Assembly: GCF_000969905.1 (NCBI RefSeq)
Contig: NZ_CP009520.1
Span: 1,426,001 to 1,490,000 of the forward strand
Length of the DNA: 64,000 nucleotides
From: Methanosarcina vacuolata Z-761
GTDB taxonomy: Archaea; Halobacteriota; Methanosarcinia; Methanosarcinales; Methanosarcinaceae
Direction of reading: 5' to 3'
The translations under genes were made by a program, and so were the position numbers. The notes beneath the pieces were generated by a model, which worked only from the letters and a program-made list of their open reading frames with translations, was not told the DNA's origin and searched no databases. The stretch's first letter is position 1, and every line of letters starts with the position of its first letter. Below, piece by piece: positions 1 to 64,000 of the stretch.

Positions 1-2790
1 GGATTTCGAGAGATGGAAAAGTTATGGCCTGAAGCCTTAGAGTCTGTCGAGAATCCAATTATTATATATAAAATGAGCCTTCCTCTTCTTAAAGGCAAAC
101 TTTGGGAAAAAATATCTGAAAAATATCATGAGAATCTCATTGTAATTATAAATGCGAATGATCTTCGAAAAACGGCTGGAATCCATTTAAGCAAGTCTTT
201 ATCATGGGATCGCACTGCTAAAGATTTAGTGTTTGAGCTGCAAAGATCAGATGCACTTAATTCATTGCGTCAATGTCCTTATCTTGTTGTGTCGTTTGGC
301 ACTGATGGAGCTATCCTTTATCATAGAAGGAAAAAAGGAGAAGATGAAGCCTTCATTGTATTTGATCCATGCCTCCTTGAGGACTCTTTTGCATCAAATA
401 TTGATGGAACCATGATGGGACTCACGTCGATCTTCACTGCAACATTGGCTAAACAACTGATAAAAGAAGGCATCTGTGGGCTCACAGACGGAATCAAGCA
501 GGGACTTGCTAATTCACGCGCACTCCTTGAAATAGGATACAAAATAAATAATAATTCTAGAAAGATTATAATAAATCCCAAAAACTCATCTCCTGTATAC
601 AAATTTCTTATAGAAAGCTTCTTAAAATTAGATATTTATGAAAATAATCTTAGATATCCATCGTTAAATGAGATTTTGAAAGAGAGTACAAAACATAATT
701 ACGCCAGTAGTTCTATCGAACTGCCTACTGATCTTAAAAATGCAGATCCAAAGTTCTGGCGAATTCTTGATAATGAGACTCTCCATATACGACAGCTTGT
801 AGCTAGGGAAATCGTCCTGAAGGGAAATACTAAAGGATTGGAAAATGTACCTATTTGCAGATTTGGTGAGATTGAAACCATTGACCGCGCCGAAATTGAG
901 AGTTACAGCGCAATTAAGGAACTAATAACTGAATTCCTCTCAAACCCAAACCCCAAAAATCCTCTCTGTTTTGCTGTTTTTGGTCCTCCTGGTTCTGGTA
1001 AATCTTTAGGTGTCAAACAAATACTCAAAAGCATTGATCCGAAAGAAGACAGACTCAAAATTATATCATTTAATATCTCCCAATTTGATGATTATCAAGA
1101 TTTAATCAGTGCATTTCACAAGGTACGAGACATAGCTCTTTCAGACAAGATACCATTTGTGTTTTTCGACGAATTTGATTCTGATAAGGACCGACAATCT
1201 CTAGGCTGGCTGAAATACTTTCTGGCTCCTATGCAGGACGGTGAATTCAAAGACGGAGATACAGTACATCCCATTGGAAATGCGATTTTTGTGTTTGCTG
1301 GTGGGACGAGATATACTTTTGAGAACTTCGTCCAAAATACTCATGACAACGGCCAGACTACCAATCTTCCACCATCTGATGATGTGAAGGCTGATAAAAA
1401 CTGTGACCAAAGCGTTGAAAACGAATCTGTGGATAAAGTGTTTAAAGATGCGAAGGGACCCGATTTCGTTAGTAGACTCCGAGGTTTTATAAATGTCATG
1501 GGACCTAATCGTCAGCGCACAAAGTATGATGACGATGATACTTTCATTATTCGAAGGGCGAAAGTGTTGAGAGTATTATTGGAGAAAGATCAAACAGCTG
1601 CCGGTCTTTTTAACTCAAAAAGGGAAATAAGTATTGATGAAGGCGTCCTGAGAGCAATGCTAAACGTGACTAAGTATAAGCATGGTACTCGTTCCATGAC
1701 TGCTCTTATTGAAATGAGTCGTCTGGCGGGTAAAAACAGATTCGATCTCTCTGCGCTTCCAGTAAAGAAACAGCTTGACATGCACGTAGACGCTGATGAA
1801 TTCTTATTTTTGGCGGAAAAAGAACGGTATCAATCTATGCTTATATCTCAGGATCTTCCTAATCCCAAAGAGACTTCCTACCTCAAAAGGGAAAATGAAA
1901 TTGTCGAATCTGTGGCTTCATCTATGGCAACGTTTATTCACGGGAGTTTTGAAGAACTCAAAACTGCTGCTGAAGACATTCCCAATAAACTTTGGGCCAT
2001 CAATAACGGTATCCGAAAAGTAAGAGGTACGAGTCTGTCTATACCAGATATAACCGGAGAAGAGATTGAAACATTTGCTCGTCTTGAATATGAGCGGTTA
2101 CGTCGAATTCGAAGATTTGATGAATTATCAAACGGTAAAGAAAACATGTCTCAGAATAATTCTATTCTGTGGCTGAACGATTTTAATCAACTCAATGAAG
2201 ATGAAAAAGACAAGTATAGACAGCTAGTCTATAAAATTCCTCCTATACTCAAAAAAGCTGGATATGAGATATATCGTTTGAAAAAGGTTGAAGAAATCAC
2301 CGATCCTAAAGTTGTCGAGCGTCTTGCTCGATTTCATCATACCAAATATGTTGAATATAGAGAGAGTAAAGGAGAAACTCCTGACACGAATCCGTCACTG
2401 GTTGAGTTTGATAAATTACCGCCAGATATCCGAGAAGCAAATTTTGATAATATAAGAAAGATTCCTGAGAAATTGAGCTGGATTGACTATAAAATACGAT
2501 ACTTTGAATTGGCTAATGAACAAAAAGAGATGACTCTGACGCCAGAAGAAATCAAAAAATTGGCGATAAGGGAACACGATCGCTGGGTATGGCAAAAGAT
2601 CACGCAGGGATGGGTCTATAAAGAAGGCAAAAAGGATTTTGTCAATAAAACCAGCCCATTTATTGTTCCGTGGAACAAGCTTCCACCTGATATTCGAGAA
2701 AATGATTTTAATTCTGTTCGCCTTATTCCAGAATTGCTCAAAGAGGCTGGATACGAAGCCTACAAGCCTGATTCCGAGAAAAGCGACTGA
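1..2790 (+). CDS. PfkB-like / AAA ATPase / RyR-domain protein (5' end probably outside the window)
   Basis: A large cytosolic multidomain NTPase. The first ATG is at base 13, but the frame is open back to base 1. The N-terminal 175 residues look like only the second half of a PfkB/ribokinase fold (INANDLRK, VVSFGTDGAILY, then an IDGTMMGL stretch where active kinases have GAGD), so the protein probably begins upstream. An AAA-type core follows, with Walker A GPPGSGKS at residues 324-331 and Walker B VFFDEFD near 383-389 (D386, E387). The C-terminus holds two degenerate RyR-like units (about 715-755 and 767-822) and one clear RyR domain from about residue 851 (EHDRWVWQKITQGW). RyR domains in prokaryotes have been linked by comparative genomics to nucleotide-centred signalling or conflict systems. 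No effector domain is visible, so the function is not assigned. Confidence 0.8.
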   Translation, partial: GFREMEKLWPEALESVENPIIIYKMSLPLLKGKLWEKISEKYHENLIVIINANDLRKTAGIHLSKSLSWDRTAKDLVFELQRSDALNSLRQCPYLVVSFGTDGAILYHRRKKGEDEAFIVFDPCLLEDSFASNIDGTMMGLTSIFTATLAKQLIKEGICGLTDGIKQGLANSRALLEIGYKINNNSRKIIINPKNSSPVYKFLIESFLKLDIYENNLRYPSLNEILKESTKHNYASSSIELPTDLKNADPKFWRILDNETLHIRQLVAREIVLKGNTKGLENVPICRFGEIETIDRAEIESYSAIKELITEFLSNPNPKNPLCFAVFGPPGSGKSLGVKQILKSIDPKEDRLKIISFNISQFDDYQDLISAFHKVRDIALSDKIPFVFFDEFDSDKDRQSLGWLKYFLAPMQDGEFKDGDTVHPIGNAIFVFAGGTRYTFENFVQNTHDNGQTTNLPPSDDVKADKNCDQSVENESVDKVFKDAKGPDFVSRLRGFINVMGPNRQRTKYDDDDTFIIRRAKVLRVLLEKDQTAAGLFNSKREISIDEGVLRAMLNVTKYKHGTRSMTALIEMSRLAGKNRFDLSALPVKKQLDMHVDADEFLFLAEKERYQSMLISQDLPNPKETSYLKRENEIVESVASSMATFIHGSFEELKTAAEDIPNKLWAINNGIRKVRGTSLSIPDITGEEIETFARLEYERLRRIRRFDELSNGKENMSQNNSILWLNDFNQLNEDEKDKYRQLVYKIPPILKKAGYEIYRLKKVEEITDPKVVERLARFHHTKYVEYRESKGETPDTNPSLVEFDKLPPDIREANFDNIRKIPEKLSWIDYKIRYFELANEQKEMTLTPEEIKKLAIREHDRWVWQKITQGWVYKEGKKDFVNKTSPFIVPWNKLPPDIRENDFNSVRLIPELLKEAGYEAYKPDSEKSD

Positions 2791-2820
2791 AACATGTTTA
2801 TCTCCCTGGACCTAATATGA

Positions 2821-3044
2821 GAATTCAAAAGTATAATGAACTATATTTATAATACAAAAATATAATTAACGCTTGATATAATGTAAAAATATAATTATAT
2901 TTATATACAATGCAAAAATATAATAACTATGAATATGATACGAAAATATAATAAGATTTAAACATAATACAAATATATAATAAAACATATATACAATACA
3001 AAAGTACAATGAGATATATATACAATACAAAAGTACAATAATAC
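2821..3044. repeat. AT-rich tandem repeat, about 29-bp unit, 7-8 copies
   Basis: Degenerate direct repeats with the core TAYAATACAAAAATATAATA fill the gap between the RyR gene and the GNAT gene and run up to the GNAT start codon. The last two copies are the most alike. The repeat itself must contain the promoter and leader of the downstream gene, since no other sequence is available. Confidence 0.75.
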
Positions 3045-3908
3045 ATGGAAAAAAGTCATATAGAGATAGAAGGGCTAAAAATCCGGAAAATGAGGCGGGA
3101 TGAAGCCGAATTCGTGATCCAGATGGAAGCCGGCGAAGGGTGGATCCCTGGTATCCATGACGGGGAAATTTTTTATGAAACAGATCCTGATGGTTTTTTT
3201 ATTGCAGAGGTTGAAGGAGAACCTGTAGGTTGTGTCTCTGCTGTTGCATATGACGATTACTATGGTTTTCTTGGACTTTATGTGGTTAAACCCGAATTCA
3301 GGAATAAAGGAGTAGGTGTTAAATTAACTGAAAAATGTCTGGAGCGTATGGGCAACAGAAATATTGGGCTTGATGCGGTAGTGGAAAACGAAAAGAAGTA
3401 CCAGAATTTTATGAATTTCAAGTCCTTTTATAGCAACCTTCGCTTTGAGGGAAGAGGTGGAGGCGAAGTTCCGGATGGGCTTGTAAACGTCTCAGACGTG
3501 CCATTTGAAAGCCTGCTTGAGTACGACAGGGAAATGTTTCCGGCTCCAAGAGCTACTTTTCTGGAAAACTGGATTAAACAACCTGATTCTTATGCCTTTG
3601 CAGCCGTTGAAACAGGAAAGCTGAAAGGATACGGCGTTATAAGGAAATGCCAGATCGGATACAAAATAGGCCCTCTTTTTGCCGATGACCCGATAACAGC
3701 GGAGAAAATCTTTCTGGCTCTCAAGGCCTCTATTCCATATGAAGCTGTGTATGTTATAGATGTTCCGGAACCAAATAAAAAAGCACTGGAAATTACCAGA
3801 AAATACGGAATGAATGTAGTATTCACAACTATCCGGATGTACAGCCAGGGAGAACCTGGTATAAACCTTGAAAAAGTTTACGGGAGCACGACTCTGGAAC
3901 TAGGGTGA
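3045..3908 (+). CDS. GNAT family N-acetyltransferase, two-domain
   Basis: An acetyl-CoA-dependent acyltransferase of 287 residues. The N-terminal half is a complete GNAT fold: FFIAEVEGEPVGCVS forms the central strands, and the acetyl-CoA loop is RNKGVGVKL near residues 86-94. The C-terminal half (about residues 145-280) resembles the extra domain of the YitH/HolE type acetyltransferases (Acetyltransf_18) and ends in a strand-rich region. The substrate cannot be read from the sequence. The gene stands alone, following the AT-rich repeat. No clear Shine-Dalgarno precedes ATG 3045, which suggests a leaderless or weakly initiated message. Confidence 0.85.
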   Translation: MEKSHIEIEGLKIRKMRRDEAEFVIQMEAGEGWIPGIHDGEIFYETDPDGFFIAEVEGEPVGCVSAVAYDDYYGFLGLYVVKPEFRNKGVGVKLTEKCLERMGNRNIGLDAVVENEKKYQNFMNFKSFYSNLRFEGRGGGEVPDGLVNVSDVPFESLLEYDREMFPAPRATFLENWIKQPDSYAFAAVETGKLKGYGVIRKCQIGYKIGPLFADDPITAEKIFLALKASIPYEAVYVIDVPEPNKKALEITRKYGMNVVFTTIRMYSQGEPGINLEKVYGSTTLELG

Positions 3909-3956
3909 ATGTTTCTAATGTCAACCTGTGAAAAAAATCAAAATTATTTTCCAGGA

Positions 3957-4020
3957 AACGCACATGAAATTCTTCTAATCACAGGCACAAAGAAATGAAA
4001 GTACCTGAAAGAACTTTCAT
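3957..4020 (+). repeat. Dispersed structured repeat, copy 1 (hairpin element)
   Basis: The 36-bp body starting GCACATGAAATTCTTC is followed by a hairpin, ATGAAAG (3995-4001), a 12-nt loop and CTTTCAT (4014-4020). Related copies lie at 43073-43118 (plus strand) and 49957-50023 (minus strand). This copy sits just after the GNAT gene. It could be a terminator-like or mobile (MITE-like) element. Confidence 0.6.
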
Positions 4021-4224
4021 GCCAAATATCCTTATACCTGAGGATATTATGAAAAGGAATTAAAGTCCATGAGATTTACAAGTTTCTAAAAAAAAGTACT
4101 AAGCATAGCAACTATTTATTGCTATTACCTGGGTAGAAAAAATCAAAACAAAGTCTGATGTATATTCTGTCTGAATATAGAGCGCCTAGTTTTGCCCTAC
4201 GCATTGAATTCTACGCATCGAATT

Positions 4225-4270
4225 ATTAGATAGGAGGGCTACATTCACAGAAGCCCATTTTTTATCTAAT
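4225..4270. terminator. Nested inverted repeat after rpoP, candidate terminator
   Basis: The outer arms ATTAGATA (4225-4232) and TATCTAAT (4263-4270) enclose the inner arms GGGCT (4236-4240) and AGCCC (4252-4256) with an 11-nt loop. On the plus strand a T6 run follows the inner stem. It lies about 40 bp beyond the rpoP stop on the minus strand, so it may end the operon, or it may be an independent structured RNA. Confidence 0.45.
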
Positions 4271-4310
4271 ACTTTCCGTTCTACTCGTCAGCCGGGTTAA
4301 ACCAGCATCC

Positions 4311-4448
4311 TTACTCGGCTTTAATGCGTTTAATGGTTGTAGGACGCTCTTTTACCAGGATTCTGTGTCCGCAGTACGGACACCTTATACCTGTGTACTC
4401 GTAGTCGATTTCCACTTTCTGTTTACATCGAGTGCACTTATAACCCAT
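4311..4448 (-). CDS. rpoP: DNA-directed RNA polymerase subunit P (Rpb12-like)
   Basis: A 45-residue zinc-ribbon protein beginning [15 protein letters not shown]. The metal-binding cysteines form two CxxC pairs, CTRC near residues 5-8 and CPYC at 23-26, followed by [10 protein letters not shown], which is typical of archaeal RpoP/Rpb12. It belongs to the RNA polymerase core assembly platform. It lies 20 bp after the L37Ae gene on the same strand, the usual archaeal arrangement, and is the last gene of the superoperon. It is well below the usual length cut-off for gene finding and is easily missed. Confidence 0.93.
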
Positions 4449-4468
4449 ACAACCACAACCCTAAGATA

Positions 4469-4765
<297 letters not shown>

Positions 4766-4923
4766 CTAAAATGAAAACGTTTATAAGTGATTGAATTCAG
4801 AACCTGCTGGCCCGCGGGGCAAGTCCCTGAGGCCAGATTGCCAGGTTATATAATCACCTCTTGCACGTATACTTAGACCGTAATACTGCATTTAATATTT
4901 ATATTTAATTAATCCTTGCCTGG

Positions 4924-5715
4924 TCATTCCTTCTTTACCAGTTCTTCCAGATAAAGTTCCCTGATTTCGGCTGCCTTTTCGCATGCCATATCTATTGCTT
5001 CCAGCACCTCAGCCTCTGTGAACGGAACAGGGCCCATTTTTTGCATGCCTGCGATAGACCCATCCAAACTTGAGACCACCGTTAATTTCGTCTCACAAAC
5101 AGCTTCCTCATCCAGTGACGGATCCACCATAAGCTTTGAGCCTATCTTGGCAAGAGTCACACCCACAGGCACCTCTTTCATTGCAAGGGGTACATCCGCA
5201 CCGATTCCCTGCTGCTCGTTAGGGACAATTGTAGTCATAAGGGCTGCAATAGCAGCGAGACAGGCCGCATCAATGACATTTCCGTCATCATTGAGTACAT
5301 GGACATCTATATAGATGATCCAGACGGATTCTCCAATGCTTATGCAAAGCTTCTTTATATCAATTGCGCCTGATTCCCTGATTCCCCTGTCTACAACCCT
5401 TGCCATTTCGATTGCTTCTTCTCTGGGAGGGCCGGGCTCAAACTCTGGGGAAGCAATAGGGTTGAGTTCCAGATTAGTAATAATTACGCCTTCATCGTGA
5501 GAGTCCTGAAAAGGAGTTCCTGGCTGAAGCTTAACTCCTACAAGAATCTGGGTATCTCCCAGGGTTACCTTTGCCGAGCCCTCGGCTTTCGAGATAACAT
5601 TCGTTTCGAGCTTGATATCTCTGAAATCTTTAAATCCGCGCCCATCCTGGCGCTTTCCCTTAATCATAAGGTTGTAAATATAATCCTTCTTAAGTGTAGC
5701 AATAATTTCACTCAT
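4924..5715 (-). CDS. rrp42: Exosome complex component Rrp42
   Basis: The non-catalytic RNase PH-fold subunit that alternates with Rrp41 in the hexameric ring of the archaeal exosome (3'-5' RNA phosphorolysis and tailing). Diagnostic stretches include KGKRQDGRGFKDFRDI and the FEPGPPREEAIEMARVVDRGIRE region. The frame opens at a GTG at 5724, but ATG 5715 is preferred because GAGGTG lies 6 nt before it and the homologous protein begins MSEIIATLKKDYIY. This gives 263 residues, normal for the family. The start overlaps the rrp41 stop by 8 bp, indicating translational coupling of the two ring subunits. Confidence 0.94.
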   Translation of the reverse strand: MSEIIATLKKDYIYNLMIKGKRQDGRGFKDFRDIKLETNVISKAEGSAKVTLGDTQILVGVKLQPGTPFQDSHDEGVIITNLELNPIASPEFEPGPPREEAIEMARVVDRGIRESGAIDIKKLCISIGESVWIIYIDVHVLNDDGNVIDAACLAAIAALMTTIVPNEQQGIGADVPLAMKEVPVGVTLAKIGSKLMVDPSLDEEAVCETKLTVVSSLDGSIAGMQKMGPVPFTEAEVLEAIDMACEKAAEIRELYLEELVKKE

Positions 5716-7231
5716 CGGTTTCACCTCTGCTTCCGGATTCAGATGGGTCTTTTACTACCTTCCAGGGCCCTTTGCATTCTTCTTCAGGCTCTTCTACGGG
5801 CTGTTCGACAGGAGCCCCTTTCCTGGACTTAGCTTTGGACTCAATCTCTGGTTCGGATTCAAAAGTTTCTTCTGAAGCAGCTTCTTCAATCCCGGTTTCT
5901 TCTTCAAGCTGCACTTCTTCTTCAACCTCTGCCTCCTCTTCAAGCTGAGTTTCGGCTTCCTCTTCAGCAAATTCCTCTATCTCGGGCTCGGCTTCGACTT
6001 TTTCTCCGGAAACAGTTTCTTCAAACTCAGCTTCCTCTTCTTCAGCTTCCTCTTCTTCACCTTCTTCTTCTTCAGCTTCCTCTTCTTCACCTTCCTCTTC
6101 TTCACCTTCCTCTTCTTCACCTTCCTCTTCTTCAACTTCCTCTTCTTCAGCTTCCTCTTCTTCAACTTCCTCTTCTTCAACTTCCTCTTCTTCAGCTTCC
6201 TCTTCAGCTTCTTCTTCAGCTTCCTCTTCAGCTTCTTCTTCAGCTTCAATTACTTCTTCTATAGCTTCTCCTTCTATTACTTCAGCCTCGGCATCTTTAA
6301 TGATCTCTTCAAGCTTCTCGCACTCGGGAGCTTCTTCATTAACAGCACAGGCTTCAACGGTTTCTTCGGAGAGCCCCTCTTCAGGTTCCTCAGCTTCCTC
6401 AACAATCTCTTCTACAAATGCTGCTTCGGAAGCATATTCAAGAGAAGGTTCAGTTTCTACAACTTCGAGCTCAGTCTCTTTAGCCTCTTCAGCGGTTTCG
6501 ACTTCAGGTTCTTCAACAGGAGTCTCAAACTTTTTCCTCAGCACTGCCTGCTGAATTTCAAGGATTTCTTTGCAGCCTTTCTTCACAAGCTCGAAGCCTT
6601 TTCGAATTTCATCAGGAGTTAGATTTCCGTCCATCTGAAGCAGGGTAATTTCTCCATCCTGGGTCATTGCAACAGGAAAATCAGCCTCTCCATAATTGTC
6701 CTCTTCTTTATTGAGGTCAAGCACTATCTGCCCGTCAACTTTTCCAAAAGCACAGGAAGTAACCAGGCCTTTCATAGGAATGCCTGCGTCTGCAAGCGCT
6801 ATGCTTGAGGCATTAATTGCTGCTGTCCTTGTCCCTGCATCAGCCTGAAGTACTTCCACAAAAATATCGATTGCAGTTTTCGGGAAAAGCTCTGCCATAA
6901 TCACCGGTTCAAAAGCTTCCCTGGAAACTTTTGAAATTTCAATGCTCCGTCTGCTGGGTCCGGGTCTGGCGCGGTCTTCAGTGGAAAAAGAAGCCATATT
7001 ATATTTATAACGGATAACTGCAGTATCTGCGCGCTGTGAACGACGGGGATGAACTTCTCTTGGGCCAAACACACCTACGAGGACTTTGTTCCTTCCCCAT
7101 TCAAGATAACATGAACCGTCGGCTCGCGAAAGAACGCCGATCTCAATTTTCATGGGCCTTATCTCATCCGCATGCCTCCCGTCAAGGCGCAGCCCATCGT
7201 CATTGATTAATTTTACAGATTTACCACTCAT
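5708..7231 (-). CDS. rrp41: Exosome complex component Rrp41 with a long acidic C-terminal tail
   Basis: The catalytic RNase PH-fold subunit of the archaeal exosome. Residues 1-240 are a standard Rrp41: RLDGRHADEIRPMKIEIG, the RRSIEISKVSREA phosphate/RNA region, and LDLNKEEDNYGEADFPVA carrying the active-site acidic residues (D178, D184). Residues from about 240 to 507 form an added tail made almost only of Glu with Ala, Val or Gly, including a strict EEEE-X repeat at about 340-410; the last 25 residues are mixed (KGAPVEQPVEEPEEECKGPW). Typical archaeal Rrp41 proteins end near residue 245, so the tail doubles the protein. The tail sits on one face of the ring, probably disordered, and may repel RNA or bind basic partners; this is inference. 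Confidence 0.93.
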   Translation of the reverse strand: MSGKSVKLINDDGLRLDGRHADEIRPMKIEIGVLSRADGSCYLEWGRNKVLVGVFGPREVHPRRSQRADTAVIRYKYNMASFSTEDRARPGPSRRSIEISKVSREAFEPVIMAELFPKTAIDIFVEVLQADAGTRTAAINASSIALADAGIPMKGLVTSCAFGKVDGQIVLDLNKEEDNYGEADFPVAMTQDGEITLLQMDGNLTPDEIRKGFELVKKGCKEILEIQQAVLRKKFETPVEEPEVETAEEAKETELEVVETEPSLEYASEAAFVEEIVEEAEEPEEGLSEETVEACAVNEEAPECEKLEEIIKDAEAEVIEGEAIEEVIEAEEEAEEEAEEEAEEEAEEEEVEEEEVEEEEAEEEEVEEEEGEEEEGEEEEGEEEEAEEEEGEEEEAEEEEAEFEETVSGEKVEAEPEIEEFAEEEAETQLEEEAEVEEEVQLEEETGIEEAASEETFESEPEIESKAKSRKGAPVEQPVEEPEEECKGPWKVVKDPSESGSRGETDE

Positions 7232-7305
7232 ACTTTAATCTCCAAAAAACTCCTAACAACTACTTTACAGAAGCTTCCCTAAAATCTCTCATGCTTATCC
7301 AGAAC

Positions 7306-8088
7306 TCAGTTATTTGGATCCAGCAGCACATCGATCTTCCTGTAAATCTCTTCGGAATGATCTTCTTTTGGCAACTTTATCTCTTTCTTAGCGCTTTTAA
7401 AAAACTTGGCGGGCTTTGATTCTTTCTGCTTGCTCCGCTCATTTTTCAAAAAGTTATAGATCCTATCCGTCAATCCGGAACGTTGGGCTTCGGCTTCGAT
7501 CTTCCGGAGAGCCTTACTTAAAAGCTCTACATCGTCATCCTTTCCATCAATCCATATTCTGCCGTTCTGGCCAACGAAAATGCTGCAGTTTGTTTCTTTC
7601 TTCAGCATTGAGATCATGGAACCACCGTGCCCTATCACACGTGGGACTTTCACAGGCTCAACTTCGACGATCTGGCCTGATTTTAGTTTATGAAAGCTTG
7701 AATCTCTAAGGGCAAGCTCAACTTTCATGGAATTGTCTACATCTTTTACTCTAAGGATTATAGAGTCACCTACATCCAGAACTTCATGCATCTCCCGGGA
7801 TTCTATTCTTCTGGGATACTCGGACACATGGAACAGACCGTCATAAGGAGAAGCAATGTCCATTATCCAGTTGGATGGCGTAACCACAATAACGATCCCG
7901 ATCACCACATCATTTGCGGAAGGGATATAAACTCCCGCAAGAGGGATCACTCCAACTTTATCTTCTTTGAGATTTTCAATACCACAAAATAAAGAATAGA
8001 TTTTGTCGTTCTTGACATAAGTCCCGTATCCGGCTTTTTTCGAATTCTCGGATATCAGGTCACCAGGGATCACTATTTTTTTATCCAT
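7306..8088 (-). CDS. rrp4: Exosome complex RNA-binding protein Rrp4
   Basis: A cap subunit of the archaeal exosome that guides RNA into the Rrp41/Rrp42 ring. Of its 260 residues, the N-terminal strand-rich domain (VIPGDLISE) is followed by an S1 domain around 60-130 (VGDSIILRVKDVD) and a KH-type domain around 145-190 with the VIGHGGSMISMLKKET loop. The C-terminal 50 residues are lysine/glutamate-rich. The gene follows SBDS by 11 bp and precedes rrp41 by 74 bp on the same strand, the conserved archaeal exosome order. Confidence 0.95.
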   Translation of the reverse strand: MDKKIVIPGDLISENSKKAGYGTYVKNDKIYSLFCGIENLKEDKVGVIPLAGVYIPSANDVVIGIVIVVTPSNWIMDIASPYDGLFHVSEYPRRIESREMHEVLDVGDSIILRVKDVDNSMKVELALRDSSFHKLKSGQIVEVEPVKVPRVIGHGGSMISMLKKETNCSIFVGQNGRIWIDGKDDDVELLSKALRKIEAEAQRSGLTDRIYNFLKNERSKQKESKPAKFFKSAKKEIKLPKEDHSEEIYRKIDVLLDPNN

Positions 8089-8099
8089 CCAACATCCTC

Positions 8100-8792
8100 T
8101 TATAAAAGTTTAGTTTGAGCCTCTCCCTTCGTAAGATGATTTATAAGAGCGTAAAAATCAGTTTGGACTCCTGCCGGAATTCTTACCACTGCAATCCAGG
8201 AGCCGTCACGCTGCCATTCTTCTTTCGTAATGTTTCCTATCTTAGAAATATCTCCGTATGCTTTGGGAGCATATTCGGGAGGGATTTTCACAGCAACATT
8301 GACCTCTTCAAAGCGTATAGGTATAAGCGGGCGAATGGCTTTCATTGTGATGTTGACCAGCTGATCCACGCTTTTTAAGGGGTCTATATGCACCTTTGCC
8401 TCCTCCATCGCTTTTTCGATCCGTGCGGGAGGATGAGGTGCTTTTGTCTGGGGGTTTATTGCATTCCTGGAAATGGTATAAATAACTTTTTTCTTTTTTT
8501 CCTCAAGCATGCGTTTTCTCTGTTCAGCAGTGAGCTGAAGCTCCCCGCTTTTCAGGATCACGGCAGCAATCTGGAAGGGATCCGTTGTCTCAAAAGCATT
8601 GAGAATATCGGACTCTGCTGCTCGGTCCCCTCGGTTTGCGTCTTCGAAGATAGTTTCAACCGCCAGAATGTCTTCAAGGCTTACGTCTTCTCCTCGCTTA
8701 TAGGCCAGAGCTCCTTCGGGCTCGACCAGGACTTCGAAGTGTTTGCTGCCTCTTTTAAGCCGCGCAGTCACTGCCTCGTCCAGGGACACCAT
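8100..8792 (-). CDS. sbds: Ribosome assembly factor SBDS
   Basis: The archaeal homologue of the Shwachman-Bodian-Diamond protein, which in eukaryotes works with EFL1 to release the anti-association factor eIF6 from 60S subunits. All three SBDS domains are present: N-terminal FYSH-like ([16 protein letters not shown]), helical middle ([21 protein letters not shown]) and C-terminal ferredoxin-like ([19 protein letters not shown]). A TTG at 8798 also fits, but ATG 8792 gives the conserved MVSLDEAV start. Length 230 residues. First gene of the SBDS-rrp4-rrp41-rrp42 run; a TATA-like box lies about 65 bp upstream. Confidence 0.94.
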
Positions 8793-8822
8793 TTTCAAAT
8801 ACCTTCTCCAAAATATAATTTT

Positions 8823-8840
8823 GAGAATCCGAAGATTCTC
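8823..8840 (-). terminator. UUCG-capped hairpin between psmA and SBDS
   Basis: On the minus strand, GAGAATC-TTCG-GATTCTC is a perfect 7-bp stem with a UUCG tetraloop. It lies after the psmA stop and near the expected transcription start of the SBDS operon. It may end psmA messages or protect the 5' end of the SBDS message. Confidence 0.4.
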
Positions 8841-8853
8841 TGAGTACTCAATC

Positions 8854-8872
8854 TCAACTATATATAGATTTT
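8854..8872 (-). promoter_or_regulatory. Candidate TATA box for the SBDS-exosome operon
   Basis: On the minus strand AAAATCTATATATAG overlaps the psmA stop region and ends about 65 bp before the SBDS ATG. An A-rich BRE-like stretch precedes the TATATATA core, as in archaeal promoters. Confidence 0.45.
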
Positions 8873-9620
8873 ATTCTTTGTTCTCAGTTTCCTTGTGTTT
8901 TGCAAGGATCTGCTGAACATAATTCTCAACTTCTTCAGGAACTAATTTCCTGAATTTCTTGTCCTGAAGCGACACAATACCTACCTCAAGGGTAGATGCA
9001 TCGAACTTGCCTTCGGCAGCTCTATAGAGTGCATCCATACCTAGAAGGATGGCCGCATCAATATTCATGTCTTGCCTGTACTCTGCTTCAAAGACCTCAA
9101 CGACTGCATTTCTGCCTGCGCCTATAGCTGTCGCCTTGTATTCCAGAAGAGCACCGCTCGGGTCAGTCTCAAAGAGCCTTGGCAGGTTGTCATCCACACC
9201 TGCAATCAGAAGTGCAGTTCCATATGGGCGAACTCCGCCGTATTGGGTGTAGGTTTGCTTGTGGTCGCAGATTTTCTTGGAGATAACCTCCACACCTATG
9301 GGTTCATCATAAGAAACCCTATTAACCTGCGCTTCTACACGAGCTCTGTCAACAAGGGAGCGGGCGTCTGCCACAAGCCCTGAGGTCGCAGCTCCTATGT
9401 GGTCGTCAATCTGAAAAATCTTTTCGATTGATTCGGCTTCTACAAGCCTGCTGGTTATTCGCTTGTCAACGAGCAGCACTACCCCGTCAGCTGCCTTGAT
9501 CCCCACGGCTGTTGTTCCCCTCTTGACCGCTTCGCGGGCATATTCTACCTGAAAAAGTCTTCCATCAGGGCTGAAAACCGTAATTGCCCTGTCATAGCCC
9601 ATCTGTGGTGCCATCTGCAT
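8871..9620 (-). CDS. psmA: Proteasome subunit alpha
   Basis: The alpha-type subunit of the archaeal 20S proteasome, forming the outer gating rings. It has 249 residues and starts [20 protein letters not shown], with the alpha signature [21 protein letters not shown] covering the H0 helix region used for gate control and docking of the PAN ATPase. [17 protein letters not shown] and [17 protein letters not shown] are standard alpha-subunit segments. The C-terminus is charged (KHKETENKE). The gene lies upstream of SBDS and the exosome genes as in many euryarchaea; the beta subunit is not in this window. Confidence 0.96.
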
Positions 9621-10559
9621 ATTCCGTATCTCCCTTAATTTTTATTGTATATTGTTATTATCTTCCCGGCAAGAAACCGGTCTTTTTTCCTTTAAGGATC
9701 TCTGTCCGCAGGCTCGTAGCTAAATCACCGCCCTCCCCAAAAAGGCTTTGGTCAGTGATTGTGAACTGCTGCGAGGATATCCGAAAATTCAGGAGCTTTA
9801 AGTCCCCGACCCGGCATTCAGGTAAGGAAACCGACTTTTGATTTCCTATAACGTATTTCTTCCTTATTAGAGTTTTTTACCTTTTTTTCGGAACTTCCAA
9901 TCCTGAAATACTTTTCTCGGACGAAAACTGCGGGAAATACCCCAGTTACAGGGAATTCAAAGGCACTTATACCCTGCAAAACTTCTACCATACAAAGTAC
10001 GTTTTCCAGAATCTGGGTTCGCGCACTTCAGGAGCCTTTTTAATGGTTTTTAAGGTCCAGTTTCAATGTTAACTAAGTCTGCTAATAAAGTGTATTTACT
10101 CAGTTATAATGCTTGTGAGACCCGAAATTTTCTGTTGCTTAGAGTCGTATTTTGAGCCCTCTATAAAAGGGTTGTTGCTTCCACCGCTTCATTCTATACA
10201 GGGTTTCAATCTACGTTCCAATCAGACTCGTAATTGTATGAATTTTCTTCGGACCAGTTATTTTTTTGTCATATCAATGAACGTTATATTTGTTACGCTA
10301 ATATACTCATTAATATACTCATTCATCATAGTATATATCAGACAGCGTCCTGATAGTTTATTATAATAGTTTCCTCAAAGCCGAAGATTTTCAACCCTGG
10401 CACAAAGCCATTAATCGGAAAAGCTGCTTGATTTAATTTCCCGAATCCTGAAAATTTGAAGCTCTTAAATCACCGGGCGTTAATATCCTCAAATTCTAAG
10501 TTCATTTTTTCTGAGCCCTGCAGTTTAGCTTTGCAGAATCTTGCCCAGGTCATTATTCT
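9621..10559. other. Long gap between rnp2 and psmA, no gene recognised
   Basis: About 940 bp separate two genes that are adjacent in most euryarchaeal superoperons. No convincing protein frame is present; the longest plus-strand frame (10109-10366) has poor composition. The stretch 9700-9840 is more GC-rich than its surroundings and could encode an RNA, but I could not match it to RNase P RNA or SRP RNA consensus elements. Confidence 0.5.
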
Positions 10560-10931
10560 TCAGATGTTTTGGATTTTCCTGATTTCTGGCTCAAAGGCCG
10601 TATTCTGAAGAAATTTCTCGGTTGCCCTTTTAATCGTGCCTGAAGTTCCGAGTATATGCACAGTTGCCCTTTTTCCATTGACCCGTGTGAGAGTTGCCAG
10701 AGACGCTCTCGTTTCTTTTACTTTCGTATGAGAGCACTGGATAATACCTTTAGATTCTTCAAAACCGAGCACTTTGATATCACATTCACTTGCAGTAACG
10801 TCTCCAAGCAAGGAAGATGCCGAGGACATGACCTCTTTGACCAGGTCACTTCTGCTGACTGGCACTTCGAAAATCAGCTCAAAGGCCAGATAGCGTTTTT
10901 TCGCACGAAGCGAAGGAAGAAGGCGTTTCAA
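10560..10931 (-). CDS. rnp2: RNase P protein component 2 (Pop5-like)
   Basis: A protein subunit of archaeal RNase P, which removes 5' leaders from pre-tRNA together with the catalytic RNA. Its 123 residues include RAKKRYLAFELIFEVP at the N-terminus and KGIIQCSHTKVKETRASL in the middle, both typical of Rnp2/Pop5. It probably starts at TTG 10931, overlapping the rnp3 stop (TTGA) with GGAGGGAG about 7 nt before it, so the two RNase P proteins are translationally coupled. Pop5 and Rpp30 form a complex in the enzyme. Confidence 0.93.
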   Translation of the reverse strand: MKRLLPSLRAKKRYLAFELIFEVPVSRSDLVKEVMSSASSLLGDVTASECDIKVLGFEESKGIIQCSHTKVKETRASLATLTRVNGKRATVHILGTSGTIKRATEKFLQNTAFEPEIRKIQNI

Positions 10932-11647
10932 CAGTAATCTCCCTCCTCAAGAACCTCAATACCTTCTCTAATATAGCCGGGACCAGGGCGGTTCCTTGAG
11001 ATTATTCTTTCAGGCACAACAGTGATGGCTTCAAGGGCTTCGTCTTCTTCAAGCCCGCAGACTTCAGCCAGAGCAAGGGTCTCCATGGGAGAGCGAAGGT
11101 CAAAACAGGACATAGCACCACTTGAAAGAACAAGGGAAACATCGTACTTTCTGGCAAGGTCAAGGTTTGCTCTTAAATCCGATAACAGACGAACGCGCCT
11201 TGGCCCTCTTGAATGAAGGAGGGGCCTTATTGTCAGGCCGATTGCGACATCGTTTTCAGCTGCGGCCTTTGCAAGCACCTGGTTTAACCCACTGCTTTTA
11301 GCAAAAGCCGGGTGGTTCAGGATATCTACTCTCGGGTTTTCCAGAGCAGCCCTGTTGACGTTTTCTGAACCTCCGTGCACTATCAGGACATCCACGGACT
11401 TCCTGAATTTTCCAATAAGCCCGTGAAGTTTCGAGGGATTTTCCTCCACAAGCTCGATTCCCCTGAAAACCTCAAATCCGTTAGTAAAGGGCAATACAGG
11501 TTGTGATTGAGGAAGTTTATCAGAATGGTTTGCAAGCGCAATCCCGCTGTACCCTAAATGCCGGGCAAAAGCAGAAAGTTGCTCAACAGTATTTTCTCCA
11601 TCAGGCACTGCATGAACGCAAAAGTCATAGAATTTAGGTTTACCCAA
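10928..11647 (-). CDS. rnp3: RNase P protein component 3 (Rpp30-like)
   Basis: A TIM-barrel protein subunit of archaeal RNase P, partner of Pop5. The core reads KFYDFCVHAVPDGENTVEQL, followed by YSGIALANHSDKLP, DVLIVHGGSENVNRAALEN and VDILNHPAFAKSSGLNQ, all in the order expected for Rpp30. The frame is open further upstream, but the start is placed at TTG 11647: GGAGG lies 6 nt before it and the conserved region begins directly after. That gives 239 residues. The start lies inside the 3' end of the COG1325 gene, so the genes are tightly coupled. Confidence 0.92.
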   Translation of the reverse strand: MGKPKFYDFCVHAVPDGENTVEQLSAFARHLGYSGIALANHSDKLPQSQPVLPFTNGFEVFRGIELVEENPSKLHGLIGKFRKSVDVLIVHGGSENVNRAALENPRVDILNHPAFAKSSGLNQVLAKAAAENDVAIGLTIRPLLHSRGPRRVRLLSDLRANLDLARKYDVSLVLSSGAMSCFDLRSPMETLALAEVCGLEEDEALEAITVVPERIISRNRPGPGYIREGIEVLEEGDYC

Positions 11648-12083
11648 ACAACTCCTCCACAATAGCTCCGGCTTTTTCCCGGTTTTTCGGATAAGTCTCG
11701 ATCTTGACTTTTGCAGTGATCGCATCCGAGGAATCAGTCAGCCTCACCTGCTGTAAGTATGCAGCCTGCTTGTCAAAGCGGAGATGGAAGACTTGATCGT
11801 CGTCCAGCCTCTCGGGCATTTCTTCCCTCAGCTTTGCTACGTCTTCTTCGGAAAAGTTCTCTCGTACGAAGCGGGCAAAACTAAGACAGTCTGCCTTTCT
11901 TTTGAGCTGTACGCTCAGGATAGTAATGGGATTTCCATGATGCCCTTCGGCCTGGAGCTCTTCAATCAGTTTGCTTCCTTCCCGGACGCCGGCACCGGAT
12001 AAAAAAAAGTCCAGAGCCGCACGGACTCTGGATACGTCTTCGGTTGCGTGGGCGATCACACGCAGTATTATGTGATGAATCAC
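11640..12083 (-). CDS. COG1325 family RNA-binding (exosome-associated) protein
   Basis: A small protein of 147 residues from the archaeal family often annotated as 'exosome subunit' or DUF54, an alpha/beta fold related to ribosomal L5-like domains. Visible conserved stretches are [20 protein letters not shown] at the start, [18 protein letters not shown] in the middle and [18 protein letters not shown] towards the end. It starts at GTG 12083, overlapping the L15e stop by 4 bp (GTGA), and runs into rnp3. The invariable link with exosome and RNase P genes suggests a role in RNA processing, but its biochemical activity is not established from the sequence. Confidence 0.85.
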
Positions 12084-12670
12084 TTGCCTCGACTCTGGTT
12101 TGCACGGATACTCGGTCTGGTCTTTTCAGTACCTTTTCCGCGTGTAGACATGCCTCTGCCCTTCCGGCCGGCACTGGTCTTACCCCTTGCGGCCCTGTCT
12201 CTGACGGAAGGATCGCATACCCAGTTAAGGCTCTTATCGCTCTTTATTACTGGGTGGAAGGGGTCTACAAGAATAACTTCAAACCACTTGTTCTTTCCGT
12301 CCTCCCCTACCCAGTAGGAGTTCAGGACTTCAAGGTTCGGGTATTTGCGGTCTGCACGGGCTTCGGCAATTCTCTGAATGCTCATGCCGCCTGTGATCTT
12401 GTTTACTCCCATTCTCTGAGTTCTTCTACCTCGGTTGAACCTAGTTTTACCAAGCCCTCCGCGGCGTACTTTTACTCTAGCGACGACAATGCCTTGCTTG
12501 GCTTTGTATCCAAGGGAGCGTGCCCTGTCGATTCGAGTTGGTCTTTCTATTCTGGTCACAGATCCCTGCTTTCTCCATACCTGCATGCGCTCCCAGCGGA
12601 GGTCATTCACGTAAGTTTCATCAGGGTTTTTCCATGCATCACGTACATATGTATAAAATGATTTTACCAA
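12080..12670 (-). CDS. rpl15e: 50S ribosomal protein L15e
   Basis: A large-subunit ribosomal protein, 196 residues and very basic. [18 protein letters not shown] at the N-terminus, [20 protein letters not shown] in the middle and the [13 protein letters not shown] motif are family signatures. The frame begins at GTG 12679, but TTG 12670 is preferred because archaeal L15e proteins start with (M)[12 protein letters not shown] and a GGTG tract sits 6 nt before it. First gene of the minus-strand superoperon; the 140 bp upstream contain a TTTAAATC stretch (around 12779-12787) that may be its TATA box. Confidence 0.93.
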
Positions 12671-12815
12671 TTTAAACACCAGGTTTCACTTTTGTTTCAC
12701 GGTTCAGCCCTGCCTGCAGGACCACATTCCAACGGGACCTAATCCCGAAAATGAAACATGCGATAAACTGAACCATTTGATTTAAAGCTTTGCCCGTACA
12801 AAGCTCGATTAAGTG

Positions 12816-12950
12816 AAAAATCCACAAAAAAGAGAAAAATCCACAAAAAAGAGAAAAATCCACAAAAAAGAGAAAAATCCACAAAAAAGAGAAAAATCCA
12901 CAAAAAAGAGAAAAATCCACAAAAAAGAACGAAATCCACAAAATAGAGGA
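12816..12950. repeat. 19-bp tandem repeat, 7 copies
   Basis: The unit AAAAATCCACAAAAAAGAG is repeated nearly exactly seven times, the last copies slightly changed. It sits upstream of the L15e promoter region. Because 19 is not a multiple of 3, all three frames are open and give artefactual Lys-rich (plus) or Phe-rich (minus) frames. Confidence 0.95.
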
Positions 12951-13513
12951 AAGAGGGGACATATAGGATCCTCTTCAAATTGTATGGATAAAAGTAAATT
13001 TCATGTATTTGCTGGAAATATAGAAATTTAAAAACATAATCAAGTCTGAAAACAACATCAAGCGATGCATCAAACTTTATAACTGTATGATAAAATGGTT
13101 ATATATTTTTCGGGTTGGAAAATTATCCATTGAATTTGAAGAGGATACAAAAACATAAATTATGGTGAATATAATATAATTACTAAAGTTCCTGGGGAAG
13201 TAGGAAAGTAAGAGAATTCGATAAAACTCTCCAATTCATATATTCCTTACAAAATTGGGAGTTAAGGTTGAAAATTCTCTATTGAATTTGAAGAGATACG
13301 ATTCTTGTAGAAATGAGAGAAATATCGAGACAGGAAATTACCCAATTGTAGAAATAAAAATGGTTTTGATACAATCTGTCATCAAAGTCGAGTTAAATCT
13401 ATTATATTCAAATAATATTATATATTTATATAGTTGCAGTAGAAACACTTTAACGTTAATGAATCATCGACAGTAGGCATATTGCCTTCCTAGAGAGGAG
13501 CCTGAAGGGGCAT
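12951..13513. other. AT-rich gap before the histidine kinase
   Basis: About 560 bp with no gene. The text GAATTTGAAGAG(G)ATAC recurs near 13133 and 13278, giving a weak 145-bp direct repeat. The kinase ribosome-binding site (GAGAGGAG) lies at the end. Confidence 0.5.
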
Positions 13514-15694
13514 ATGAAACCAAAAACTGAAAAACTTCTAGCAAATAATCCGAATCCTGTGCTTAGTGTCGATAAGGATGGTACTGTTCTTTACTCAAAT
13601 GAAGCTAGTGAACCCTTATTGCAGGAATGGGGCACGAAAATAGGAGAAAAACTGCCGTCTTCTATCGAAGATTTAGTGCTAAAAACAGTTTTCAGGAATA
13701 TTCCGGAAACAAAGGAAGTTAGAGTGGGAAAAAGAGTATACCTGATCAATTTTTACCCTTTCCCGGAAGAAGGGTGTGTCAACGTTTATGGATTTGATAT
13801 AAGTAACCGTGCGGGCCTTGAAGAAAAACTGTGGGAATGTGAGGAAAAGTACCGCAGCATCGTAGAGACAGCAAACGAGGGTGTCTGGATTACCGACACT
13901 GAAGCAGTTACTACTTTTGTGAATCAAAAAATGGCAGAAATGATCGGGTACACAACGGAAGAAATGATCGGGAAATCAGCCTTTGACTTTATCTATAAAG
14001 ATGACATGGAAAATTTGCTTATCAGGATAAAATCCTTACAGACAGGCAGCAAAGAAAAAGGGTACGAAATGAAGTTCTGCCGCAAGGATGGCGGTATTGT
14101 CTGGTCGTTTGTGAGCTCTACGCCTCTTCTTGACGCAGAGGGAAAACATATCGGTAATATGAATATGCATTCTGATATTACCCAGCGCAAGAAAGCTGAA
14201 GAAGAGCTTAAAAGAACAAATGAGAAACTGGAGAAGTGGAACCAGGAAACAATAAACGAACGCCAACGTCTTTATAACGTGCTGGATACGCTGCCGGCAA
14301 TGATAATCCTGTTAACGTCTGACTATCATATCGCCTTTGCCAACCGCAGGTTCCGTAAAAGGTTCGGGGACCCAGGTGGCCGGCATTGCTATGAATATTA
14401 TTTTGGATTCACCCAACCGTGTGAATTCTGCGAATCACATAAAGTACTTGAAACCGGTCAACCTCATCATTGGGAGGTAAGCGGGCCGGATGGAAGCTTT
14501 TATGATGCCTATAATTTGCCGTTCACTGACGTTGACGGTTCTCCCATGATCCTTGAGATGGACATTGATGTCACCGAGCAAAAAAAAGCAGAAGAAAGAC
14601 TTCAAGAAAGTGAGGAGAGATACCGCAACATTGTAGAGACAGCAAACGAAGGCATAAGCATAATTGATGCTGAAGAGAGAATTACTTTCGTCAATAAGCA
14701 GATTGAAGATATGTTTGGTTACAGTTCAGAAGAACTCGTTGGCAGGCCTATGTGGAACTTTCTCAGTGATGAAAGTAAGGTTACTATCAAACATACTTTA
14801 AAAAAAGGATGGGAAAACGTCAATGAGAGTCTTGAAATTCAATTTATGCGTAAAGATGGCTCAGTTATATGGACTCATACAAATTCCAAATCTATTTTTG
14901 ATAAAGATGGCAAGTTTTTAGGAACTCTGAACCTTCATACTGACATCACCAAGCGAAAGGAAGTTGAAGAAGCTCTCAAAAACTTTGAGATTGCTCGTAA
15001 GAAGGAAATCCATCATAGAATCAAGAATAACCTTCAGGTAATCTCATCATTACTGGACCTTCAAGCTGAAAAGTTCAGAAATCGAAAGAATATCAATGAA
15101 TCGGAAGTCCTGGAAGCCTTCAGGGAGAGCCAGGACCGAGTGATATCAATGGCCCTTATCCATGAAGAACTGTATAGAGGTGAAGAGCTCGATAAACTTA
15201 ACTTTTCGCTATACATTAAGGAACTCGCTGACGCTCTTTTCTCGACTTACAGACTTGGTAATTTTGATGTCAGCTTAAGTATGGACCTGGAAGAAAATAT
15301 ATTACTTGACATGGACACAGCAGTTCCGTTAGGAATAATTGTCAATGAGCTTGTTTCCAATTCTCTTAAATACGCATTTCTCAACAGGGACAAAGGAGAA
15401 ATCCAAATCAAGTTTCATAAAGATAATAACAGAGAAAATAGAAGCAACATAGAAGAAAGCAAAAGCGAAGAATATAAGACTACAAGTTTTATATTAACAA
15501 TTTCCGATAACGGCGTGGGCATTTCTGAAGACCTTGATATCAAAGAACTTGATAGCCTGGGGCTTCAGCTTGTAATTTTCCTTGTCGACCAGCTAGATGG
15601 AAAACTTGAACTGAAAAAAGGAAATGGGACAGAGTTCATTATCAGGTTCACTGTAGTAGAAAAAAATAATCATCAGCATCAGCGCCACACTTAA
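13514..15694 (+). CDS. Soluble multi-PAS sensor histidine kinase (HisKA_2 type)
   Basis: A 726-residue sensor kinase without membrane segments. Four PAS modules are visible: a weak one at about 10-100, then about 112-235 (YRSIVETANEGVWITD), 250-365 and 370-490 (YRNIVETANEGISIID). The third carries a CYEYYFGFTQPCEFC motif, a cysteine pair suited to metal or haem binding or redox sensing. The dimerisation region is HisKA_2-like with KEIHHRIKNNLQ (H500/H501, one of them the phospho-acceptor). The HATPase domain has an N-box around 610-620 (NELVSNSLKY), a DNGVGI box and a terminal GTEFIIRF. No response regulator lies beside it, so the output partner is elsewhere. Cytoplasmic sensing is implied. 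Confidence 0.88.
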   Translation: MKPKTEKLLANNPNPVLSVDKDGTVLYSNEASEPLLQEWGTKIGEKLPSSIEDLVLKTVFRNIPETKEVRVGKRVYLINFYPFPEEGCVNVYGFDISNRAGLEEKLWECEEKYRSIVETANEGVWITDTEAVTTFVNQKMAEMIGYTTEEMIGKSAFDFIYKDDMENLLIRIKSLQTGSKEKGYEMKFCRKDGGIVWSFVSSTPLLDAEGKHIGNMNMHSDITQRKKAEEELKRTNEKLEKWNQETINERQRLYNVLDTLPAMIILLTSDYHIAFANRRFRKRFGDPGGRHCYEYYFGFTQPCEFCESHKVLETGQPHHWEVSGPDGSFYDAYNLPFTDVDGSPMILEMDIDVTEQKKAEERLQESEERYRNIVETANEGISIIDAEERITFVNKQIEDMFGYSSEELVGRPMWNFLSDESKVTIKHTLKKGWENVNESLEIQFMRKDGSVIWTHTNSKSIFDKDGKFLGTLNLHTDITKRKEVEEALKNFEIARKKEIHHRIKNNLQVISSLLDLQAEKFRNRKNINESEVLEAFRESQDRVISMALIHEELYRGEELDKLNFSLYIKELADALFSTYRLGNFDVSLSMDLEENILLDMDTAVPLGIIVNELVSNSLKYAFLNRDKGEIQIKFHKDNNRENRSNIEESKSEEYKTTSFILTISDNGVGISEDLDIKELDSLGLQLVIFLVDQLDGKLELKKGNGTEFIIRFTVVEKNNHQHQRHT

Positions 15695-15895
15695 ATGAGT
15701 AAAGAGTAATTTATTTTGGCTTGTAGAAAACCTATCTAAACCAGCTTCAAGAGGCTGAAAAGATTTAATTTATATTTGTAATATTCGGATTCTATTCTTA
15801 ATGTCAGATATTTACAGTTATTTCTTTATAGTGGTTCAGGAATCTGAATTTTTCATACTTCATTATCATTTGATTATCAAAAAGGAGACTTACTT
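15695..15895. other. Leader of the dehydratase gene
   Basis: 200 bp between the kinase and the dehydratase. A TTTAATTTATATTTG stretch at about 15763-15778 is a candidate TATA region. AAAGGAG at 15882-15888 supports the TTG start at 15896. Confidence 0.4.
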
Positions 15896-17137
15896 TTGGG
15901 AACAATTAGTGAAAAAATTTTTTCCCGGGCAGCGGGAGCAGAGGCAAAAGCAAACGATTTTGTCCTTGCAGATATTGATTACGCAATGGCGCATGACGGC
16001 ACCTCAGTACTTGCAGTTAATGCTTTTAAAGAAATGGAAATGGGGAAGGTCTGGGACCCCTCAAGGATTGTAATTCCTTTCGACCACATCGCGCCTGCAA
16101 ATAATGAAACATCAGCTACTTTGCAAAAAGAAATAAGGGAATGGGTAAAGGAGCAGGGGATTCCGAATTTTTATGAGCTTGGAGAAGGAATCTGTCATCA
16201 GGTACTCCCCGAAAATGGATTCGCACTGCCTGGAAAACTGGTTGTGGGCGCTGATTCACATTCCTGCACCTATGGGGCTTTCGGGGCTTTTGCTACAGGC
16301 GTGGGAGCTACCGATATGGCTGAAATTTTTGCTACAGGTAAGCTCTGGTTTAAGGTGCCTGAGAGTTTCAGGTTCACGGTTGAAGGAAGGCTTGGAAAAG
16401 GGGTTTATGCAAAAGACCTGACCCTTTACCTTATAGGGAAGACTGGTATCGATGGTGCCACCTATAAGGCTGTAGAGTTTTACGGACAGGCTATCTCCGA
16501 ATTATCGGTTTCCGGAAGAATGACCCTCTGCAATATGGCAATCGAAATGGGAGCAAAAACAGGGATTGTTCCACCTGACGAGAAAACCTTCGATTTCCTG
16601 AAAAATAGGGCAGTTGCTCCCTATGAGCCGGTTTATGCCGACAAGGACGCGGTCTATGTAAAAGAATCTGTCTTCTCTGCCGAGGATATTGAACCTCAGG
16701 TAGCCTGCCCGCATCAGGTTGACAATGTAAAACCTGTAGGAGATGTTGCAGGTACCCACGTAGACCAGGTTTTCATAGGGACGTGCACAAATGGCAGACT
16801 TGAAGACCTTGAGGTCGCAGCAGCAATTCTTAAAGGAAAAAAGGTTGCAGTCAGGACTATTGTAATTCCTGCATCTCGCACGACTCTCCTTGCAGCAATT
16901 GAGAACGGAACAATGGAAACTCTGCTCAAAGCAGGCATCACGCTTGCAACCCCTGGATGTGGGCCCTGTCTTGGCGCCCACCAGGGAGTGCTCGGAGAAG
17001 GAGAAGTCTGCCTTTCAACCGCAAACCGAAACTTTAAGGGCAGGATGGGAAAAGGTGGTTTTATCTACCTTGCATCCCCTGCAACCGCAGCAGCCTCGGC
17101 ACTGGCAGGAGAAATTACTGATCCAAGGACAGTTTGA
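15896..17137 (+). CDS. 3-isopropylmalate dehydratase / homoaconitase large subunit
   Basis: The large, [4Fe-4S]-bearing subunit of an aconitase-superfamily hydro-lyase. Members act either in leucine synthesis (isopropylmalate) or, in methanogens, on homocitrate-series acids for coenzyme B. The 413 residues contain [15 protein letters not shown], the cluster cysteines C297 (IGTCTNGR), C355 and C358 ([12 protein letters not shown]), and a C-terminal [22 protein letters not shown]. The start is TTG 15896, after AAAGGAG with suitable spacing; no ATG in this frame gives a full-length protein. The small subunit is not adjacent. LeuC versus HacA/AksD cannot be settled from this gene alone. Confidence 0.88.
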
Positions 17138-17244
17138 ATCTGAGTATTGAATGCCAAAGAATTCGATGTGAGCAGCCGGGCAGAATCGTTTGAAACCTGA
17201 TACATAGTTCTCAGGATTTTAAACTATCCTGCTTATCAGATTAT

Positions 17245-17335
17245 TTTCTACCTATTCCGGATTTTCTATCTATTCCTGATCTTCTACCTATTTCCGGATT
17301 TTCTACCTATCCCGGATCTTCTATCTATTATCTCT
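17245..17335. repeat. 18-bp tandem repeat, about 5 copies
   Basis: Degenerate copies of TTTTCTACCTATTCCGGA fill the gap after the dehydratase gene (17138-17441). It is unrelated in sequence to the other tandem repeats of the window. Confidence 0.8.
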
Positions 17336-17441
17336 TTAGATCTATTTTCTGTCTTTCCGAGGTATCTGTACAAAAATTCTAATTATATCCAGCGGGCATT
17401 TATACCATGAATCGTATATATTTTGGACAGGAGGGAAAACT

Positions 17442-17657
17442 ATTACTGAAGAACTTAGTCACGATAACCTTTCACATTTGATTGAGCACTGGATCGAGCA
17501 TAACGAAAGCCACATTGAAAGTTTCAAAGAATGGGCTCAGAGAGCCAAAAAAGATGGTTTTCTTGAAGCTTCCGAGGATATCCTTGAAGCTGCCAGTAAA
17601 ATGGAGGAAGCAAATAAACATCTTAATAAAGCAAAAGAAGGACTTTTCCATAAGTGA
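17442..17657 (+). CDS. Small helical protein with apparent ATT start
   Basis: A 71-codon reading frame encoding an acidic, His-rich, all-helical protein: ITEELSHDNLSHLIEHW at the start, then IEHNESHIESFKEWAQRAKK and KMEEANKHLNKAKEGL at the end. It looks like a genuine gene, with coherent amphipathic helices and codon use like its neighbours. GGAGG (17430-17434) lies exactly 7 nt before ATT 17442. No ATG or GTG lies in frame upstream before a stop, and the only canonical option is TTG 17478, which has no ribosome-binding site and would remove the first 12 residues. The function is unknown; the repeated histidines could bind metal. Confidence 0.7.
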   Translation: MTEELSHDNLSHLIEHWIEHNESHIESFKEWAQRAKKDGFLEASEDILEAASKMEEANKHLNKAKEGLFHK

Positions 17658-17674
17658 AAAAAGCAAGAGCAAAC

Positions 17675-17810
17675 TCTTAAGAACTTCCTTCTAAAGCTGT
17701 ATCTTAAGAACTATTTCCTTCTAAAGCTGTATCTTAAGAACTATTTCCTTCTAAAGCTGTATCTTAAGAACTGTTTCCTTCTAAAGCTGTATCTTAAGAA
17801 CTATTCTTTA
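17675..17810. repeat. 30-bp tandem repeat, 4-5 copies
   Basis: Near-identical copies of a 30-bp unit built from CTGTATCTTAAGAAC and TATTTCCTTCTAAAG follow the small His-rich gene. Only single-base differences occur between copies, which suggests recent expansion. Confidence 0.95.
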
Positions 17811-17874
17811 AGAGCTCTGTGGCAGGATTTTCGCGTGGCGGGATTTCTGTCACTATTTTTGAGTTTCCTGGCAT

Positions 17875-17905
17875 AAAGGTGCTTTCAGGTGCCTTTATTT
17901 GTTTA
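17875..17905 (+). terminator. Candidate hairpin terminator
   Basis: AAAGGTGC (17875-17882) and GTGCCTTT (17889-17896) pair around a 6-nt loop with two G-T wobbles. A T-rich tract follows. It lies about 220 bp after the small plus-strand gene and just beyond the end of the minus-strand coiled-coil gene. Confidence 0.35.
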
Positions 17906-17955
17906 TTCCTTTTATTTGAAGAGTTACATGCTTATTTTTATATTTAATCAAACTT

Positions 17956-18927
17956 TCAGGGCCCTGCTTCGGTAAGGATGCCTTTTACTTCATTTAAATC
18001 TGCAATAAGTTCTGAAACACTTGATTCCCCAATATACTTCATGAAATTTTGCTCTTCCTCAGGGCACAGGTCTTCGCTTTCCAGCAACTCTTGAATCAGG
18101 TTATTTCCAAAAATGCCAGGAGCAGGGTTTTCACTTTCAGTTTTTCTCTTTTCAGGAATTTTATATTCTTTATCATTATCTTCTAAAGCAAGTCTTTTAT
18201 TTTCTCCGTTTTCATAATTTTCTAAATCAGCCTCGACAGTTTCTGGTTTGTCTGTATTTTCCAGAAAAGCAATTTCTTCAGCTTTTTTTCTCATATCATC
18301 GAAATCAGCTCTTTCATCGCCTTTCACATCATTTTTTTCGCTGGCAGAATCTGCTTCTTCTTTAACCCCTATCTCTGTTATATTGGCCTCTTCGATTTCA
18401 ACGGTTTCTTTTGATTCAAGAGATTTATCGGAGCCTTCAACTTTTTTACCTGTTTGGCTATTTATCCTCTCTGAAATTCCGGCATATTCTTTTTGCAAAG
18501 AATCAGTTTCAACTTCAAGAGATCTGGATACTTCTTGATGCATATTTCTGCGAAGCGGCGGAAAGATTTCCTCTCTCCAGATAAACTCAGATATTTCTTC
18601 TCTTTTTTTGTCTTCGGTTTCTTGACGCTGATCAGTCCGGGACTCAAATTCTTTCTTTTCAATCCGGGATTCAAGTTCTTTCTTTTCAACCCAGGATTCA
18701 AGTTCTTTCTTTTCAATCTGGGATTCCAATTCTTTCTTTTCCCTAAACAGTTTCCTGATTTTGATTTCAACCTCCTTTTTACTTTTTATCAAATCCCCAA
18801 GTTCCATATCATCTTGGCTCCCAGGCTTAGATATCAAATGCTTCAATTCGTTAACTTTTAGAAATTTGAATCCATTGATTTTTAGATTTTTTAGCCCTTT
18901 AATTCTCAAGTTATTTAATGCATCCAT
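17956..18927 (-). CDS. Unknown acidic coiled-coil protein at the end of the archaellum operon
   Basis: A 323-residue protein that I do not recognise. The N-terminus is a run of alternating LKNLKINGFKFLKVNELKHL-type repeats. A long coiled coil follows, with four 9-residue repeats of the EKKELESxI type (27-bp DNA repeats) at about residues 78-113. A very acidic middle section (Glu/Asp/Lys) leads to a C-terminal helical domain (EEEQNFMKYIGESSVSELIA). The frame extends to 18945, but ATG 18927 has GGGAGGT at proper spacing. It follows arlJ by about 200 bp (a tandem repeat) on the same strand. It could be an accessory cytosolic component of the archaellum motor, or unrelated. Confidence 0.7.
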   Translation of the reverse strand: MDALNNLRIKGLKNLKINGFKFLKVNELKHLISKPGSQDDMELGDLIKSKKEVEIKIRKLFREKKELESQIEKKELESWVEKKELESRIEKKEFESRTDQRQETEDKKREEISEFIWREEIFPPLRRNMHQEVSRSLEVETDSLQKEYAGISERINSQTGKKVEGSDKSLESKETVEIEEANITEIGVKEEADSASEKNDVKGDERADFDDMRKKAEEIAFLENTDKPETVEADLENYENGENKRLALEDNDKEYKIPEKRKTESENPAPGIFGNNLIQELLESEDLCPEEEQNFMKYIGESSVSELIADLNEVKGILTEAGP

Positions 18928-18968
18928 TCTGTTACCTCCCACCAACCCTGAATTTTTCTTTTAGCTCT

Positions 18969-19122
18969 TTTAGTTCAAATTTACATTTAGTTCAAATTTA
19001 TATTTAGTTCCAATTTATATTTAGTTCAAATTTATATTTAGTTCAAATTTATATTTAGTTCAAATTTATATTTAGTTCAAATTTACATTTAGTTCAAATT
19101 TGCATTTAGTTCAAATTTGCGT
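18969..19122. repeat. 17-bp tandem repeat, about 9 copies
   Basis: Copies of AGTTCAAATTTATATTT, with a few T/C and C/G changes, fill the whole gap between arlJ and the coiled-coil gene. Confidence 0.95.
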
Positions 19123-19133
19123 TTTTCAATTTA

Positions 19134-20699
19134 TCACATCTGAAATGTAAATACCCCTGATACAACCGGCGGGACAATGATTATGCATAGCCCGGAAATT
19201 CCTGACATCAAGCCTCCATAGAAAAAGAGCTTACAGTTTCCTCCACCCTCGACAATTTTTACTACAAGAGTATTTGAAATTGTTAAAATAAGCACCACGG
19301 AAAGGGTAAATGTATAAAGCAACGGTATGCTTTCAGTAACATTGAACATGCTCATCCCCATTCCGGAAGCGCCTCCCTGAATCGAAGAATAAGACTCATT
19401 CATTCCAGAAACGAGCCCGCTAAATTTGGAAATTATCTCGATTATAAAGATTAGAAGCCCGATCATAACAACATGGAGAGTTATGGCAAGGCCGCGAAAA
19501 CCGGAACTGACCAGCTGTCTTTTCATCCTGAGAAGTACAATAGAAAGACTTGAGGATGAGACTATTTCTCCTATTTCGGCAGGGTCTCCTCCAAGCTCAA
19601 CTGCGTCCGTGAAGATCCTTGAGCATCGGTTGATCAGTTCGGAACCTGTTTCTCCTATGAATTTATCCCAGCAGAGCTTCGATTTAAGTCCCAGGGAAAG
19701 CCCTGCATCTAATTCCTCAACTCCCGGCCTGAGGCCGCCTATAGTTTCTTTATCAAGGTCCTCCATTGCACTTCGAATAGTGATTCCTGTTGTTCCTGCA
19801 AGAGTGCCCAGGGTCTTCACAAATGCGGGAAAACTACTATCTCTTTCATTGACATTTCGGTCGTCTATCATCGCAAAGAAGCCTATCGGAAGCGTAAAGA
19901 AAGTTATTGCAAGCAAAATATACTGGAGCTCTGTACCGATTAGAATGAGAACAATGACCGAAATTGCTCCCAGCGGAAGCAAAATCCGACTCAAAAACCT
20001 GATAATTTCCTGTTCCTTTGACCGCCTGCTCAGGGTATGAAGCTTCTTTTCAGCAGGAGCGGCTTTATATATAATAAAAAGCGCAATCCCACAGATAAAA
20101 ACAGTTAGTAATACAACAAGAAAAGCAATTGTTCCGATATTTGTTATATTATAGATCATGACTGAAACAAGAATTATAGTAACAACAAGGGTTACGGACA
20201 CCATCAGGGCAGTATATCCATCGGTCCATTTTTTCAGGGATTCGATACTTCTTTCATATTCATTGGAAAATATTTCTTCCCTTGTTAGTTTTTCTTGCTT
20301 CAGAAAGTTTTTTTCCGGTTCTCCAGACGAAAGAATATTTGACATTCGTCCAAAAAGCTTTGAAAGGTACTCGTCCTGCAATCGCTGAGATATATATTTG
20401 CAGGCTTTTGCATATGCATAGCCCCATTTTGAGGCAAGGTTATGAATCTGCCTGAAATATTTTGAAGCTTCATACTCTTTCTGAGAGCCTGCATAATCGA
20501 AAATCCTATCTCTTTCAATATCAGCCGTTGAAATCGCTGCCATATAAGTAAGAAGGAAGAGCATATCGTCATTTACTCTTTCAACAACCTTTGTGTCCTT
20601 CAGTTGCCGTGCAAGATTAAAGTAGCCCTCAAACCCATGCTGGTTAGCTTCTGCTTTCAGGTACGCAAGTTTCTCCTCAGGTCTCATGACATTTCTCAT
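19134..20699 (-). CDS. arlJ: Archaellum assembly membrane protein ArlJ (FlaJ)
   Basis: The polytopic membrane platform of the archaellum motor, homologous to GspF/PilC of type IV pilus systems. Its 521 residues comprise a cytosolic N-terminal domain (about 1-165), two membrane segments at about 170-215, a further pair at about 240-285, a large cytosolic loop, and three to four hydrophobic segments from about 400 to the end. The start ATG 20699 overlaps the arlI stop by 4 bp (ATGA), so motor ATPase and platform are translationally coupled. The length agrees with archaellum FlaJ proteins. Confidence 0.93.
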   Translation of the reverse strand: MRNVMRPEEKLAYLKAEANQHGFEGYFNLARQLKDTKVVERVNDDMLFLLTYMAAISTADIERDRIFDYAGSQKEYEASKYFRQIHNLASKWGYAYAKACKYISQRLQDEYLSKLFGRMSNILSSGEPEKNFLKQEKLTREEIFSNEYERSIESLKKWTDGYTALMVSVTLVVTIILVSVMIYNITNIGTIAFLVVLLTVFICGIALFIIYKAAPAEKKLHTLSRRSKEQEIIRFLSRILLPLGAISVIVLILIGTELQYILLAITFFTLPIGFFAMIDDRNVNERDSSFPAFVKTLGTLAGTTGITIRSAMEDLDKETIGGLRPGVEELDAGLSLGLKSKLCWDKFIGETGSELINRCSRIFTDAVELGGDPAEIGEIVSSSSLSIVLLRMKRQLVSSGFRGLAITLHVVMIGLLIFIIEIISKFSGLVSGMNESYSSIQGGASGMGMSMFNVTESIPLLYTFTLSVVLILTISNTLVVKIVEGGGNCKLFFYGGLMSGISGLCIIIVPPVVSGVFTFQM

Positions 20700-22510
20700 G
20701 ATATTAAACCAGCCTCCTCAATCTGGATCAAAGTATTGAAGAGATCGTAGAAGTTGGTAATTTTCGCCTGATGGATCTTCTTGAGTATTTTTCCTTTCCT
20801 TTCAAGTTCGGAATATATTTTTCGGACCTGGTTTTCCGGAATTCCCATACGCGGAGCAATCTTTTGTTCCAGCAAATATGAATTATTTTTTCCCGTAAAT
20901 TTGAAAGTATCTGTTGCAGGGTCCCACTTAAATATGTCCATGAAATTGAAAGCCTGATTATAGGAATCATAGCCTACGATTTCGTTTATGCTCAGGACTC
21001 TCCTTCCCATCCCTTTTCCAGGGATATTTACCGCGCTCTGGATGATAACCACATTCAGGTTATCTACATAGTTCTTGGGAACATTGATAGGGTCTCCTGT
21101 TAGCCTTTGAATGAGTTTTTCGACGGATGCGGCATGGAAAGTAGACATGACAGGGTGCCCTGTTTGCATAGCCTGAAAAGCAATGCTGCCTTCTACTCCA
21201 CGGATTTCTCCGATTATAATCTCATTTGGGCGCTGGCGAAGGGCAGCTTTTAACAGGTCAAACATCGAGACATCAGACCCGCTATCCTCTCTTGTAGTCC
21301 TTGTAACCTCTCTGGTCCAGTTCTTGTGGGGAACCTGCAGTTCCGGCGTGTCTTCAATAGAAACTATTTTTGACTCCGGGGGAAGAAAAGTAGTTATTGC
21401 ATTCATCATAGTGGTCTTTCCGGAAGCCGTTTCCCCCGAAATAAAGCAGTTCATCCCTGCCCTCAGCATCATCCACATATATGCAGCCATAATGTAGTCA
21501 ATTGTCCCAAAGTCAATAAGCTCAAGAATAGAAATCGGAGTTCCCATAAATTTCCTTATGGTAAAATTGCTCCCCCTTCTGGATACATCTTCTCCGAACA
21601 CAATGTTAATCCTTGACCCGTCCGGAAGAGCGGTATCAACTATAGGATCTCGATATGTGATTGGCTTTCCTACCTTCTCGGACATCTGTATTATAAAAGA
21701 GTTAAGTTCCTCAGTCTCCTGAAACGTAATTGCTGTTTTAAGGGACGAAAATACCTTATGCTCGACGAAAACCCTCCCAAGCCCACTGCAACTTATATCT
21801 TCTATATTTGAGTCCAGCAACAGAGGTTCGAGCATTCCCATTCCGATCTTGTCCCTTATCATAAGATATTTGATAGCTTGAAATTCTTCAGGAGTTACCC
21901 GGATGTTTTCCCATTTTTTCATTTTGAAGACTTTACCGGCTTCTTTTAAATTTCCAATCAATCCGAGCCTCAATTTGTCATTTTTCTCTCTCGTGACTGT
22001 TTTATTTCCCTCAAGACCTTTACTTTTTTTTTCTGCACTTTCGTTTACGTGTTCTTCTATAATGCAAACCTTTTCAAGGGCCCTTTCCAGAAGTTTTTTC
22101 TTTTCTTCCAGGTCCTTAGTATCAACATCCTCATCATGTATAACGTCGATAAGCAGCTTTTCTACAGCCTCAAGTGTGCTGTCCATATCCTGAAAAAGAC
22201 AGGGTTCTATCGGGATATAGTAATTTCTTATGTCTTCTTTATCAGGATAAATGTGAACGGCAAGTCCTTTTCCAATAGGATAAATTAGGTTTGGGTGTCT
22301 GATACCTTTCATAGCTCTTGAGATCTTTAAATGGAACTCCGGGATTTCGACTTGTTCCAGAGGAAGTCGGCATATATAATCAAGAATGTGACTATTTTCT
22401 TCCCTGCCCACAAATTCCCGCAATTCTGAAGTAAGTCTCAAACGTACATCCTCTCTGGAGCGCTTTCCATTTACCGGTGCAGGCAACGGGTTGAAAGGTA
22501 GAGCGTCCAT
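20696..22510 (-). CDS. arlI: Archaellum motor ATPase ArlI (FlaI)
   Basis: A type II/IV secretion-superfamily ATPase that drives both assembly and rotation of the archaellum. Its 604 residues carry an N-terminal domain, then Walker A GETASGKT (in CFISGETASGKTTMM), the Asp box SIEDTPELQVPHKNW, Walker B NEIIIGEIRG and the His box TGHPVMSTFHA, in the usual order. A long charged insertion (about residues 140-185, with coiled-coil character) precedes the catalytic half. It stands between arlH and arlJ. Confidence 0.95.
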   Translation of the reverse strand: MDALPFNPLPAPVNGKRSREDVRLRLTSELREFVGREENSHILDYICRLPLEQVEIPEFHLKISRAMKGIRHPNLIYPIGKGLAVHIYPDKEDIRNYYIPIEPCLFQDMDSTLEAVEKLLIDVIHDEDVDTKDLEEKKKLLERALEKVCIIEEHVNESAEKKSKGLEGNKTVTREKNDKLRLGLIGNLKEAGKVFKMKKWENIRVTPEEFQAIKYLMIRDKIGMGMLEPLLLDSNIEDISCSGLGRVFVEHKVFSSLKTAITFQETEELNSFIIQMSEKVGKPITYRDPIVDTALPDGSRINIVFGEDVSRRGSNFTIRKFMGTPISILELIDFGTIDYIMAAYMWMMLRAGMNCFISGETASGKTTMMNAITTFLPPESKIVSIEDTPELQVPHKNWTREVTRTTREDSGSDVSMFDLLKAALRQRPNEIIIGEIRGVEGSIAFQAMQTGHPVMSTFHAASVEKLIQRLTGDPINVPKNYVDNLNVVIIQSAVNIPGKGMGRRVLSINEIVGYDSYNQAFNFMDIFKWDPATDTFKFTGKNNSYLLEQKIAPRMGIPENQVRKIYSELERKGKILKKIHQAKITNFYDLFNTLIQIEEAGLIS

Positions 22511-22570
22511 TTTAAATCCTCATTCGAGCCTTCTTTCTTAAGAGCATTTTTTCCGGATGTTTTTCCTCTT

Positions 22571-23356
22571 TCAGGCTTTGACTTTCGAAACTGGAATTAT
22601 TTTAAGTCCACATTCACTGTTCACATCAAAACTTAACATATTTCCAGTAGTTTTTCTGGCACCCCTCAACTTCTGAATTTCCATAGTCTTTATCAGTTTA
22701 TCTCCGACCTGTTCAATTCTCAGTTCCAGGCATGAATCGCAAACGGATCTTAGCCTGTAAAGCACTTCCTGGGAGAATGCATACCCATGAACACTTATTA
22801 AAATAGTCTTTCCTTTATCACAAAGTTTTACACATTCCCTAAAAAAATTCAATAAGGTATTTTCAGAAGTGTTAACCGCTAAAATCGTTAAAGAATCGAT
22901 CAGGATAAGTTCTTCGTCACAGTCGTTTACGCATTTGAGCATCCTCTCTAGCAGATTATTACTTAGATCGGGATTTTCTTCAACATAGCTTGCATTTATT
23001 TCAAAAATCTTTGACCTGCCTATTATGAAATAATCTGATATGTCCTGATTCAGGCTTTCCATATTATTCAACAGGTTTCGGGAGGTTTTTTCTGTCGTCA
23101 AAGCTAAAACTTTTTTATCCTGGTTGAGAGCTCCCAACATAATCTGCTGCATGAAAATTGATTTTCCACTACCTTTTGCTCCTTCGAGAAGGCATAAAGA
23201 ACCTGCGGGTATGCCTCCTTCCAGTTTCTTATCAATTTCCAGATTTCCTGAGGATATGAATTCTAAGGGTTTCTTCTCAGTTTCCGATTTATCTGATACC
23301 TCTTCACAAAATGCTTCATTTTCAAGAAATAAAGCCTCTTCCGAACTTACTCCCAT
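22571..23356 (-). CDS. arlH: Archaellum ATP-binding protein ArlH (FlaH)
   Basis: A RecA/KaiC-like ATP-binding protein that forms a ring on ArlI and regulates the motor. In its 261 residues, the P-loop GAKGSGKS follows LEIDKKLEGGIPAGSLCLLE, and the Walker B-like strand is EELILIDSLTIL. A 30-residue acidic N-terminal extension precedes the core. The order arlF-arlH-arlI-arlJ is conserved in all archaellum operons. A 27-bp tandem repeat separates it from arlF. Confidence 0.93.
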   Translation of the reverse strand: MGVSSEEALFLENEAFCEEVSDKSETEKKPLEFISSGNLEIDKKLEGGIPAGSLCLLEGAKGSGKSIFMQQIMLGALNQDKKVLALTTEKTSRNLLNNMESLNQDISDYFIIGRSKIFEINASYVEENPDLSNNLLERMLKCVNDCDEELILIDSLTILAVNTSENTLLNFFRECVKLCDKGKTILISVHGYAFSQEVLYRLRSVCDSCLELRIEQVGDKLIKTMEIQKLRGARKTTGNMLSFDVNSECGLKIIPVSKVKA

Positions 23357-23442
23357 ACTTTTCCTCTCTCCCTTTTTTCAAAGATCAACTAATTTTTTAT
23401 CTCCTTAGTTATCTAATTCAACTCATTGACTTAGCCTGAATA

Positions 23443-23579
23443 ATTCTGGCCTATCAAACCAGTTATCTAATTCTGGCATATCAAATTAGTACTCTAAATC
23501 TGGCCTATCAAACCAGTACTCTAAATCTGGCCTATCAAATCAGCACTCTAAATCTGGCCTATCAAACCAGTACTCTAAT
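23443..23579. repeat. 27-bp tandem repeat, 5 copies, inside the archaellum operon
   Basis: Copies of a 27-bp unit containing CTGGCCTATCAAACCAGTAC occupy the gap between arlF and arlH. CTGG and CCAG within the unit can pair, so each copy could form a small hairpin in the message. Confidence 0.9.
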
Positions 23580-24092
23580 TCATGCGTTAAAATATCCTGA
23601 AGCCTTTACTCCATTTGGGGCAGCCACCAGCAGCCAGTTTACACTCTTGTTTTCCAGGGAATCTTCGAGCAAAATCTGCAGTTCCATCTCCTCACCAGGA
23701 TCAAGAATTCCGGGATTTACCAGATCTGGACTTATATTTCCCACAGTCCATTTGTTTTCTAATGCGTCTGAATCTCCCTGGTAGGGAACCCATATGGTTT
23801 TTGCAATGCCGGCTGTGTTGGAGTACTTCACTATCACGTCCATATAATCATAGTCTCCTACCTTTGTGGAGCCCGTATTATTAAGGGACACGAAAATGCC
23901 GGCCTCATTTGCAGAGATATTTGTAATTTCGATGTCGGTTTTCATTATCTCATTCTCATTTTCCTGCATTTCCATTACTGAATTTGCAAGAACGTCTGCC
24001 ATGTAAAACCCCCCGCTTGAGCAGACATAAGATGCCAGGAGGAGAATTGCAACCGAAAGCATTGATGCAATAACCGTTCCGAACCCCATCAT
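23580..24092 (-). CDS. arlF: Archaellum stator-type protein ArlF (FlaF)
   Basis: A pseudoperiplasmic archaellum component of 170 residues that binds the S-layer and is thought to anchor the stator. The N-terminal membrane segment is MGFGTVIASMLSVAILLLAS. After it comes a beta-sandwich domain of archaellin type (TDIEITNISANEAGIFVSLNNTGSTKV, then LVNPGILDPGEEMELQILL). Assignment as F rather than G rests on the MGF start and on the G-F-H-I-J order known for the crenarchaeal/Methanosarcina type of archaellum operon. The start overlaps the arlG stop by 4 bp. Confidence 0.82.
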   Translation of the reverse strand: MMGFGTVIASMLSVAILLLASYVCSSGGFYMADVLANSVMEMQENENEIMKTDIEITNISANEAGIFVSLNNTGSTKVGDYDYMDVIVKYSNTAGIAKTIWVPYQGDSDALENKWTVGNISPDLVNPGILDPGEEMELQILLEDSLENKSVNWLLVAAPNGVKASGYFNA

Positions 24093-24583
24093 GACACCGT
24101 AAAATAGGCCTCTTCAGAAACCCCATTGTATGCACTAAATTTAATGAAATACTTCACTCTGCTGACAGGCACATCAACCGGCTTTAATCTGATCTGCAGT
24201 GTTTCCCCTTTGTCCCAGTTATCGTCATTGTTTTGCTCTATTGAGTAGTTCCAACAAGGAGCCAGACTTCCATTCTCATCATATGGTATTCTTTCAAATT
24301 TCCCGACCTCCCCAAAAAAAAGGTCCGATCTCGGTATCAAACCGGAAGATATCCCCTTAGGTCCCACGTTTTTAACCCATATGTGAATCTCTGAACCTTC
24401 ATCGGCAGTTGTCTCATGTAATATTTCAAAATCGGTCTGGATCTGGTCTCCCATTGCATTAGTACGGCTGATTATAGGGTCTCCTGCAGAAATTACAGAC
24501 GGGTATACAACTGAAACAAATGAAAATGCACAGATAATGGATGCTATTGTTAGAATCGCAGAGCTTATCGCTTCCCCACTCAT
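24089..24583 (-). CDS. arlG: Archaellum protein ArlG (FlaG)
   Basis: A partner of ArlF in the cell envelope, 164 residues. A short N-terminus (MSGEAISSAILTIASIICAF) leads into one membrane helix and then a beta-sandwich domain (EGSEIHIWVKNVGPKGIS). The frame is open up to 24757, but the upstream 58 codons look like non-coding sequence, and ATG 24583 starts directly before the membrane helix, with GGGGT 6 nt upstream. It is followed by arlF with a 4-bp overlap. ArlF/ArlG identities could be swapped if only sequence is considered. Confidence 0.8.
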   Translation of the reverse strand: MSGEAISSAILTIASIICAFSFVSVVYPSVISAGDPIISRTNAMGDQIQTDFEILHETTADEGSEIHIWVKNVGPKGISSGLIPRSDLFFGEVGKFERIPYDENGSLAPCWNYSIEQNNDDNWDKGETLQIRLKPVDVPVSRVKYFIKFSAYNGVSEEAYFTVS

Positions 24584-24763
24584 TCTTCGACCCCGTCTTA
24601 CTTTCTGGTTTCCCTTATCAGTTTGAATAAACTCAGGTAAGTTTGAAAAAACATAAACCAATTTGAATGAGCATATAGCAGTTAGATAATAGTGATATCT
24701 CAACCTGTTTATGTCAGAAATATCGATTATGCCAGTATCATTGATTCTGTCTGACAATAACGG

Positions 24764-24842
24764 TTAAATTATACAGTATTTACCTAAGTTTACTGACACT
24801 AATTAAATTATACAGTATTTGCCTTAGTTTACTGACACTAAT
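24764..24842. repeat. 39-bp tandem duplication
   Basis: Two copies of a 39-bp unit starting TTAAATTATACAGTATTTAC lie between arlCE and arlG, each ending ACTGACACTAA. The rest of the 24584-24919 gap shows nothing recognisable. Confidence 0.9.
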
Positions 24843-24919
24843 AATGATTAACTGGTATTAATTTGAACATTTGATCTGCTTTTCAGTCAATTTGATGGTT
24901 CGTACATCTAGTCGGTTTC

Positions 24920-25609
24920 TTAGTTCGTACATTTAATTATAGAAAAATCCTGTCTTCCTTTTTTGTCTTCTCTCCAGCCGGAATCTTCGTAAAGAGGCTT
25001 TATTCCATTTTTGAATTCTCTTGGGTCGAGAATTGCACTCAATTGCGAAAGCACTGTAATATTATCTTTCATGCTAACCTTATCTTCACATGCAGGCTCT
25101 TCAATGGAAAGGTTTGCAATATTTTTGATAACATATCTGGTCTCTTCAGAAAGCGGTCCTGTAAGTGAATACAGGTCAAGCAGGACTTCCAAATTGCTGT
25201 GCCCAACTGTCCGGATGGCATAATCCACCCAGCGCATGAGCTCGACAAGGGTAAACGTATCGATTTTTCGGGATGAAATTTCAGGTTCAATAGCCTGCAT
25301 TTCCTTTGTAGGAGTTTTCTGTTGTGGAATATTTCCTTCGGGAACTTCATCTGGAGAAAGGGTTCTGACCGGTTCCTGGGCACTTTCCTTATTTTTATCA
25401 TTTTTTTCTTCATCAGCAGGCGGTTGAGTCTCCATTTCTGCCCCTTTTCCTTTTGTTTCAAGCCTTGGAACTCCATTTTTCTGGCCATTGAAAAAGGGAT
25501 TTTCATTTCTGTTTACAAGGTCCCTTATATCCACGAGTAATTCCTTTATCTCCCCTTTTACGATTTTAAGTTCAGTTTCCATATCTGTTACTCTTTTCTC
25601 CAGTTCCAT
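24920..25609 (-). CDS. Archaellum cytosolic ring protein ArlC/D/E-type (FlaCE)
   Basis: A cytosolic archaellum component that in euryarchaea links the motor to the chemotaxis machinery (through CheF). Its 229 residues comprise an N-terminal coiled coil (MELEKRVTDMETELK onwards), a Pro/Glu/Lys-rich linker, and a C-terminal FlaE-type domain (TLVELMRWVDYAIRTVGHSN, LLDLYSLTGPLSEETRYVI). The frame extends to 25684, but ATG 25609 has AGGTGG 5 nt before it and begins the coiled coil. It lies between the archaellin gene and arlG. Confidence 0.85.
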   Translation of the reverse strand: MELEKRVTDMETELKIVKGEIKELLVDIRDLVNRNENPFFNGQKNGVPRLETKGKGAEMETQPPADEEKNDKNKESAQEPVRTLSPDEVPEGNIPQQKTPTKEMQAIEPEISSRKIDTFTLVELMRWVDYAIRTVGHSNLEVLLDLYSLTGPLSEETRYVIKNIANLSIEEPACEDKVSMKDNITVLSQLSAILDPREFKNGIKPLYEDSGWREDKKGRQDFSIIKCTN

Positions 25610-25689
25610 ATTAACCACCTGAACAAAAAATGAAATTTCTTCATTTTCACATAAAAGAAGGGGGAAGTATCCCCTAAAATCCATAGGGA

Positions 25690-26295
25690 TTACTTCAGAA
25701 CCATAACCGGGTCGATCTGTGCGGGAGTTACTCTTGTTACTGGAACAATTGCACCTACCTTCGGTTTTATTTCAAGTCTGAATTCGACATTTTCCGCTTC
25801 ACCATCAGTCGCAAGCAATGCGATGTCTGGGGTAGTATTGGGTACAGTGATAGATAATTGCACTTTCTCATGCTGTTCTAGAATCGTATCGCCGTCGTTA
25901 TCCCCTATAAATAACGAACTCCATGCTACTACTGGGCTGTATATAGAACTGTCAGCATAAGATACCACCAGCATTCCATCGGTACTACTAGTTCCTATGT
26001 CCACAGGAGACTGTCCGGCTGTAAGCTGAAGGGTGACAAGTATTGTATCTACTGTATTGGGTGTAGCAGTACTTTCTTTTGCAACCACATCACCTGCAAG
26101 TTCAACTGAAGAAGTAGTCTGCTTTACACCTTCGTCGATAGTCTTCTTGGCGGTATCGGAGGTTGTAAACCCAGCCCCAAGAACCACATAAGAAAACACT
26201 GCTGCCACAACTACAAAAGCGGTCAGCACAATTGCTGATTCGAGCCCTGTAAAGGCTTTATCATCTTTTCTAAAAATGCTAAAAATTCCTTTCAT
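25690..26295 (-). CDS. arlB: Archaellin (FlaB-type filament protein)
   Basis: The filament subunit of the archaellum, 201 residues. A short class III signal peptide ends KDDKAFTG and is followed directly by the hydrophobic polymerisation helix LESAIVLTAFVVVAAVFSYV, so the prearchaellin peptidase would cut after the Gly. The remainder is a Thr/Val/Ser-rich outer domain with little Lys; one N-x-S/T site (NTT) could be glycosylated. It is the first gene of the operon, and only one archaellin gene is present here. GGAGTG precedes the start. Confidence 0.93.
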   Translation of the reverse strand: MKGIFSIFRKDDKAFTGLESAIVLTAFVVVAAVFSYVVLGAGFTTSDTAKKTIDEGVKQTTSSVELAGDVVAKESTATPNTVDTILVTLQLTAGQSPVDIGTSSTDGMLVVSYADSSIYSPVVAWSSLFIGDNDGDTILEQHEKVQLSITVPNTTPDIALLATDGEAENVEFRLEIKPKVGAIVPVTRVTPAQIDPVMVLK

Positions 26296-26327
26296 TCTAG
26301 TTCACTCCATATGTTATTTTTGAATGA

Positions 26328-26342
26328 AAGTATATAGAGAAA
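26328..26342 (-). promoter_or_regulatory. Candidate TATA box of the archaellum operon
   Basis: On the minus strand TTTCTCTATATACTTTC lies about 35-45 bp before the archaellin ATG. It is the only good TATA-like box in the near upstream region. Confidence 0.4.
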
Positions 26343-26683
26343 TTAAAGGGTCATGTTCTCAGCATGTCTATTTCTCAAGTTTAACAGAGTTTTTTGATGG
26401 GAAATGAGATATTCAGGAGCTGATCCACATGGTTCCCTATTAATTACCCCCATACACATACCCATAAATTTCCAATAGATACTAACATCTTCTGATTTAT
26501 TAACTTTTCTTAAAAATTGGAAAAGATGGTAAATGAAGATATATTAATAAAGAATTATAGAAAAGCTGTCTACAAATTTGTGAATTATTCTTAAATTTGA
26601 AGCTGCTCCCAAATTTGGAACTGTTCTGAGAAAAATCAAAATCTCCGTAAATCAGTGGAAGTGTACCGAAAACAAGAGAAAAG

Positions 26684-26901
26684 TTTGAGTTTGAGGATTT
26701 TATCCCCAAACCCTATCCTGCGTGATCACAACCCTTTTCAAAAAAGGCTTGACCGAAAACCCTGTCGCCATTTGAGTTTGAGAACCTTATCCCCAAACCC
26801 TATCCTGCGTGATCACAACCCTTTTCAAAAAAGGTTTGACCGAAAACCCTGTCGCCATTTGAGTTTGAGAACCTTATCCCCGAACCCTATCCGGCGTGAT
26901 A
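26684..26901. repeat. 87-bp tandem repeat, about 2.5 copies
   Basis: Three successive occurrences of CCCCAAACCCTATCCTGCGT (26704, 26791, 26878; the last slightly changed) show an 87-bp period. The units are over 95% alike. Each holds AACCCTTTTC followed by AAAAAAGG, a potential hairpin. 87 is a multiple of 3, so an artefactual 29-residue repeat frame appears on the plus strand. Confidence 0.95.
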
Positions 26902-26902
26902 A

Positions 26903-26942
26903 ACCGGCGCAACGGTTTGTGATCAACCGGCGCAACGGTTGC
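26903..26942 (-). terminator. Tandem small hairpins after hmgA
   Basis: Two copies of AACCGGCGCAACGGTT, each able to fold (AACCG/CGGTT), directly follow the hmgA stop codon on the minus strand. They may terminate or stabilise the hmgA message. Confidence 0.4.
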
Positions 26943-26943
26943 G

Positions 26944-28200
26944 TTAAAACTTTCCACGACCTAGCTGAGCATGGGCACGGGCAAGATGTCCTGCAGCCTG
27001 AGCTCCTATAAGGTTAATTTCTCCTGCAAGCACGGCAGAAGCTACGATTTCCGCAAATTTCTTAGAGTTTACTCCGGGAACGTCACCTGCGCCTGCAACG
27101 TCAAGAATGTTCAGGCAATCTCTCTGGGTCCCAAGACCAGTGCCTCCGCCAACGGTTCCCACAGGCAGAGCAGGTAGAGTAACAGAGCAGTGAATTTCGT
27201 CATATTTCGTAAGCTCCATGCTCGTAATTGCAGTGCTCCCTTCAACAACATGGGCCGCATCCTGTCCGCAGGCCAGATAAATCGCAGCAATAATATTTGC
27301 AGCATGGGCATTGAAGCCAAGCGCACCTGCTCTTGCCGAACCAAGCAGGTTTTTGCTGTAGTTTACTTCAAACATGGATTCAGGTGTACATTTCAGGGTC
27401 TCCTTGACAATTTCCTTTGGAATCGTAACCTCAGCTACAACGGTTTTTCCTCTTCCGAGAATTGTGCTTATGGAAGCAGGTTTTTTGTCCGTACACATAT
27501 TTCCTGAAATGGTAATGGAATGTGCACCGAATTCGTCTTCTATAAGGTGCATCACCGCGTCGGTAGCTATAGTCACCATGTTCATGCCCATAGCGTCTTT
27601 TGTATCATACGAGAACCTGAGGTGTACATATGTGCCGACTATGAAGGGTTTTACAGAAAGCAATTTTCCAAAACGTGTCGTTTTCTCGGCAGTGGCTTTC
27701 ATCTTCTCGAAAATCTCAGGACATTTTACCCACTCATAAAATTCTTTAGCTCTGATAACACTCTCAAACTTAAAAACAGGCGCTCTCGTCATTTCGTCTT
27801 CGAAGACCCTGACATTGGCTCCTCCTGATTTTGTGATAACCGAACAGCCGCGATTTACGCTGGCAACAAGAGCTCCTTCAGTTGTGGCAAGAGGGATGTA
27901 GTACTCGGAATTCGCATATTCGCCATTTACCTTCAAAAGTCCAGCAACTCCGAGAGGAATCTGAACTGCGCCTATCATATTTTCAATATTCTTTTTCGAT
28001 GCTGCTTCAACATCAATGGAAAAATTCTGGATATGTTCAAACTCAAGTTTTGCAAACTCCTGTATTGCGAGTCGTCTGATTTTTACTGAAGTCACGGGGT
28101 CTGCAAACTCCTCAATCTTACGAAGAGCCACATCTCCATCCAGAACCTTTTGTAAAAGAACTTTTTCTTCTTCACTTAATTCATAATCCTGTAAAAACAT
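26944..28200 (-). CDS. hmgA: 3-hydroxy-3-methylglutaryl-CoA reductase, class I
   Basis: NADPH-dependent HMG-CoA reductase producing mevalonate for archaeal isoprenoid ether lipids. Its 418 residues match the archaeal class I form, with only the catalytic domain and no membrane anchor. Visible motifs include IPLGVAGLLKVNGEYANSEYYIPLATTEGALVASVNRGC (substrate site), FSYDTKDAMGMNMV (the DAMGMN signature), ACGQDAAHVVEGSTAI (catalytic Asp) and LPVGTVGGGTGLGTQ. The C-terminal catalytic His is in AAGHLARAHAQLG. A strong AGGTGAT lies just before the ATG. It is monocistronic between repeat-filled gaps. Confidence 0.96.
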   Translation of the reverse strand: MFLQDYELSEEEKVLLQKVLDGDVALRKIEEFADPVTSVKIRRLAIQEFAKLEFEHIQNFSIDVEAASKKNIENMIGAVQIPLGVAGLLKVNGEYANSEYYIPLATTEGALVASVNRGCSVITKSGGANVRVFEDEMTRAPVFKFESVIRAKEFYEWVKCPEIFEKMKATAEKTTRFGKLLSVKPFIVGTYVHLRFSYDTKDAMGMNMVTIATDAVMHLIEDEFGAHSITISGNMCTDKKPASISTILGRGKTVVAEVTIPKEIVKETLKCTPESMFEVNYSKNLLGSARAGALGFNAHAANIIAAIYLACGQDAAHVVEGSTAITSMELTKYDEIHCSVTLPALPVGTVGGGTGLGTQRDCLNILDVAGAGDVPGVNSKKFAEIVASAVLAGEINLIGAQAAGHLARAHAQLGRGKF

Positions 28201-28256
28201 GAAATCACCTGCTGAAATTTTTTTCTTTTTATTCCTAAAAAATTAATTGACTGAAG

Positions 28257-28447
28257 GGCTAAAATCTTCAATATTAAATAACCACTTTAAAGTCGTATAC
28301 TTAGGCTGAAATCTTCAATATAAAATAACCACTTTAAAGTCGTATACTTAGGCTGAAATCTTCAATATTAAATAACCACTTTAAAGTCGTATACTTAGGC
28401 TGAAATCTTCAATATTAAATAACCATTTTAAAGTATTATACTTAAGT
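28257..28447. repeat. 47-bp tandem repeat, 4 copies
   Basis: Four copies of a 47-bp unit (AAATCTTCAATATTAAATAA, then CCACTTTAAAGTCGTATACTT) lie upstream of hmgA. ACTTTAAAGT inside each copy is a perfect palindrome, so these could be multiple regulator sites or just expanded repeats. Confidence 0.95.
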
Positions 28448-29237
28448 TGTATACTTTATATTAAAATCCATTTTTACCCTTATTATGTGCACAAACGCTC
28501 TCTTGTTTGATTTGCGTTTTTATATTTTTATTCTAATATGTGCATATTGACATATAATTCATTCCTCAATGTGATATTTTCTGTTAGCCCTGAACAGTAT
28601 AAAAAATAAAGTACATATAAAAAGCTCTATCGGTCTAAACTATATCGAAAAATATCATGGCATTTTAGAAAATTTAAGATTTACATAAAAATTCTCAGAC
28701 CCGGTTACAGCTCCATTAAACCGGAAAAGACGAAAAATTGCAGATTAGCTCTCTCTCAGGAAATCCCTTGTTTTTCTATACCTCTAAGTGATTTAAGACA
28801 GAAAAACTGCAATTTTAAATCCACCCACTTGTGCAAAAATTAACGCTGTTTACCCCTAACTCAGCCCTCTTGAGAGAACGAAGCGAGCGAAAAGGGCACC
28901 GTCCTCCTGAGACGGGACTCGGGTGATGGAACTCGGGTGGTGGAACTTGGGTGATGAAACTCGGACAGCGAAAAGAGCACTTTCATCCCGAGATGAAACT
29001 GGTGTGGGTAAGTAAAGAGCAAAAGGGATTCTAAAACGGCTAAAATTGAATGAAGTGGAAATTACATATTCTATAAGCTGGTTTCAGGTTTATATTTCGT
29101 AGAAGGACAGGTTGGGGGCAGGCTAGAATTATTAGGTTGAAGAAAACCTGACTTAGAAAAAGCTACAATAAAACACATGTAATTGCTTAAAGCTGTTATT
29201 GCTTAAACATCTCATTTAATTTTAGAATTTGTAAGGC
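28448..29237. other. Gap upstream of hmgA, no gene
   Basis: About 790 bp without a convincing frame. A 14-bp minisatellite (ACTCGGGTGATGGA, three degenerate copies at about 28917-28965) lies in an unusually GC-rich patch at 28860-29010; the remainder is AT-rich. Confidence 0.5.
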
Positions 29238-29606
29238 TCAGAAAGTAATGATTAACTGGTTTTCTTCAGTATATCTCAGAAAGAGTTCCGCTACCTCTTT
29301 TGAGCAGATAAAGTCGATTCCAGGGATCAATTCTTCTTTTTTAAGCCCGATCATATCCGAGGCAAGCTGACAGCACCGAAACTGCACTCCCATATCTATA
29401 CATTCCTGTACAGTGTCATCGTACTTGGGTGATCCTCTTATTTTATCTTTCTTTGCAAGTAGCACCCCCATAGGCCCCCACAGAATAACCAGCACGTCGA
29501 GCCCTTTACTCCTGTAGTACTTCGCAAACTTGAGAGTTTCCTTAGGGCTGGTGCTTTCGTACACCATATTTTTTAGCAGCAATAATACTTTTTTGACTTT
29601 TGTCAT
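29238..29606 (-). CDS. DsrE/DsrF-like family protein
   Basis: A 122-residue protein with the DsrE fold: VKKVLLLLKNMVYES at the N-terminus, VLVILWGPMGVLLAKKD in the middle and an ECIDMGVQFRCCQLASDMIG helix-turn holding two adjacent cysteines. DsrE/TusD-type proteins carry persulfide sulfur in tRNA thiolation or sulfur oxidation, but the same fold is also widespread among uncharacterised archaeal proteins. GGAG lies 4 nt before the ATG. There are no neighbours to indicate a pathway. Confidence 0.75.
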   Translation of the reverse strand: MTKVKKVLLLLKNMVYESTSPKETLKFAKYYRSKGLDVLVILWGPMGVLLAKKDKIRGSPKYDDTVQECIDMGVQFRCCQLASDMIGLKKEELIPGIDFICSKEVAELFLRYTEENQLIITF

Positions 29607-30341
29607 AAAAACTCCAGGTTTGAATAATACATTTCTGAAACAGATTACCTGGATGTATATAAAGTTTCACATTGAAAACTTGCATAAAATAATTCTATTT
29701 CTCTTTATAGTAACTGGCAAAATTTAGATACTTATACATGATTAACTAACTCGATTGCAACATAAAATAATATATTCACTTCAACACTTTTAATCTAACC
29801 TGAACTTTTGTTGTAACAAAAATTTTTAAAGTTTATGACTAATTCTAAATGCCCATATTTGAGAGTTCGGCTTGATAGAAATCTTCAATTTAAGCTGAAC
29901 ATCTTTGGATTTGTTCGTAATATCGTACACTATGAGTCTATTTTTCATCTTTGAAAATGATATTTTAGTAATAATGAGAAAAAATCTGAGAAAATTAGTT
30001 GAACAGTCGGCGTGCAGAATTAAGGCCGAAATTTGAATTAAGTAATTGTCACATAAAGATGAAATTAGTAGGCAGAGTTTTCATAAACTCAATCTTTAAT
30101 TGGTGACGTTGATCTTAAAAATCAAGGAGCTAAGTCAAAACCTGTGCATAGAAAACCTGTGCAGAGTCTACTCTATGATAACTCATAAAGAAGGAGTTTG
30201 AGTTAAGGGAATCAAACCGGAGGATGTCCCGTCTTCAGCTTTTCATACCCCCGGCTTTTCATACCCCAGCTATTAGTAAAAAGCTGGAAATAATAAGCAT
30301 CGTCCGAATACCGAAGTTTTCATAAAAAGGTAAGCAAAAGC
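29607..30341. other. Gap between valS and the DsrE-like gene, no gene
   Basis: About 735 bp of AT-rich sequence. I see no coherent frame, only a short direct repeat (GGCTTTTCATACCCC twice at about 30237-30266) close to the 3' end of valS. Confidence 0.5.
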
Positions 30342-32951
30342 TTACCTTACGATTACAACAACCGCACCTCTGACTTCGATCACATCAACTTCCCTGCCGC
30401 CGGAAATCACTTCTTTCTTTATCTCTACGGCTTCGGGCTCGAGCTCGATCGGTTTGTCGTCTACATTAACGGTTATTTTTCCTGAGGCTGCCTGGGATTC
30501 AATTTCAGCAGGACTTTCAGCCTTGAGAGCTTTCACGATAGCACCTGCATCTTTTCTGAATCTGGGGCCCAGGATACCCATATTGGGCTTAACTTCTACT
30601 GGTACGTATTCAAAGGAAGGAGCCCCTTTCATCAACTCAACTTTCGAGTTTGTGGCGCCTGCGAGATCTCCTGTGTCAATATTTGCATTGTATATCTCAA
30701 GCTTTTTCAGGGGAGCGTTAAGTGCCATTCCCAGTTCGGACTTGTATCTGCGGACCTCACCTGTGATCTCTTTAATCAATTCCCCTGCGGCTTCAGCTTC
30801 TTCATTTATGAAGCTTTCATCAACTGCTGGCCAGGCCTGTTCATGGACGCTTTCGTCACTAAACCTGGAGTACAGCTCTTCTGCAAAGAAGGGTATAAAA
30901 GGCGCAAGCAGAAGCGAGAGAGTTTTTATTGTCCTGTAGAGCACATACTGAGCTGCTCTTCTGCCTTCGGGCTCATCGCCATAAAGCCTGCCTTTTACGA
31001 GCTCCAGATAGTTGTCAGCAAGGACTTCCCAGGCAAAACCTCTTATGGCCTTGAAAGTAGAATCAAACTGGTAATCATCAAGCTCCTTTGTTGCGGTATC
31101 TACAAGCCTGTTGAGTTTACTCAGCAGCCACCTGTCAATTATAAGGAGGGAATCAGTCGGGAATTTTTCAGCATCATCCTGTCCGAAGTCCTTCAAGTGA
31201 GACATTGAGAATCGGTAGATACTCCACAGTTTCTGAAGGAAACGAGAAGCTGAAACCACATCTTTCCAGCGGAACATTACATCCGAACCTGTGGAGCCAC
31301 CAACTGCGCCCCACTGCCTGAAAGCATCAGCGCTGTACTGTGTGGTTACTTCTTCAGGAGAGATAACGTTTCCAAGGGACTTGCTCATCTTATGTCCGTC
31401 AGGCCCGAGCACCATACCATTAATCACTATAGAGTCCCAGGGTCTCTTGCCTTCAAGAGCCAGGCTCCGCAGGATTGTGTAAAAGGCCCAGGTCCTGATG
31501 ATATCGTGACCCTGTGGACGGATCTGCGCAGGCAGGCGGAGTTCGTGCTCGCTTTCCCAGCCCGTGACGTGTAATGCCGTAATCGAGGAGTCCATCCAGG
31601 TGTCGAGGACATCGGTTTCAGGCTCAAACTCGGTTGATCCGCAGGCGCAGGCTTTCTTTGGGACGGCCTCATTCGGGTCAATCGGAAGCCAGCTTTCTTC
31701 TGCAACCATTACTTCCCCGCACTTCTTGCAATACCAGATTGGGATTGGGGTTGCAAAGATCCTCTGTCTGGAGATGCACCAGTCCCATTCCATCGTGCCT
31801 GTCCAGTTCTGAAGCCTGACTTTCATGTATTCAGGATACCATTTGATCTCATCTGCAGCTTTCAGGATGCCGTCGTTGTCGATCTTTACGAACCACTGGG
31901 GCTCAGAGAGGATTTCAATCGGGGTGTCACAACGCCAGCAGAGCCCGACATTCTGCTCAAGAGATTTCTGGTCATAAAGGAAACCTGCAGCCTTCAGGTC
32001 TGCAATGACAGCTTCCCTGCACTCGGCAATGCTCAGGCCTTCATACTTGCCTGCCGCTTTTGTCATTTTGCCCTGTTTGTCGATGGCCTTTATGAGGGGA
32101 AGTTCGTATTTCACCCACCAGCGTACGTCCTGCTTATCTCCGAAAGTACAGATCATTACGGCGCCTGTACCGAATTCAGGCTCAACATCCTCATCGGCAA
32201 TCAGAGTCACTTTCTGGCCAAAGAGCGGGACTGTAATTTCCTGACCTACATACTGGCTGTAACGCTTGTCTTCAGGGTTTACTGCAACTGCAACACAGGC
32301 TGCCATGAGTTCCGGCCTGGTAGTTGCAATATCTACCTTGTCGAAATGGACGAAATTAAGCTTTGTTTGCCTTGTTTCATACTCGACTTCTGCAAAAGCA
32401 ATAGCAGTTTCGCAGCGGGGGCACCAGTTGACAGGATGTTCTTCATGATAGATATAATCATGATTATACATCCTGACAAAGGATTTCTGCGTTTTTACGA
32501 AGTATGAGGGGTCCATAGTAATAAATTCGTTACTCCAATCTACGGAAAAGCCCAGGCGCAGCATTGTTTTGCGCATCTTATCGATATTTCCTGTAGTCAG
32601 TTCCCTGCACATCTTGCGGAACTCGGCCCGTGGAACCTGGTTTTTCGTTATTTTATGAATTTCTTCAACCTTGACTTCGGTTGGCAGGCCGTGACAGTCC
32701 CAGCCCTGTGGGAACATTACATTGTACCCGCGCATACGTTTGTATCGGGCAACAAAGTCGATATAGCACCAGTTAAGCGCGTTTCCGATATGGAAATTAC
32801 CTGTAGGATAAGGAGGTGGGGTGTCGATAATATATTGGGGACGGGGGTCTTCTCCCCAGTTGAAATGGTACATGGAGAGGTCCCACTTCTCCATCCACTT
32901 TTCCTCAACCTCACTTGCATTATACTCTTTTGGGATTTCTGATTCTGTCAT
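30342..32951 (-). CDS. valS: Valyl-tRNA synthetase
   Basis: A class Ia aminoacyl-tRNA synthetase that charges tRNA-Val. Its 869 residues contain the HIGH motif as FHIGN at residues 53-57 ([17 protein letters not shown]), an editing CP1 domain ([19 protein letters not shown]) and the KMSKS motif in [18 protein letters not shown]. Zinc-binding CWRCDTP and [10 protein letters not shown] stretches are present, then the anticodon-binding helices and a C-terminal domain from about residue 790. The WDWCISRQR motif and length fit archaeal ValRS. Single gene. Confidence 0.97.
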
Positions 32952-33405
32952 AAAGACACTCCATGATTGGGAAATAGTGTAAGAATTCTTGGGGTTTAGA
33001 GTGCTTGCGATTATTTAAATATATCTGGTTTTGGATAGAGTGGAGATTTCTTACTTTTTAATGCCTATCCAGTATTTTACAGGAATATACTTTTTGATTT
33101 TGCTGATTGCATTTTTATCCGAAAAAACAAATTTGTCAGAGTACAATAAGATATCAATGTATAAAGGTGGCTAATTATTCAAAGTGGCTAATTACTCTGA
33201 AACTTTTTGCAAGTACTGGATACTGCAAAAGAACCGGATACTGCAAATATTTTTTCCTATTTTGTTTTTATACATTAATTGGAAAAGCCATAAACATCAT
33301 AATTTTGGGCAAAAAATAATTTTTAGGGGTTGAAATGCCGTCGTTAGGATAAAAACGAATTTTTAGAGGTTGAACTTTTCGTTTTTTACTTCTTTTGCCT
33401 GCCAG
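32952..33405. other. Gap upstream of valS
   Basis: About 450 bp containing the valS promoter region and short imperfect direct repeats (GAACCGGATACTGCAAA-like around 33205-33250; GAATTTTTAGAGGTTGAA-like around 33320-33375). No gene seen. Confidence 0.5.
33010..33025 (-). promoter_or_regulatory. Candidate TATA box of valS
   Basis: On the minus strand AGATATATTTAAATAATC lies about 60 bp before the valS ATG and is the only clear TATA-like box in the upstream region. Confidence 0.4.
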
Positions 33406-34299
33406 TTAAAATTCGATCGTATCAGACCGGGGATCTGCAATAGATCTCAGTTCGGAACCGATGAGATTTACCGCAAGAACAAACAGCATGATCATGCCTC
33501 CTGAAGATAAAGCCATCATAGGTGCAGTCTGAAGGTATACAAGTCCATCTTTCAGTATTGTTCCCAGTTCCGGGGTAGGAGGCTGAATCCCAAGCCCTAA
33601 AAATCCAAGCCCAGAAATTGAAATAATCTTGGACCCCAATCCAAGCGTTGCGATCTCAATAATAGGTCCATAACTGTTGGGAAGAATGTGGCGGAAAAGA
33701 ATGTATTTATCAGATGCTCCAATTGCCCTGGCTGCCTCAACGAACCCGCTATTTTTCAGCGAAAGAGTGGATCCCCGGATTAATCGTGCATACTTTGCCC
33801 ATCCAGGAATGGAAAGTGATAGAATAATTCCTGCAGGACTTGGGCCTACAACTCCTACAATCGCAATTGAAAGAACTATACTGGGAAAAGCAAGAAAGAT
33901 ATCTGCCAATCGCATTAAGAAAGCATCGCACCTGCTGAAATAACCTGCATACATTCCTATGATAATTCCTGCAGGCACGATAATTAGAGTTGAAATAACT
34001 GCAATGAAGAATGAAGTCTGTGCACCATATAATATACGGCTTAAAATACACCTTCCAAACTGGTCCGTCCCAAGGGGAAAAGATGCTGATGGAGGAGATA
34101 ACTTTTCTTCAAGATGCATCTCTGCAGGGTCATGCGGAGAAATCACCGGAGCCATTACAGCTATCATGGAGATAAGAATAAACAGCAGGACTCCTATTGT
34201 AAGCGTTATATTGCTCCGCAAAACTCCCCATACTCTTTTCATTTCAGAAACTGCCAGTTTTTCATCAAAGTATGAGTGTTCCATATATATTCTCCTCAT
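33406..34299 (-). CDS. ABC transporter permease, peptide/nickel type (DppC/NikC-like)
   Basis: The inner-membrane permease, second of the pair, in a family-5 ABC importer. Its 297 residues include an N-terminal membrane helix (LTIGVLLFILISMIAVMAPV), a conserved HDPAEMHLEEKLSPPSASFPLGTDQFGR segment and the ATPase-docking EAARAIGASDKYILFRHILPN. Six membrane segments are expected. It starts within the stop of the upstream permease (TAATG overlap) with GGGAG before it. Last gene of the transporter operon in transcription order SBP-permease-permease, with the two ATPase genes upstream. Confidence 0.9.
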   Translation of the reverse strand: MRRIYMEHSYFDEKLAVSEMKRVWGVLRSNITLTIGVLLFILISMIAVMAPVISPHDPAEMHLEEKLSPPSASFPLGTDQFGRCILSRILYGAQTSFFIAVISTLIIVPAGIIIGMYAGYFSRCDAFLMRLADIFLAFPSIVLSIAIVGVVGPSPAGIILSLSIPGWAKYARLIRGSTLSLKNSGFVEAARAIGASDKYILFRHILPNSYGPIIEIATLGLGSKIISISGLGFLGLGIQPPTPELGTILKDGLVYLQTAPMMALSSGGMIMLFVLAVNLIGSELRSIADPRSDTIEF

Positions 34300-35243
34300 T
34301 ATTCTCCCTGAGCCCGGACTGATGGGTCAAGATAAAACTGAACAAGGTCAACAAAGAGATTAATAAGCACTACAATCACCGCGAAGGTGAGCATACATCC
34401 CTGCATCACCATGATGTCCATCGAAGAAACAGAGTTAACAAGAAGTCTCCCAAGTCCTGGTAGTGCAAAAATACTTTCAATGGTAACTGCCCCTCCGAAA
34501 ATCCATCCAAACTGGGTTCCCATATATATAATCACAGGAAGAAGTGCATTCTTTAGAGCATGCCGTTGAATAATTTTTCTGCGGTTGAGCCCTTTTGCAC
34601 GTGCTGTCCTTATATAATCCTGCTCAAGCGTTTCAATCATGCTTGTCCTCATGATACGCGCTGTAATTGCAATAAGGCCAACCGAAAGGGTGAGGGATGG
34701 TAGGATGAAGTATTCTATTCCTCCTGTTCCTGCAACCGGAAAGATGCCTAGATGGATACCTCCGATGAGCATAAAGACTATAGCAATAAAATACTCAGGA
34801 CTCGAGAGGCAGACTATTGAAGTAAGCCTGCAAAGATGATCTACAGGACCGTTCTGTCTCAGAGCTGCTGCAATTCCAAGCGGGATAGCTATGATAGCCG
34901 AGAATAACATTGAGAGAGAGGCTAGATAGAAGGTCGTTGGCAGAGCATATCTGATCTCTTCAAGAGTACTCCTTTTTGTCTGATAGGAATATCCCAGGTC
35001 TCCATGCACAACCCTTGAAATCCATTTTAGATAGCTAACATACCAGGGGTCGTCAAGCCCCATCTCTTTATGAAGTATGGCTACTGCCTCTTTAGGTGGA
35101 CTTTCGGTACCAAGAGTAGCTCTGAGCGTAATTTCAGCTGGGTCCCCTGGTGAAAGAGAAATTACTGTAAAAGTGATGAGAGATATCCCTACCATGACCT
35201 GTATCATTTGAAACAGACGGTTCAGTATAATTCTACGTATCAT
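34299..35243 (-). CDS. ABC transporter permease, peptide/nickel type (DppB/NikB-like)
   Basis: The first permease of the importer, 314 residues. MIRRIILNRLFQMIQVMVGISLITF is the typical N-terminal helix of DppB/NikB proteins, followed by LSPGDPAEITLRATLG and the DLGYSYQTKRSTLEEIRYALP periplasmic region. The docking motif reads YIRTARAKGLNRRKIIQRHALKNALLP. Six membrane segments. It lies 50 bp after the substrate-binding protein and overlaps the next permease by one base. Confidence 0.9.
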   Translation of the reverse strand: MIRRIILNRLFQMIQVMVGISLITFTVISLSPGDPAEITLRATLGTESPPKEAVAILHKEMGLDDPWYVSYLKWISRVVHGDLGYSYQTKRSTLEEIRYALPTTFYLASLSMLFSAIIAIPLGIAAALRQNGPVDHLCRLTSIVCLSSPEYFIAIVFMLIGGIHLGIFPVAGTGGIEYFILPSLTLSVGLIAITARIMRTSMIETLEQDYIRTARAKGLNRRKIIQRHALKNALLPVIIYMGTQFGWIFGGAVTIESIFALPGLGRLLVNSVSSMDIMVMQGCMLTFAVIVVLINLFVDLVQFYLDPSVRAQGE

Positions 35244-35292
35244 TCTTACTCAAACTCTTTTAAATGAAAAAGTGGTGGGTAGAATACCCACA

Positions 35293-36843
35293 TCAGGAAA
35301 TTGAAACATTCTGAAGGTCGAAAGAGCACTCTGTAGGATGGAGACGATATCCCTTTATGTTTGAAGTTGTGACGTCGATATTAACGTAGTAGTTAAGATA
35401 CGCAACCGGCGCTTCTTCGACAACAATTGCCTGAACTTCATCATAGAGTTTTTTTCTGGCAGCTTCATCGGAAGTAGTTCTGGCCTGCTCAATCAACTGA
35501 TCTACAGTATCGTTATGCCAGCGATATGCTCCCCAACCGTCGATTGATGTGCCACTTGAATGATAGTCCGTCATCATTATCTCATCAGGATCAGGTACGA
35601 AAAATAGTCCCCTTCCTACGAGGTAAATATCAAAATCTCCTTTATTCCTCTGGGTATTTGCGGCATCGGTATTGAGGACCTTAAGTTCTGTCTCTATGCC
35701 TACTTTCTTAAGCTGCTGCTGGATCACCTCAGCGATCGACGGCAGTTCTGCTCTTTCAGAATAAGTAACTAATGTAATCTTCATAGGCTTGCCGTTTTTA
35801 TCACGGGTCCCATCACCATCCGAGTCGGTCCATCCTGCTTCATCAAGGAGTGTTTTTGCTTTATCCACGTCGTAAGTATAAGGGGCAATATCCTTGTTTG
35901 CCCAGTAAAACTGAGGAGGAAAAAGTCCTGATGCTGTGGTTCCGTATCCGGAAAGGACAGAATTTACTATTGCTTCCCGATCTATAGCGTAATTAACAGC
36001 CTGACGTACCTTTTTATCGTTGAAGGGCTCCTTTTCCGTATTGAACGCTATCATCCTTACACGAGCGATCGGCTGCTCAAGGACTGTATAATCAGCTTTT
36101 TCGGTATATTTATCAGCAACATCGGGCGAAAGAATCATTGCTATCTGAATATCCTTACTGTCAAGGAGCATCTTTCTTGTAAGTACTTCAGGAATTATCC
36201 GGTATACCACCTTATCAACTGAAGCAACATGTCCCCAGTAATTGGGATTCTTAACGATGACAATTTCTTCTTCCGGTTTCCAGGATTCAAAGATGAAAGG
36301 CCCTGTGCCTATAGGCTTTGTGACATTTCCGCTTGCATCATAAGATCCGGGGGCAAGAGCAGCACTTTCTCCTTTGGAAAGATAAGCAGGAAGTGCAGGG
36401 AAAGTTGAATTAAGGTTGATTACTAATGTAAGGTCATCAGGAACCTCAATTGATGTTACAGGAATTTTTCCGAATGTTGATGCCGACTGGATAAAGGACC
36501 TTTCAAGAGATTTTTTCATTATTTCGGCTGTGAAAGGTGTCCCATCATGGAATAGAACGCCCTCTCTCAATTTGAATGTCCATTTTTTTCCATCATTGGA
36601 GACTTCCCATGAGTTTGCAAGATTTGGGATAATCTTTCCTTCATAATCAACTCCTACGAGAGTTTCTACGTACCCGAGCCTTTGAGGAACAGTCCCCGAT
36701 ATGTGAGGATCAATAGAGGTGGGACTCCATTGGCCTGAGATGGACAATGTTTGATTATCTCCTTTTTGTTCTTTGTCTGTACAGCCGGCTCCCAGGACAA
36801 CGAGAACCAGTAAAATAAAGAGAATTCCCTCTTTTCTTTTCAT
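35293..36843 (-). CDS. Family-5 extracellular solute-binding lipoprotein
   Basis: The solute-binding component of the importer (SBP_bac_5; DppA/NikA/OppA fold). Its 516 residues begin with a signal peptide ending in a lipobox-like VLVVLGAGC, so the protein is probably anchored outside the membrane. The family signature GYVETLVGVDYEGKIIPNLA and NYAIDREAIVNSVLSGYG are present. ATG 36843 is preferred over TTG 36852. The ligand (peptide, nickel complex or another oligo-compound) cannot be read from the sequence; the divergent methyltransferases hint at a modified metabolite. Confidence 0.9.
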   Translation of the reverse strand: MKRKEGILFILLVLVVLGAGCTDKEQKGDNQTLSISGQWSPTSIDPHISGTVPQRLGYVETLVGVDYEGKIIPNLANSWEVSNDGKKWTFKLREGVLFHDGTPFTAEIMKKSLERSFIQSASTFGKIPVTSIEVPDDLTLVINLNSTFPALPAYLSKGESAALAPGSYDASGNVTKPIGTGPFIFESWKPEEEIVIVKNPNYWGHVASVDKVVYRIIPEVLTRKMLLDSKDIQIAMILSPDVADKYTEKADYTVLEQPIARVRMIAFNTEKEPFNDKKVRQAVNYAIDREAIVNSVLSGYGTTASGLFPPQFYWANKDIAPYTYDVDKAKTLLDEAGWTDSDGDGTRDKNGKPMKITLVTYSERAELPSIAEVIQQQLKKVGIETELKVLNTDAANTQRNKGDFDIYLVGRGLFFVPDPDEIMMTDYHSSGTSIDGWGAYRWHNDTVDQLIEQARTTSDEAARKKLYDEVQAIVVEEAPVAYLNYYVNIDVTTSNIKGYRLHPTECSFDLQNVSIS

Positions 36844-36945
36844 ATTTACCAATCACACCTGATACTGTTATGTATCAACATCAAACTCCACAAAAATTTA
36901 CATATATAGAAAACTCTGGAGTTATCATCTTAATTTTGGGTAACC

Positions 36946-37084
36946 TGGTGGGACAATCCAGGATGATTTGTTGGACAATCCAGGATGATTTGTTGAACAA
37001 TCCAGGATAATTTGTTGAACAATCCAGGATGATTTGTTGAACAATCCAGGATGATTTGTTGGACAATCCAGGATAATTTATTGG
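36946..37084. repeat. 22-bp tandem repeat, 6 copies, inside the ABC operon
   Basis: Copies of GATTTGTTGGACAATCCAGG plus AT fill the gap between the substrate-binding protein and the ATPase genes. TTGGACAATCCA folds within each unit (TGGA/TCCA). A spurious minus-strand frame (36881-37093) arises from the repeat. Confidence 0.95.
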
Positions 37085-37152
37085 GGGAAGCACCCTGGAA
37101 TTGTGGTTGTACCGCTAAAACCTATTAGGGGATATCGAGAGTGTACGATTAA

Positions 37153-38067
37153 TCAAGTAGGCGAAAAATTATGGCAACGCACCCGTCTATCTTCGTATTC
37201 CATCATTTCAGGGCTGTGAAGGCATTTTTCTGTCTTTTCCGGGCAGAATTGATAATATAGGCATGAACCTGGAACCTTTGTCCCTTGAGGTTCAGATGGT
37301 GGCAAGGAACCGGAATCAGGGATTGATGTGATTCTGCGGGTAAATGGGTGGTATGGCCTGTCCAGAATACCCTTCCCTTCTTCTACTATCTGCCCGGCAA
37401 ACATTACAGCAGTCCTGTCACCAATAGCGTGTGCAAGCCCCTGGTCGTGAGTAATGAAGAGAAGGGCACATCCGAGATCTTGCTGGAGTGTTTTCAGGAG
37501 GTGTATAATAGATGCCTGGGTAGACACGTCGAGCATTGAAGTCGGTTCGTCACACATGAGAAGTGAAGGCTCAAGTGCGATAGCACGAGCAATAACAGCA
37601 CGTTGCAGTTCTCCACCGCTGAGCTGGTGAGGATATCTAGCTGCCTGCTCAGATTCAAGCCCAACGAGCCCAAGAAGCCTTTTTAGCTCTTCATCCATCT
37701 GCCTTCCGTGTAACGAATCAGGATGTATGCGGAAAGGTTCGCAGATTGAGTAAGCTATCGTCCACCTGGGGTCCAGGGAGCTTTCAGGCTGTTGAGGCAC
37801 AATCTGAATTTTTTTCCGGACAGAGCGGAGCTCTTTCCCTTTCAGTCTTGTAAGAGCCTGACCCTCAAAGAATATCTCTCCCCGTGTTGGAGGAATAAGC
37901 AAGAGGAGCAGTCTTGAGAGAGTTGACTTCCCACATCCGCTTTCTCCTACAAGAGTAAGGGTTTCTCCTGCTTCGATCCTGATATTTACATTGTCAACAG
38001 CGATGATCCTGTTTTTTCCGGGAGAATTGGGAGCGAATATCTTGGTCAGGCCTCTTCCTTCAATCAT
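37153..38067 (-). CDS. ABC transporter ATPase, peptide/nickel type (DppF/NikE-like)
   Basis: The second cytosolic ATPase of the importer, 304 residues. Walker A GESGCGKST, signature LSGGELQRAVIARAIAL, Walker B SLLMCDEPTSMLDV and the H-loop LLFITHDQGLAHAIG are intact. The C-terminus carries the Cys-rich oligopeptide/nickel ATPase extension (CLYYQFCPEKTEKC). The frame opens at TTG 38085, but ATG 38067 is chosen because GGAGGGAG lies 8 nt before it. A 22-bp direct duplication has copied this ribosome-binding site and start upstream (ATG 38089). Confidence 0.93.
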   Translation of the reverse strand: MIEGRGLTKIFAPNSPGKNRIIAVDNVNIRIEAGETLTLVGESGCGKSTLSRLLLLLIPPTRGEIFFEGQALTRLKGKELRSVRKKIQIVPQQPESSLDPRWTIAYSICEPFRIHPDSLHGRQMDEELKRLLGLVGLESEQAARYPHQLSGGELQRAVIARAIALEPSLLMCDEPTSMLDVSTQASIIHLLKTLQQDLGCALLFITHDQGLAHAIGDRTAVMFAGQIVEEGKGILDRPYHPFTRRITSIPDSGSLPPSEPQGTKVPGSCLYYQFCPEKTEKCLHSPEMMEYEDRRVRCHNFSPT

Positions 38068-38110
38068 GCGACTTTCTCCCTCCAATCATGCGACTTTCTC
38101 CCTTCAATCA
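38067..38110 (-). repeat. 22-bp duplication of a ribosome-binding site and start codon
   Basis: GGGAGAAAGTCGCATGATTG occurs twice in tandem on the minus strand. The upstream copy opens a 9-codon frame (MIGGRKSHD) whose TGA stop lies 2 nt after the ATG of the real ATPase gene, so ribosomes could terminate and restart. Confidence 0.8.
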
Positions 38111-39042
38111 TACAGCCAGCACCTGACAGCCGACCCTTCCAGAAGATGTATTAGAGGAGGTTCGACCCTGCACTTTTCGATTGCAGATGTGCATCTAAAC
38201 CGGAATTTACAGCCTCCATCGTTTTCTTCAGAATCTCCTGTTCCGGATGGTATAGGGTGAAGACCGTTTTCAGGGAGCGAACGAAGTAACCCTCTGGAAT
38301 AGGGGTGCAGTGGCCCATCAAAAAATTCCTGCCTCCCTCTTATTTCCACTATCCTCCCGGAATACATAACTGCAATCCTGTCCGCGAGGTTTTTGGCAAA
38401 GGGTAGATCATGTGTGATGATAATCAGAGTAATTCCTTCCTCACGTAAAACCCGAAGAAGGTAGGTGATAGCCTGCTTATTCATTATGTCTATACCCTTT
38501 GTAGGTTCGTCTGCAATAAGCACTTCCGGATGGCCTGAAATTCCCATAGCTACAAGTGAGCGTTGAAGCATTCCACCACTGAATGAATAAGGATAGGAGT
38601 CTATTCTTTCCTCAGGGGGAGTTATTCTGATGAATTTAAGGAGTTCAAGGACCTTCTTTCTAATTTTATTTTTGTCTTTTTCTATATGGAGAGAGATCGG
38701 TTCTCCGATCTGGTTTCCCACAGTCATCGAAGGATTCATTGCTCCTGCGGGGTTCTGAGGAACCCATGCAATCTTTCTGCCACGGATCATTTCAAGTTCA
38801 GTTTCAGAAAGGGTTAGAAGATCCTCCCCATGATATCGTATAACTCCGTTTACAGTGCAATTTGCAGGCAGCAGCCCTAGTAGCGCCAGACCCAGTACCG
38901 ATTTTCCGCTACCGCTCTCTCCTATAACTGCAAGTGTCTCGGACTGTTCGATGTTAATGTCAACCCCATCAACTGCCCGGATGACGGTGCTTGAAACGGG
39001 AAAATGTACATACAACTGTTGAACATCAAGAATCATGGTCAT
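38104..39042 (-). CDS. ABC transporter ATPase, peptide/nickel type (DppD/NikD-like)
   Basis: The first ATPase of the importer, 312 residues. Walker A GESGSGKSVLGLALLG, Q-loop VPQNPAGAMNPSMTVGNQI, signature YSFSGGMLQRSLVAMGI, Walker B EVLIADEPTKGIDIM and H-loop LIIITHDLPFAKNLA are intact. The C-terminal extension has CKFRFRCTSAIEKC. It is the first gene of the minus-strand transporter operon, and its promoter must lie in the 150-bp gap shared with the divergent methyltransferase genes. Confidence 0.93.
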   Translation of the reverse strand: MTMILDVQQLYVHFPVSSTVIRAVDGVDINIEQSETLAVIGESGSGKSVLGLALLGLLPANCTVNGVIRYHGEDLLTLSETELEMIRGRKIAWVPQNPAGAMNPSMTVGNQIGEPISLHIEKDKNKIRKKVLELLKFIRITPPEERIDSYPYSFSGGMLQRSLVAMGISGHPEVLIADEPTKGIDIMNKQAITYLLRVLREEGITLIIITHDLPFAKNLADRIAVMYSGRIVEIRGRQEFFDGPLHPYSRGLLRSLPENGLHPIPSGTGDSEENDGGCKFRFRCTSAIEKCRVEPPLIHLLEGSAVRCWLYD

Positions 39043-39194
39043 CTTGCTACATCTGCGTATCTTTTGTTATGAAAATTACAGGGTGTATGTTGTTACTATT
39101 TATATTTGTTTTCATATATTTCACCATAATAAAGAAATAAGTTATTATATCTTAATACTAATTTTTAGTTAATTAATAATTTTGAAGGAATAAT
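39043..39194. promoter_or_regulatory. Divergent promoter region, ABC operon and methyltransferases
   Basis: 150 bp of very AT-rich DNA between genes reading outward. TATA-like stretches occur on both strands (TTATATTTG about 39100; TTTAGTTAATTAATAA about 39164-39180). A shared control region would let importer and methyltransferases respond to the same signal. No operator motif can be pinned down. Confidence 0.45.
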
Positions 39195-40001
39195 ATGGTT
39201 ACGCAGATCGATTGGGAGACAGCCTGGGCTGCAGGCATCGGTGAGATGAATAGGCTTTCTACCACAAACTACTGGAATCAAAGGGCAGAGGATTATTCTG
39301 ATATGGTGCTGGCAAGTGATTGTAATCATGGACGGAATATCCTCAACCTGTTTGAAAAGGAAGGGCTGCTGCAGAAGGATTGGCATATTTTAGATATCGC
39401 ATCAGGCCCAGGTGCAATAACGATCCCATTTGCAGAGAGGGTAGGCAGGGTGACCGCTGTCGAGCCTGCGGAGAGGATGGCAGCAGCATTGATGTCACAT
39501 GCGCAGAACAGAGGGCTTTCCAATGTTGAGGTAATCCTTAAGACCTGGCAGGAAGTGGATGAGGCAGTTTATTCGAAAAACTATGATCTGGTTATCTGCT
39601 GCCATGCACTCTGGCAATTTTCGGACATTCTTTCGCAAATCCGACGGATGGAGGCAGTATCCAGAGGGTACTGTTGTCTTGCTCATGGGTTCGAGGCTCC
39701 TTCAGAGACCCTCAAACTAACGGAAGCTCTCGGGATCAATGAGGATGAATTTGATCAGTTTATCACAGTTTTCAATATTCTCAATGATTCTGGAGTGTAC
39801 CCGAACGTTGATGTGGTCGATTACACACTTAATCGGTCGGTTACCTCGGCAGTTACTTCGGTTGAGAAACTTGTTGAGAAATATCGACCTCTGGACTCTA
39901 GGGACAGAGAGATTATTCAGGAATACGTGCACAATCATGCTAATGAGGGCATGTATCAGGTTAGAGGCAGGATGGGTTTACTATGGTGGAAGGTAGCATG
40001 A
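39195..40001 (+). CDS. Class I SAM-dependent methyltransferase (first of a pair)
   Basis: A 268-residue soluble methyltransferase. Motif I is HILDIASGPGAITIPFAERV (SAM binding), motif II VTAVEPAERM, and a DLVICCHALWQFSD post-motif precedes a substrate domain of about 130 residues. NYWNQRAEDYSDMV before motif I is shared with its downstream neighbour, so the two arose by duplication. The substrate is unknown. Overlap with the next gene and divergence from the ABC importer suggest a joint task, for example modifying a scavenged or secreted small molecule. Confidence 0.88.
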   Translation: MVTQIDWETAWAAGIGEMNRLSTTNYWNQRAEDYSDMVLASDCNHGRNILNLFEKEGLLQKDWHILDIASGPGAITIPFAERVGRVTAVEPAERMAAALMSHAQNRGLSNVEVILKTWQEVDEAVYSKNYDLVICCHALWQFSDILSQIRRMEAVSRGYCCLAHGFEAPSETLKLTEALGINEDEFDQFITVFNILNDSGVYPNVDVVDYTLNRSVTSAVTSVEKLVEKYRPLDSRDREIIQEYVHNHANEGMYQVRGRMGLLWWKVA

Positions 40002-40870
40002 CTTCCGGCTCACTTACAGCTCCTGTAGACTGGGTCAGATGCTGGGAAGACAGTTATGATACCCGGTCTAAAATTATGTTCAGGGACTATGAACTAAATG
40101 ACTGGAATGAAAGGGCAGAGGATTATTCAGAATCCAGGCGGACAAATAATTACGAGTTCGGAGAGTCAGTATACTCTACACTTGCCCTACATGGAGTTGT
40201 TTCTCCTCGTTCAAGGGTCCTTGAAGTTGGTGCAGGTCCGGGAACGTTTGTAATACCCTTTGCAAAGAAAGTTGATCATATAACTGCTATTGAGCCTGCA
40301 GAGGGAATGATCCGTATGATCTCTCAAAATGCTGTGGAAGCCGGAGTGGATAACTATGATATTATCCCAAAAATCTGGCAGGATGTGAACATCGAAGATA
40401 TCAGGGGACGGTATGACCTTACTATCACTTCAACAGTTATATGGATGTTTCGTGACATTATGACCCAGATAAGCCGGATGGAAGAGGTAACACAGGGACA
40501 TTGCTGTGTGGTTTGTGGGGTAGGTACAGGGCAGACATTTGAAGCCGAACTCTGGAAGAAAATCATGGGTAATACACCTCATCCTCAGTACCCGGAATAC
40601 CCTTTGATCTATAATCTCCTTTACACGTGTGGAAGAGTCCCTCATGTTAGGTTTATCAATTATACAAGTCTGAGGTCACCTGAGAATATGCTCAAAATGT
40701 ACAGGGTTTTCTACTCAATCTACACAGAGGTCACACCTGAAGTTGAGGAGATTATTCGAGAAGCATTGTACCGTGACTCCGGAGAAGGTCCATGTGTCAG
40801 GAAATACCGCTCCGCTGTGGTCTGGTGGAATCCGGCTGTTCGAAGAAAAGAGTTTACAGGTATTGCCTGA
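39998..40870 (+). CDS. Class I SAM-dependent methyltransferase (second of a pair)
   Basis: A 290-residue paralogue of the preceding protein. Motif I is RVLEVGAGPGTFVIPFAKKV, followed by ITAIEPAEGM and LTITSTVIWMFRDI. DWNERAEDYSESRR before motif I matches the NQRAEDYSD of the first enzyme. ATG 39998 overlaps the stop of the first gene (ATGA) and has GGAAGG just before it; an in-frame ATG at 39983 is also possible. Paired paralogous methyltransferases often act as a heterodimer or at successive positions of one substrate; which applies here cannot be told. Confidence 0.88.
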   Translation: MTSGSLTAPVDWVRCWEDSYDTRSKIMFRDYELNDWNERAEDYSESRRTNNYEFGESVYSTLALHGVVSPRSRVLEVGAGPGTFVIPFAKKVDHITAIEPAEGMIRMISQNAVEAGVDNYDIIPKIWQDVNIEDIRGRYDLTITSTVIWMFRDIMTQISRMEEVTQGHCCVVCGVGTGQTFEAELWKKIMGNTPHPQYPEYPLIYNLLYTCGRVPHVRFINYTSLRSPENMLKMYRVFYSIYTEVTPEVEEIIREALYRDSGEGPCVRKYRSAVVWWNPAVRRKEFTGIA

Positions 40871-41018
40871 GGATTTCTGGCAGTTTACATAAAAATTGTG
40901 AAGGATAAAAATGTGCAGGAAGAAAAATAAGAGAACAGTAAATATGAATGATTGGGAGAATCACTGAGCGAATCTTCTTCCCAATATTACTTTTTTAAAG
41001 ACCGAATATTTTATGGAG

Positions 41019-41768
41019 TCAATCTGTCAATCCGAATTGTTCCCAGGCTTCTTTAATATTCATGGTGCGCATTCCCAGTTTTTTTGCAGGCGCTAGCTCG
41101 TTTTCGTCAGAGTCTCCTATTGACATGACACATTTGGGTTCGAGTTCAAGGCCCATCCTTTTGAGCGCAGTCATAAAAAGTCTGAGGTCAGGTTTTTTAT
41201 ACCCTACATCCGATGAGAAGATAACAAAGTCAAAATAATCGTGGAGCCCGAGAAACCTGAGTTCCAGTTCAGAAAAAACTCTTTGCCCATTGGAGATTAC
41301 ACATTTGGGAATGTTTATGCAATGTTCAATCAGTTTGATGCTCTGAGGGAAAGCCCGGAGTTTCCTTATAGAAGCTGCCCGAAAGACCCTTGAAGCTTCT
41401 ACTCCCAGGCTGTTTTCGTCAATATTCCAGACCGAATTTTCCCGGCAGATCTCTGCAAAGATTTCCTCTACCTTGATCTCTGGGTACACTTCCCTGGAAA
41501 TCTCCATTTTCTGTCTGACCTTAAACATGTACGTATCCCAAAGCTTTTCGGGCTCGATTTTCACTCCCTGATAGGCAAGCCATGCGCTCAGTACTTTATA
41601 TGTCTCCAGGCTATGCTCGTCAGTATGAATGTCAATGAGGGTCTCATAGCAGTCAAAGATAACCCCTTTTATATGGCAGCTCTCAAATGCCTCCTCTCCC
41701 TTTGCAAGAGAATGACTAAGAAATGTAACTTCATCCTTGCTTACCTCAGGTCCGTAATTCTCCGATAT
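41019..41768 (-). CDS. HAD superfamily hydrolase, apparent ATA start
   Basis: A haloacid dehalogenase-type phosphatase of about 249 residues. Motif I is VIFDCYETLID, with Tyr at the usual second Asp position as in the dehalogenase branch. Motif II is VISNGQRVFSE, motif III Lys lies in GYKKPDLRLF, and motif IV is MSIGDSDENELAPA. The frame opens at ATG 41783, but that ATG overlaps the GGGAGG tract; in-frame ATA 41768 lies exactly 7 nt after it and fits better as the initiation site. It sits 46 bp after an APH-like kinase gene on the same strand, so kinase and phosphatase may act on the same compound. Confidence 0.85.
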   Translation of the reverse strand: MSENYGPEVSKDEVTFLSHSLAKGEEAFESCHIKGVIFDCYETLIDIHTDEHSLETYKVLSAWLAYQGVKIEPEKLWDTYMFKVRQKMEISREVYPEIKVEEIFAEICRENSVWNIDENSLGVEASRVFRAASIRKLRAFPQSIKLIEHCINIPKCVISNGQRVFSELELRFLGLHDYFDFVIFSSDVGYKKPDLRLFMTALKRMGLELEPKCVMSIGDSDENELAPAKKLGMRTMNIKEAWEQFGLTD

Positions 41769-41814
41769 GTTCTTTCCTCCCATATCCCTTTTGCTTAAGT
41801 TTCTACTTCATGTT

Positions 41815-42762
41815 TTATCTGTAATTAATTGCCTTTAAACATTCACATGCTTCTCTAATGAGATAATTTCTATAGTCGCTCTGGTGGAGTCTTGCCGAGC
41901 GAAGGAGCCCTATACTCATGAAAAAAGGCAAAGTTCTGGTAATATAGTAAAAATCTTTTTCATTGCTGCTGTATTCCCAGAGGAAATTTCCGATATACGG
42001 TTCAGCTTTCTCTCCTCCCCCCATATGCAGCTCGAACTCGTTTTTAAGTTCTGCAGCTAGAATTCCGAGATCTCTTACAGGATGTGCCTCAAACCAGGAG
42101 CTTTCAAAATCAAGGGCATAAGGTTTGTCTTTGCAGAAAATATAATTGGAAAGGTTGACATCCCTGTGAACCATGCATCCGTATTCCCTGTCTAGCAGGG
42201 GGCTATACCACCATTCTCCAAGTAATTTATTGAAAGTTTCTCTAGTGTCATGGTCCAGTTTCAGATGGCCCAGGACATCATGATAATTTCTGAATTCATT
42301 TTCCTTATTATAGGAAGATTTTGTGTTATCATGCAGTTGTCGGAGCATATGCGCAACTGCAGCAAGCCTCTCATATCGCTTTTCTTCGTGCCTGATACAC
42401 CAGCCCAGAGATTTTCCAGGTATATGTTCCGTTACAAGGACGCAATTGAACTTCTTATTGATTGCAAGAGGTCTTGCAACATTTATTACCGACGCAGCCT
42501 TTCTAAGGTTCCGGTACTCATTCATCATGCCTTTATATGGATTATAATCTTTCAACTGACCAGTAGGTTCGGCAAAAAACTTTGCCATAACGCTGAAGTG
42601 TTCACTCTTGAACTGGTACCTGCAGACCGTATGGGAAGAGTTGTATTTAAAAACATTAACAGAGCAATTTTTATTCCGTAGCCTATCCCCAACAACTTCT
42701 TCAACAAGCCAGTCCCTAAAAGGATCACCAGGGTTTAAAGTATTAACATGGCGGGATGCCAA
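41815..42762 (-). CDS. Aminoglycoside phosphotransferase-like small-molecule kinase
   Basis: A 315-residue kinase-fold protein. The catalytic loop CMVHRDVNLSNYIF (HxD...N) and metal-binding LDFESSW near residues 208-240 are typical of the APH/choline kinase/LPS kinase branch. CVLVTEHIPGKSLGW forms the hinge. The N-terminal lobe is weakly conserved. Such kinases phosphorylate sugars, choline, homoserine, antibiotics or lipopolysaccharide cores; none can be chosen here. It starts at TTG 42762 with GGGGGT before it. First gene of a two-gene unit with the HAD phosphatase. Confidence 0.8.
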   Translation of the reverse strand: MASRHVNTLNPGDPFRDWLVEEVVGDRLRNKNCSVNVFKYNSSHTVCRYQFKSEHFSVMAKFFAEPTGQLKDYNPYKGMMNEYRNLRKAASVINVARPLAINKKFNCVLVTEHIPGKSLGWCIRHEEKRYERLAAVAHMLRQLHDNTKSSYNKENEFRNYHDVLGHLKLDHDTRETFNKLLGEWWYSPLLDREYGCMVHRDVNLSNYIFCKDKPYALDFESSWFEAHPVRDLGILAAELKNEFELHMGGGEKAEPYIGNFLWEYSSNEKDFYYITRTLPFFMSIGLLRSARLHQSDYRNYLIREACECLKAINYR

Positions 42763-43072
42763 TTCAAATTACCCCCACTTATCCATAAATACTTCACAAT
42801 TGTATCTTTTCTTCGCGATTTGCTCTATCTCCAGGTATATTTTTGTTAGAGAGCAAATGCCAGCTTTATTTTTTGATATTCTGCAATAATGACAATAGTA
42901 TACTATATTTGGATAAACAATATACTGATATATATTATATTGTTGTTGGTGTTTAAATGTAAGGATCTTATCCGCTCTCAAGTTCGGGCCCGCCTACATC
43001 AAACCATTTGTTGTATTCTCTTTCCTCTCAGTAGCTCCTGTAGAGCGAGTCACTCAGGAATAACTCAAAAAT

Positions 43073-43118
43073 GCACATGAAATTCTTCGAATAACGTACA
43101 CAAAAAATGAAAGAACTT
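43073..43118 (+). repeat. Dispersed structured repeat, copy 2
   Basis: GCACATGAAATTCTTCGAAT begins a 36-bp match to the copies at 3957 and 50023 (the latter reading on the minus strand). The terminal hairpin is shortened here (GAAAG-AA-CTTTC), as if about 10 nt had been lost. Confidence 0.6.
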
Positions 43119-43401
43119 TCTCCCTACCTTTTTTACCCTTCAACTTCGTCATTATCTTGGGCAGGAAGGTTGTACTTATTTCGGTTCTTAAAGCCGTCAA
43201 AAAACTAGCCAGTGAATTGCCATCAAAGGCTCAAACGTGACTTTGATCACGGATGCCAAATCGCCTTCGAGACAATCACACTGCCTATACAAAATATGGG
43301 GTAATGTAAATTGGTGGGAATAATTAACAAACTTATATTCGGCATGTTGACATTTCATTTTTGATCATTTTTACTAATGGCGATTTTGAAATGATGACCC
43401 T

Positions 43402-43455
43402 TTATTCAGTCGAATAACCCGCTAGCTTGCTGGGGGGCGCACCAGCGCAACTTTG
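43402..43455 (-). repeat. Second dispersed repeat family, copy 1
   Basis: On the minus strand CAGCAAGCTAGCGGGTTATT, continuing CGACTGAATAAA, matches the copies at 50160-50212 and 58599-58652 on the plus strand. Confidence 0.6.
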
Positions 43456-43702
43456 CTTTTGTCATTTATCACTCAATATCATCAAGTTTAGCGTACACTT
43501 ACATCGTATTTTTATTTTTAATTTGTGTTGAACTAAACCCAGCATATTTATATTACTTTATACATTATTCCCCCTGTTCTGGCAATTTGGATGAAATATT
43601 CTATAAAGATAAAGCAAATTGTATGCATAAACGCATGTGGGTTTCTGTATATTTTTTAATAAGGATCGAGTAAAGCAATCTTATGCGCTATTGTAAAAGG
43701 AC

Positions 43703-43797
43703 TTACTTTAGATAACAACATAATTCACTTTGATAACAACAGAATTCACTTTAGATAACAACATAACTCACTTTAGATAACAAAAAACTCACTTTAT
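43703..43797. repeat. 22-bp tandem repeat, 4 copies
   Basis: Copies of ACTTTAGATAACAACATAAT plus TC directly precede the surface-protein gene. Confidence 0.9.
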
Positions 43798-43902
43798 ATA
43801 AATAAGAGCATTTAAACGGATAATTATCCGTGACTTAGACAGCCACTTAAGCAAATTTGATTAGAAAATTTCATCTTTTTTTGAGTGGATGGAGGGATTA
43901 GA

Positions 43903-45300
43903 ATAAGTAAATTAATTACCTTATTGTTAGTTTTTTTTATCCTGATATTAAGCTCTGGTATTGGAACTGCAAATGAAATCTTTGTCAAGTCAGGAGAGTC
44001 CATACAGGCTGCTGTAAACAGTGCGGTTTCAGGTGATGTGATAATTGTAAAGCCTGGAACCTATACCGAGAACATAAATGTAACCGTACATAACCTGGTA
44101 ATAAAATCAGAGTCCGGAAATCCTGTAAATACAATAATAATGGCTAAAAACCCGGCCTTAGATGTGTTCAATGTAGAGTCAGACAAGGTTACGATTAGCG
44201 GGTTTAAAATAATGGAAGCACATAAAGACCATGCAGGGGTCTATATGTATAAGTGCAAAAACTGCACCATTGAAAATAGTAGATTGCTGAATAATACTGT
44301 TGGAGTGTACCTGGAAAATTCGGATTATAATTTAATTCTTAATAACCTGATTGGAAAAGGAGATAAGGGAGTTGTCGCTCAGCAGTCTAACTATAACACA
44401 ATCTCCGGAAACCGAGCTTCAAAAAACAGGTACGGATTCTATGTTCCAAATTCTGAGGGGAATGTAATCTCAAATAATACGCTCTCTGAAAACAAAGATT
44501 ATGGGCTCGTGCTTTCAACTGGAGTAGGCAATACCCTCTCAGAAAATAATGCTTCAGATAACGGTAGAGGCATTTACCTGGGCAATTCGGATAACAATAA
44601 GATCTCAGGAAATACTATCACTTCAAATGAGGTTTTTGGGCTTTTTATCTGTCCTAAAAGTGACAAGAATAGTGTTCTTAATAACTACTTCAATAATACT
44701 GTCAATGCCGTACCTAATAACGGAACCGACAACATATACTATATAGAAAAAACCCCGGGCACTAACATTGTTGGTGGATCTTATCTTGCAGGAAACTACT
44801 GGTCACAACCCAATGGACTGGGCCCCTCGGAAATCACGCCTGATACAGATGGGGACGGCATTGCTGATAAGGTCTACAAGATTGAAAACAGTGATTACGT
44901 CGATCGCATGCCTCTTGTAGCCGCTAAAGTAAAGAATCCGATTCTTCCTGTTGCAAATTTCAGTACCAATGTAACTAGTGGTCACCCTCCTCTTTCAGTC
45001 CAGTTTACCGATCTTTCGACAAATGAAAGCGAAAGAAAATGGGATTTTGAAAGTGATGAAAATATTGATTCGACGGACGAAAACCCGGTTCATACATTTA
45101 CAGAGCCTGGGGCCTATACCGTTAATCTTACCGCAAGCAACGAAAACGGAACTGCTTCAAAAAGTTACATAATAGTTGTTCTTGAGGGAAGCGATACTCA
45201 AGATACCGGGCTGAATAAAATTACGAGTTTACCTGGTTTTGAATTGATTTATGGAATTTTCGGTTTTCTTGCGGTCTTCCTGTATAGAAAAAGAGGATAA
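43903..45300 (+). CDS. Secreted beta-helix (NosD-like) PKD surface protein with PGF-type anchor
   Basis: A cell-surface protein of about 465 residues. A signal peptide (SKLITLLLVFFILILSSGIG) is followed by a right-handed parallel beta-helix of NosD/PbH1 repeats from about 30 to 300 (GVYLENSDYNLILNN, ISNNTLSENKDYG). One PKD domain lies at about 345-425 (PLSVQFTDLSTNES). The C-terminal anchor is LPGFELIYGIFGFLAVFLYRKRG, a PGF-CTERM-like tripartite signal that an archaeosortase would process. The frame opens at GTG 43885, but that codon overlaps the GGAGG tract; in-frame ATA 43903 lies 7 nt after it. A role in surface glycan binding or processing is inferred. Confidence 0.88.
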   Translation: MSKLITLLLVFFILILSSGIGTANEIFVKSGESIQAAVNSAVSGDVIIVKPGTYTENINVTVHNLVIKSESGNPVNTIIMAKNPALDVFNVESDKVTISGFKIMEAHKDHAGVYMYKCKNCTIENSRLLNNTVGVYLENSDYNLILNNLIGKGDKGVVAQQSNYNTISGNRASKNRYGFYVPNSEGNVISNNTLSENKDYGLVLSTGVGNTLSENNASDNGRGIYLGNSDNNKISGNTITSNEVFGLFICPKSDKNSVLNNYFNNTVNAVPNNGTDNIYYIEKTPGTNIVGGSYLAGNYWSQPNGLGPSEITPDTDGDGIADKVYKIENSDYVDRMPLVAAKVKNPILPVANFSTNVTSGHPPLSVQFTDLSTNESERKWDFESDENIDSTDENPVHTFTEPGAYTVNLTASNENGTASKSYIIVVLEGSDTQDTGLNKITSLPGFELIYGIFGFLAVFLYRKRG

Positions 45301-45367
45301 ATTCTGAAGATGAAAAAGGCTAAGGAAACTTAAGGAATCAGAAAGAACATGAGCCATTGAAGGGAGT

Positions 45368-45446
45368 GGGGATTTAATGGGGTTATGGGGATTTAATGGG
45401 GTTATGGGGATTTAATGGGGTTATGGGGATTTAATGGGGTTATGGG
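45368..45446. repeat. 19-bp tandem repeat, 4 copies, supplying a start codon
   Basis: GGGGATTTAATGGGGTTAT is repeated four times. The last copy provides both the purine-rich tract (GGGG) and the ATG of the following methyltransferase gene. Confidence 0.95.
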
Positions 45447-46138
45447 AGAGCTTTGACAGGTATGCAGAAGAATATGATGTCTGGTATGAGAAATATAAAC
45501 TTGCATATGAATCCGAACTTCTTGCCCTGAAAACTTTTCTAGCCGAAAATCCCGAGAAATTAAAAGCTCTTGAAATTGGAGCTGGTACAGGTAGGTTCGC
45601 TTCGGCTCTTGGGGTTGGACTCGGGCTTGAACCGGCAAGAGCTATGGCAATACTTGCAAAGCAACGCAGGCTGGAAGTCATGCTTGGAGTTTCTGAGTTT
45701 CTGCCCTTTAAAAGAGAGAAACTTGATCTTGTTTTAATCGTTACCACACTTGCTTTTTTTAAAAATCCGAACCAGGCACTCAGGGGAGCTCTGAGGGTAT
45801 TGAAACCAGGCGGGCAAATACTAGCCGGAATCCTTGATAGGGATAGCCCACAGGGCCACTGTCTCGAATCCGGAACTAAAAAAGGCAGGTTTTCTTCGAA
45901 AGCGCATTTTTTTTCGACAGCAGAGTTATCGACATACTTGCTGGAAGTCGGTTTTGAAAATCTTGAAGTTTGCCAGACCCTTTTCAGGCAGCCTGAAAAA
46001 ATTGAAAGTATTGAGTTTCCGGAAGAAGAACATGGGAAGGGAAGATTTGTAGTGCTTTCTGCCAAAAAACCTGTTCAAGTACAGAAAACCTGTTCAAGTA
46101 CAGAAAACCTGTTCAATAACATGAAAATCAAAAACTAA
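45434..46138 (+). CDS. Class I SAM-dependent methyltransferase
   Basis: A 234-residue methyltransferase of the UbiE/COQ5-like group. Motif I is ALEIGAGTGRFASALG, then GLEPARAMAILAKQ, the LVLIVTTLAFFKNP post-motif and LRVLKPGGQILAGILDRDSP. The ATG lies inside the last unit of a 19-bp tandem repeat. The last 25 residues are encoded by a different 19-bp repeat (CTGTTCAAGTACAGAAAAC), read through in shifting frames as VQVQKTCSSTENL. The enzyme core ends before this tail, so the natural end may have been extended by repeat expansion. Substrate unknown. Confidence 0.85.
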   Translation: MGLWESFDRYAEEYDVWYEKYKLAYESELLALKTFLAENPEKLKALEIGAGTGRFASALGVGLGLEPARAMAILAKQRRLEVMLGVSEFLPFKREKLDLVLIVTTLAFFKNPNQALRGALRVLKPGGQILAGILDRDSPQGHCLESGTKKGRFSSKAHFFSTAELSTYLLEVGFENLEVCQTLFRQPEKIESIEFPEEEHGKGRFVVLSAKKPVQVQKTCSSTENLFNNMKIKN

Positions 46139-46498
46139 TTCATCAGTCATTCAAAAACTAATTCATTGGTCATCGGTTAATAAATAATTTCGGCTCTTCG
46201 TTGTTTTGTGTGCTATCCTCGTAATGTTTTCATAAAAACCAATGTGGTCTCGAATTGAAAATCATCTTATCCACAGGGAATGACGAAGAACCAATAATAG
46301 ATTGTATTCCTCCATCTGAGCTTAAGAATCGGCTGTACTCCTTCAGTTACAGGTAGCTTTTTTATATTAGGGAAAATTCGAATCAGAAAAAGTATATCTC
46401 ATTGAAAACAAAAAATGCAAAATACCAGTTTTAGCTCTGGTTCCATGCGTGAAATGTAAAAACAACCAGGTGTGGTAAAAACCCGAAAGGGGTCCGGA
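46139..46498. other. Gap before the TPR gene
   Basis: About 360 bp with no gene; a short repeat (CAAAAACTAATTCAT twice at 46127-46167) lies at its left end, and GGGGT precedes the TPR start. Confidence 0.5.
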
Positions 46499-47107
46499 AT
46501 GAGCTTTCACTGGAAAAGCGAGGATTCCTATATGACAGAAGAAAATGTGAGTGAAAAGATGGATAAAGCAAAGCAAAAGGAGTCGCAAGCGGCAGAAAAA
46601 ACCGAAGAACCAGAGGATCTCAGGCAGCTCCTTGTCAAAGCTGGTGAGATTGGCAGTTACGAAGACAAACTCAGGCTGTACGATAAAGCCTTAACTCTGG
46701 ACCCTTTGTTTCTCGATGCCTGGATCCAGAAAGGTTTCGCCCTGGACAGGATGGGGAAATCAAAGGAAGCTCTTGACTGCTATGACAGGGCTCTTGAAAT
46801 CGATCCTGAAAATCTGGGGATCAGGTGCCTCAAGGGTTTTGCCTTTAACAATCTGAACGAATTTGAGAAATCTATTGAATCTTATGATGAGGTTCTGAAA
46901 GTAAATCCTGAAGATGTATTTTCTTTATGTCAGAAAGGTTCAGCTCTGGAAAGCCTTGGAAGATATGGGGAAGCTATGAAGTGTTATGACAACGCGCTTG
47001 ATATCGATCCGACTGATGTTCTTATCAGAGAAAAGAAATTGAGGCTTCTGGAAGTTATTTATAAAAAAGGAACTTTAACTGACTCTCCGGACAGCAGCTT
47101 CAATTGA
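46499..47107 (+). CDS. TPR-repeat protein
   Basis: A soluble protein of about 202 residues. A charged N-terminus (about 1-45, Lys/Glu-rich) is followed by four tetratricopeptide repeats: KLRLYDKALTLDPLFLDAW, SKEALDCYDRALEIDPEN, FEKSIESYDEVLKVNPED and YGEAMKCYDNALDIDPTD. These form a superhelical protein-interaction scaffold. Tandem TPR proteins of this kind are numerous in Methanosarcina and mostly uncharacterised. ATG 46499 is preferred to GTG 46472 because AAAGGGGT lies just before it. Confidence 0.85.
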   Translation: MSFHWKSEDSYMTEENVSEKMDKAKQKESQAAEKTEEPEDLRQLLVKAGEIGSYEDKLRLYDKALTLDPLFLDAWIQKGFALDRMGKSKEALDCYDRALEIDPENLGIRCLKGFAFNNLNEFEKSIESYDEVLKVNPEDVFSLCQKGSALESLGRYGEAMKCYDNALDIDPTDVLIREKKLRLLEVIYKKGTLTDSPDSSFN

Positions 47108-47157
47108 ATTAAGAACTTTTGAAATATGAGAAGAAAATGAGGGCCGGCAAGCAGCCT

Positions 47158-47946
47158 TTACTTTTTGCTCTTGCTAGCTTCCTCTTCTTTCCTGATCTCT
47201 TCAACAACTTCCATCAGTTTTTCCTTAATTTTTGCTATAGCGTCAACAGCTTCGCCGCCTACCTCAATAGGAGCCCGTTTCTCCAGGTCGGCCTGCATTA
47301 ACATGGTGTCAAAGGGAATTTCTCCAAGTACCTGGATGCCCATCTCTTCAAGTTTATCGTTAACTTTTCCCGAGCCTCCTTTATTAATTACGGCAGCAAG
47401 GTGTTTTATCCCTATTTCGGAAGACAGCTTTTTTATTCTCTCAGCCGTTTCAAGCGATCTTGCTCCAGGCTCAACTACAACGATCATGAGGTCCATTCCT
47501 CTTGTAGTGCCCCTTCCGAGATGTTCAATCCCGGCTTCCATATCAAGGATTACTGCACTCTTTTCCTTGAGCATAAGGTGCCTGAGAAGAGCCCTCAGGA
47601 AAGCCGAGGCAGGACACATGCATCCGCTTCCTCCGCGGTCTACGGTTCCCATGACAAGCATTCTAACTCCATCGGGCCCTATAACTCCGTACTTACTCGC
47701 AATATCATCGACTTTAGGGTTGTAGATGAAAGCTCCACCTTCGGCGCCTGCCCTTTCCTGAATCAGGTCTTTGAATTCTGTCAGGGGCTTTGGGGGATTT
47801 TCGACCCCAAGCGAAGATGCCAGGTTCATATCCGGGTCTGCATCTATTGCCAGTACCTCGTATCCGTCCCTTGCAAGCAGTCTGGCCAGAGTGCCTGAAA
47901 GAGTTGTTTTTCCAACGCCGCCTTTTCCGGTAATTGCTATTTTTAT
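47158..47946 (-). CDS. cooC: CooC-like nickel-insertion / P-loop ATPase, apparent ATA start
   Basis: A MinD/CooC-type P-loop ATPase of about 262 residues. CooC proteins load nickel into carbon monoxide dehydrogenase. The deviant Walker A KIAITGKGGVGKTTLSG, then VLAIDADPDMNLASSLG, the nickel-site-like GSGCMCPASAFLR (Cys-x-Cys), VILDMEAGIEHLGRGT and VVVEPGARSLETAERIK are all present. The first ATG in frame (47829) lies after the P-loop and would destroy the enzyme. No ATG, GTG or TTG occurs between the upstream stop and the P-loop. ATA 47946 gives the family start (M)KIAITGKGG, with GGGGG 7 nt upstream. A one-base change in the G5 tract would be the alternative. Confidence 0.9.
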   Translation of the reverse strand: MKIAITGKGGVGKTTLSGTLARLLARDGYEVLAIDADPDMNLASSLGVENPPKPLTEFKDLIQERAGAEGGAFIYNPKVDDIASKYGVIGPDGVRMLVMGTVDRGGSGCMCPASAFLRALLRHLMLKEKSAVILDMEAGIEHLGRGTTRGMDLMIVVVEPGARSLETAERIKKLSSEIGIKHLAAVINKGGSGKVNDKLEEMGIQVLGEIPFDTMLMQADLEKRAPIEVGGEAVDAIAKIKEKLMEVVEEIRKEEEASKSKK

Positions 47947-47994
47947 GAAGATTCCCCCTGAACATTAATTTAGATTTAAATTTAAATGTTTTAG

Positions 47995-48101
47995 ATTAAT
48001 TGCTAATTCAGGTTAATTGTTGATTCAGGTTAATTGTTGATTCAGGTTAATTGCTAATTCAGGTTAATTGTTGATTCAGGTTAATTGTTGATTCAGATTA
48101 A
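47995..48101. repeat. 17-bp tandem repeat, 6 copies
   Basis: Copies of TTAATTGTTGATTCAGG, some with GCTAATTC instead of GTTGATTC, lie upstream of the CooC-like gene in the gap to asnB. The rest of that gap (to 48349) is AT-rich and featureless apart from CCTATTCAGTRGG, which occurs twice near 48304-48330. Confidence 0.95.
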
Positions 48102-48349
48102 CTATAGTGGTTTTCTAAGCAGGGATATAGTCATCAAGCTGTTTATACTTGTTTATTTATCTCTGGCTTCATCCCGTTATTCCTTAGAGAGTATTATTTA
48201 AAGTCTTTTCGTTTTATATGAATCAAAAAGATATTTAAAAATAGTTAAAAGTTATTTTGATAAATTATAAAGACCACATTTATCAGGTAAAAAATTAATT
48301 ATCCTATTCAGTGGGCCTATTCAGTAGGCCTATTCAGCAGGGAACTCCT

Positions 48350-49813
48350 TTACCTGAATATGAAATCGAATCCCTCGTCTTCAGCAACCTGTTTCAGGTA
48401 CTTTTCGATATGGTTTCCTTCCTTTTTTGAAAATCCTGCCTCGCGGGCAAGCCTGTCAAGTATTTTTTGAACTCCTGTCCCATACTGGATTGCTTTCTTT
48501 TCTTTCCAGAGAAGTTCCGATGGTAGCAAACTGTCTGCTGCTTTTCTCAGGATATATTTTCTTATATACAGGCTATCTCTTTTAAGGACTTTAAGTTCAG
48601 GGCTGATTGCAAGTCCTGTTTTTATTACCTCTTTATCCAGAAAAGGCACCCTGAGCTCCACAGAGTTGGCCATGGTAACTATATCGTCCCTCTCAAGGTT
48701 TATAGTTGAAATGTTTTTAAGGTCTGAGTAGATCGCTCTGTCAAGTACCTCGGGACCCTGCTCAAGGAAACCTTCGTGCCTGCTGTAACCTCCAAAAAGT
48801 TCGTCTGCGCCCTGACCCGTGAGAAGGACTCGTTTACCATCTTCTTTTGCAGTTTTCGCTACAAAATAGAGTGGAAGCCCGATTGCAATTTTCATAGGGT
48901 CAGTCGATTCCGTCGAATAGATCACATCCGGGATTGCAGCTTTTATTTCTTCAGGAGAAAGGAGATGGGTCTTGAGGGAATCACTCATGCCAGCAATTTC
49001 AGCCGCAAGCTGAGCCTGGGCAAGGTCATGGGAATTTGGAAGCCCAACGGCATAAAGAGAAATTGAGGGATCAATGTTTTTTGCAAGGGCAGCTAAAAAG
49101 GTACTGTCAATACCACCTGAAAACGCAATTCCTGCGGTTTTTGTAAGCCTTATCTCTACAGCTTTTTCAAGGGCCGTCCTCAGGCGGGAAGCAGCTTCGT
49201 GCTCTTCTGAGATTCTTTCTTGCGGAGGCTCAATTGTAAGGGATTTTTCTTCAAGCCCCCCATTTCTTATATTGAAAGCCATGACTCTGCCAGGCGGGAA
49301 GAGTTTTATCTGGTTTCCCTGGAAAAAAGCTTTTTTTTCGGAAGCAAAAGCAATTTTAGGCTTTTCTGCTCCTTTTTCTAGAGAATAAAAAAGAGGTTTG
49401 ACTCCTACAGGGTCTCTGGCGAGTACAAGTTCGTTATCCAGGGCATAAGCCAGAGCGTAATCTCCATTTACTCTGGAAAGTACGGAAAAGATCGCATTTG
49501 TAGGCGTTTCTCCTTCCTTTATCTTTGTTTCTATGAGGGCAAAAAGTAATTCAGTGTCTGAATCAGTTTTTATGCCCTGTTCAGCTGCAAGTTCCCTGAA
49601 ATTGAAAATTTCTCCATTGAGTACCAGAGCCCCTTTTCCAACCAGAGGCTGGGGCATGTCGCCTGTTATTTTAAGCAAGGTATTTCCTATACTCAGTCCT
49701 TTAGCCTCATAGGTTCCACAAGCATCAGGCCCTCTATGCTCCAGGGCTGCAAGCATTCTTTTTGTTTCTTCATTTGTATCAGGAGTTCCTGCTGCTCCTG
49801 CTATTCCGCACAT
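48350..49813 (-). CDS. asnB: Asparagine synthase (glutamine-hydrolysing)
   Basis: A class B asparagine synthetase that converts aspartate to asparagine with glutamine as amide donor. Its 487 residues begin MCGIAGAAG, so Cys2 becomes the N-terminal nucleophile of the glutaminase domain (about 1-190, with RGPDACG and LVLNGEIFNF). The synthase domain carries the PP-loop IAFSGGIDSTFLAALA and GQGADELFGGYSRHEG. The frame extends to 49849, but only ATG 49813 exposes the catalytic Cys, and GGAGT lies 5 nt before it. The compact archaeal form is expected. Upstream lies dispersed repeat copy 3. Confidence 0.95.
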   Translation of the reverse strand: MCGIAGAAGTPDTNEETKRMLAALEHRGPDACGTYEAKGLSIGNTLLKITGDMPQPLVGKGALVLNGEIFNFRELAAEQGIKTDSDTELLFALIETKIKEGETPTNAIFSVLSRVNGDYALAYALDNELVLARDPVGVKPLFYSLEKGAEKPKIAFASEKKAFFQGNQIKLFPPGRVMAFNIRNGGLEEKSLTIEPPQERISEEHEAASRLRTALEKAVEIRLTKTAGIAFSGGIDSTFLAALAKNIDPSISLYAVGLPNSHDLAQAQLAAEIAGMSDSLKTHLLSPEEIKAAIPDVIYSTESTDPMKIAIGLPLYFVAKTAKEDGKRVLLTGQGADELFGGYSRHEGFLEQGPEVLDRAIYSDLKNISTINLERDDIVTMANSVELRVPFLDKEVIKTGLAISPELKVLKRDSLYIRKYILRKAADSLLPSELLWKEKKAIQYGTGVQKILDRLAREAGFSKKEGNHIEKYLKQVAEDEGFDFIFR

Positions 49814-49956
49814 GTTTACTCCTTTTTTCGTTATCTTCGGTGTATACACGCGCTCTATCTCTATTTATCATTTTTCCATATTAAAAAGGACATACTAATC
49901 CGAAGCGGTAAAAACTGTGAATTTAGGAATGACAAAAAATTTACAAATTATTTAGC

Positions 49957-50023
49957 ATGAAAATGCTGCTATCTGCAAGCATTTTCATTGGTTGTGCATG
50001 TTATTCGAAGAGTATCATGTACG
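49957..50023 (-). repeat. Dispersed structured repeat, copy 3
   Basis: On the minus strand a GTACATGATACTCTTCGAAT body of about 35 bp is followed by a hairpin: ATGAAAATGC, a 12-nt loop and GCATTTTCAT (arms 49979-49988 and 49957-49966). The loop length equals that of copy 1 although the arms differ in sequence. It lies about 145-210 bp before the asnB start. Confidence 0.65.
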
Positions 50024-50159
50024 TTTTCTAAAAAAGCTTTTTAGGATACTTCACACAAAAAAACATGCCGTATCATATTTTATATACAAAGATTGTGTCT
50101 GAGTTCCATTCACAATATAAATATAGCTAAAATATAAATTGGTTACTTAACAAAGGTTA

Positions 50160-50212
50160 TTGGGAAAGTTTTCCATCCCCGCAGCAAGTTGCAGGATATT
50201 TAACTGAAATAT
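50160..50212 (+). repeat. Second dispersed repeat family, copy 2
   Basis: TGGGAAAGTTTTCCATCC, then CGCAGCAAGTTGCAGGATAT and TTAACTGAAATA. This resembles 58599-58652 over about 50 bp and, reversed, 43402-43455 over about 32 bp. Confidence 0.6.
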
Positions 50213-50290
50213 AAGTATTGATTCAAAAAGTAAGGAAGAAATAAGATCCCTAACTGATGACCAATGAATTGAAATTCACTTTTTTCAATT

Positions 50291-50426
50291 CGTCTCTTCA
50301 AATTCATAGTCTCTTCAAATTCATAGTCTCTTCAAATTCATAGTCTCTTCAATTCATAGTCTCTTCAAATTCATAGTCTCTTCAAATTCATAGTCTCTTC
50401 AAATTCATAGTCTCTTCAAATTCATA
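50291..50426. repeat. 17-bp tandem repeat, 8 copies
   Basis: Copies of TCTCTTCAAATTCATAG are nearly identical, one copy lacking a single A. The array lies about 70 bp before the nitrilase-family gene. Confidence 0.95.
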
Positions 50427-50493
50427 TTATTTACTTGAAATTTTACTTCAAAGGATTCAAGCCGTTTGCTAACGGTTAGCTGGTGTTTATGAC

Positions 50494-51357
50494 ATGAAAG
50501 TTGCCTGTATACAGATGGACGTGCTGCAATGCAGAAAACAGGAAAACCTTGAGAAAGCTCTGCATATGGCCCTTAAAGCTGTAAGAAAAGGAGCCGAACT
50601 TATTGTTTTACCCGAGGTCTTCTCAACAGGGTTTTGCTACGAGTATCTTGACCATGCAGCAGAGACCTTGCCTTCTCCTCTCCTTGAAAACCTGGCCTGT
50701 TTTTCCGAGGCCAATGACTGTATTATCATGGGCTCAGTAATTGAAAAAGTCGCTTCGGAAGAGACTTCTAACAGTGGAACACCTGCGGATTTTGAAAATT
50801 CTACTCTTTCGGATTCCAGTAATTCCCCATTTTACTACAATCTCGGCTTTTGCTTTGAGTCAGGAACCCTTGCAGGTAGTTACCGGAAAACTCATCCTTT
50901 CAAAAACGAAAACAACTATTTCTCAAAAGGCGACTCTATAGAGCCCATTTCTCTTAAAAAGCAAAACCTGAAAATCGGTTTTGAGATCTGCTATGAACTC
51001 CGCTTTCCCGAGGTTGCAAGAAAACTTTCCCTTGCCGGTTCTGACCTGCTTGTGACCACAGCCGCATTCCCCAATCCAAGGTCTGAACACTGGAATATTC
51101 TCGCAAAGGCCAGGGCGATTGAAAACCAGATCCCACATATTGCCTGTAACAGGATAGGTTCTGCTCCTGACTGCAGTTATTTCGGCAACTCCATGATAAT
51201 CGATGCCTGGGGTGAGGTAAAAGCTGATGCCGGCAATAAAGAATGCGTAATAGTGCATGACCTTGACCTGTCCAGGAAGAATGAAGTTCGTAAAATGATT
51301 CCCGTTTTTGAGAATCGGAGAATTGAGCTTTATTCTGAAGATCTAAAGATTATTTAA
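50494..51357 (+). CDS. Carbon-nitrogen hydrolase (nitrilase/omega-amidase family)
   Basis: A soluble amidase-fold enzyme of 287 residues. The catalytic triad can be seen as Glu in LIVLPEVFSTGF, Lys in GSYRKTHPF and Cys in KIGFEICYELRFPEV. TTAAFPNPRSEHWNILAKARAIENQ is the typical segment after the active site. A 20-residue Ser/Asn-rich insertion (about 85-105) stands between strands. The family includes omega-amidases that deamidate alpha-ketoglutaramate, ureidopropionases and nitrilases; omega-amidase is the closest in length and motif, but the substrate is not certain. It stands alone. Confidence 0.88.
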   Translation: MKVACIQMDVLQCRKQENLEKALHMALKAVRKGAELIVLPEVFSTGFCYEYLDHAAETLPSPLLENLACFSEANDCIIMGSVIEKVASEETSNSGTPADFENSTLSDSSNSPFYYNLGFCFESGTLAGSYRKTHPFKNENNYFSKGDSIEPISLKKQNLKIGFEICYELRFPEVARKLSLAGSDLLVTTAAFPNPRSEHWNILAKARAIENQIPHIACNRIGSAPDCSYFGNSMIIDAWGEVKADAGNKECVIVHDLDLSRKNEVRKMIPVFENRRIELYSEDLKII

Positions 51358-52148
51358 TTTTCTTTCGATAATAATTTCTGTAACTGTATTACTTACTCAT
51401 CTTAACGGAAATTGGTTCATCCTAATTGGTTGAATCTTATTTTTCAATTTTGGTAGAGTCTTAGTTGTTAATTTCTCTTATTGACAGCTAAAGTTTTTAA
51501 CTTCACTGATCTGTTAATTTTCACTTTCCTTTGTAAACTATCAATCAGATAACATCATGTCCAACCAGGGGTTTCTTTCATTATGTCCAATTCAATGGAA
51601 ATTTCATCACCATTTTTAAACTCTTCAGAATACTTCTTGTTTAAGAAAACAGGTAGTTCCAAACGTTATTAAGAGTAAGATTTATAGTTATCATTGTTAT
51701 GCCGTAACATTATTACATAATTACAGAATTATAAATTTATGTAGTGATTGTTACACTTATTATCACTAGATTTTGTAACTGAGTCTTTTTTACAATTAAC
51801 TAATGGAACACAGGAATAAATTTGATAGTATAAGGGCGGCTGATGCTTAAATATACAATAATTGCAAAATCATAAAATATAAATAAACCCAGTTCCTTTT
51901 TAGTTTGAAATCTAACAGTAAGATACCAAATAGTAAGATTAAAAACAGCCATTCGGATGATAGAGATATTAAAATCCAGTCAAACTCAAGAAAATAAGTA
52001 AAGACCATTAGAACCAGCAGATTCAACTAAGAAACACCTCGCAAACAAATCTACTGGATAAAAAAATGTCTCGTAAAAGACCTCTAATGGTTACTATCCT
52101 GCCTTTATCATCCGAATTATGACTGCAAAATTCCTTACTGTGATAACA
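51358..52148. other. AT-rich gap before the MarR gene
   Basis: About 790 bp with no gene recognised on either strand. The 75-bp stretch before the MarR start contains GTGATAACA just upstream of ATG 52149. Confidence 0.5.
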
Positions 52149-52607
52149 ATGAAGGAAGAAAAGATAAAAGAAACAGTAAAACTCCAGTTTGAGATAATTA
52201 ATCTGTTTCAAAAAAATTTTGCTAAAATATTTCACAAAGCAGGGGACATTCCGTATAGCCTCAATAAAAATCAGAATCGAGCAATTATGATTATTGGGTC
52301 AACAGACAATATTATGCCTACAACCCTGGGAAAATGCCTTGATCTTCAGAAGGGAAGCTTGACAAGTATGATCGATGCTCTGGAAAGAGAAGGGCTTGTC
52401 TACAGGAAAAAAGACCCCCAGGACCGGAGAAAAAACCTTATTTCTCTCACCGAAAAGGGAAATGCTTACAGGGAATGGTTCATAGGAAAACTTGAAGAAA
52501 ATGTCTCCGATATTCTCAGAAGGCTGGATGAAGAAGACATCCTTGCATATAAGGAGAGCCTGCAAATAATGTTTACAACGCTGAAGAAGCTTGATGATAC
52601 TGCCTGA
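52149..52607 (+). CDS. MarR family transcriptional regulator
   Basis: A winged-helix DNA-binding regulator of about 152 residues. An N-terminal dimerisation helix (KLQFEIINLFQKNFAKIF) is followed by the HTH TTLGKCLDLQKGSLTSMIDALEREGLV and the wing RKKDPQDRRKNLISLTEKG, the canonical DxRxxxxxLT(E/P)KG element. A further helix pair (LRRLDEEDILAYKESLQIM) completes the dimer interface. ATG 52149 is preferred over ATG 52119, since GTGAT lies just before it. The usual regulated transporter is not next to it; instead a decayed TrmB-like regulator follows. Confidence 0.88.
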   Translation: MKEEKIKETVKLQFEIINLFQKNFAKIFHKAGDIPYSLNKNQNRAIMIIGSTDNIMPTTLGKCLDLQKGSLTSMIDALEREGLVYRKKDPQDRRKNLISLTEKGNAYREWFIGKLEENVSDILRRLDEEDILAYKESLQIMFTTLKKLDDTA

Positions 52608-52632
52608 ACAAAAATACTGCTGAAGGGGGGCA

Positions 52633-52925
52633 ATGGAAATCAAATTCTCAAACTCAAGAAGCTGGGGTTTACAGAAAATACAGCAAAAATTTATGCCGGA
52701 TTCCTGAGTTTGAATGAAACTACTGCCAAGGAAATCCATGAATTTACCAGTGCCAAGACTAAAAATCTATCCTTAAGGTTTTACAAGACTGTGCTGGGGG
52801 CAATAAGGCCGAAAAAATATGTGAAAGTTAAAAAACTCCTGCTTTTTTTTAGAAGCATAGGCCCGAAGCAGTTGGCCGAAAGGCTCAAAGCTGAACTCTT
52901 TCTGTCTCTTAACGACTCTTTATGA
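52633..52925 (+). pseudogene. Remnant of a TrmB-like winged-helix regulator
   Basis: A ribosome-binding site (GGGGGG) and ATG at 52633 open a frame that reads MEIKF and soon ends. In another frame the sequence continues as ILKLKKLGFTENTAKIYAG, then FLSLNETTAKEIHEFT, the first helices of a TrmB-type HTH. The recognition helix is missing, and FFRSIGPKQLAERLKAEL at the end resembles the linker helix that normally follows the wing. So a frameshift and an internal deletion have destroyed the gene. The last 71 codons remain open (from TTG 52710). Confidence 0.65.
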
Positions 52926-53363
52926 AAACTTAACGGACCTCAATTCTACAAAGACTCAAAAACTTCCTTATATAGGCCAGGGACCTGTTTTTAAATCTCC
53001 AAAGGTGTGGAAGCTTTATAATAAAGAGAAGTGAAACTGTTGGATATATACAGTACGCGCCAGAGGAACTACATTTGTAACTATATTTTAATAAGGTAAA
53101 AGTTACTTACACTTTTATTAAGAAAGCCAGTTCTATAAAGGAAAATATAGATATTTGATGAATAGGATACTGGATAAATCCGACTGGATGACTATAAATG
53201 CAAAGTCAATATATTTAATTTTATATCTATAACTGGGTACTGGTACTCCGTTTTCATTCAAATTGAGTTATGCCTTTAAAAGTTCAGTTGAGTCGTTGCG
53301 TTACTCTAATAATAAAATGCAGATAGTACAACTAAGTTAGTAAAGTACGGGCACTGAGCAAAA
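52926..53363. other. Gap before the NlpC/P60 surface-protein gene
   Basis: About 440 bp, no gene. A TTTAATTTTATATC stretch at about 53216-53229 may be a TATA element, about 140 bp before the start. Confidence 0.4.
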
Positions 53364-55661
53364 ATGAAGATAAATAAACATCAATTTATAGCCATACTCC
53401 TTGTAGCTATCTTAATAGCATTTATACCCCTTGCATCAGCAGCTCCTGCAGGAACATCTGAGTCCACAGTAGTAGCAGCCGCAAAAAGCTGGATTGGAGT
53501 TAAATCCGTACATGGCGGCAACAGCCGATCGGGCATTGATTGTTCTCACTTAGTGTATCAAGTATACAAGCAAGCCGGAGCCAAAGACATTGTATTTCAA
53601 ACTGTTCCTAATATGAAAAAAAATGCATATTATGTTACTACAGATTCTCCGACGCCTGGTGATGTAATTTTTTGGAAAAAAGACATTACTGAAAACAACA
53701 GGAATTACTGGCTTATCAGCCATGTAGGAATATACATAGGGAATGGGCAATTCATCGATACATCTTTTGATACAAAAACCGTTACCACAGAAAGTATTAG
53801 TGGCGTGTATCAAGAAGGATTGCCGTACTATGCTAGATGGGACCCCGGTGGAAGCGATGATACAGATAACGATGAAACTCCTGATGATAACGATGTAAAT
53901 CCGCCGGTTGCTGCATTTTCTATGTCCACTACATCGGGACAAGCTCCATTGAATGTAGTATTTACTGACAAAAGTACAGACGCAACTTCCTGGTCCTGGA
54001 GTTTTGGAGACGGAAGTACTTCAGCAGAGAAAAACCCAAATCATACATACTCTGAAGCTGGAGACTATAGTGTTGTCCTGACTGTAAACAATGAAAAGGG
54101 CTCAAGTTCAGATACTCAAAAAGTAGTTGTTCAGAGTGAACCAACTCCAGAAATAATTCTTCCTGTAGCGGACTTTGATGCAGATAACACAAGTGGCTCT
54201 GCTCCTCTTTCTGTTCAATTTACAGATTTATCGCAAAATGCAAATGGGTGGGACTGGAATTTTGGAGACGGAGATACCTCAACCGAGCAAAATCCAGCTT
54301 ATACCTATGGTTCAGCCGGAAACTATACTGTTGTCCTGACCGCAAATAATGAAAATGGTTCGAGCTCGAAATCTCTAAATATAACTGTTGAGGAAGAACC
54401 GGGTCAAGAAGAAATCCTTCCTGTAGCGGACTTTGATGCAGATACCACGAGCGGCTCTGCACCTCTCTCTGTTCAATTTACAGATCTGTCGCAAAATGCA
54501 AACGAATGGTACTGGAACTTTGGAGACGGAACTAATTCAACCGAGCAAAATCCAATGCACACTTATTCCTCTCCCGGAAACTATGATGTCAACCTGACAG
54601 TAGTTAATGAAAACAAAACGGCCTCAGAAATCAATACAATAAATGTACTGGAAGAAAGCAATTCCAGCGACAGTAACAGCGATAGTGATAGCAACAGTGA
54701 AAGCGATAGTGACAGTGATAGTGACAGTGACAGTAGCAGTGGTAGCAGTAGTGGAGGACACAGCCACAAGAGCGGAAGTAGCAGTGGTGGCGTTGGCGGG
54801 TCTCCTGAACCAGCGAAGAACGTCCAGGTAAAAGAGGTTTTACAGACTTTTATTGCCAGTGGAAGGGATGTGGATTTTAATTTTACAAATAATGCAACCT
54901 GTGTTGAATCGATAACATTCAGGTCAACAAAAACCGTTGGAAAGACCACGACAATAGTAGAGGAACTGAAAAATAAGTCAAGCCTGGTTTCCGAGCTTCC
55001 TGAAGGTATCGTCTACAAGTCATTCAATATATGGGTTGGAAACGGTGGTTATGGCACTTCAAAGAATATTGAGAGTCCATCTGTCAATTTTAAAGTTAAT
55101 ACCTCATGGGTAGACGAGAACAACATAAACAGGTCCTCGATTATACTTGATTGGTACGATGACGAGAAAAAAGAATGGACGGAACTGCCAGTAAGTCTAA
55201 CAGGTGAAGATGATCAGTTTTTGCATTTCACAGCAAACGTACCTGGCTACTCTTCCTTCGCAATAACAGGCACAAAAAATGAAGGCAACACAATAGCTGC
55301 AGAACCTGCTCAAGAAGCCACAAATAATACTGGCAGCAATGCAGGTATTAATGCAATTAGCAGTACAAGCAGTAATGCAAGCAGTAATGTTAGCAGCAAT
55401 GTAAGCATAAATGCAAGCATCAATGCAATTAGTAGTACAATCAGCAATGCAATTAGTAGTACAATCAGCAATGCAATTAATAGTACAATCAGTAATGCAA
55501 TTAATAGTACAATCAGTCATGTAATTAGCAGTACAGGCAGCAATGCAAGTACTATTGAAAATAAGGTAGCTGAAGTAAGTAAAAGCATTCCTGGGTTTAG
55601 TATGATCAGTGGCATTGTATGTCTATTATGTGTTTTCCTGTATAGAAACAAGGGAAAATAA
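53364..55661 (+). CDS. Secreted NlpC/P60 - triple PKD - PGF-anchored surface protein
   Basis: A 765-residue cell-surface protein. Signal peptide at 1-26 (ILLVAILIAFIPLASA). The NlpC/P60 papain-like domain spans about 33-155 with C60 in SGIDCSHLVYQ and H120 in LISHVGIYIGNGQF, so it is probably catalytic. Three PKD domains follow at about 180-260, 268-345 and 352-430 (WSWSFGDGSTSAEKNPNHTY type). An (SD)n linker leads to a PGF-pre-PGF domain (about 485-650). A Ser/Asn/Ile repeat stalk (655-735, an 8-residue ISNAISST unit) and the IPGFSMISGIVCLLCVFLYR anchor end the protein. NlpC/P60 enzymes usually cut peptidoglycan peptides, so in an archaeon the target is either foreign walls or an unknown surface amide. 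Confidence 0.92.
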   Translation: MKINKHQFIAILLVAILIAFIPLASAAPAGTSESTVVAAAKSWIGVKSVHGGNSRSGIDCSHLVYQVYKQAGAKDIVFQTVPNMKKNAYYVTTDSPTPGDVIFWKKDITENNRNYWLISHVGIYIGNGQFIDTSFDTKTVTTESISGVYQEGLPYYARWDPGGSDDTDNDETPDDNDVNPPVAAFSMSTTSGQAPLNVVFTDKSTDATSWSWSFGDGSTSAEKNPNHTYSEAGDYSVVLTVNNEKGSSSDTQKVVVQSEPTPEIILPVADFDADNTSGSAPLSVQFTDLSQNANGWDWNFGDGDTSTEQNPAYTYGSAGNYTVVLTANNENGSSSKSLNITVEEEPGQEEILPVADFDADTTSGSAPLSVQFTDLSQNANEWYWNFGDGTNSTEQNPMHTYSSPGNYDVNLTVVNENKTASEINTINVLEESNSSDSNSDSDSNSESDSDSDSDSDSSSGSSSGGHSHKSGSSSGGVGGSPEPAKNVQVKEVLQTFIASGRDVDFNFTNNATCVESITFRSTKTVGKTTTIVEELKNKSSLVSELPEGIVYKSFNIWVGNGGYGTSKNIESPSVNFKVNTSWVDENNINRSSIILDWYDDEKKEWTELPVSLTGEDDQFLHFTANVPGYSSFAITGTKNEGNTIAAEPAQEATNNTGSNAGINAISSTSSNASSNVSSNVSINASINAISSTISNAISSTISNAINSTISNAINSTISHVISSTGSNASTIENKVAEVSKSIPGFSMISGIVCLLCVFLYRNKGK

Positions 55662-55942
55662 AGCAGTGTGAACTGTAGTACGGCAAGAGGGTTATTGATC
55701 CAACCAGGCAAGTAAGTATATCTGCCTTTTATGGTCAAATTTGAAAAATTACCCTCCTGATTACTTTTTTAGATTACCATATTTTTTGAGTTTTATTTTC
55801 CGGAGTACTTATTGAGTATTATTTTTCAGGATACTATTTTTTCCGTATCATGTCCAGCTTTCTGAATATATTGCGTTGAATCAATGCATTTTTTGTAAGA
55901 AAAGACTGAAATATAATCTGGAAAGCTTTAGAGGTAAAGACT

Positions 55943-56338
55943 TTGCAACTCAAAATTGAGACGTCCAAACGTATTGAACTGGTTGATATCACTTCGCAAG
56001 TTCAGGAAGAAGTAATGAAATGCGAAATAACTGAAGGCATATGCCTTATCAGTACACGACATACTACCGCAGGCATCATAATAAACGAGAACGAAAGCGG
56101 GCTGAAAGAGGATATTCTGGATCTTTTAAATAAGCTTGTTCCTGCCGGCGCAGGTTACAGGCATGACCGTATAGATAACAATGCAGATTCCCATCTCAAA
56201 GCAGTACTGCTTGGAGCAAGCGAAGCCCTGCCTGTTTCGGCAGGAAAGCTTGAGCTTGGGACGTGGCAGAGAATCTTTTTTGCCGAAATGGATGGGCCGA
56301 GAAGCAGGACAGTTAATGTTACGCTTTTAAAGGCTTAA
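55943..56338 (+). CDS. YjbQ/UPF0047 family protein (secondary thiamine-phosphate synthase-like)
   Basis: A compact 131-residue protein of the YjbQ family. The conserved HTTAGIIINENESGLKEDIL, GYRHDRIDNNADSHLKAVLLG and GTWQRIFFAEMDGPRSRTV blocks with their metal/phosphate-binding His residues are intact. An E. coli member shows weak thiamine-phosphate synthase activity, but the natural role is not established. TTG 55943 is the start, with GAGGT 7 nt before it. No neighbours indicate a pathway. Confidence 0.9.
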   Translation: MQLKIETSKRIELVDITSQVQEEVMKCEITEGICLISTRHTTAGIIINENESGLKEDILDLLNKLVPAGAGYRHDRIDNNADSHLKAVLLGASEALPVSAGKLELGTWQRIFFAEMDGPRSRTVNVTLLKA

Positions 56339-56512
56339 CACAATGACGAATAAACTTAGAATCGGTAAAAAACTGAAAACGGATCAAAAATAAAGTGAGG
56401 ATTCAAAAATCAAGTAACTTCGTCAACTATTTTTCTTCACCTTTCTACAAGGAAGACCCCGAATCACATGAACTGCAATTAATAACAACGATTTTCCTGC
56501 TTTTCGTCTGCT

Positions 56513-57010
56513 TTATATTTTCTGCTCAGCGTATCGATCTTTAGCCTCCTGAAGTACAGTAATTGCTGTTTCGAGGCTTTTCCAACCTATAACTTTCACT
56601 TGTTTTTTATCTAAATTCTTATAAGTTTGGAAAAAGTGAGTGATTTCTTTAAATAAATGAGGCGGAACCTGGTCAACCGACTCAATATAATTCCACATTG
56701 GATCATTTTTTGGAACGCATAGGATTTTCTGATCTCTTCCTTTATAATCTTCCATGTCAAATAATGCTACAAGATATACATCGATTACACAGCCCGGAAA
56801 TGTGGGTTCCCAGGTTAAAACCATAGCATCTAAAGGGTCGCCATCAAGGGACAGAGTATCGGGAAAAAAACCATAATCCGAAGGATATACCATTGAAGAA
56901 GAAAGCATTCTGTCGAATTTAATCAGTCTCTTTTCTTTATCATATTCGAATTTGTTCCGGTTCCCTTTTGGAATTTCAACGATTACACTTTCGACCTGTC
57001 TTTCAGTCAT
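56513..57010 (-). CDS. ppa: Inorganic pyrophosphatase, class I
   Basis: Soluble Mg-dependent pyrophosphatase, 165 residues, which pulls biosynthetic reactions forward by hydrolysing PPi. Family motifs are visible in order: EIPKGNRNKFEYDKE, YPSDYGFFPDT, the signature DGDPLDAMVL with three catalytic Asp, then DYKGRDQKILCVP and the C-terminal HFFQTYKNLDKKQVKVIGW. The length is normal for archaeal enzymes. It is monocistronic, reading towards the YjbQ gene. Confidence 0.95.
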   Translation of the reverse strand: MTERQVESVIVEIPKGNRNKFEYDKEKRLIKFDRMLSSSMVYPSDYGFFPDTLSLDGDPLDAMVLTWEPTFPGCVIDVYLVALFDMEDYKGRDQKILCVPKNDPMWNYIESVDQVPPHLFKEITHFFQTYKNLDKKQVKVIGWKSLETAITVLQEAKDRYAEQKI

Positions 57011-57594
57011 ATCAACACTTCCAACTATTTATTGCTTCCAGATACTCCCCTAAAAAAACTTCCAATTGTGTTTATGAATTAATGTACCTGCTGGAAAATT
57101 GACAAAGCTATTTTGAATCCATTCACCTAAAAACATATCTCAAGGTAGCACTTATGAAACCACCTATACCTACCAGAATAGTATACACATTAAAACCTCA
57201 ATATTTGATGTAGAAGCCATCAACATAAATGGTTTAGACTATAAAGTACAGGCGGATCTCATCACCAATCGGTTACCTCTTTCCTTACATTAAATAAATA
57301 GTTTACTCAAGGGCTTCATCTAGCGAAGTATAATTATCATCTTTGATTTCTGTCTGTTTCATCCTTTGATTTCTGTCTGTTTCATCCTTTGCAATCAACC
57401 CATAAAATCCGGCATTTTACCGGTAATAGAGAAAGGCGATTGCCGGAATTAGCTTCTGTTCTGAGGGTTTGAATGTGGTTGAGAGTAAGTGTACCCCTTG
57501 ACATTGTTCTGAAACGCCATGCTTACAGGGTTAATTGCCTTTTTTAGCCGGGGTTCTGCGCCCTTTTGATGTAAATTAAAATAGATATATTATG
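57011..57594. other. Gap between ppa and a membrane-protein gene
   Basis: No gene. A 24-bp direct repeat (TTTGATTTCTGTCTGTTTCA twice at about 57342-57388) is the only structure seen before the inverted repeat at 57595. Confidence 0.5.
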
Positions 57595-57649
57595 GAGAAT
57601 TTCGATAAACCCTTCAAAGAATACCCATGAAGGGTTTATCGAAATTCTC
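57595..57649. terminator. 22-bp perfect inverted repeat, candidate terminator
   Basis: GAGAATTTCGATAAACCCTT plus CA (57595-57616) is mirrored exactly at 57628-57649, with an 11-nt loop. The right arm touches the TGA (57648-57650) of the membrane-protein gene. It is stronger than usual archaeal terminators and could also be a mobile-element footprint. Confidence 0.6.
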
Positions 57650-58277
57650 AGAAACCAATTACTTTATAGATTGTAATCAGGCTCAGAGATAGAGATATAA
57701 TAAAATTAATTGCTCCACTAAATGAAAATTTTCTAAAGCCCGTTCTGATACTCCTGAATAAAATGCCAGCAAACATGACTATAAGAGATATTATCAGTAA
57801 GGGTAGGTAGGAAGGTTGTTCGGATGGAGTTATCATTCCTGAGACTATTTTGACATCTGTTTGAAAATCAGCGTTACTTATTTTGATATGATATATTCCT
57901 GATGCTTTCGGCATAAATGAAAAGAAATCGATGGTTTGTTGTGTCGTAGCTTCTTTTTGTGTTCCAGTCCCATCAGATGGAGCAGGAGTAAAGCTTTTTT
58001 CCCAGAAAAGCTCTTTTTTTTGCGGATCAACTAAAGATATATTCAGCAATTCGGAATTTAAATCCCTTTCTTCTGTTTTGAATACAACAGTTATTTTTTC
58101 ATTTTCAGTTAATAATATATTGGCTTCAAGGTCTTTTGATGGCCCTATTGACTCGTTTAAAATATTATCGCCCGAGATATATTCTGCCACAAAAGGAAGG
58201 GTAATTAACAAAAAAAAATTTATTAAGGCAACTAGCCAAATAATCCTGATAATGTAAGTAAATATGTTATCTGACAT
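57648..58277 (-). CDS. Membrane protein with extracytoplasmic domain, unknown function
   Basis: A protein of about 209 residues that I do not recognise. One N-terminal membrane segment (IIWLVALINFFLLITLPFV) precedes an extracytoplasmic beta-rich domain of about 120 residues (KITVVFKTEERD, GIYHIKISNADF). Two C-terminal hydrophobic segments follow (YLPLLIISLIVMFAGILF and AINFIISLSLSLITIYKVIGF) around a basic RTGFRKFSF loop. The frame extends to ATG 58322; ATG 58277 is preferred because it starts near the first membrane helix and has a GGCGGGT tract before it. Confidence 0.7.
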   Translation of the reverse strand: MSDNIFTYIIRIIWLVALINFFLLITLPFVAEYISGDNILNESIGPSKDLEANILLTENEKITVVFKTEERDLNSELLNISLVDPQKKELFWEKSFTPAPSDGTGTQKEATTQQTIDFFSFMPKASGIYHIKISNADFQTDVKIVSGMITPSEQPSYLPLLIISLIVMFAGILFRSIRTGFRKFSFSGAINFIISLSLSLITIYKVIGF

Positions 58278-58774
58278 TTTACCCGCCTGTTTACCTTTAA
58301 TAAAGCTTAAAGATTCATACATAAATAATTCATTATGTCTGTTTCAGGTTGATTTTTTTGCAGACAATACAGCCATTACGAAAATCTGTCCACACAATCC
58401 TATTACCATAAATAATAGAATAGTATTGGTGGTGATCTGAGTTTCAGCATTAAAATAGTGTAATAGTATAAGATACTTTGTAACATTATAATACGATTTT
58501 ATAATTATTTTCAAAGGGTATTTTGGAGAGCCACAACTATTAGATCTTTACAGGCTGTCCGACAAAAATGGAATTGATAAACAATATAATTATCAACGGT
58601 TACCGGGGAAGTTTCCATCCACGCAGCAAGTTAGCGGGGTATTCGACTTAAATAAAACCTGTAGAAAAAACAAAGAGAATCATGAAACTAAGGTTTCTGG
58701 TTACTACCCCAGTCTCATGCGGACAAGACATATTCTCGTCTTAAATCCAGGTTAAAGGCCCGGAATGTACATGT
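58278..58774. other. Gap between the membrane-protein gene and the 12-bp repeat
   Basis: About 500 bp with no gene recognised. One copy of the second dispersed repeat lies at 58599-58652. Confidence 0.5.
58599..58652 (+). repeat. Second dispersed repeat family, copy 3
   Basis: CCGGGGAAGTTTCCATCC, then ACGCAGCAAGTTAGCGGGGT and ATTCGACTTAAATAAA; the best preserved plus-strand copy of the family. Confidence 0.6.
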
Positions 58775-58937
58775 CCATTTTTAATCCGTTTTTAATCTGT
58801 TTTTAATCTGTTTTTAATCTGTTTTTAATCTGTTTTTAATCTGTTTTTAATCTGCTTTTAATCTGTTTTTAATCTGCTTTTAATCTGTTTTTAATCCGTT
58901 TTTAATTCTTTTTTAATCCATTTTTAATCCGTTTTTA
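58775..58937. repeat. 12-bp tandem repeat, about 13 copies
   Basis: TTTTTAATCTGT with a few C/T changes is repeated right up to the kup stop codon on the minus strand. T5 runs every 12 bp on the plus strand would act as terminators for plus-strand transcription. Confidence 0.95.
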
Positions 58938-60746
58938 CATTTCGAACCTTGTCATAACTCCATGTAGTTCATCAGTAGGGAGCTTGTAAAACTGGACAAA
59001 TGATGGAGATATCTTTTTAATTATGGAAAAGACTCTCCAAATTATATTATTAGTAAAGATATCTTCTACTCCGTAGAAAATAGTTTTTTCACCAACGCCC
59101 TGATCTTTAAGAATCTGTTCAACATCAACAATCTCCATATATCCCGCTCGTATTTCCAAAATTTTTAACCCTTTTGCCGGTTCTTTTGTGAACGAGCTTT
59201 CTATTCCGAAAGGACTGTCAGACTTAATAATGGAGATAAAAATGTTATTTTCGTAAATGATGTTGTTTCTAAACATTACATGGGAAATATACTGGGGAAT
59301 TCTTTCGATGTCGCGTGTAAAGAAAAGGGCAGTACCCATGATTTTGTTTTGAGTAGCATATACCTGATTGTATTTTTCAAGAAAGTCCTTGGACTTCATG
59401 AGCTTCATCAACTTATACAGCTTCTTTTGTCCCGACGTATATATAAGTATGAGGGAGAGGATGAACATTGCTATGATGACTGACCAGTAGCCTCCGTGAG
59501 GGATTTTATAGCTATTTGAGAGAAGGAACACTATATCAATAAACGTTATAAATAGCGAAAGAAGAGCTTTGGTTCTGTTTTTTCTGTGATAAAATATCGA
59601 AGTCATCATTATGCCCGTAATAGACATAGTCCCTGTAACCGCCAGGCCGTATGCAGCTGCAAGTCTGCTCGATTCTCTGAATATAAGCATCATAAATAAT
59701 ACAGAAACGAGGAGTAACCAGTTTACGGTACTTATGTAAATTTGGGACTTCAACAAACCGGAGGTATAATCAATCTTTAACATTGGAATTATCCGGGTTG
59801 TTATTCCCTGATATACTATAGAGAACATTCCACTGATCATAGCCTGAGAAGCGATAATTGTAGCTACGACACTGAGGAGAAGGAATGGGATATAAAGTAT
59901 GTTTGCCTGCTGATTTATCATCTCATACAAAAAATTTGTCGAACCCGGGTTTCGGATAAGAAATGCACCCTGCCCGAGATAATTCAAAACCAGTGCTACA
60001 AATACGAATCTCCAGGCTTTTAAGATAGGTTCTCTTCCCAGGTGTCCCATATCGGCATATAATGCTTCACCTCCTGTAGCACACAGGATGACTTCGGATA
60101 GTACAAAAAATCCTATAATTCCATTGTCCATAAGGAACCTGATGGCATAATAAGGGTTGATGGCTTTAAGTACTTCCGGGGTGTAAAAAATAGAGGCAAT
60201 ACCTGAGAACCCAATGGCTGCAAACCATAAAATCATTACAGGCCCAAAAACCCATGTAATTTTTTCTATTCCTTTGCTCTGAACTGAAAAAAGTCCTATT
60301 GCAATTACAGCAGAAATAAGTATGATAGTGCCCTGACCTATATTTTCAAACTGAGGAATGATTCGCAAGCCTTCGACCGCGCTCAGAATACTTATTGCAG
60401 GGGTAATTACTCCATCTCCCATAAGGAAAGACGTTCCTATATAAGCTAACAATGTGACCAGAGCTACATTCCTACTTGACTTGAGCAGAGGGACGAGTAT
60501 TTCTTTTAAGACTATTGTACCTCCTTCCCCTTTTTTACCCAGACTCATTGCAAGCCAGGCATATTCCATAGTCACAAGTACTATAAGTGTCCAGATAATT
60601 AACGACAAAACTCCTATTATGTGAGTGTGCGTAGGTCTTGTTAGAAGGAAAATAACGGTTAAAGTATAAATTGGACTTGTCCCAATATCTCCAAAAACAA
60701 GCCCCATAGACTTTACTACTTCTTTGAACTCTGACTTGGAAAACAT
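58935..60746 (-). CDS. kup: Kup/HAK-type potassium uptake permease
   Basis: A 603-residue K+/H+ symporter of the KUP family. The diagnostic N-terminus LVFGDIGTSPIYTLTVIF is present, then about twelve hydrophobic segments (AWLAMSLGKKGEGGTIVLKE, SILSAVEGLRI, GGEALYADMGHLGREPI). A cytosolic C-terminal domain of about 150 residues ends HGVMTRFEM. The frame begins at 60779, but ATG 60746 with GGTGA before it is the likely start. A decayed copy of the gene's 3' end lies 290 bp upstream, indicating a former tandem pair. Confidence 0.93.
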   Translation of the reverse strand: MFSKSEFKEVVKSMGLVFGDIGTSPIYTLTVIFLLTRPTHTHIIGVLSLIIWTLIVLVTMEYAWLAMSLGKKGEGGTIVLKEILVPLLKSSRNVALVTLLAYIGTSFLMGDGVITPAISILSAVEGLRIIPQFENIGQGTIILISAVIAIGLFSVQSKGIEKITWVFGPVMILWFAAIGFSGIASIFYTPEVLKAINPYYAIRFLMDNGIIGFFVLSEVILCATGGEALYADMGHLGREPILKAWRFVFVALVLNYLGQGAFLIRNPGSTNFLYEMINQQANILYIPFLLLSVVATIIASQAMISGMFSIVYQGITTRIIPMLKIDYTSGLLKSQIYISTVNWLLLVSVLFMMLIFRESSRLAAAYGLAVTGTMSITGIMMTSIFYHRKNRTKALLSLFITFIDIVFLLSNSYKIPHGGYWSVIIAMFILSLILIYTSGQKKLYKLMKLMKSKDFLEKYNQVYATQNKIMGTALFFTRDIERIPQYISHVMFRNNIIYENNIFISIIKSDSPFGIESSFTKEPAKGLKILEIRAGYMEIVDVEQILKDQGVGEKTIFYGVEDIFTNNIIWRVFSIIKKISPSFVQFYKLPTDELHGVMTRFEM

Positions 60747-61033
60747 AATATTCACCTTTTTTGTTCCAGAAATTTGCACAAAGATACAATTTGAAATAAA
60801 AGTTCCATGCGTTAAGCCCTAAGACTATTAATCGTGATTTCTTCTATCCTGTAAGAAAAAGGAAACTGATTAATTTTAAAACTTTGACTTCCAAATATTA
60901 CTGTTTTCATATTGTTTTCATCTCTATATGTAGTCAATAAGCCTAACAGTAAATAGAGGTTCAATAAAAGATGGTTCTGAGTATTACTTTTTTATATATA
61001 AAGCTCATGACCCTCTCCATATAAATGAAGATT
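60747..61033. other. kup leader region
   Basis: About 290 bp, AT-rich; nothing recognised except the upstream kup remnant that begins at 61034. Confidence 0.4.
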
Positions 61034-61140
61034 TCACATCTCAGGCCTTGTTATAACTCAGGGAAGTTCTTCAGTATGGAGTCTATATAACTGAACAAAA
61101 GAAAGTGACAGTTTTTTTAATCCATCATGATCTAAGAAAA
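61034..61140 (-). pseudogene. Decayed 3' end of a second kup gene
   Basis: On the minus strand the sequence reads KKLSLSFVQLYRLHTEELP, stop, VITRPEM, stop. The intact Kup protein ends KKISPSFVQFYKLPTDEL-HGVMTRFEM. The two align over 27 residues, with an internal TGA in the remnant. Upstream the similarity fades (NGTNFFLDHDG versus the FYGVED region), so most of the gene is gone. Confidence 0.75.
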
Positions 61141-61280
61141 AATTTGTTCCATTATATCCCACCTGGATAATAAGTAAAAAGGGTCCGGCACGTAAGGAAG
61201 CATTAAAGGCAGAAGAGAGCAGAAAAGAACCAGCAAAGTACACTTTATTTTAAAGGCAAGGGGAAAAACGGCGGGAGAGA

Positions 61281-62738
61281 ATGAGCAGTGGATCAGTAAT
61301 CAGAAGCGAGGATGCCGACGAACAATCATGGGACAGGCGGGGAGAAAAAGAAGGAGTTCTTCAAAAAAGTACAGAAGGAGTGAATATTCTCCTCGGTGAC
61401 CCCAGAAAAGCCGTTGTCAAGCTCTCAATTCCCATAATAGTTGCCATGTCTGTACAGACCATATACAGCTTTACTGATACCTTCTGGGTTTCCGGGCTTG
61501 GAGCTGATGCTCTGGCTGCTGTTGGATTTGCTTTTCCATTTTATGTAATCCAGATGGCGCTTACTGGCGGGTTAGGGGTTGGAGGAGGAGCTGCAATTTC
61601 TCGACGCATAGGAGCCAGGGACAAAACAGGCGCAGATAATGTTGCAGTTCATGCTTTCGTGATAATGCTTATTCTCACAGTTGTTCTTACTGTTCTTGGA
61701 CTTGCGCTTATAAAGGATCTTTTCATGTACAGCGGAGCCGGAAAAACAACCGAGCTCGGAGTTCAGTATGCCAGGGTGATTTTTGCAGGCAGTTTTGTTT
61801 TTTTCTTTACAAATATTGCGAATTCTATCCTGAGGAGTGAAGGAGATTCAAAAAGAGCTATGAGATCCATGGTTCTTGGTTCAGTCCTTAATGTAGTGCT
61901 TGACCCTATTTTTATATACACTCTGGGTCTTGGGGTTGCAGGGGCAGCCTTAGCTACAGTTATTTCTTTTGCCAGTTCGGGACTGCTGATGCTCTACTGG
62001 TTTTTTATTAAAAAAGATACCTATGTTTCTTTCAGATTTCGTTCTTTTAAATTCGACAAATCAATCATCATGGATATTTTCCGAGTAGGAATTCCCTCGT
62101 CTATAGAACAGTTTGCTCTGGCACTGACCGCCCTTATAATGAACTTTGTTATAGCAACCGTTGGCAGTACGGATGGAGTGGCAGTTTACTCCACAGCCTG
62201 GAGAGTGACAAGTATTGCAGTTGCTCCCCTCATAGGAATTTCAATTGCTTTAGTCTCGATCAGTGGGGCTGCCTTTGGGGAGAAAAACTTTAAAAAAGCA
62301 CAGAATACCCTTATCTATGCAATTGAAGTTGGTTTTCTCGTAGAAACGATAATTGCCGTTCTAGTATATCTTTTTGCTTCAGATATTACTGCTGTCTTTA
62401 CACATACCGAAAATGCAGCCCGTATAGCTCCTGAACTGACAAGTCTCCTTAAAATTATGACTTTTTTCTATCCAGTCGTCACCTTTGGAATGCTCTCAGG
62501 TTCTCTTTTCCAGGGTGCAGGAAAAGGCACAAGCGCCCTTGCTGCTACCCTTCTGCGGAGCCTTGTTATGACTCTTTTCTTTTCCTTACTTTTTGCTTTC
62601 GGATTTGGCTGGGGCCTGCCTGGGGTATGGTGGGGATTGGTTGTGGGTACAGTGATTGGGTCAATGATTGCTTTTGTTTGGGTGTGGATGTATTTGAAAT
62701 GTATGATTAAAGAGGGGGCAATGGGAGGAAAGTGCTGA
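61281..62738 (+). CDS. MATE family multidrug/sodium antiporter
   Basis: A 485-residue membrane exporter of the MATE family. About twelve membrane segments follow a hydrophilic N-terminus of 45 residues. Internal pseudo-repeat elements are visible: PIIVAMSVQTIYSFTDTFWVSGLGADALAAVGFAFP in the first half and VGIPSSIEQFALALTALIMN in the second, with GVAGAALATVISF between. MATE proteins expel cationic compounds using Na+ or H+ gradients; the substrate is unknown. A GGGAGAG tract lies close before the ATG. Single gene. Confidence 0.93.
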   Translation: MSSGSVIRSEDADEQSWDRRGEKEGVLQKSTEGVNILLGDPRKAVVKLSIPIIVAMSVQTIYSFTDTFWVSGLGADALAAVGFAFPFYVIQMALTGGLGVGGGAAISRRIGARDKTGADNVAVHAFVIMLILTVVLTVLGLALIKDLFMYSGAGKTTELGVQYARVIFAGSFVFFFTNIANSILRSEGDSKRAMRSMVLGSVLNVVLDPIFIYTLGLGVAGAALATVISFASSGLLMLYWFFIKKDTYVSFRFRSFKFDKSIIMDIFRVGIPSSIEQFALALTALIMNFVIATVGSTDGVAVYSTAWRVTSIAVAPLIGISIALVSISGAAFGEKNFKKAQNTLIYAIEVGFLVETIIAVLVYLFASDITAVFTHTENAARIAPELTSLLKIMTFFYPVVTFGMLSGSLFQGAGKGTSALAATLLRSLVMTLFFSLLFAFGFGWGLPGVWWGLVVGTVIGSMIAFVWVWMYLKCMIKEGAMGGKC

Positions 62739-63205
62739 ATGGAAAATTATCGCATATTCCTGCGTGAAGTTATGCTCGTAAGCAAATATTCCCAAAATGC
62801 GACTTTTCTGTGTAAAGTTTCATGATGAAAAATGGAGGAGTAGCTCAATATATCTCTATATGTTGATATATCAACGAGTTTTTCTTTTCCCATGAAAGGT
62901 ATTTGTGGGGATCGATCTATATAAAGAATTTAACCCGTTTATGGTTCTTATAAATGGTCGTTTATGGGAACCTGCAGGAGATTTAACGCCGTGAAGTTTC
63001 TGAGGAAATACACAAATTTTGTTTGATCTTGTGTATTTTCAGGAGTTCTGCCGCAGATATTGTAAAAAACTTGACTAATTATTGAGAAATGAACAGGTTT
63101 TAGGCTAAAACTCGTGCATCTTTTGGATCGAAATTTTTTGGAATAAGACAACTTTACAAAATATAACAAATGATTTAAATAAAACCAGTTAATACTTAAT
63201 TACAT
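62739..63205. other. Gap before a small membrane-protein gene
   Basis: About 470 bp; no gene seen. GATTTAAATAAA at 63171-63182 is a TATA-like box about 25 bp before ATG 63206, as expected for a leaderless message. Confidence 0.45.
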
Positions 63206-63526
63206 ATGCCCTCTGTAAATAGTGATCTTTCAAAAAGAATTAATGAAAACGATTTTTTAGATTACAAATTACATGATGAATATGAAAAAAGAATATTCGA
63301 ATTTGAACTTTTAAACTACAAACTTGACTTATTTCTATATACATTTGTTGTTGCTCTATCCATTGTTTTTGTTTTTTTAAGTATTTTCTCATTTTTTTGG
63401 TTAAAAGAGAATTTAATTCCAATAATCGCGACAACCATTATTTTCGGATATATTGCTGTTTATACAACTTTACTAATAAGAAAGAAAAAAAGAAAGTTCA
63501 AATTTTTCTTGGTGAAAGAGCAGTAA
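63206..63526 (+). CDS. Small two-helix membrane protein, unknown
   Basis: A 106-residue protein. A charged N-terminal half (DFLDYKLHDEYEKRIFEFEL) precedes two membrane segments (FLYTFVVALSIVFVFLSIF and LIPIIATTIIFGYIAVYTTLLI) and a basic tail (RKKKRKFKF). The composition is poorer in GC than in neighbouring genes, as is common for orphan genes. I recognise no family. A TATA-like box 25 bp upstream and no ribosome-binding site suggest leaderless expression. Confidence 0.6.
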   Translation: MPSVNSDLSKRINENDFLDYKLHDEYEKRIFEFELLNYKLDLFLYTFVVALSIVFVFLSIFSFFWLKENLIPIIATTIIFGYIAVYTTLLIRKKKRKFKFFLVKEQ

Positions 63527-63674
63527 TGGGTATTGCAACAGTTAATTCTTTTTGGCAAATACATAGGTTTTAATGTAAAACCTGTGTATGCAGGAAATTG
63601 AATAATAGAGATTTTTAATCTAGATTCCTGCAAAAAAAGGAAAATTTTTAAGCACCAACTTGATTGCAAAAGGT

Positions 63675-63810
63675 GGCAGTGTCTCAAATTTGCTGTAAAT
63701 TTGAAGTCAAGTTTTTGCGTACTATGCCGATAATTGATCTGTCAACATAGAATTTTCTACTCAATAACTTCTTAAAATTCATGATTTTACCGAAAAATTG
63801 AAACACTGCC
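63675..63810. mobile_element. MITE-like element with 18-bp imperfect terminal inverted repeats
   Basis: GGCAGTGTCTCAAATTTG at 63675 is mirrored at 63793-63810 as GGCAGTGTTTCAATTTTT on the minus strand (15 of 18 identical). The 136-bp interior is AT-rich and non-coding. No target duplication is evident. It sits between convergent genes, so a bidirectional terminator is also possible. Confidence 0.45.
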
Positions 63811-63816
63811 TTTTAC

Positions 63817-64000
63817 TTAACGTCTTTTTAAGATAAATGCCACTAATAATGCAAGTACCAGGCTCGTCAGTCTAAATCCAGGTAGAGATTCTTCTTCTAT
63901 AGGAGACGATTTTTTTTCGACCTTTATAGGTAGATTAAGCGTATAATCTTCGGCGTTTTCAGTATCTTCCCCGAAATAATAAACAACCCTTCCCTCAACA
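63817..64000 (-). CDS. C-terminal part of a PGF-anchored surface protein (5' end outside window)
   Basis: The last 61 codons of a minus-strand gene that continues beyond the window. The visible part ends in an acidic stretch (KKSSPIEEESLPGF) and a single hydrophobic segment with a basic tail (RLTSLVLALLVAFILKRR). The LPGF motif, hydrophobic helix and terminal Arg/Lys form a PGF-CTERM-type sorting signal like those of the other two surface proteins here. The preceding YTLNLPIKVEKK could be the last strand of an extracellular domain. Confidence 0.7.
   Translation of the reverse strand, partial: VEGRVVYYFGEDTENAEDYTLNLPIKVEKKSSPIEEESLPGFRLTSLVLALLVAFILKRR

Follow-up and report, generated by a model that had tools for sequence, protein, structure and literature searches.

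A candidate metal-acquisition module pairing a family-5 ABC importer with two methyltransferases in Methanosarcina vacuolata

Gene organization of the locus

The window, a stretch of 64,000 nucleotides from Methanosarcina vacuolata Z-761, contains a complete family-5 ABC importer (positions 33,406–39,042, reverse strand) which is transcribed away from two methyltransferase genes, MT1 and MT2. The first gene of the importer (38,104–39,042) encodes an ABC ATPase of the DppD/OppD/NikD type and is followed by a second, NikE/DppF-like ATPase gene (37,153–38,085). A gap of 300 bp, in which lie 6.1 copies of a 22-bp tandem repeat (36,951–37,084), separates the latter from the gene of a family 5 substrate-binding lipoprotein. 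This gene spans 35,293–36,843 when read from an ATG, or reaches 36,852 when read from a TTG, the in-frame ATG at 36,843 being the start that agrees with the orthologues. Two permease genes complete the cluster: one is NikB/OppB-like (34,299–35,243), with BPD_transp_1 and N-terminal domains, and the other NikC/OppC-like (33,406–34,299), with BPD_transp_1 and OppC_N domains. With an SBP_bac_5 protein (360.7 bits), two BPD_transp_1 permeases and two ABC ATPases in one cluster, the five genes are assigned, by family membership, to the nickel/peptide class of importers. The initial annotation, which placed this five-gene importer within 35,293–40,870, recognized a complete system but did not cover all of it: of the importer genes, that interval includes those for the binding protein and both ATPases, whereas the two permease genes lie outside it and the importer extends to 33,406.

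On the forward strand, MT1 (39,195–40,001) and MT2 (39,983–40,870) overlap by 19 bp, or by 4 bp if MT2 begins at its second ATG (39,998). Their products are paralogues sharing 29% identity, in agreement with the earlier description of two overlapping, paralogous methyltransferases, and the MT2 clade is sister to the MT1 clade. Both are class I SAM-dependent methyltransferases, scoring 44 (MT1) and 31.2 bits (MT2) against Methyltransf_25, whose gathering score is 27 bits, with DIASGPG and EVGAGPG as their respective motif I.

Between the start codons of MT1 and of the first ATPase gene lie 152 bp (39,043–39,194), which bears out the shared control region of 150 bp initially proposed. Alignment with the orthologues revealed a conserved core (39,082–39,105), and TATA-like stretches, recognized by eye, appear to be present on both sides. 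Scanning of 12 loci from other modules of the same genome returned no match to this core with fewer than 4 mismatches out of 17. The genome carries three NikR_C genes and a NikR lies near another cluster; for the window cluster, no link to nickel or cobalt regulation and no operator common to the other modules were found.

Conservation of the importer–methyltransferase association

The binding protein, MT1 and MT2 all have their orthologues in one identical set of genomes, 10 of the 100 family genomes, so that all ten genomes with MT1/MT2 orthologues also carry the importer, and the conservation of the pair across genomes envisaged at the outset is borne out. The gene order is the same in all nine orthologous loci fetched and also in Methanoregula (locus L069), where a DUF4198 gene lies beside the module, as does the gene of a CooC-like ATPase that contains a His-rich loop. 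M. acetivorans (G083), a laboratory species amenable to genetics, also appears to have an orthologous module. Beyond these orthologues, three Methanosarcina genomes have a methyltransferase gene within 6 kb of 6 out of 8, 11 out of 13 and 7 out of 9 of their family-5 importer modules, versus means of 1.3, 2.4 and 1.4 in shifted controls. Collectively, the identical distribution of the orthologues (10 of 100 genomes) and this shift test establish that importer and methyltransferases are associated beyond chance. One importer devoid of methyltransferase in the genome of M. vacuolata (locus L050) is a YntA-like nickel importer, with a score of 408 bits; it constitutes a system separate from that described here and also speaks for a metal role.

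Such an association could reflect descent only, the two halves having been joined once and kept together without a common function. Indeed, the order of the further neighbours of the module, namely HAD and APH genes and a ValRS gene recognized by eye, is also kept in most Methanosarcina orthologous loci. However, the Methanoregula module is intact despite other neighbours at the importer's end, each of the three tested genomes has different methyltransferase subfamilies beside different importer modules, and the importer classes found beside methyltransferases of the family differ across phyla. As the shift test in three genomes also strongly disfavours this explanation, we consider it very unlikely.

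The binding protein and its likely solute

None of the importer's subunits reached a curated cutoff for nickel, peptide or staphylopine transport. In NCBIfam, the binding protein scored 299.7 and 292.1 bits against NikA models requiring 600 and 393, respectively, and 219.3 bits against the staphylopine CntA model (cutoff 800). The ATPases remained below the NikE (229.3 vs 332.55) and NikD (186.7 vs 318.7) cutoffs, as did the permeases for their best models, Opp2B (329.3 vs 350) and Opp1C (274.9 vs 350), and the scores against further peptide-importer models were likewise too low (e.g., Opp4A, 214.4 vs 650; DppA, 179.1 vs 1005). The window importer thus shares its five-component family-5 architecture with NikABCDE and YntABCDE, and its transporter family with Opp/Dpp, while falling under the curated cutoffs of NikA–E and of the peptide importers; in addition, unlike NikABCDE/YntABCDE, it has two methyltransferases attached.

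The lipobox cysteine of the binding protein is invariant across 18 aligned rows. Residues 97, 137 and 416 of Escherichia coli NikA are not conserved in pairwise alignments, which are uncertain near position 416. H416 is named in the title of a PDB entry; other nickel-binding proteins may not use R97, R137 or H416. In the AF2 model of the binding protein (pLDDT 87.9), the nearest solved fold is the nickel-binding protein SaNikA (Z 41.8, rmsd 3.4, 462 aligned), followed within 2 Z by an uncharacterized protein and NikZ, while GbpA and a DppA chain reach Z 39.3 and 38.6. Since SaNikA is so closely trailed by these proteins, the predicted fold leans only weakly to nickel over peptide proteins.

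Proximity of DppA and GbpA to the nickel proteins would also suit the import of a metal-free nutrient or signal, such as a peptide, an opine or a thiol, that MT1 and MT2 would methylate for use or detoxification, family-5 importers being also carriers of peptides, glutathione and opines. Consistent with this reading, the MT1 model (pLDDT 90.0), which superimposes on solved class I enzymes with Z of about 20, has as its top folds the thiol methyltransferases TmtA and GtmA (Z 20.2 and 19.9, rmsd 3.2 and 3.3, 244 aligned), tied with UbiG (Z 19.4). The MT1 model thus resembles small-molecule methyltransferases in its predicted fold; as TmtA, GtmA and UbiG are tied within 1 Z, naming a substrate from this fold was rejected. 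The scenario that the methyltransferases mostly occur without the importer fails for the MT1/MT2 orthologues; in the wider family, 37 of 90 methyltransferases have no recognized importer near, which also favours a metal-free solute. Against it stand the scores below the peptide-importer cutoffs and the recurrent partners of the family described below, and we regard a metal-free solute as unlikely.

Metal-related context and proposed function

The recurrent partners of the methyltransferase family are metal-handling genes. FecBCD-type importers adjoin 21 of the 90 rows, one MT1 homologue lying between FecD and an MFS transporter (L061), and CooC-like ATPases, each with a CxC motif, occur in 8 of 79 loci, the motif aligning in one of them (L113) to the CxC of CooC1. 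In two loci (L075 and L090), P1B heavy-metal ATPases are encoded between the methyltransferase and a binding protein, and a TonB receptor is present in another (L109). Counting against a metal role, ten family methyltransferases lie beside an FtsX/MacB-type ABC system. Methanogen clusters uniting FecBCD, CooC and a methyltransferase, identified in this analysis, are reminiscent of the window module in that the same methyltransferase family neighbours a metal-type importer; they differ by the importer superfamily and by the CooC-like ATPase attached.

FecBCD-type partners and the TonB receptor would also suit corrinoid or heme uptake, so that the importer might take up metal tetrapyrroles (corrinoids, heme or F430) which the methyltransferases modify, for salvage or remodelling. 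ChlM is among the structural neighbours of MT1 (Z 18.5, rmsd 3.1, 198 aligned), and a weak similarity to CbiT and CpaM is also consistent with this possibility. Nevertheless, these similarities remain far under the cutoffs (CbiT, 27.8 vs 78.3; CpaM, 38 and 29.9 bits for the two methyltransferases vs 180), the CooC-like partners point to nickel, and no metal or cobalamin riboswitch was found in the 11 bacterial loci searched (of 14 first chosen), which yielded only a group II intron. Tetrapyrrole uptake therefore appears quite unlikely.

Methanogens have large nickel and cobalt needs, and sulfide-rich settings precipitate both metals. We favour, with slightly more confidence than doubt, the reading that the seven genes serve metal acquisition through an organic ligand acted on by the methyltransferases, nickel being the likeliest metal and cobalt the next. 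On this reading, the importer would take up a transition metal (most likely nickel) in complex with a small organic molecule, the ligand on which MT1 and MT2 would act in the cytoplasm. These enzymes may finish a secreted metallophore or, alternatively, may modify the imported ligand, leading to metal release and ligand reuse. Because importer and methyltransferase genes diverge from one control region, a single regulator could govern both. Weighing against this reading are the importer scores below the nickel and staphylopine cutoffs, the NikA residues that are not conserved, the family methyltransferases with no recognized importer near, and the failure to find an operator common to the other modules or, in the 11 bacterial loci, a metal riboswitch. 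A proteome paper (PMC10846266) was rejected as direct evidence and is only suggestive, because all such binding proteins are pooled there in one group; no published account of an importer–methyltransferase unit was found among the open-access papers searched.

The metallophore hypothesis of the initial annotation gains from this wider context (FecBCD, CooC-like CxC ATPases, P1B ATPases, NikR near another cluster and nicotianamine synthase (NAS) homologues), but the binding protein falls under the nickel and staphylopine cutoffs and no metallophore-building enzyme is present in the window cluster. As in the staphylopine (Cnt) system of Staphylococcus, a family-5 importer stands beside small-molecule enzymes; in contrast to it, the cluster encodes neither CntL (NAS-type), CntK nor CntM, no NAS, racemase or opine dehydrogenase being recognized by the importer, and class I methyltransferases, which have no match to the NAS profile at E 0.001, take the place of CntL. 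NAS-type enzymes do exist in the genome, far from the module: NAS homologues were identified in 23 of 25 Methanosarcina genomes, including that of the window, in several genomes preceded by a methyltransferase and in one (G083) facing CbiQ and an ABC ATPase.

If self-made, the ligand backbone could thus come from these NAS homologues. Combining a NAS backbone with importer-attached methyltransferases would give methylated nicotianamine-like nickel metallophores in Methanosarcina, a proposal that we deem unlikely. Each methylation pattern would then be recognized only by the lipoprotein of its own importer, making each module a private lock and key for nickel (or cobalt). If true, this would represent an archaeal metallophore pathway with a diversification scheme based on methylation. 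Regardless of the ligand, a methyltransferase–importer unit in most family-5 modules of three Methanosarcina genomes provides a concrete gene set with which ligand-assisted uptake of metals by archaea can be tested, and this pairing may explain why these importers resist annotation.

Organization and inheritance of the module

The complete family-5 ABC importer is encoded on the minus strand (33406-39042; order permease, permease, lipoprotein, ATPase, ATPase), divergently from two overlapping class I methyltransferase genes on the plus strand, MT1 (39195-40001) and MT2 (39983-40870). The initial annotation had described a five-gene importer divergent from paired methyltransferases; these genes were all found, while its coordinates omitted both permeases. 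The divergent start codons of the importer and MT1 are 152 bp apart, and alignment showed that the region between them is kept among Methanosarcina orthologues, with a conserved core at 39082-39105. A 300-bp gap within the importer cluster is partly filled by a 22-bp tandem repeat (6.1 copies, 36951-37084), located between the binding-protein and second ATPase genes. Genes for a HAD-type hydrolase and an APH-type kinase (41019-42762, minus strand) adjoin MT2 in 7 of 9 orthologous loci.

The genome of the window comprises 4.56 Mb in two contigs, and its relatives in the genome collection include Methanosarcina contigs. Orthologues of MT1, MT2 and the binding protein occur in exactly the same 10 of 100 family genomes, that of the window among them, MT1 orthology being set at ≥75% identity plus one 48% homologue in G079; all three are absent from the remaining 90 at these thresholds. 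Gene order is identical in 9/9 of the other genomes carrying the module (L052-L060), the importer and methyltransferase halves standing ~2 kb apart in L059. A Methanoregula contig (L069) shows the same order again, and a Methanocalculus contig (L068) carries the same genes in another arrangement, methyltransferases and importer being convergent. A tree of 90 relatives places MT1 and MT2 in sister clades which both span Methanosarcina, Methanocalculus and Methanoregula, so the duplication is old, with retention of both copies. The importer and methyltransferases are a conserved, recurrent unit, and the pairing initially observed was sound and even understated.

Recurrence of the pairing

In three Methanosarcina genomes, Methyltransf_25 genes were located relative to family-5 binding proteins (distance ≤6 kb). 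Respectively 10/57, 16/88 and 12/56 matches lie near such a protein (circular-shift test on this count, p 0.0005 to 0.0015), and 6/8, 11/13 and 7/9 family-5 modules have a Methyltransf_25 gene within this distance, against means of 1.3, 2.4 and 1.4 modules over 2000 shifts per genome. For FecCD permease modules of these genomes, the corresponding counts were 1/3 (not significant), 7/13 and 5/6. As at least two subfamilies are represented among the importer-linked methyltransferases, the link is not simply one copying event with one gene. Bacterial contigs from Desulfotruncus (L079, where one large gene separates the two), Desulfobacula (L092), Desulfobacteraceae (L094) and Syntrophomonadaceae (L101) likewise carry a family-5 importer after a methyltransferase gene. 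No account of this association emerged from searches of the open-access literature, screened largely by title and opening lines of the abstract.

Elsewhere in the window's genome, a family-5 module (L049, G000:C2:4238000-4252000) has its binding-protein gene interrupted by an ORF of 542 aa that may be an insertion element, with methyltransferases on both sides. At further loci, family-5 operons end in a ~343-aa ORF (L076, L078, L081, L083) or in two ~385-aa ORFs (L181), the terminal ORFs of L076 and L181 being Dimerisation/Methyltransf_2 O-methyltransferases.

Metal-related context of the methyltransferase family

The context of this methyltransferase family is metal. Neighbors were surveyed for 90 family methyltransferases at 85 loci (the 79 best matches of one scan and 6 others), and the resulting fractions hold for near relatives only. 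Among the 90, a family-5 importer lies within four genes in 19 cases, a FecBCD-type importer in 21, another ABC ATPase alone in 13 (three misbinned: L067 and L083 go with family-5 modules, L093 with FecCD) and no labelled importer part in 37. CooC-like ATPases adjoin the methyltransferase at 8 of the 79 best-match loci, each with a CAC motif, which at L113 aligns to the CxC of CooC1, the CO dehydrogenase accessory protein; this CxC presumably binds nickel. Heavy-metal P1B ATPases stand between the methyltransferase and the binding protein at L075 and L090, and a TonB-dependent receptor lies downstream at L109. In the Methanoregula orthologue of the module (L069), the importer end faces a CooC-like ATPase bearing a His-rich loop and a DUF4198 gene, which we take to encode a NikK-type periplasmic component and whose product weakly matches a NikL model of NCBIfam (19.4 bits vs 100). 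A further cluster in the window's own genome, L177 (G000:C2:3786000-3803000), is ordered FecB, methyltransferase, radical SAM enzyme with a Peripla_BP_2-like part, FecC, FecD and F390 synthetase, with NikR ~490 bp beyond. L179 matches L177 in gene order and sizes, family assignments having been made on L177.

Within the window, ~6 kb from MT2, a CooC-like ATPase frame (47161-47964, minus strand; 165.6 bits to CooC1) has no ATG, GTG or TTG ahead of its P-loop; it may start in an unusual way, contain a sequence error or be a decayed gene.

Two family-5 modules of this genome, L050 and L051, have no methyltransferase. They include a YntA-like pair, one L050 protein scoring 408 bits against YntA, whose structure was solved with Ni(L-His)2. 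Because of this protein, the cell seems to own a nickel-histidine importer already, and methyltransferase-linked importers may use ligands other than histidine.

Substrate and metallophore potential

Importer subunits reached no cutoff of curated nickel, peptide or staphylopine models. The position of H416 of E. coli NikA, termed essential in a PDB title, is not conserved in the window binding protein; NikA residues have been used to distinguish NikABCDE from peptide importers (PMC2667541, in the portion available). For the binding protein, the AlphaFold2 model (pLDDT 87.9) has its closest structural neighbor in SaNikA (Z 41.8, rmsd 3.4, 462 aligned), with other nickel proteins also near; DppA follows at a short distance (Z 38.6, rmsd 2.4, 470 aligned), and CntA reaches Z 36.2. 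The predicted fold thus leans toward nickel proteins over the peptide type, short of proof. The best folds for the MT1 model (pLDDT 90.0) are small-molecule methyltransferases, the thiol S-methyltransferases TmtA and GtmA being tied with UbiG. In the MT1/MT2 alignment, the first Gly of motif I is Gly in MT2 and Ala in MT1, a difference from which one of the subunits may be specialised.

Of 25 Methanosarcina genomes screened, 23 encode nicotianamine synthase (NAS) homologues. Three belong to the genome of the window, and one of them is similar to thermonicotianamine synthase (E 1.6e-23), with a weak match also to CntL (E 0.00099), an enzyme of staphylopine synthesis. NAS homologues lie as a tandem pair at L197 (G000:C2:3722000-3741000), L196 and L199-L204. 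In five genomes (G083, G093, G061, G099, G054), NAS genes are preceded by a methyltransferase; the pair of G083 also stands facing CbiQ and an ABC ATPase, components of a transporter of the cobalt/nickel type. In the window's genome, the pair has no preceding methyltransferase. Since no NAS gene is close to the window module, a tie between them is only suggestive.

In a proteome comparison of M. barkeri (PMC10846266, in the portion available), binding proteins with dipeptide, oligopeptide or nickel importer annotations were lower with Fe(II)/cysteine than with FeS2, with fold changes beyond 130, and the window module is not singled out there. The authors proposed a role in cell-cell recognition and biofilm; the change would also be explained if metals were short in the sulfide-bearing medium.

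The metallophore idea of the initial annotation gained real contextual support, strongest for nickel, and is a fair hypothesis. The full methylated-metallophore scheme is improbable as it stands, and ligand-assisted metal acquisition by the importer-methyltransferase module is somewhat favored.
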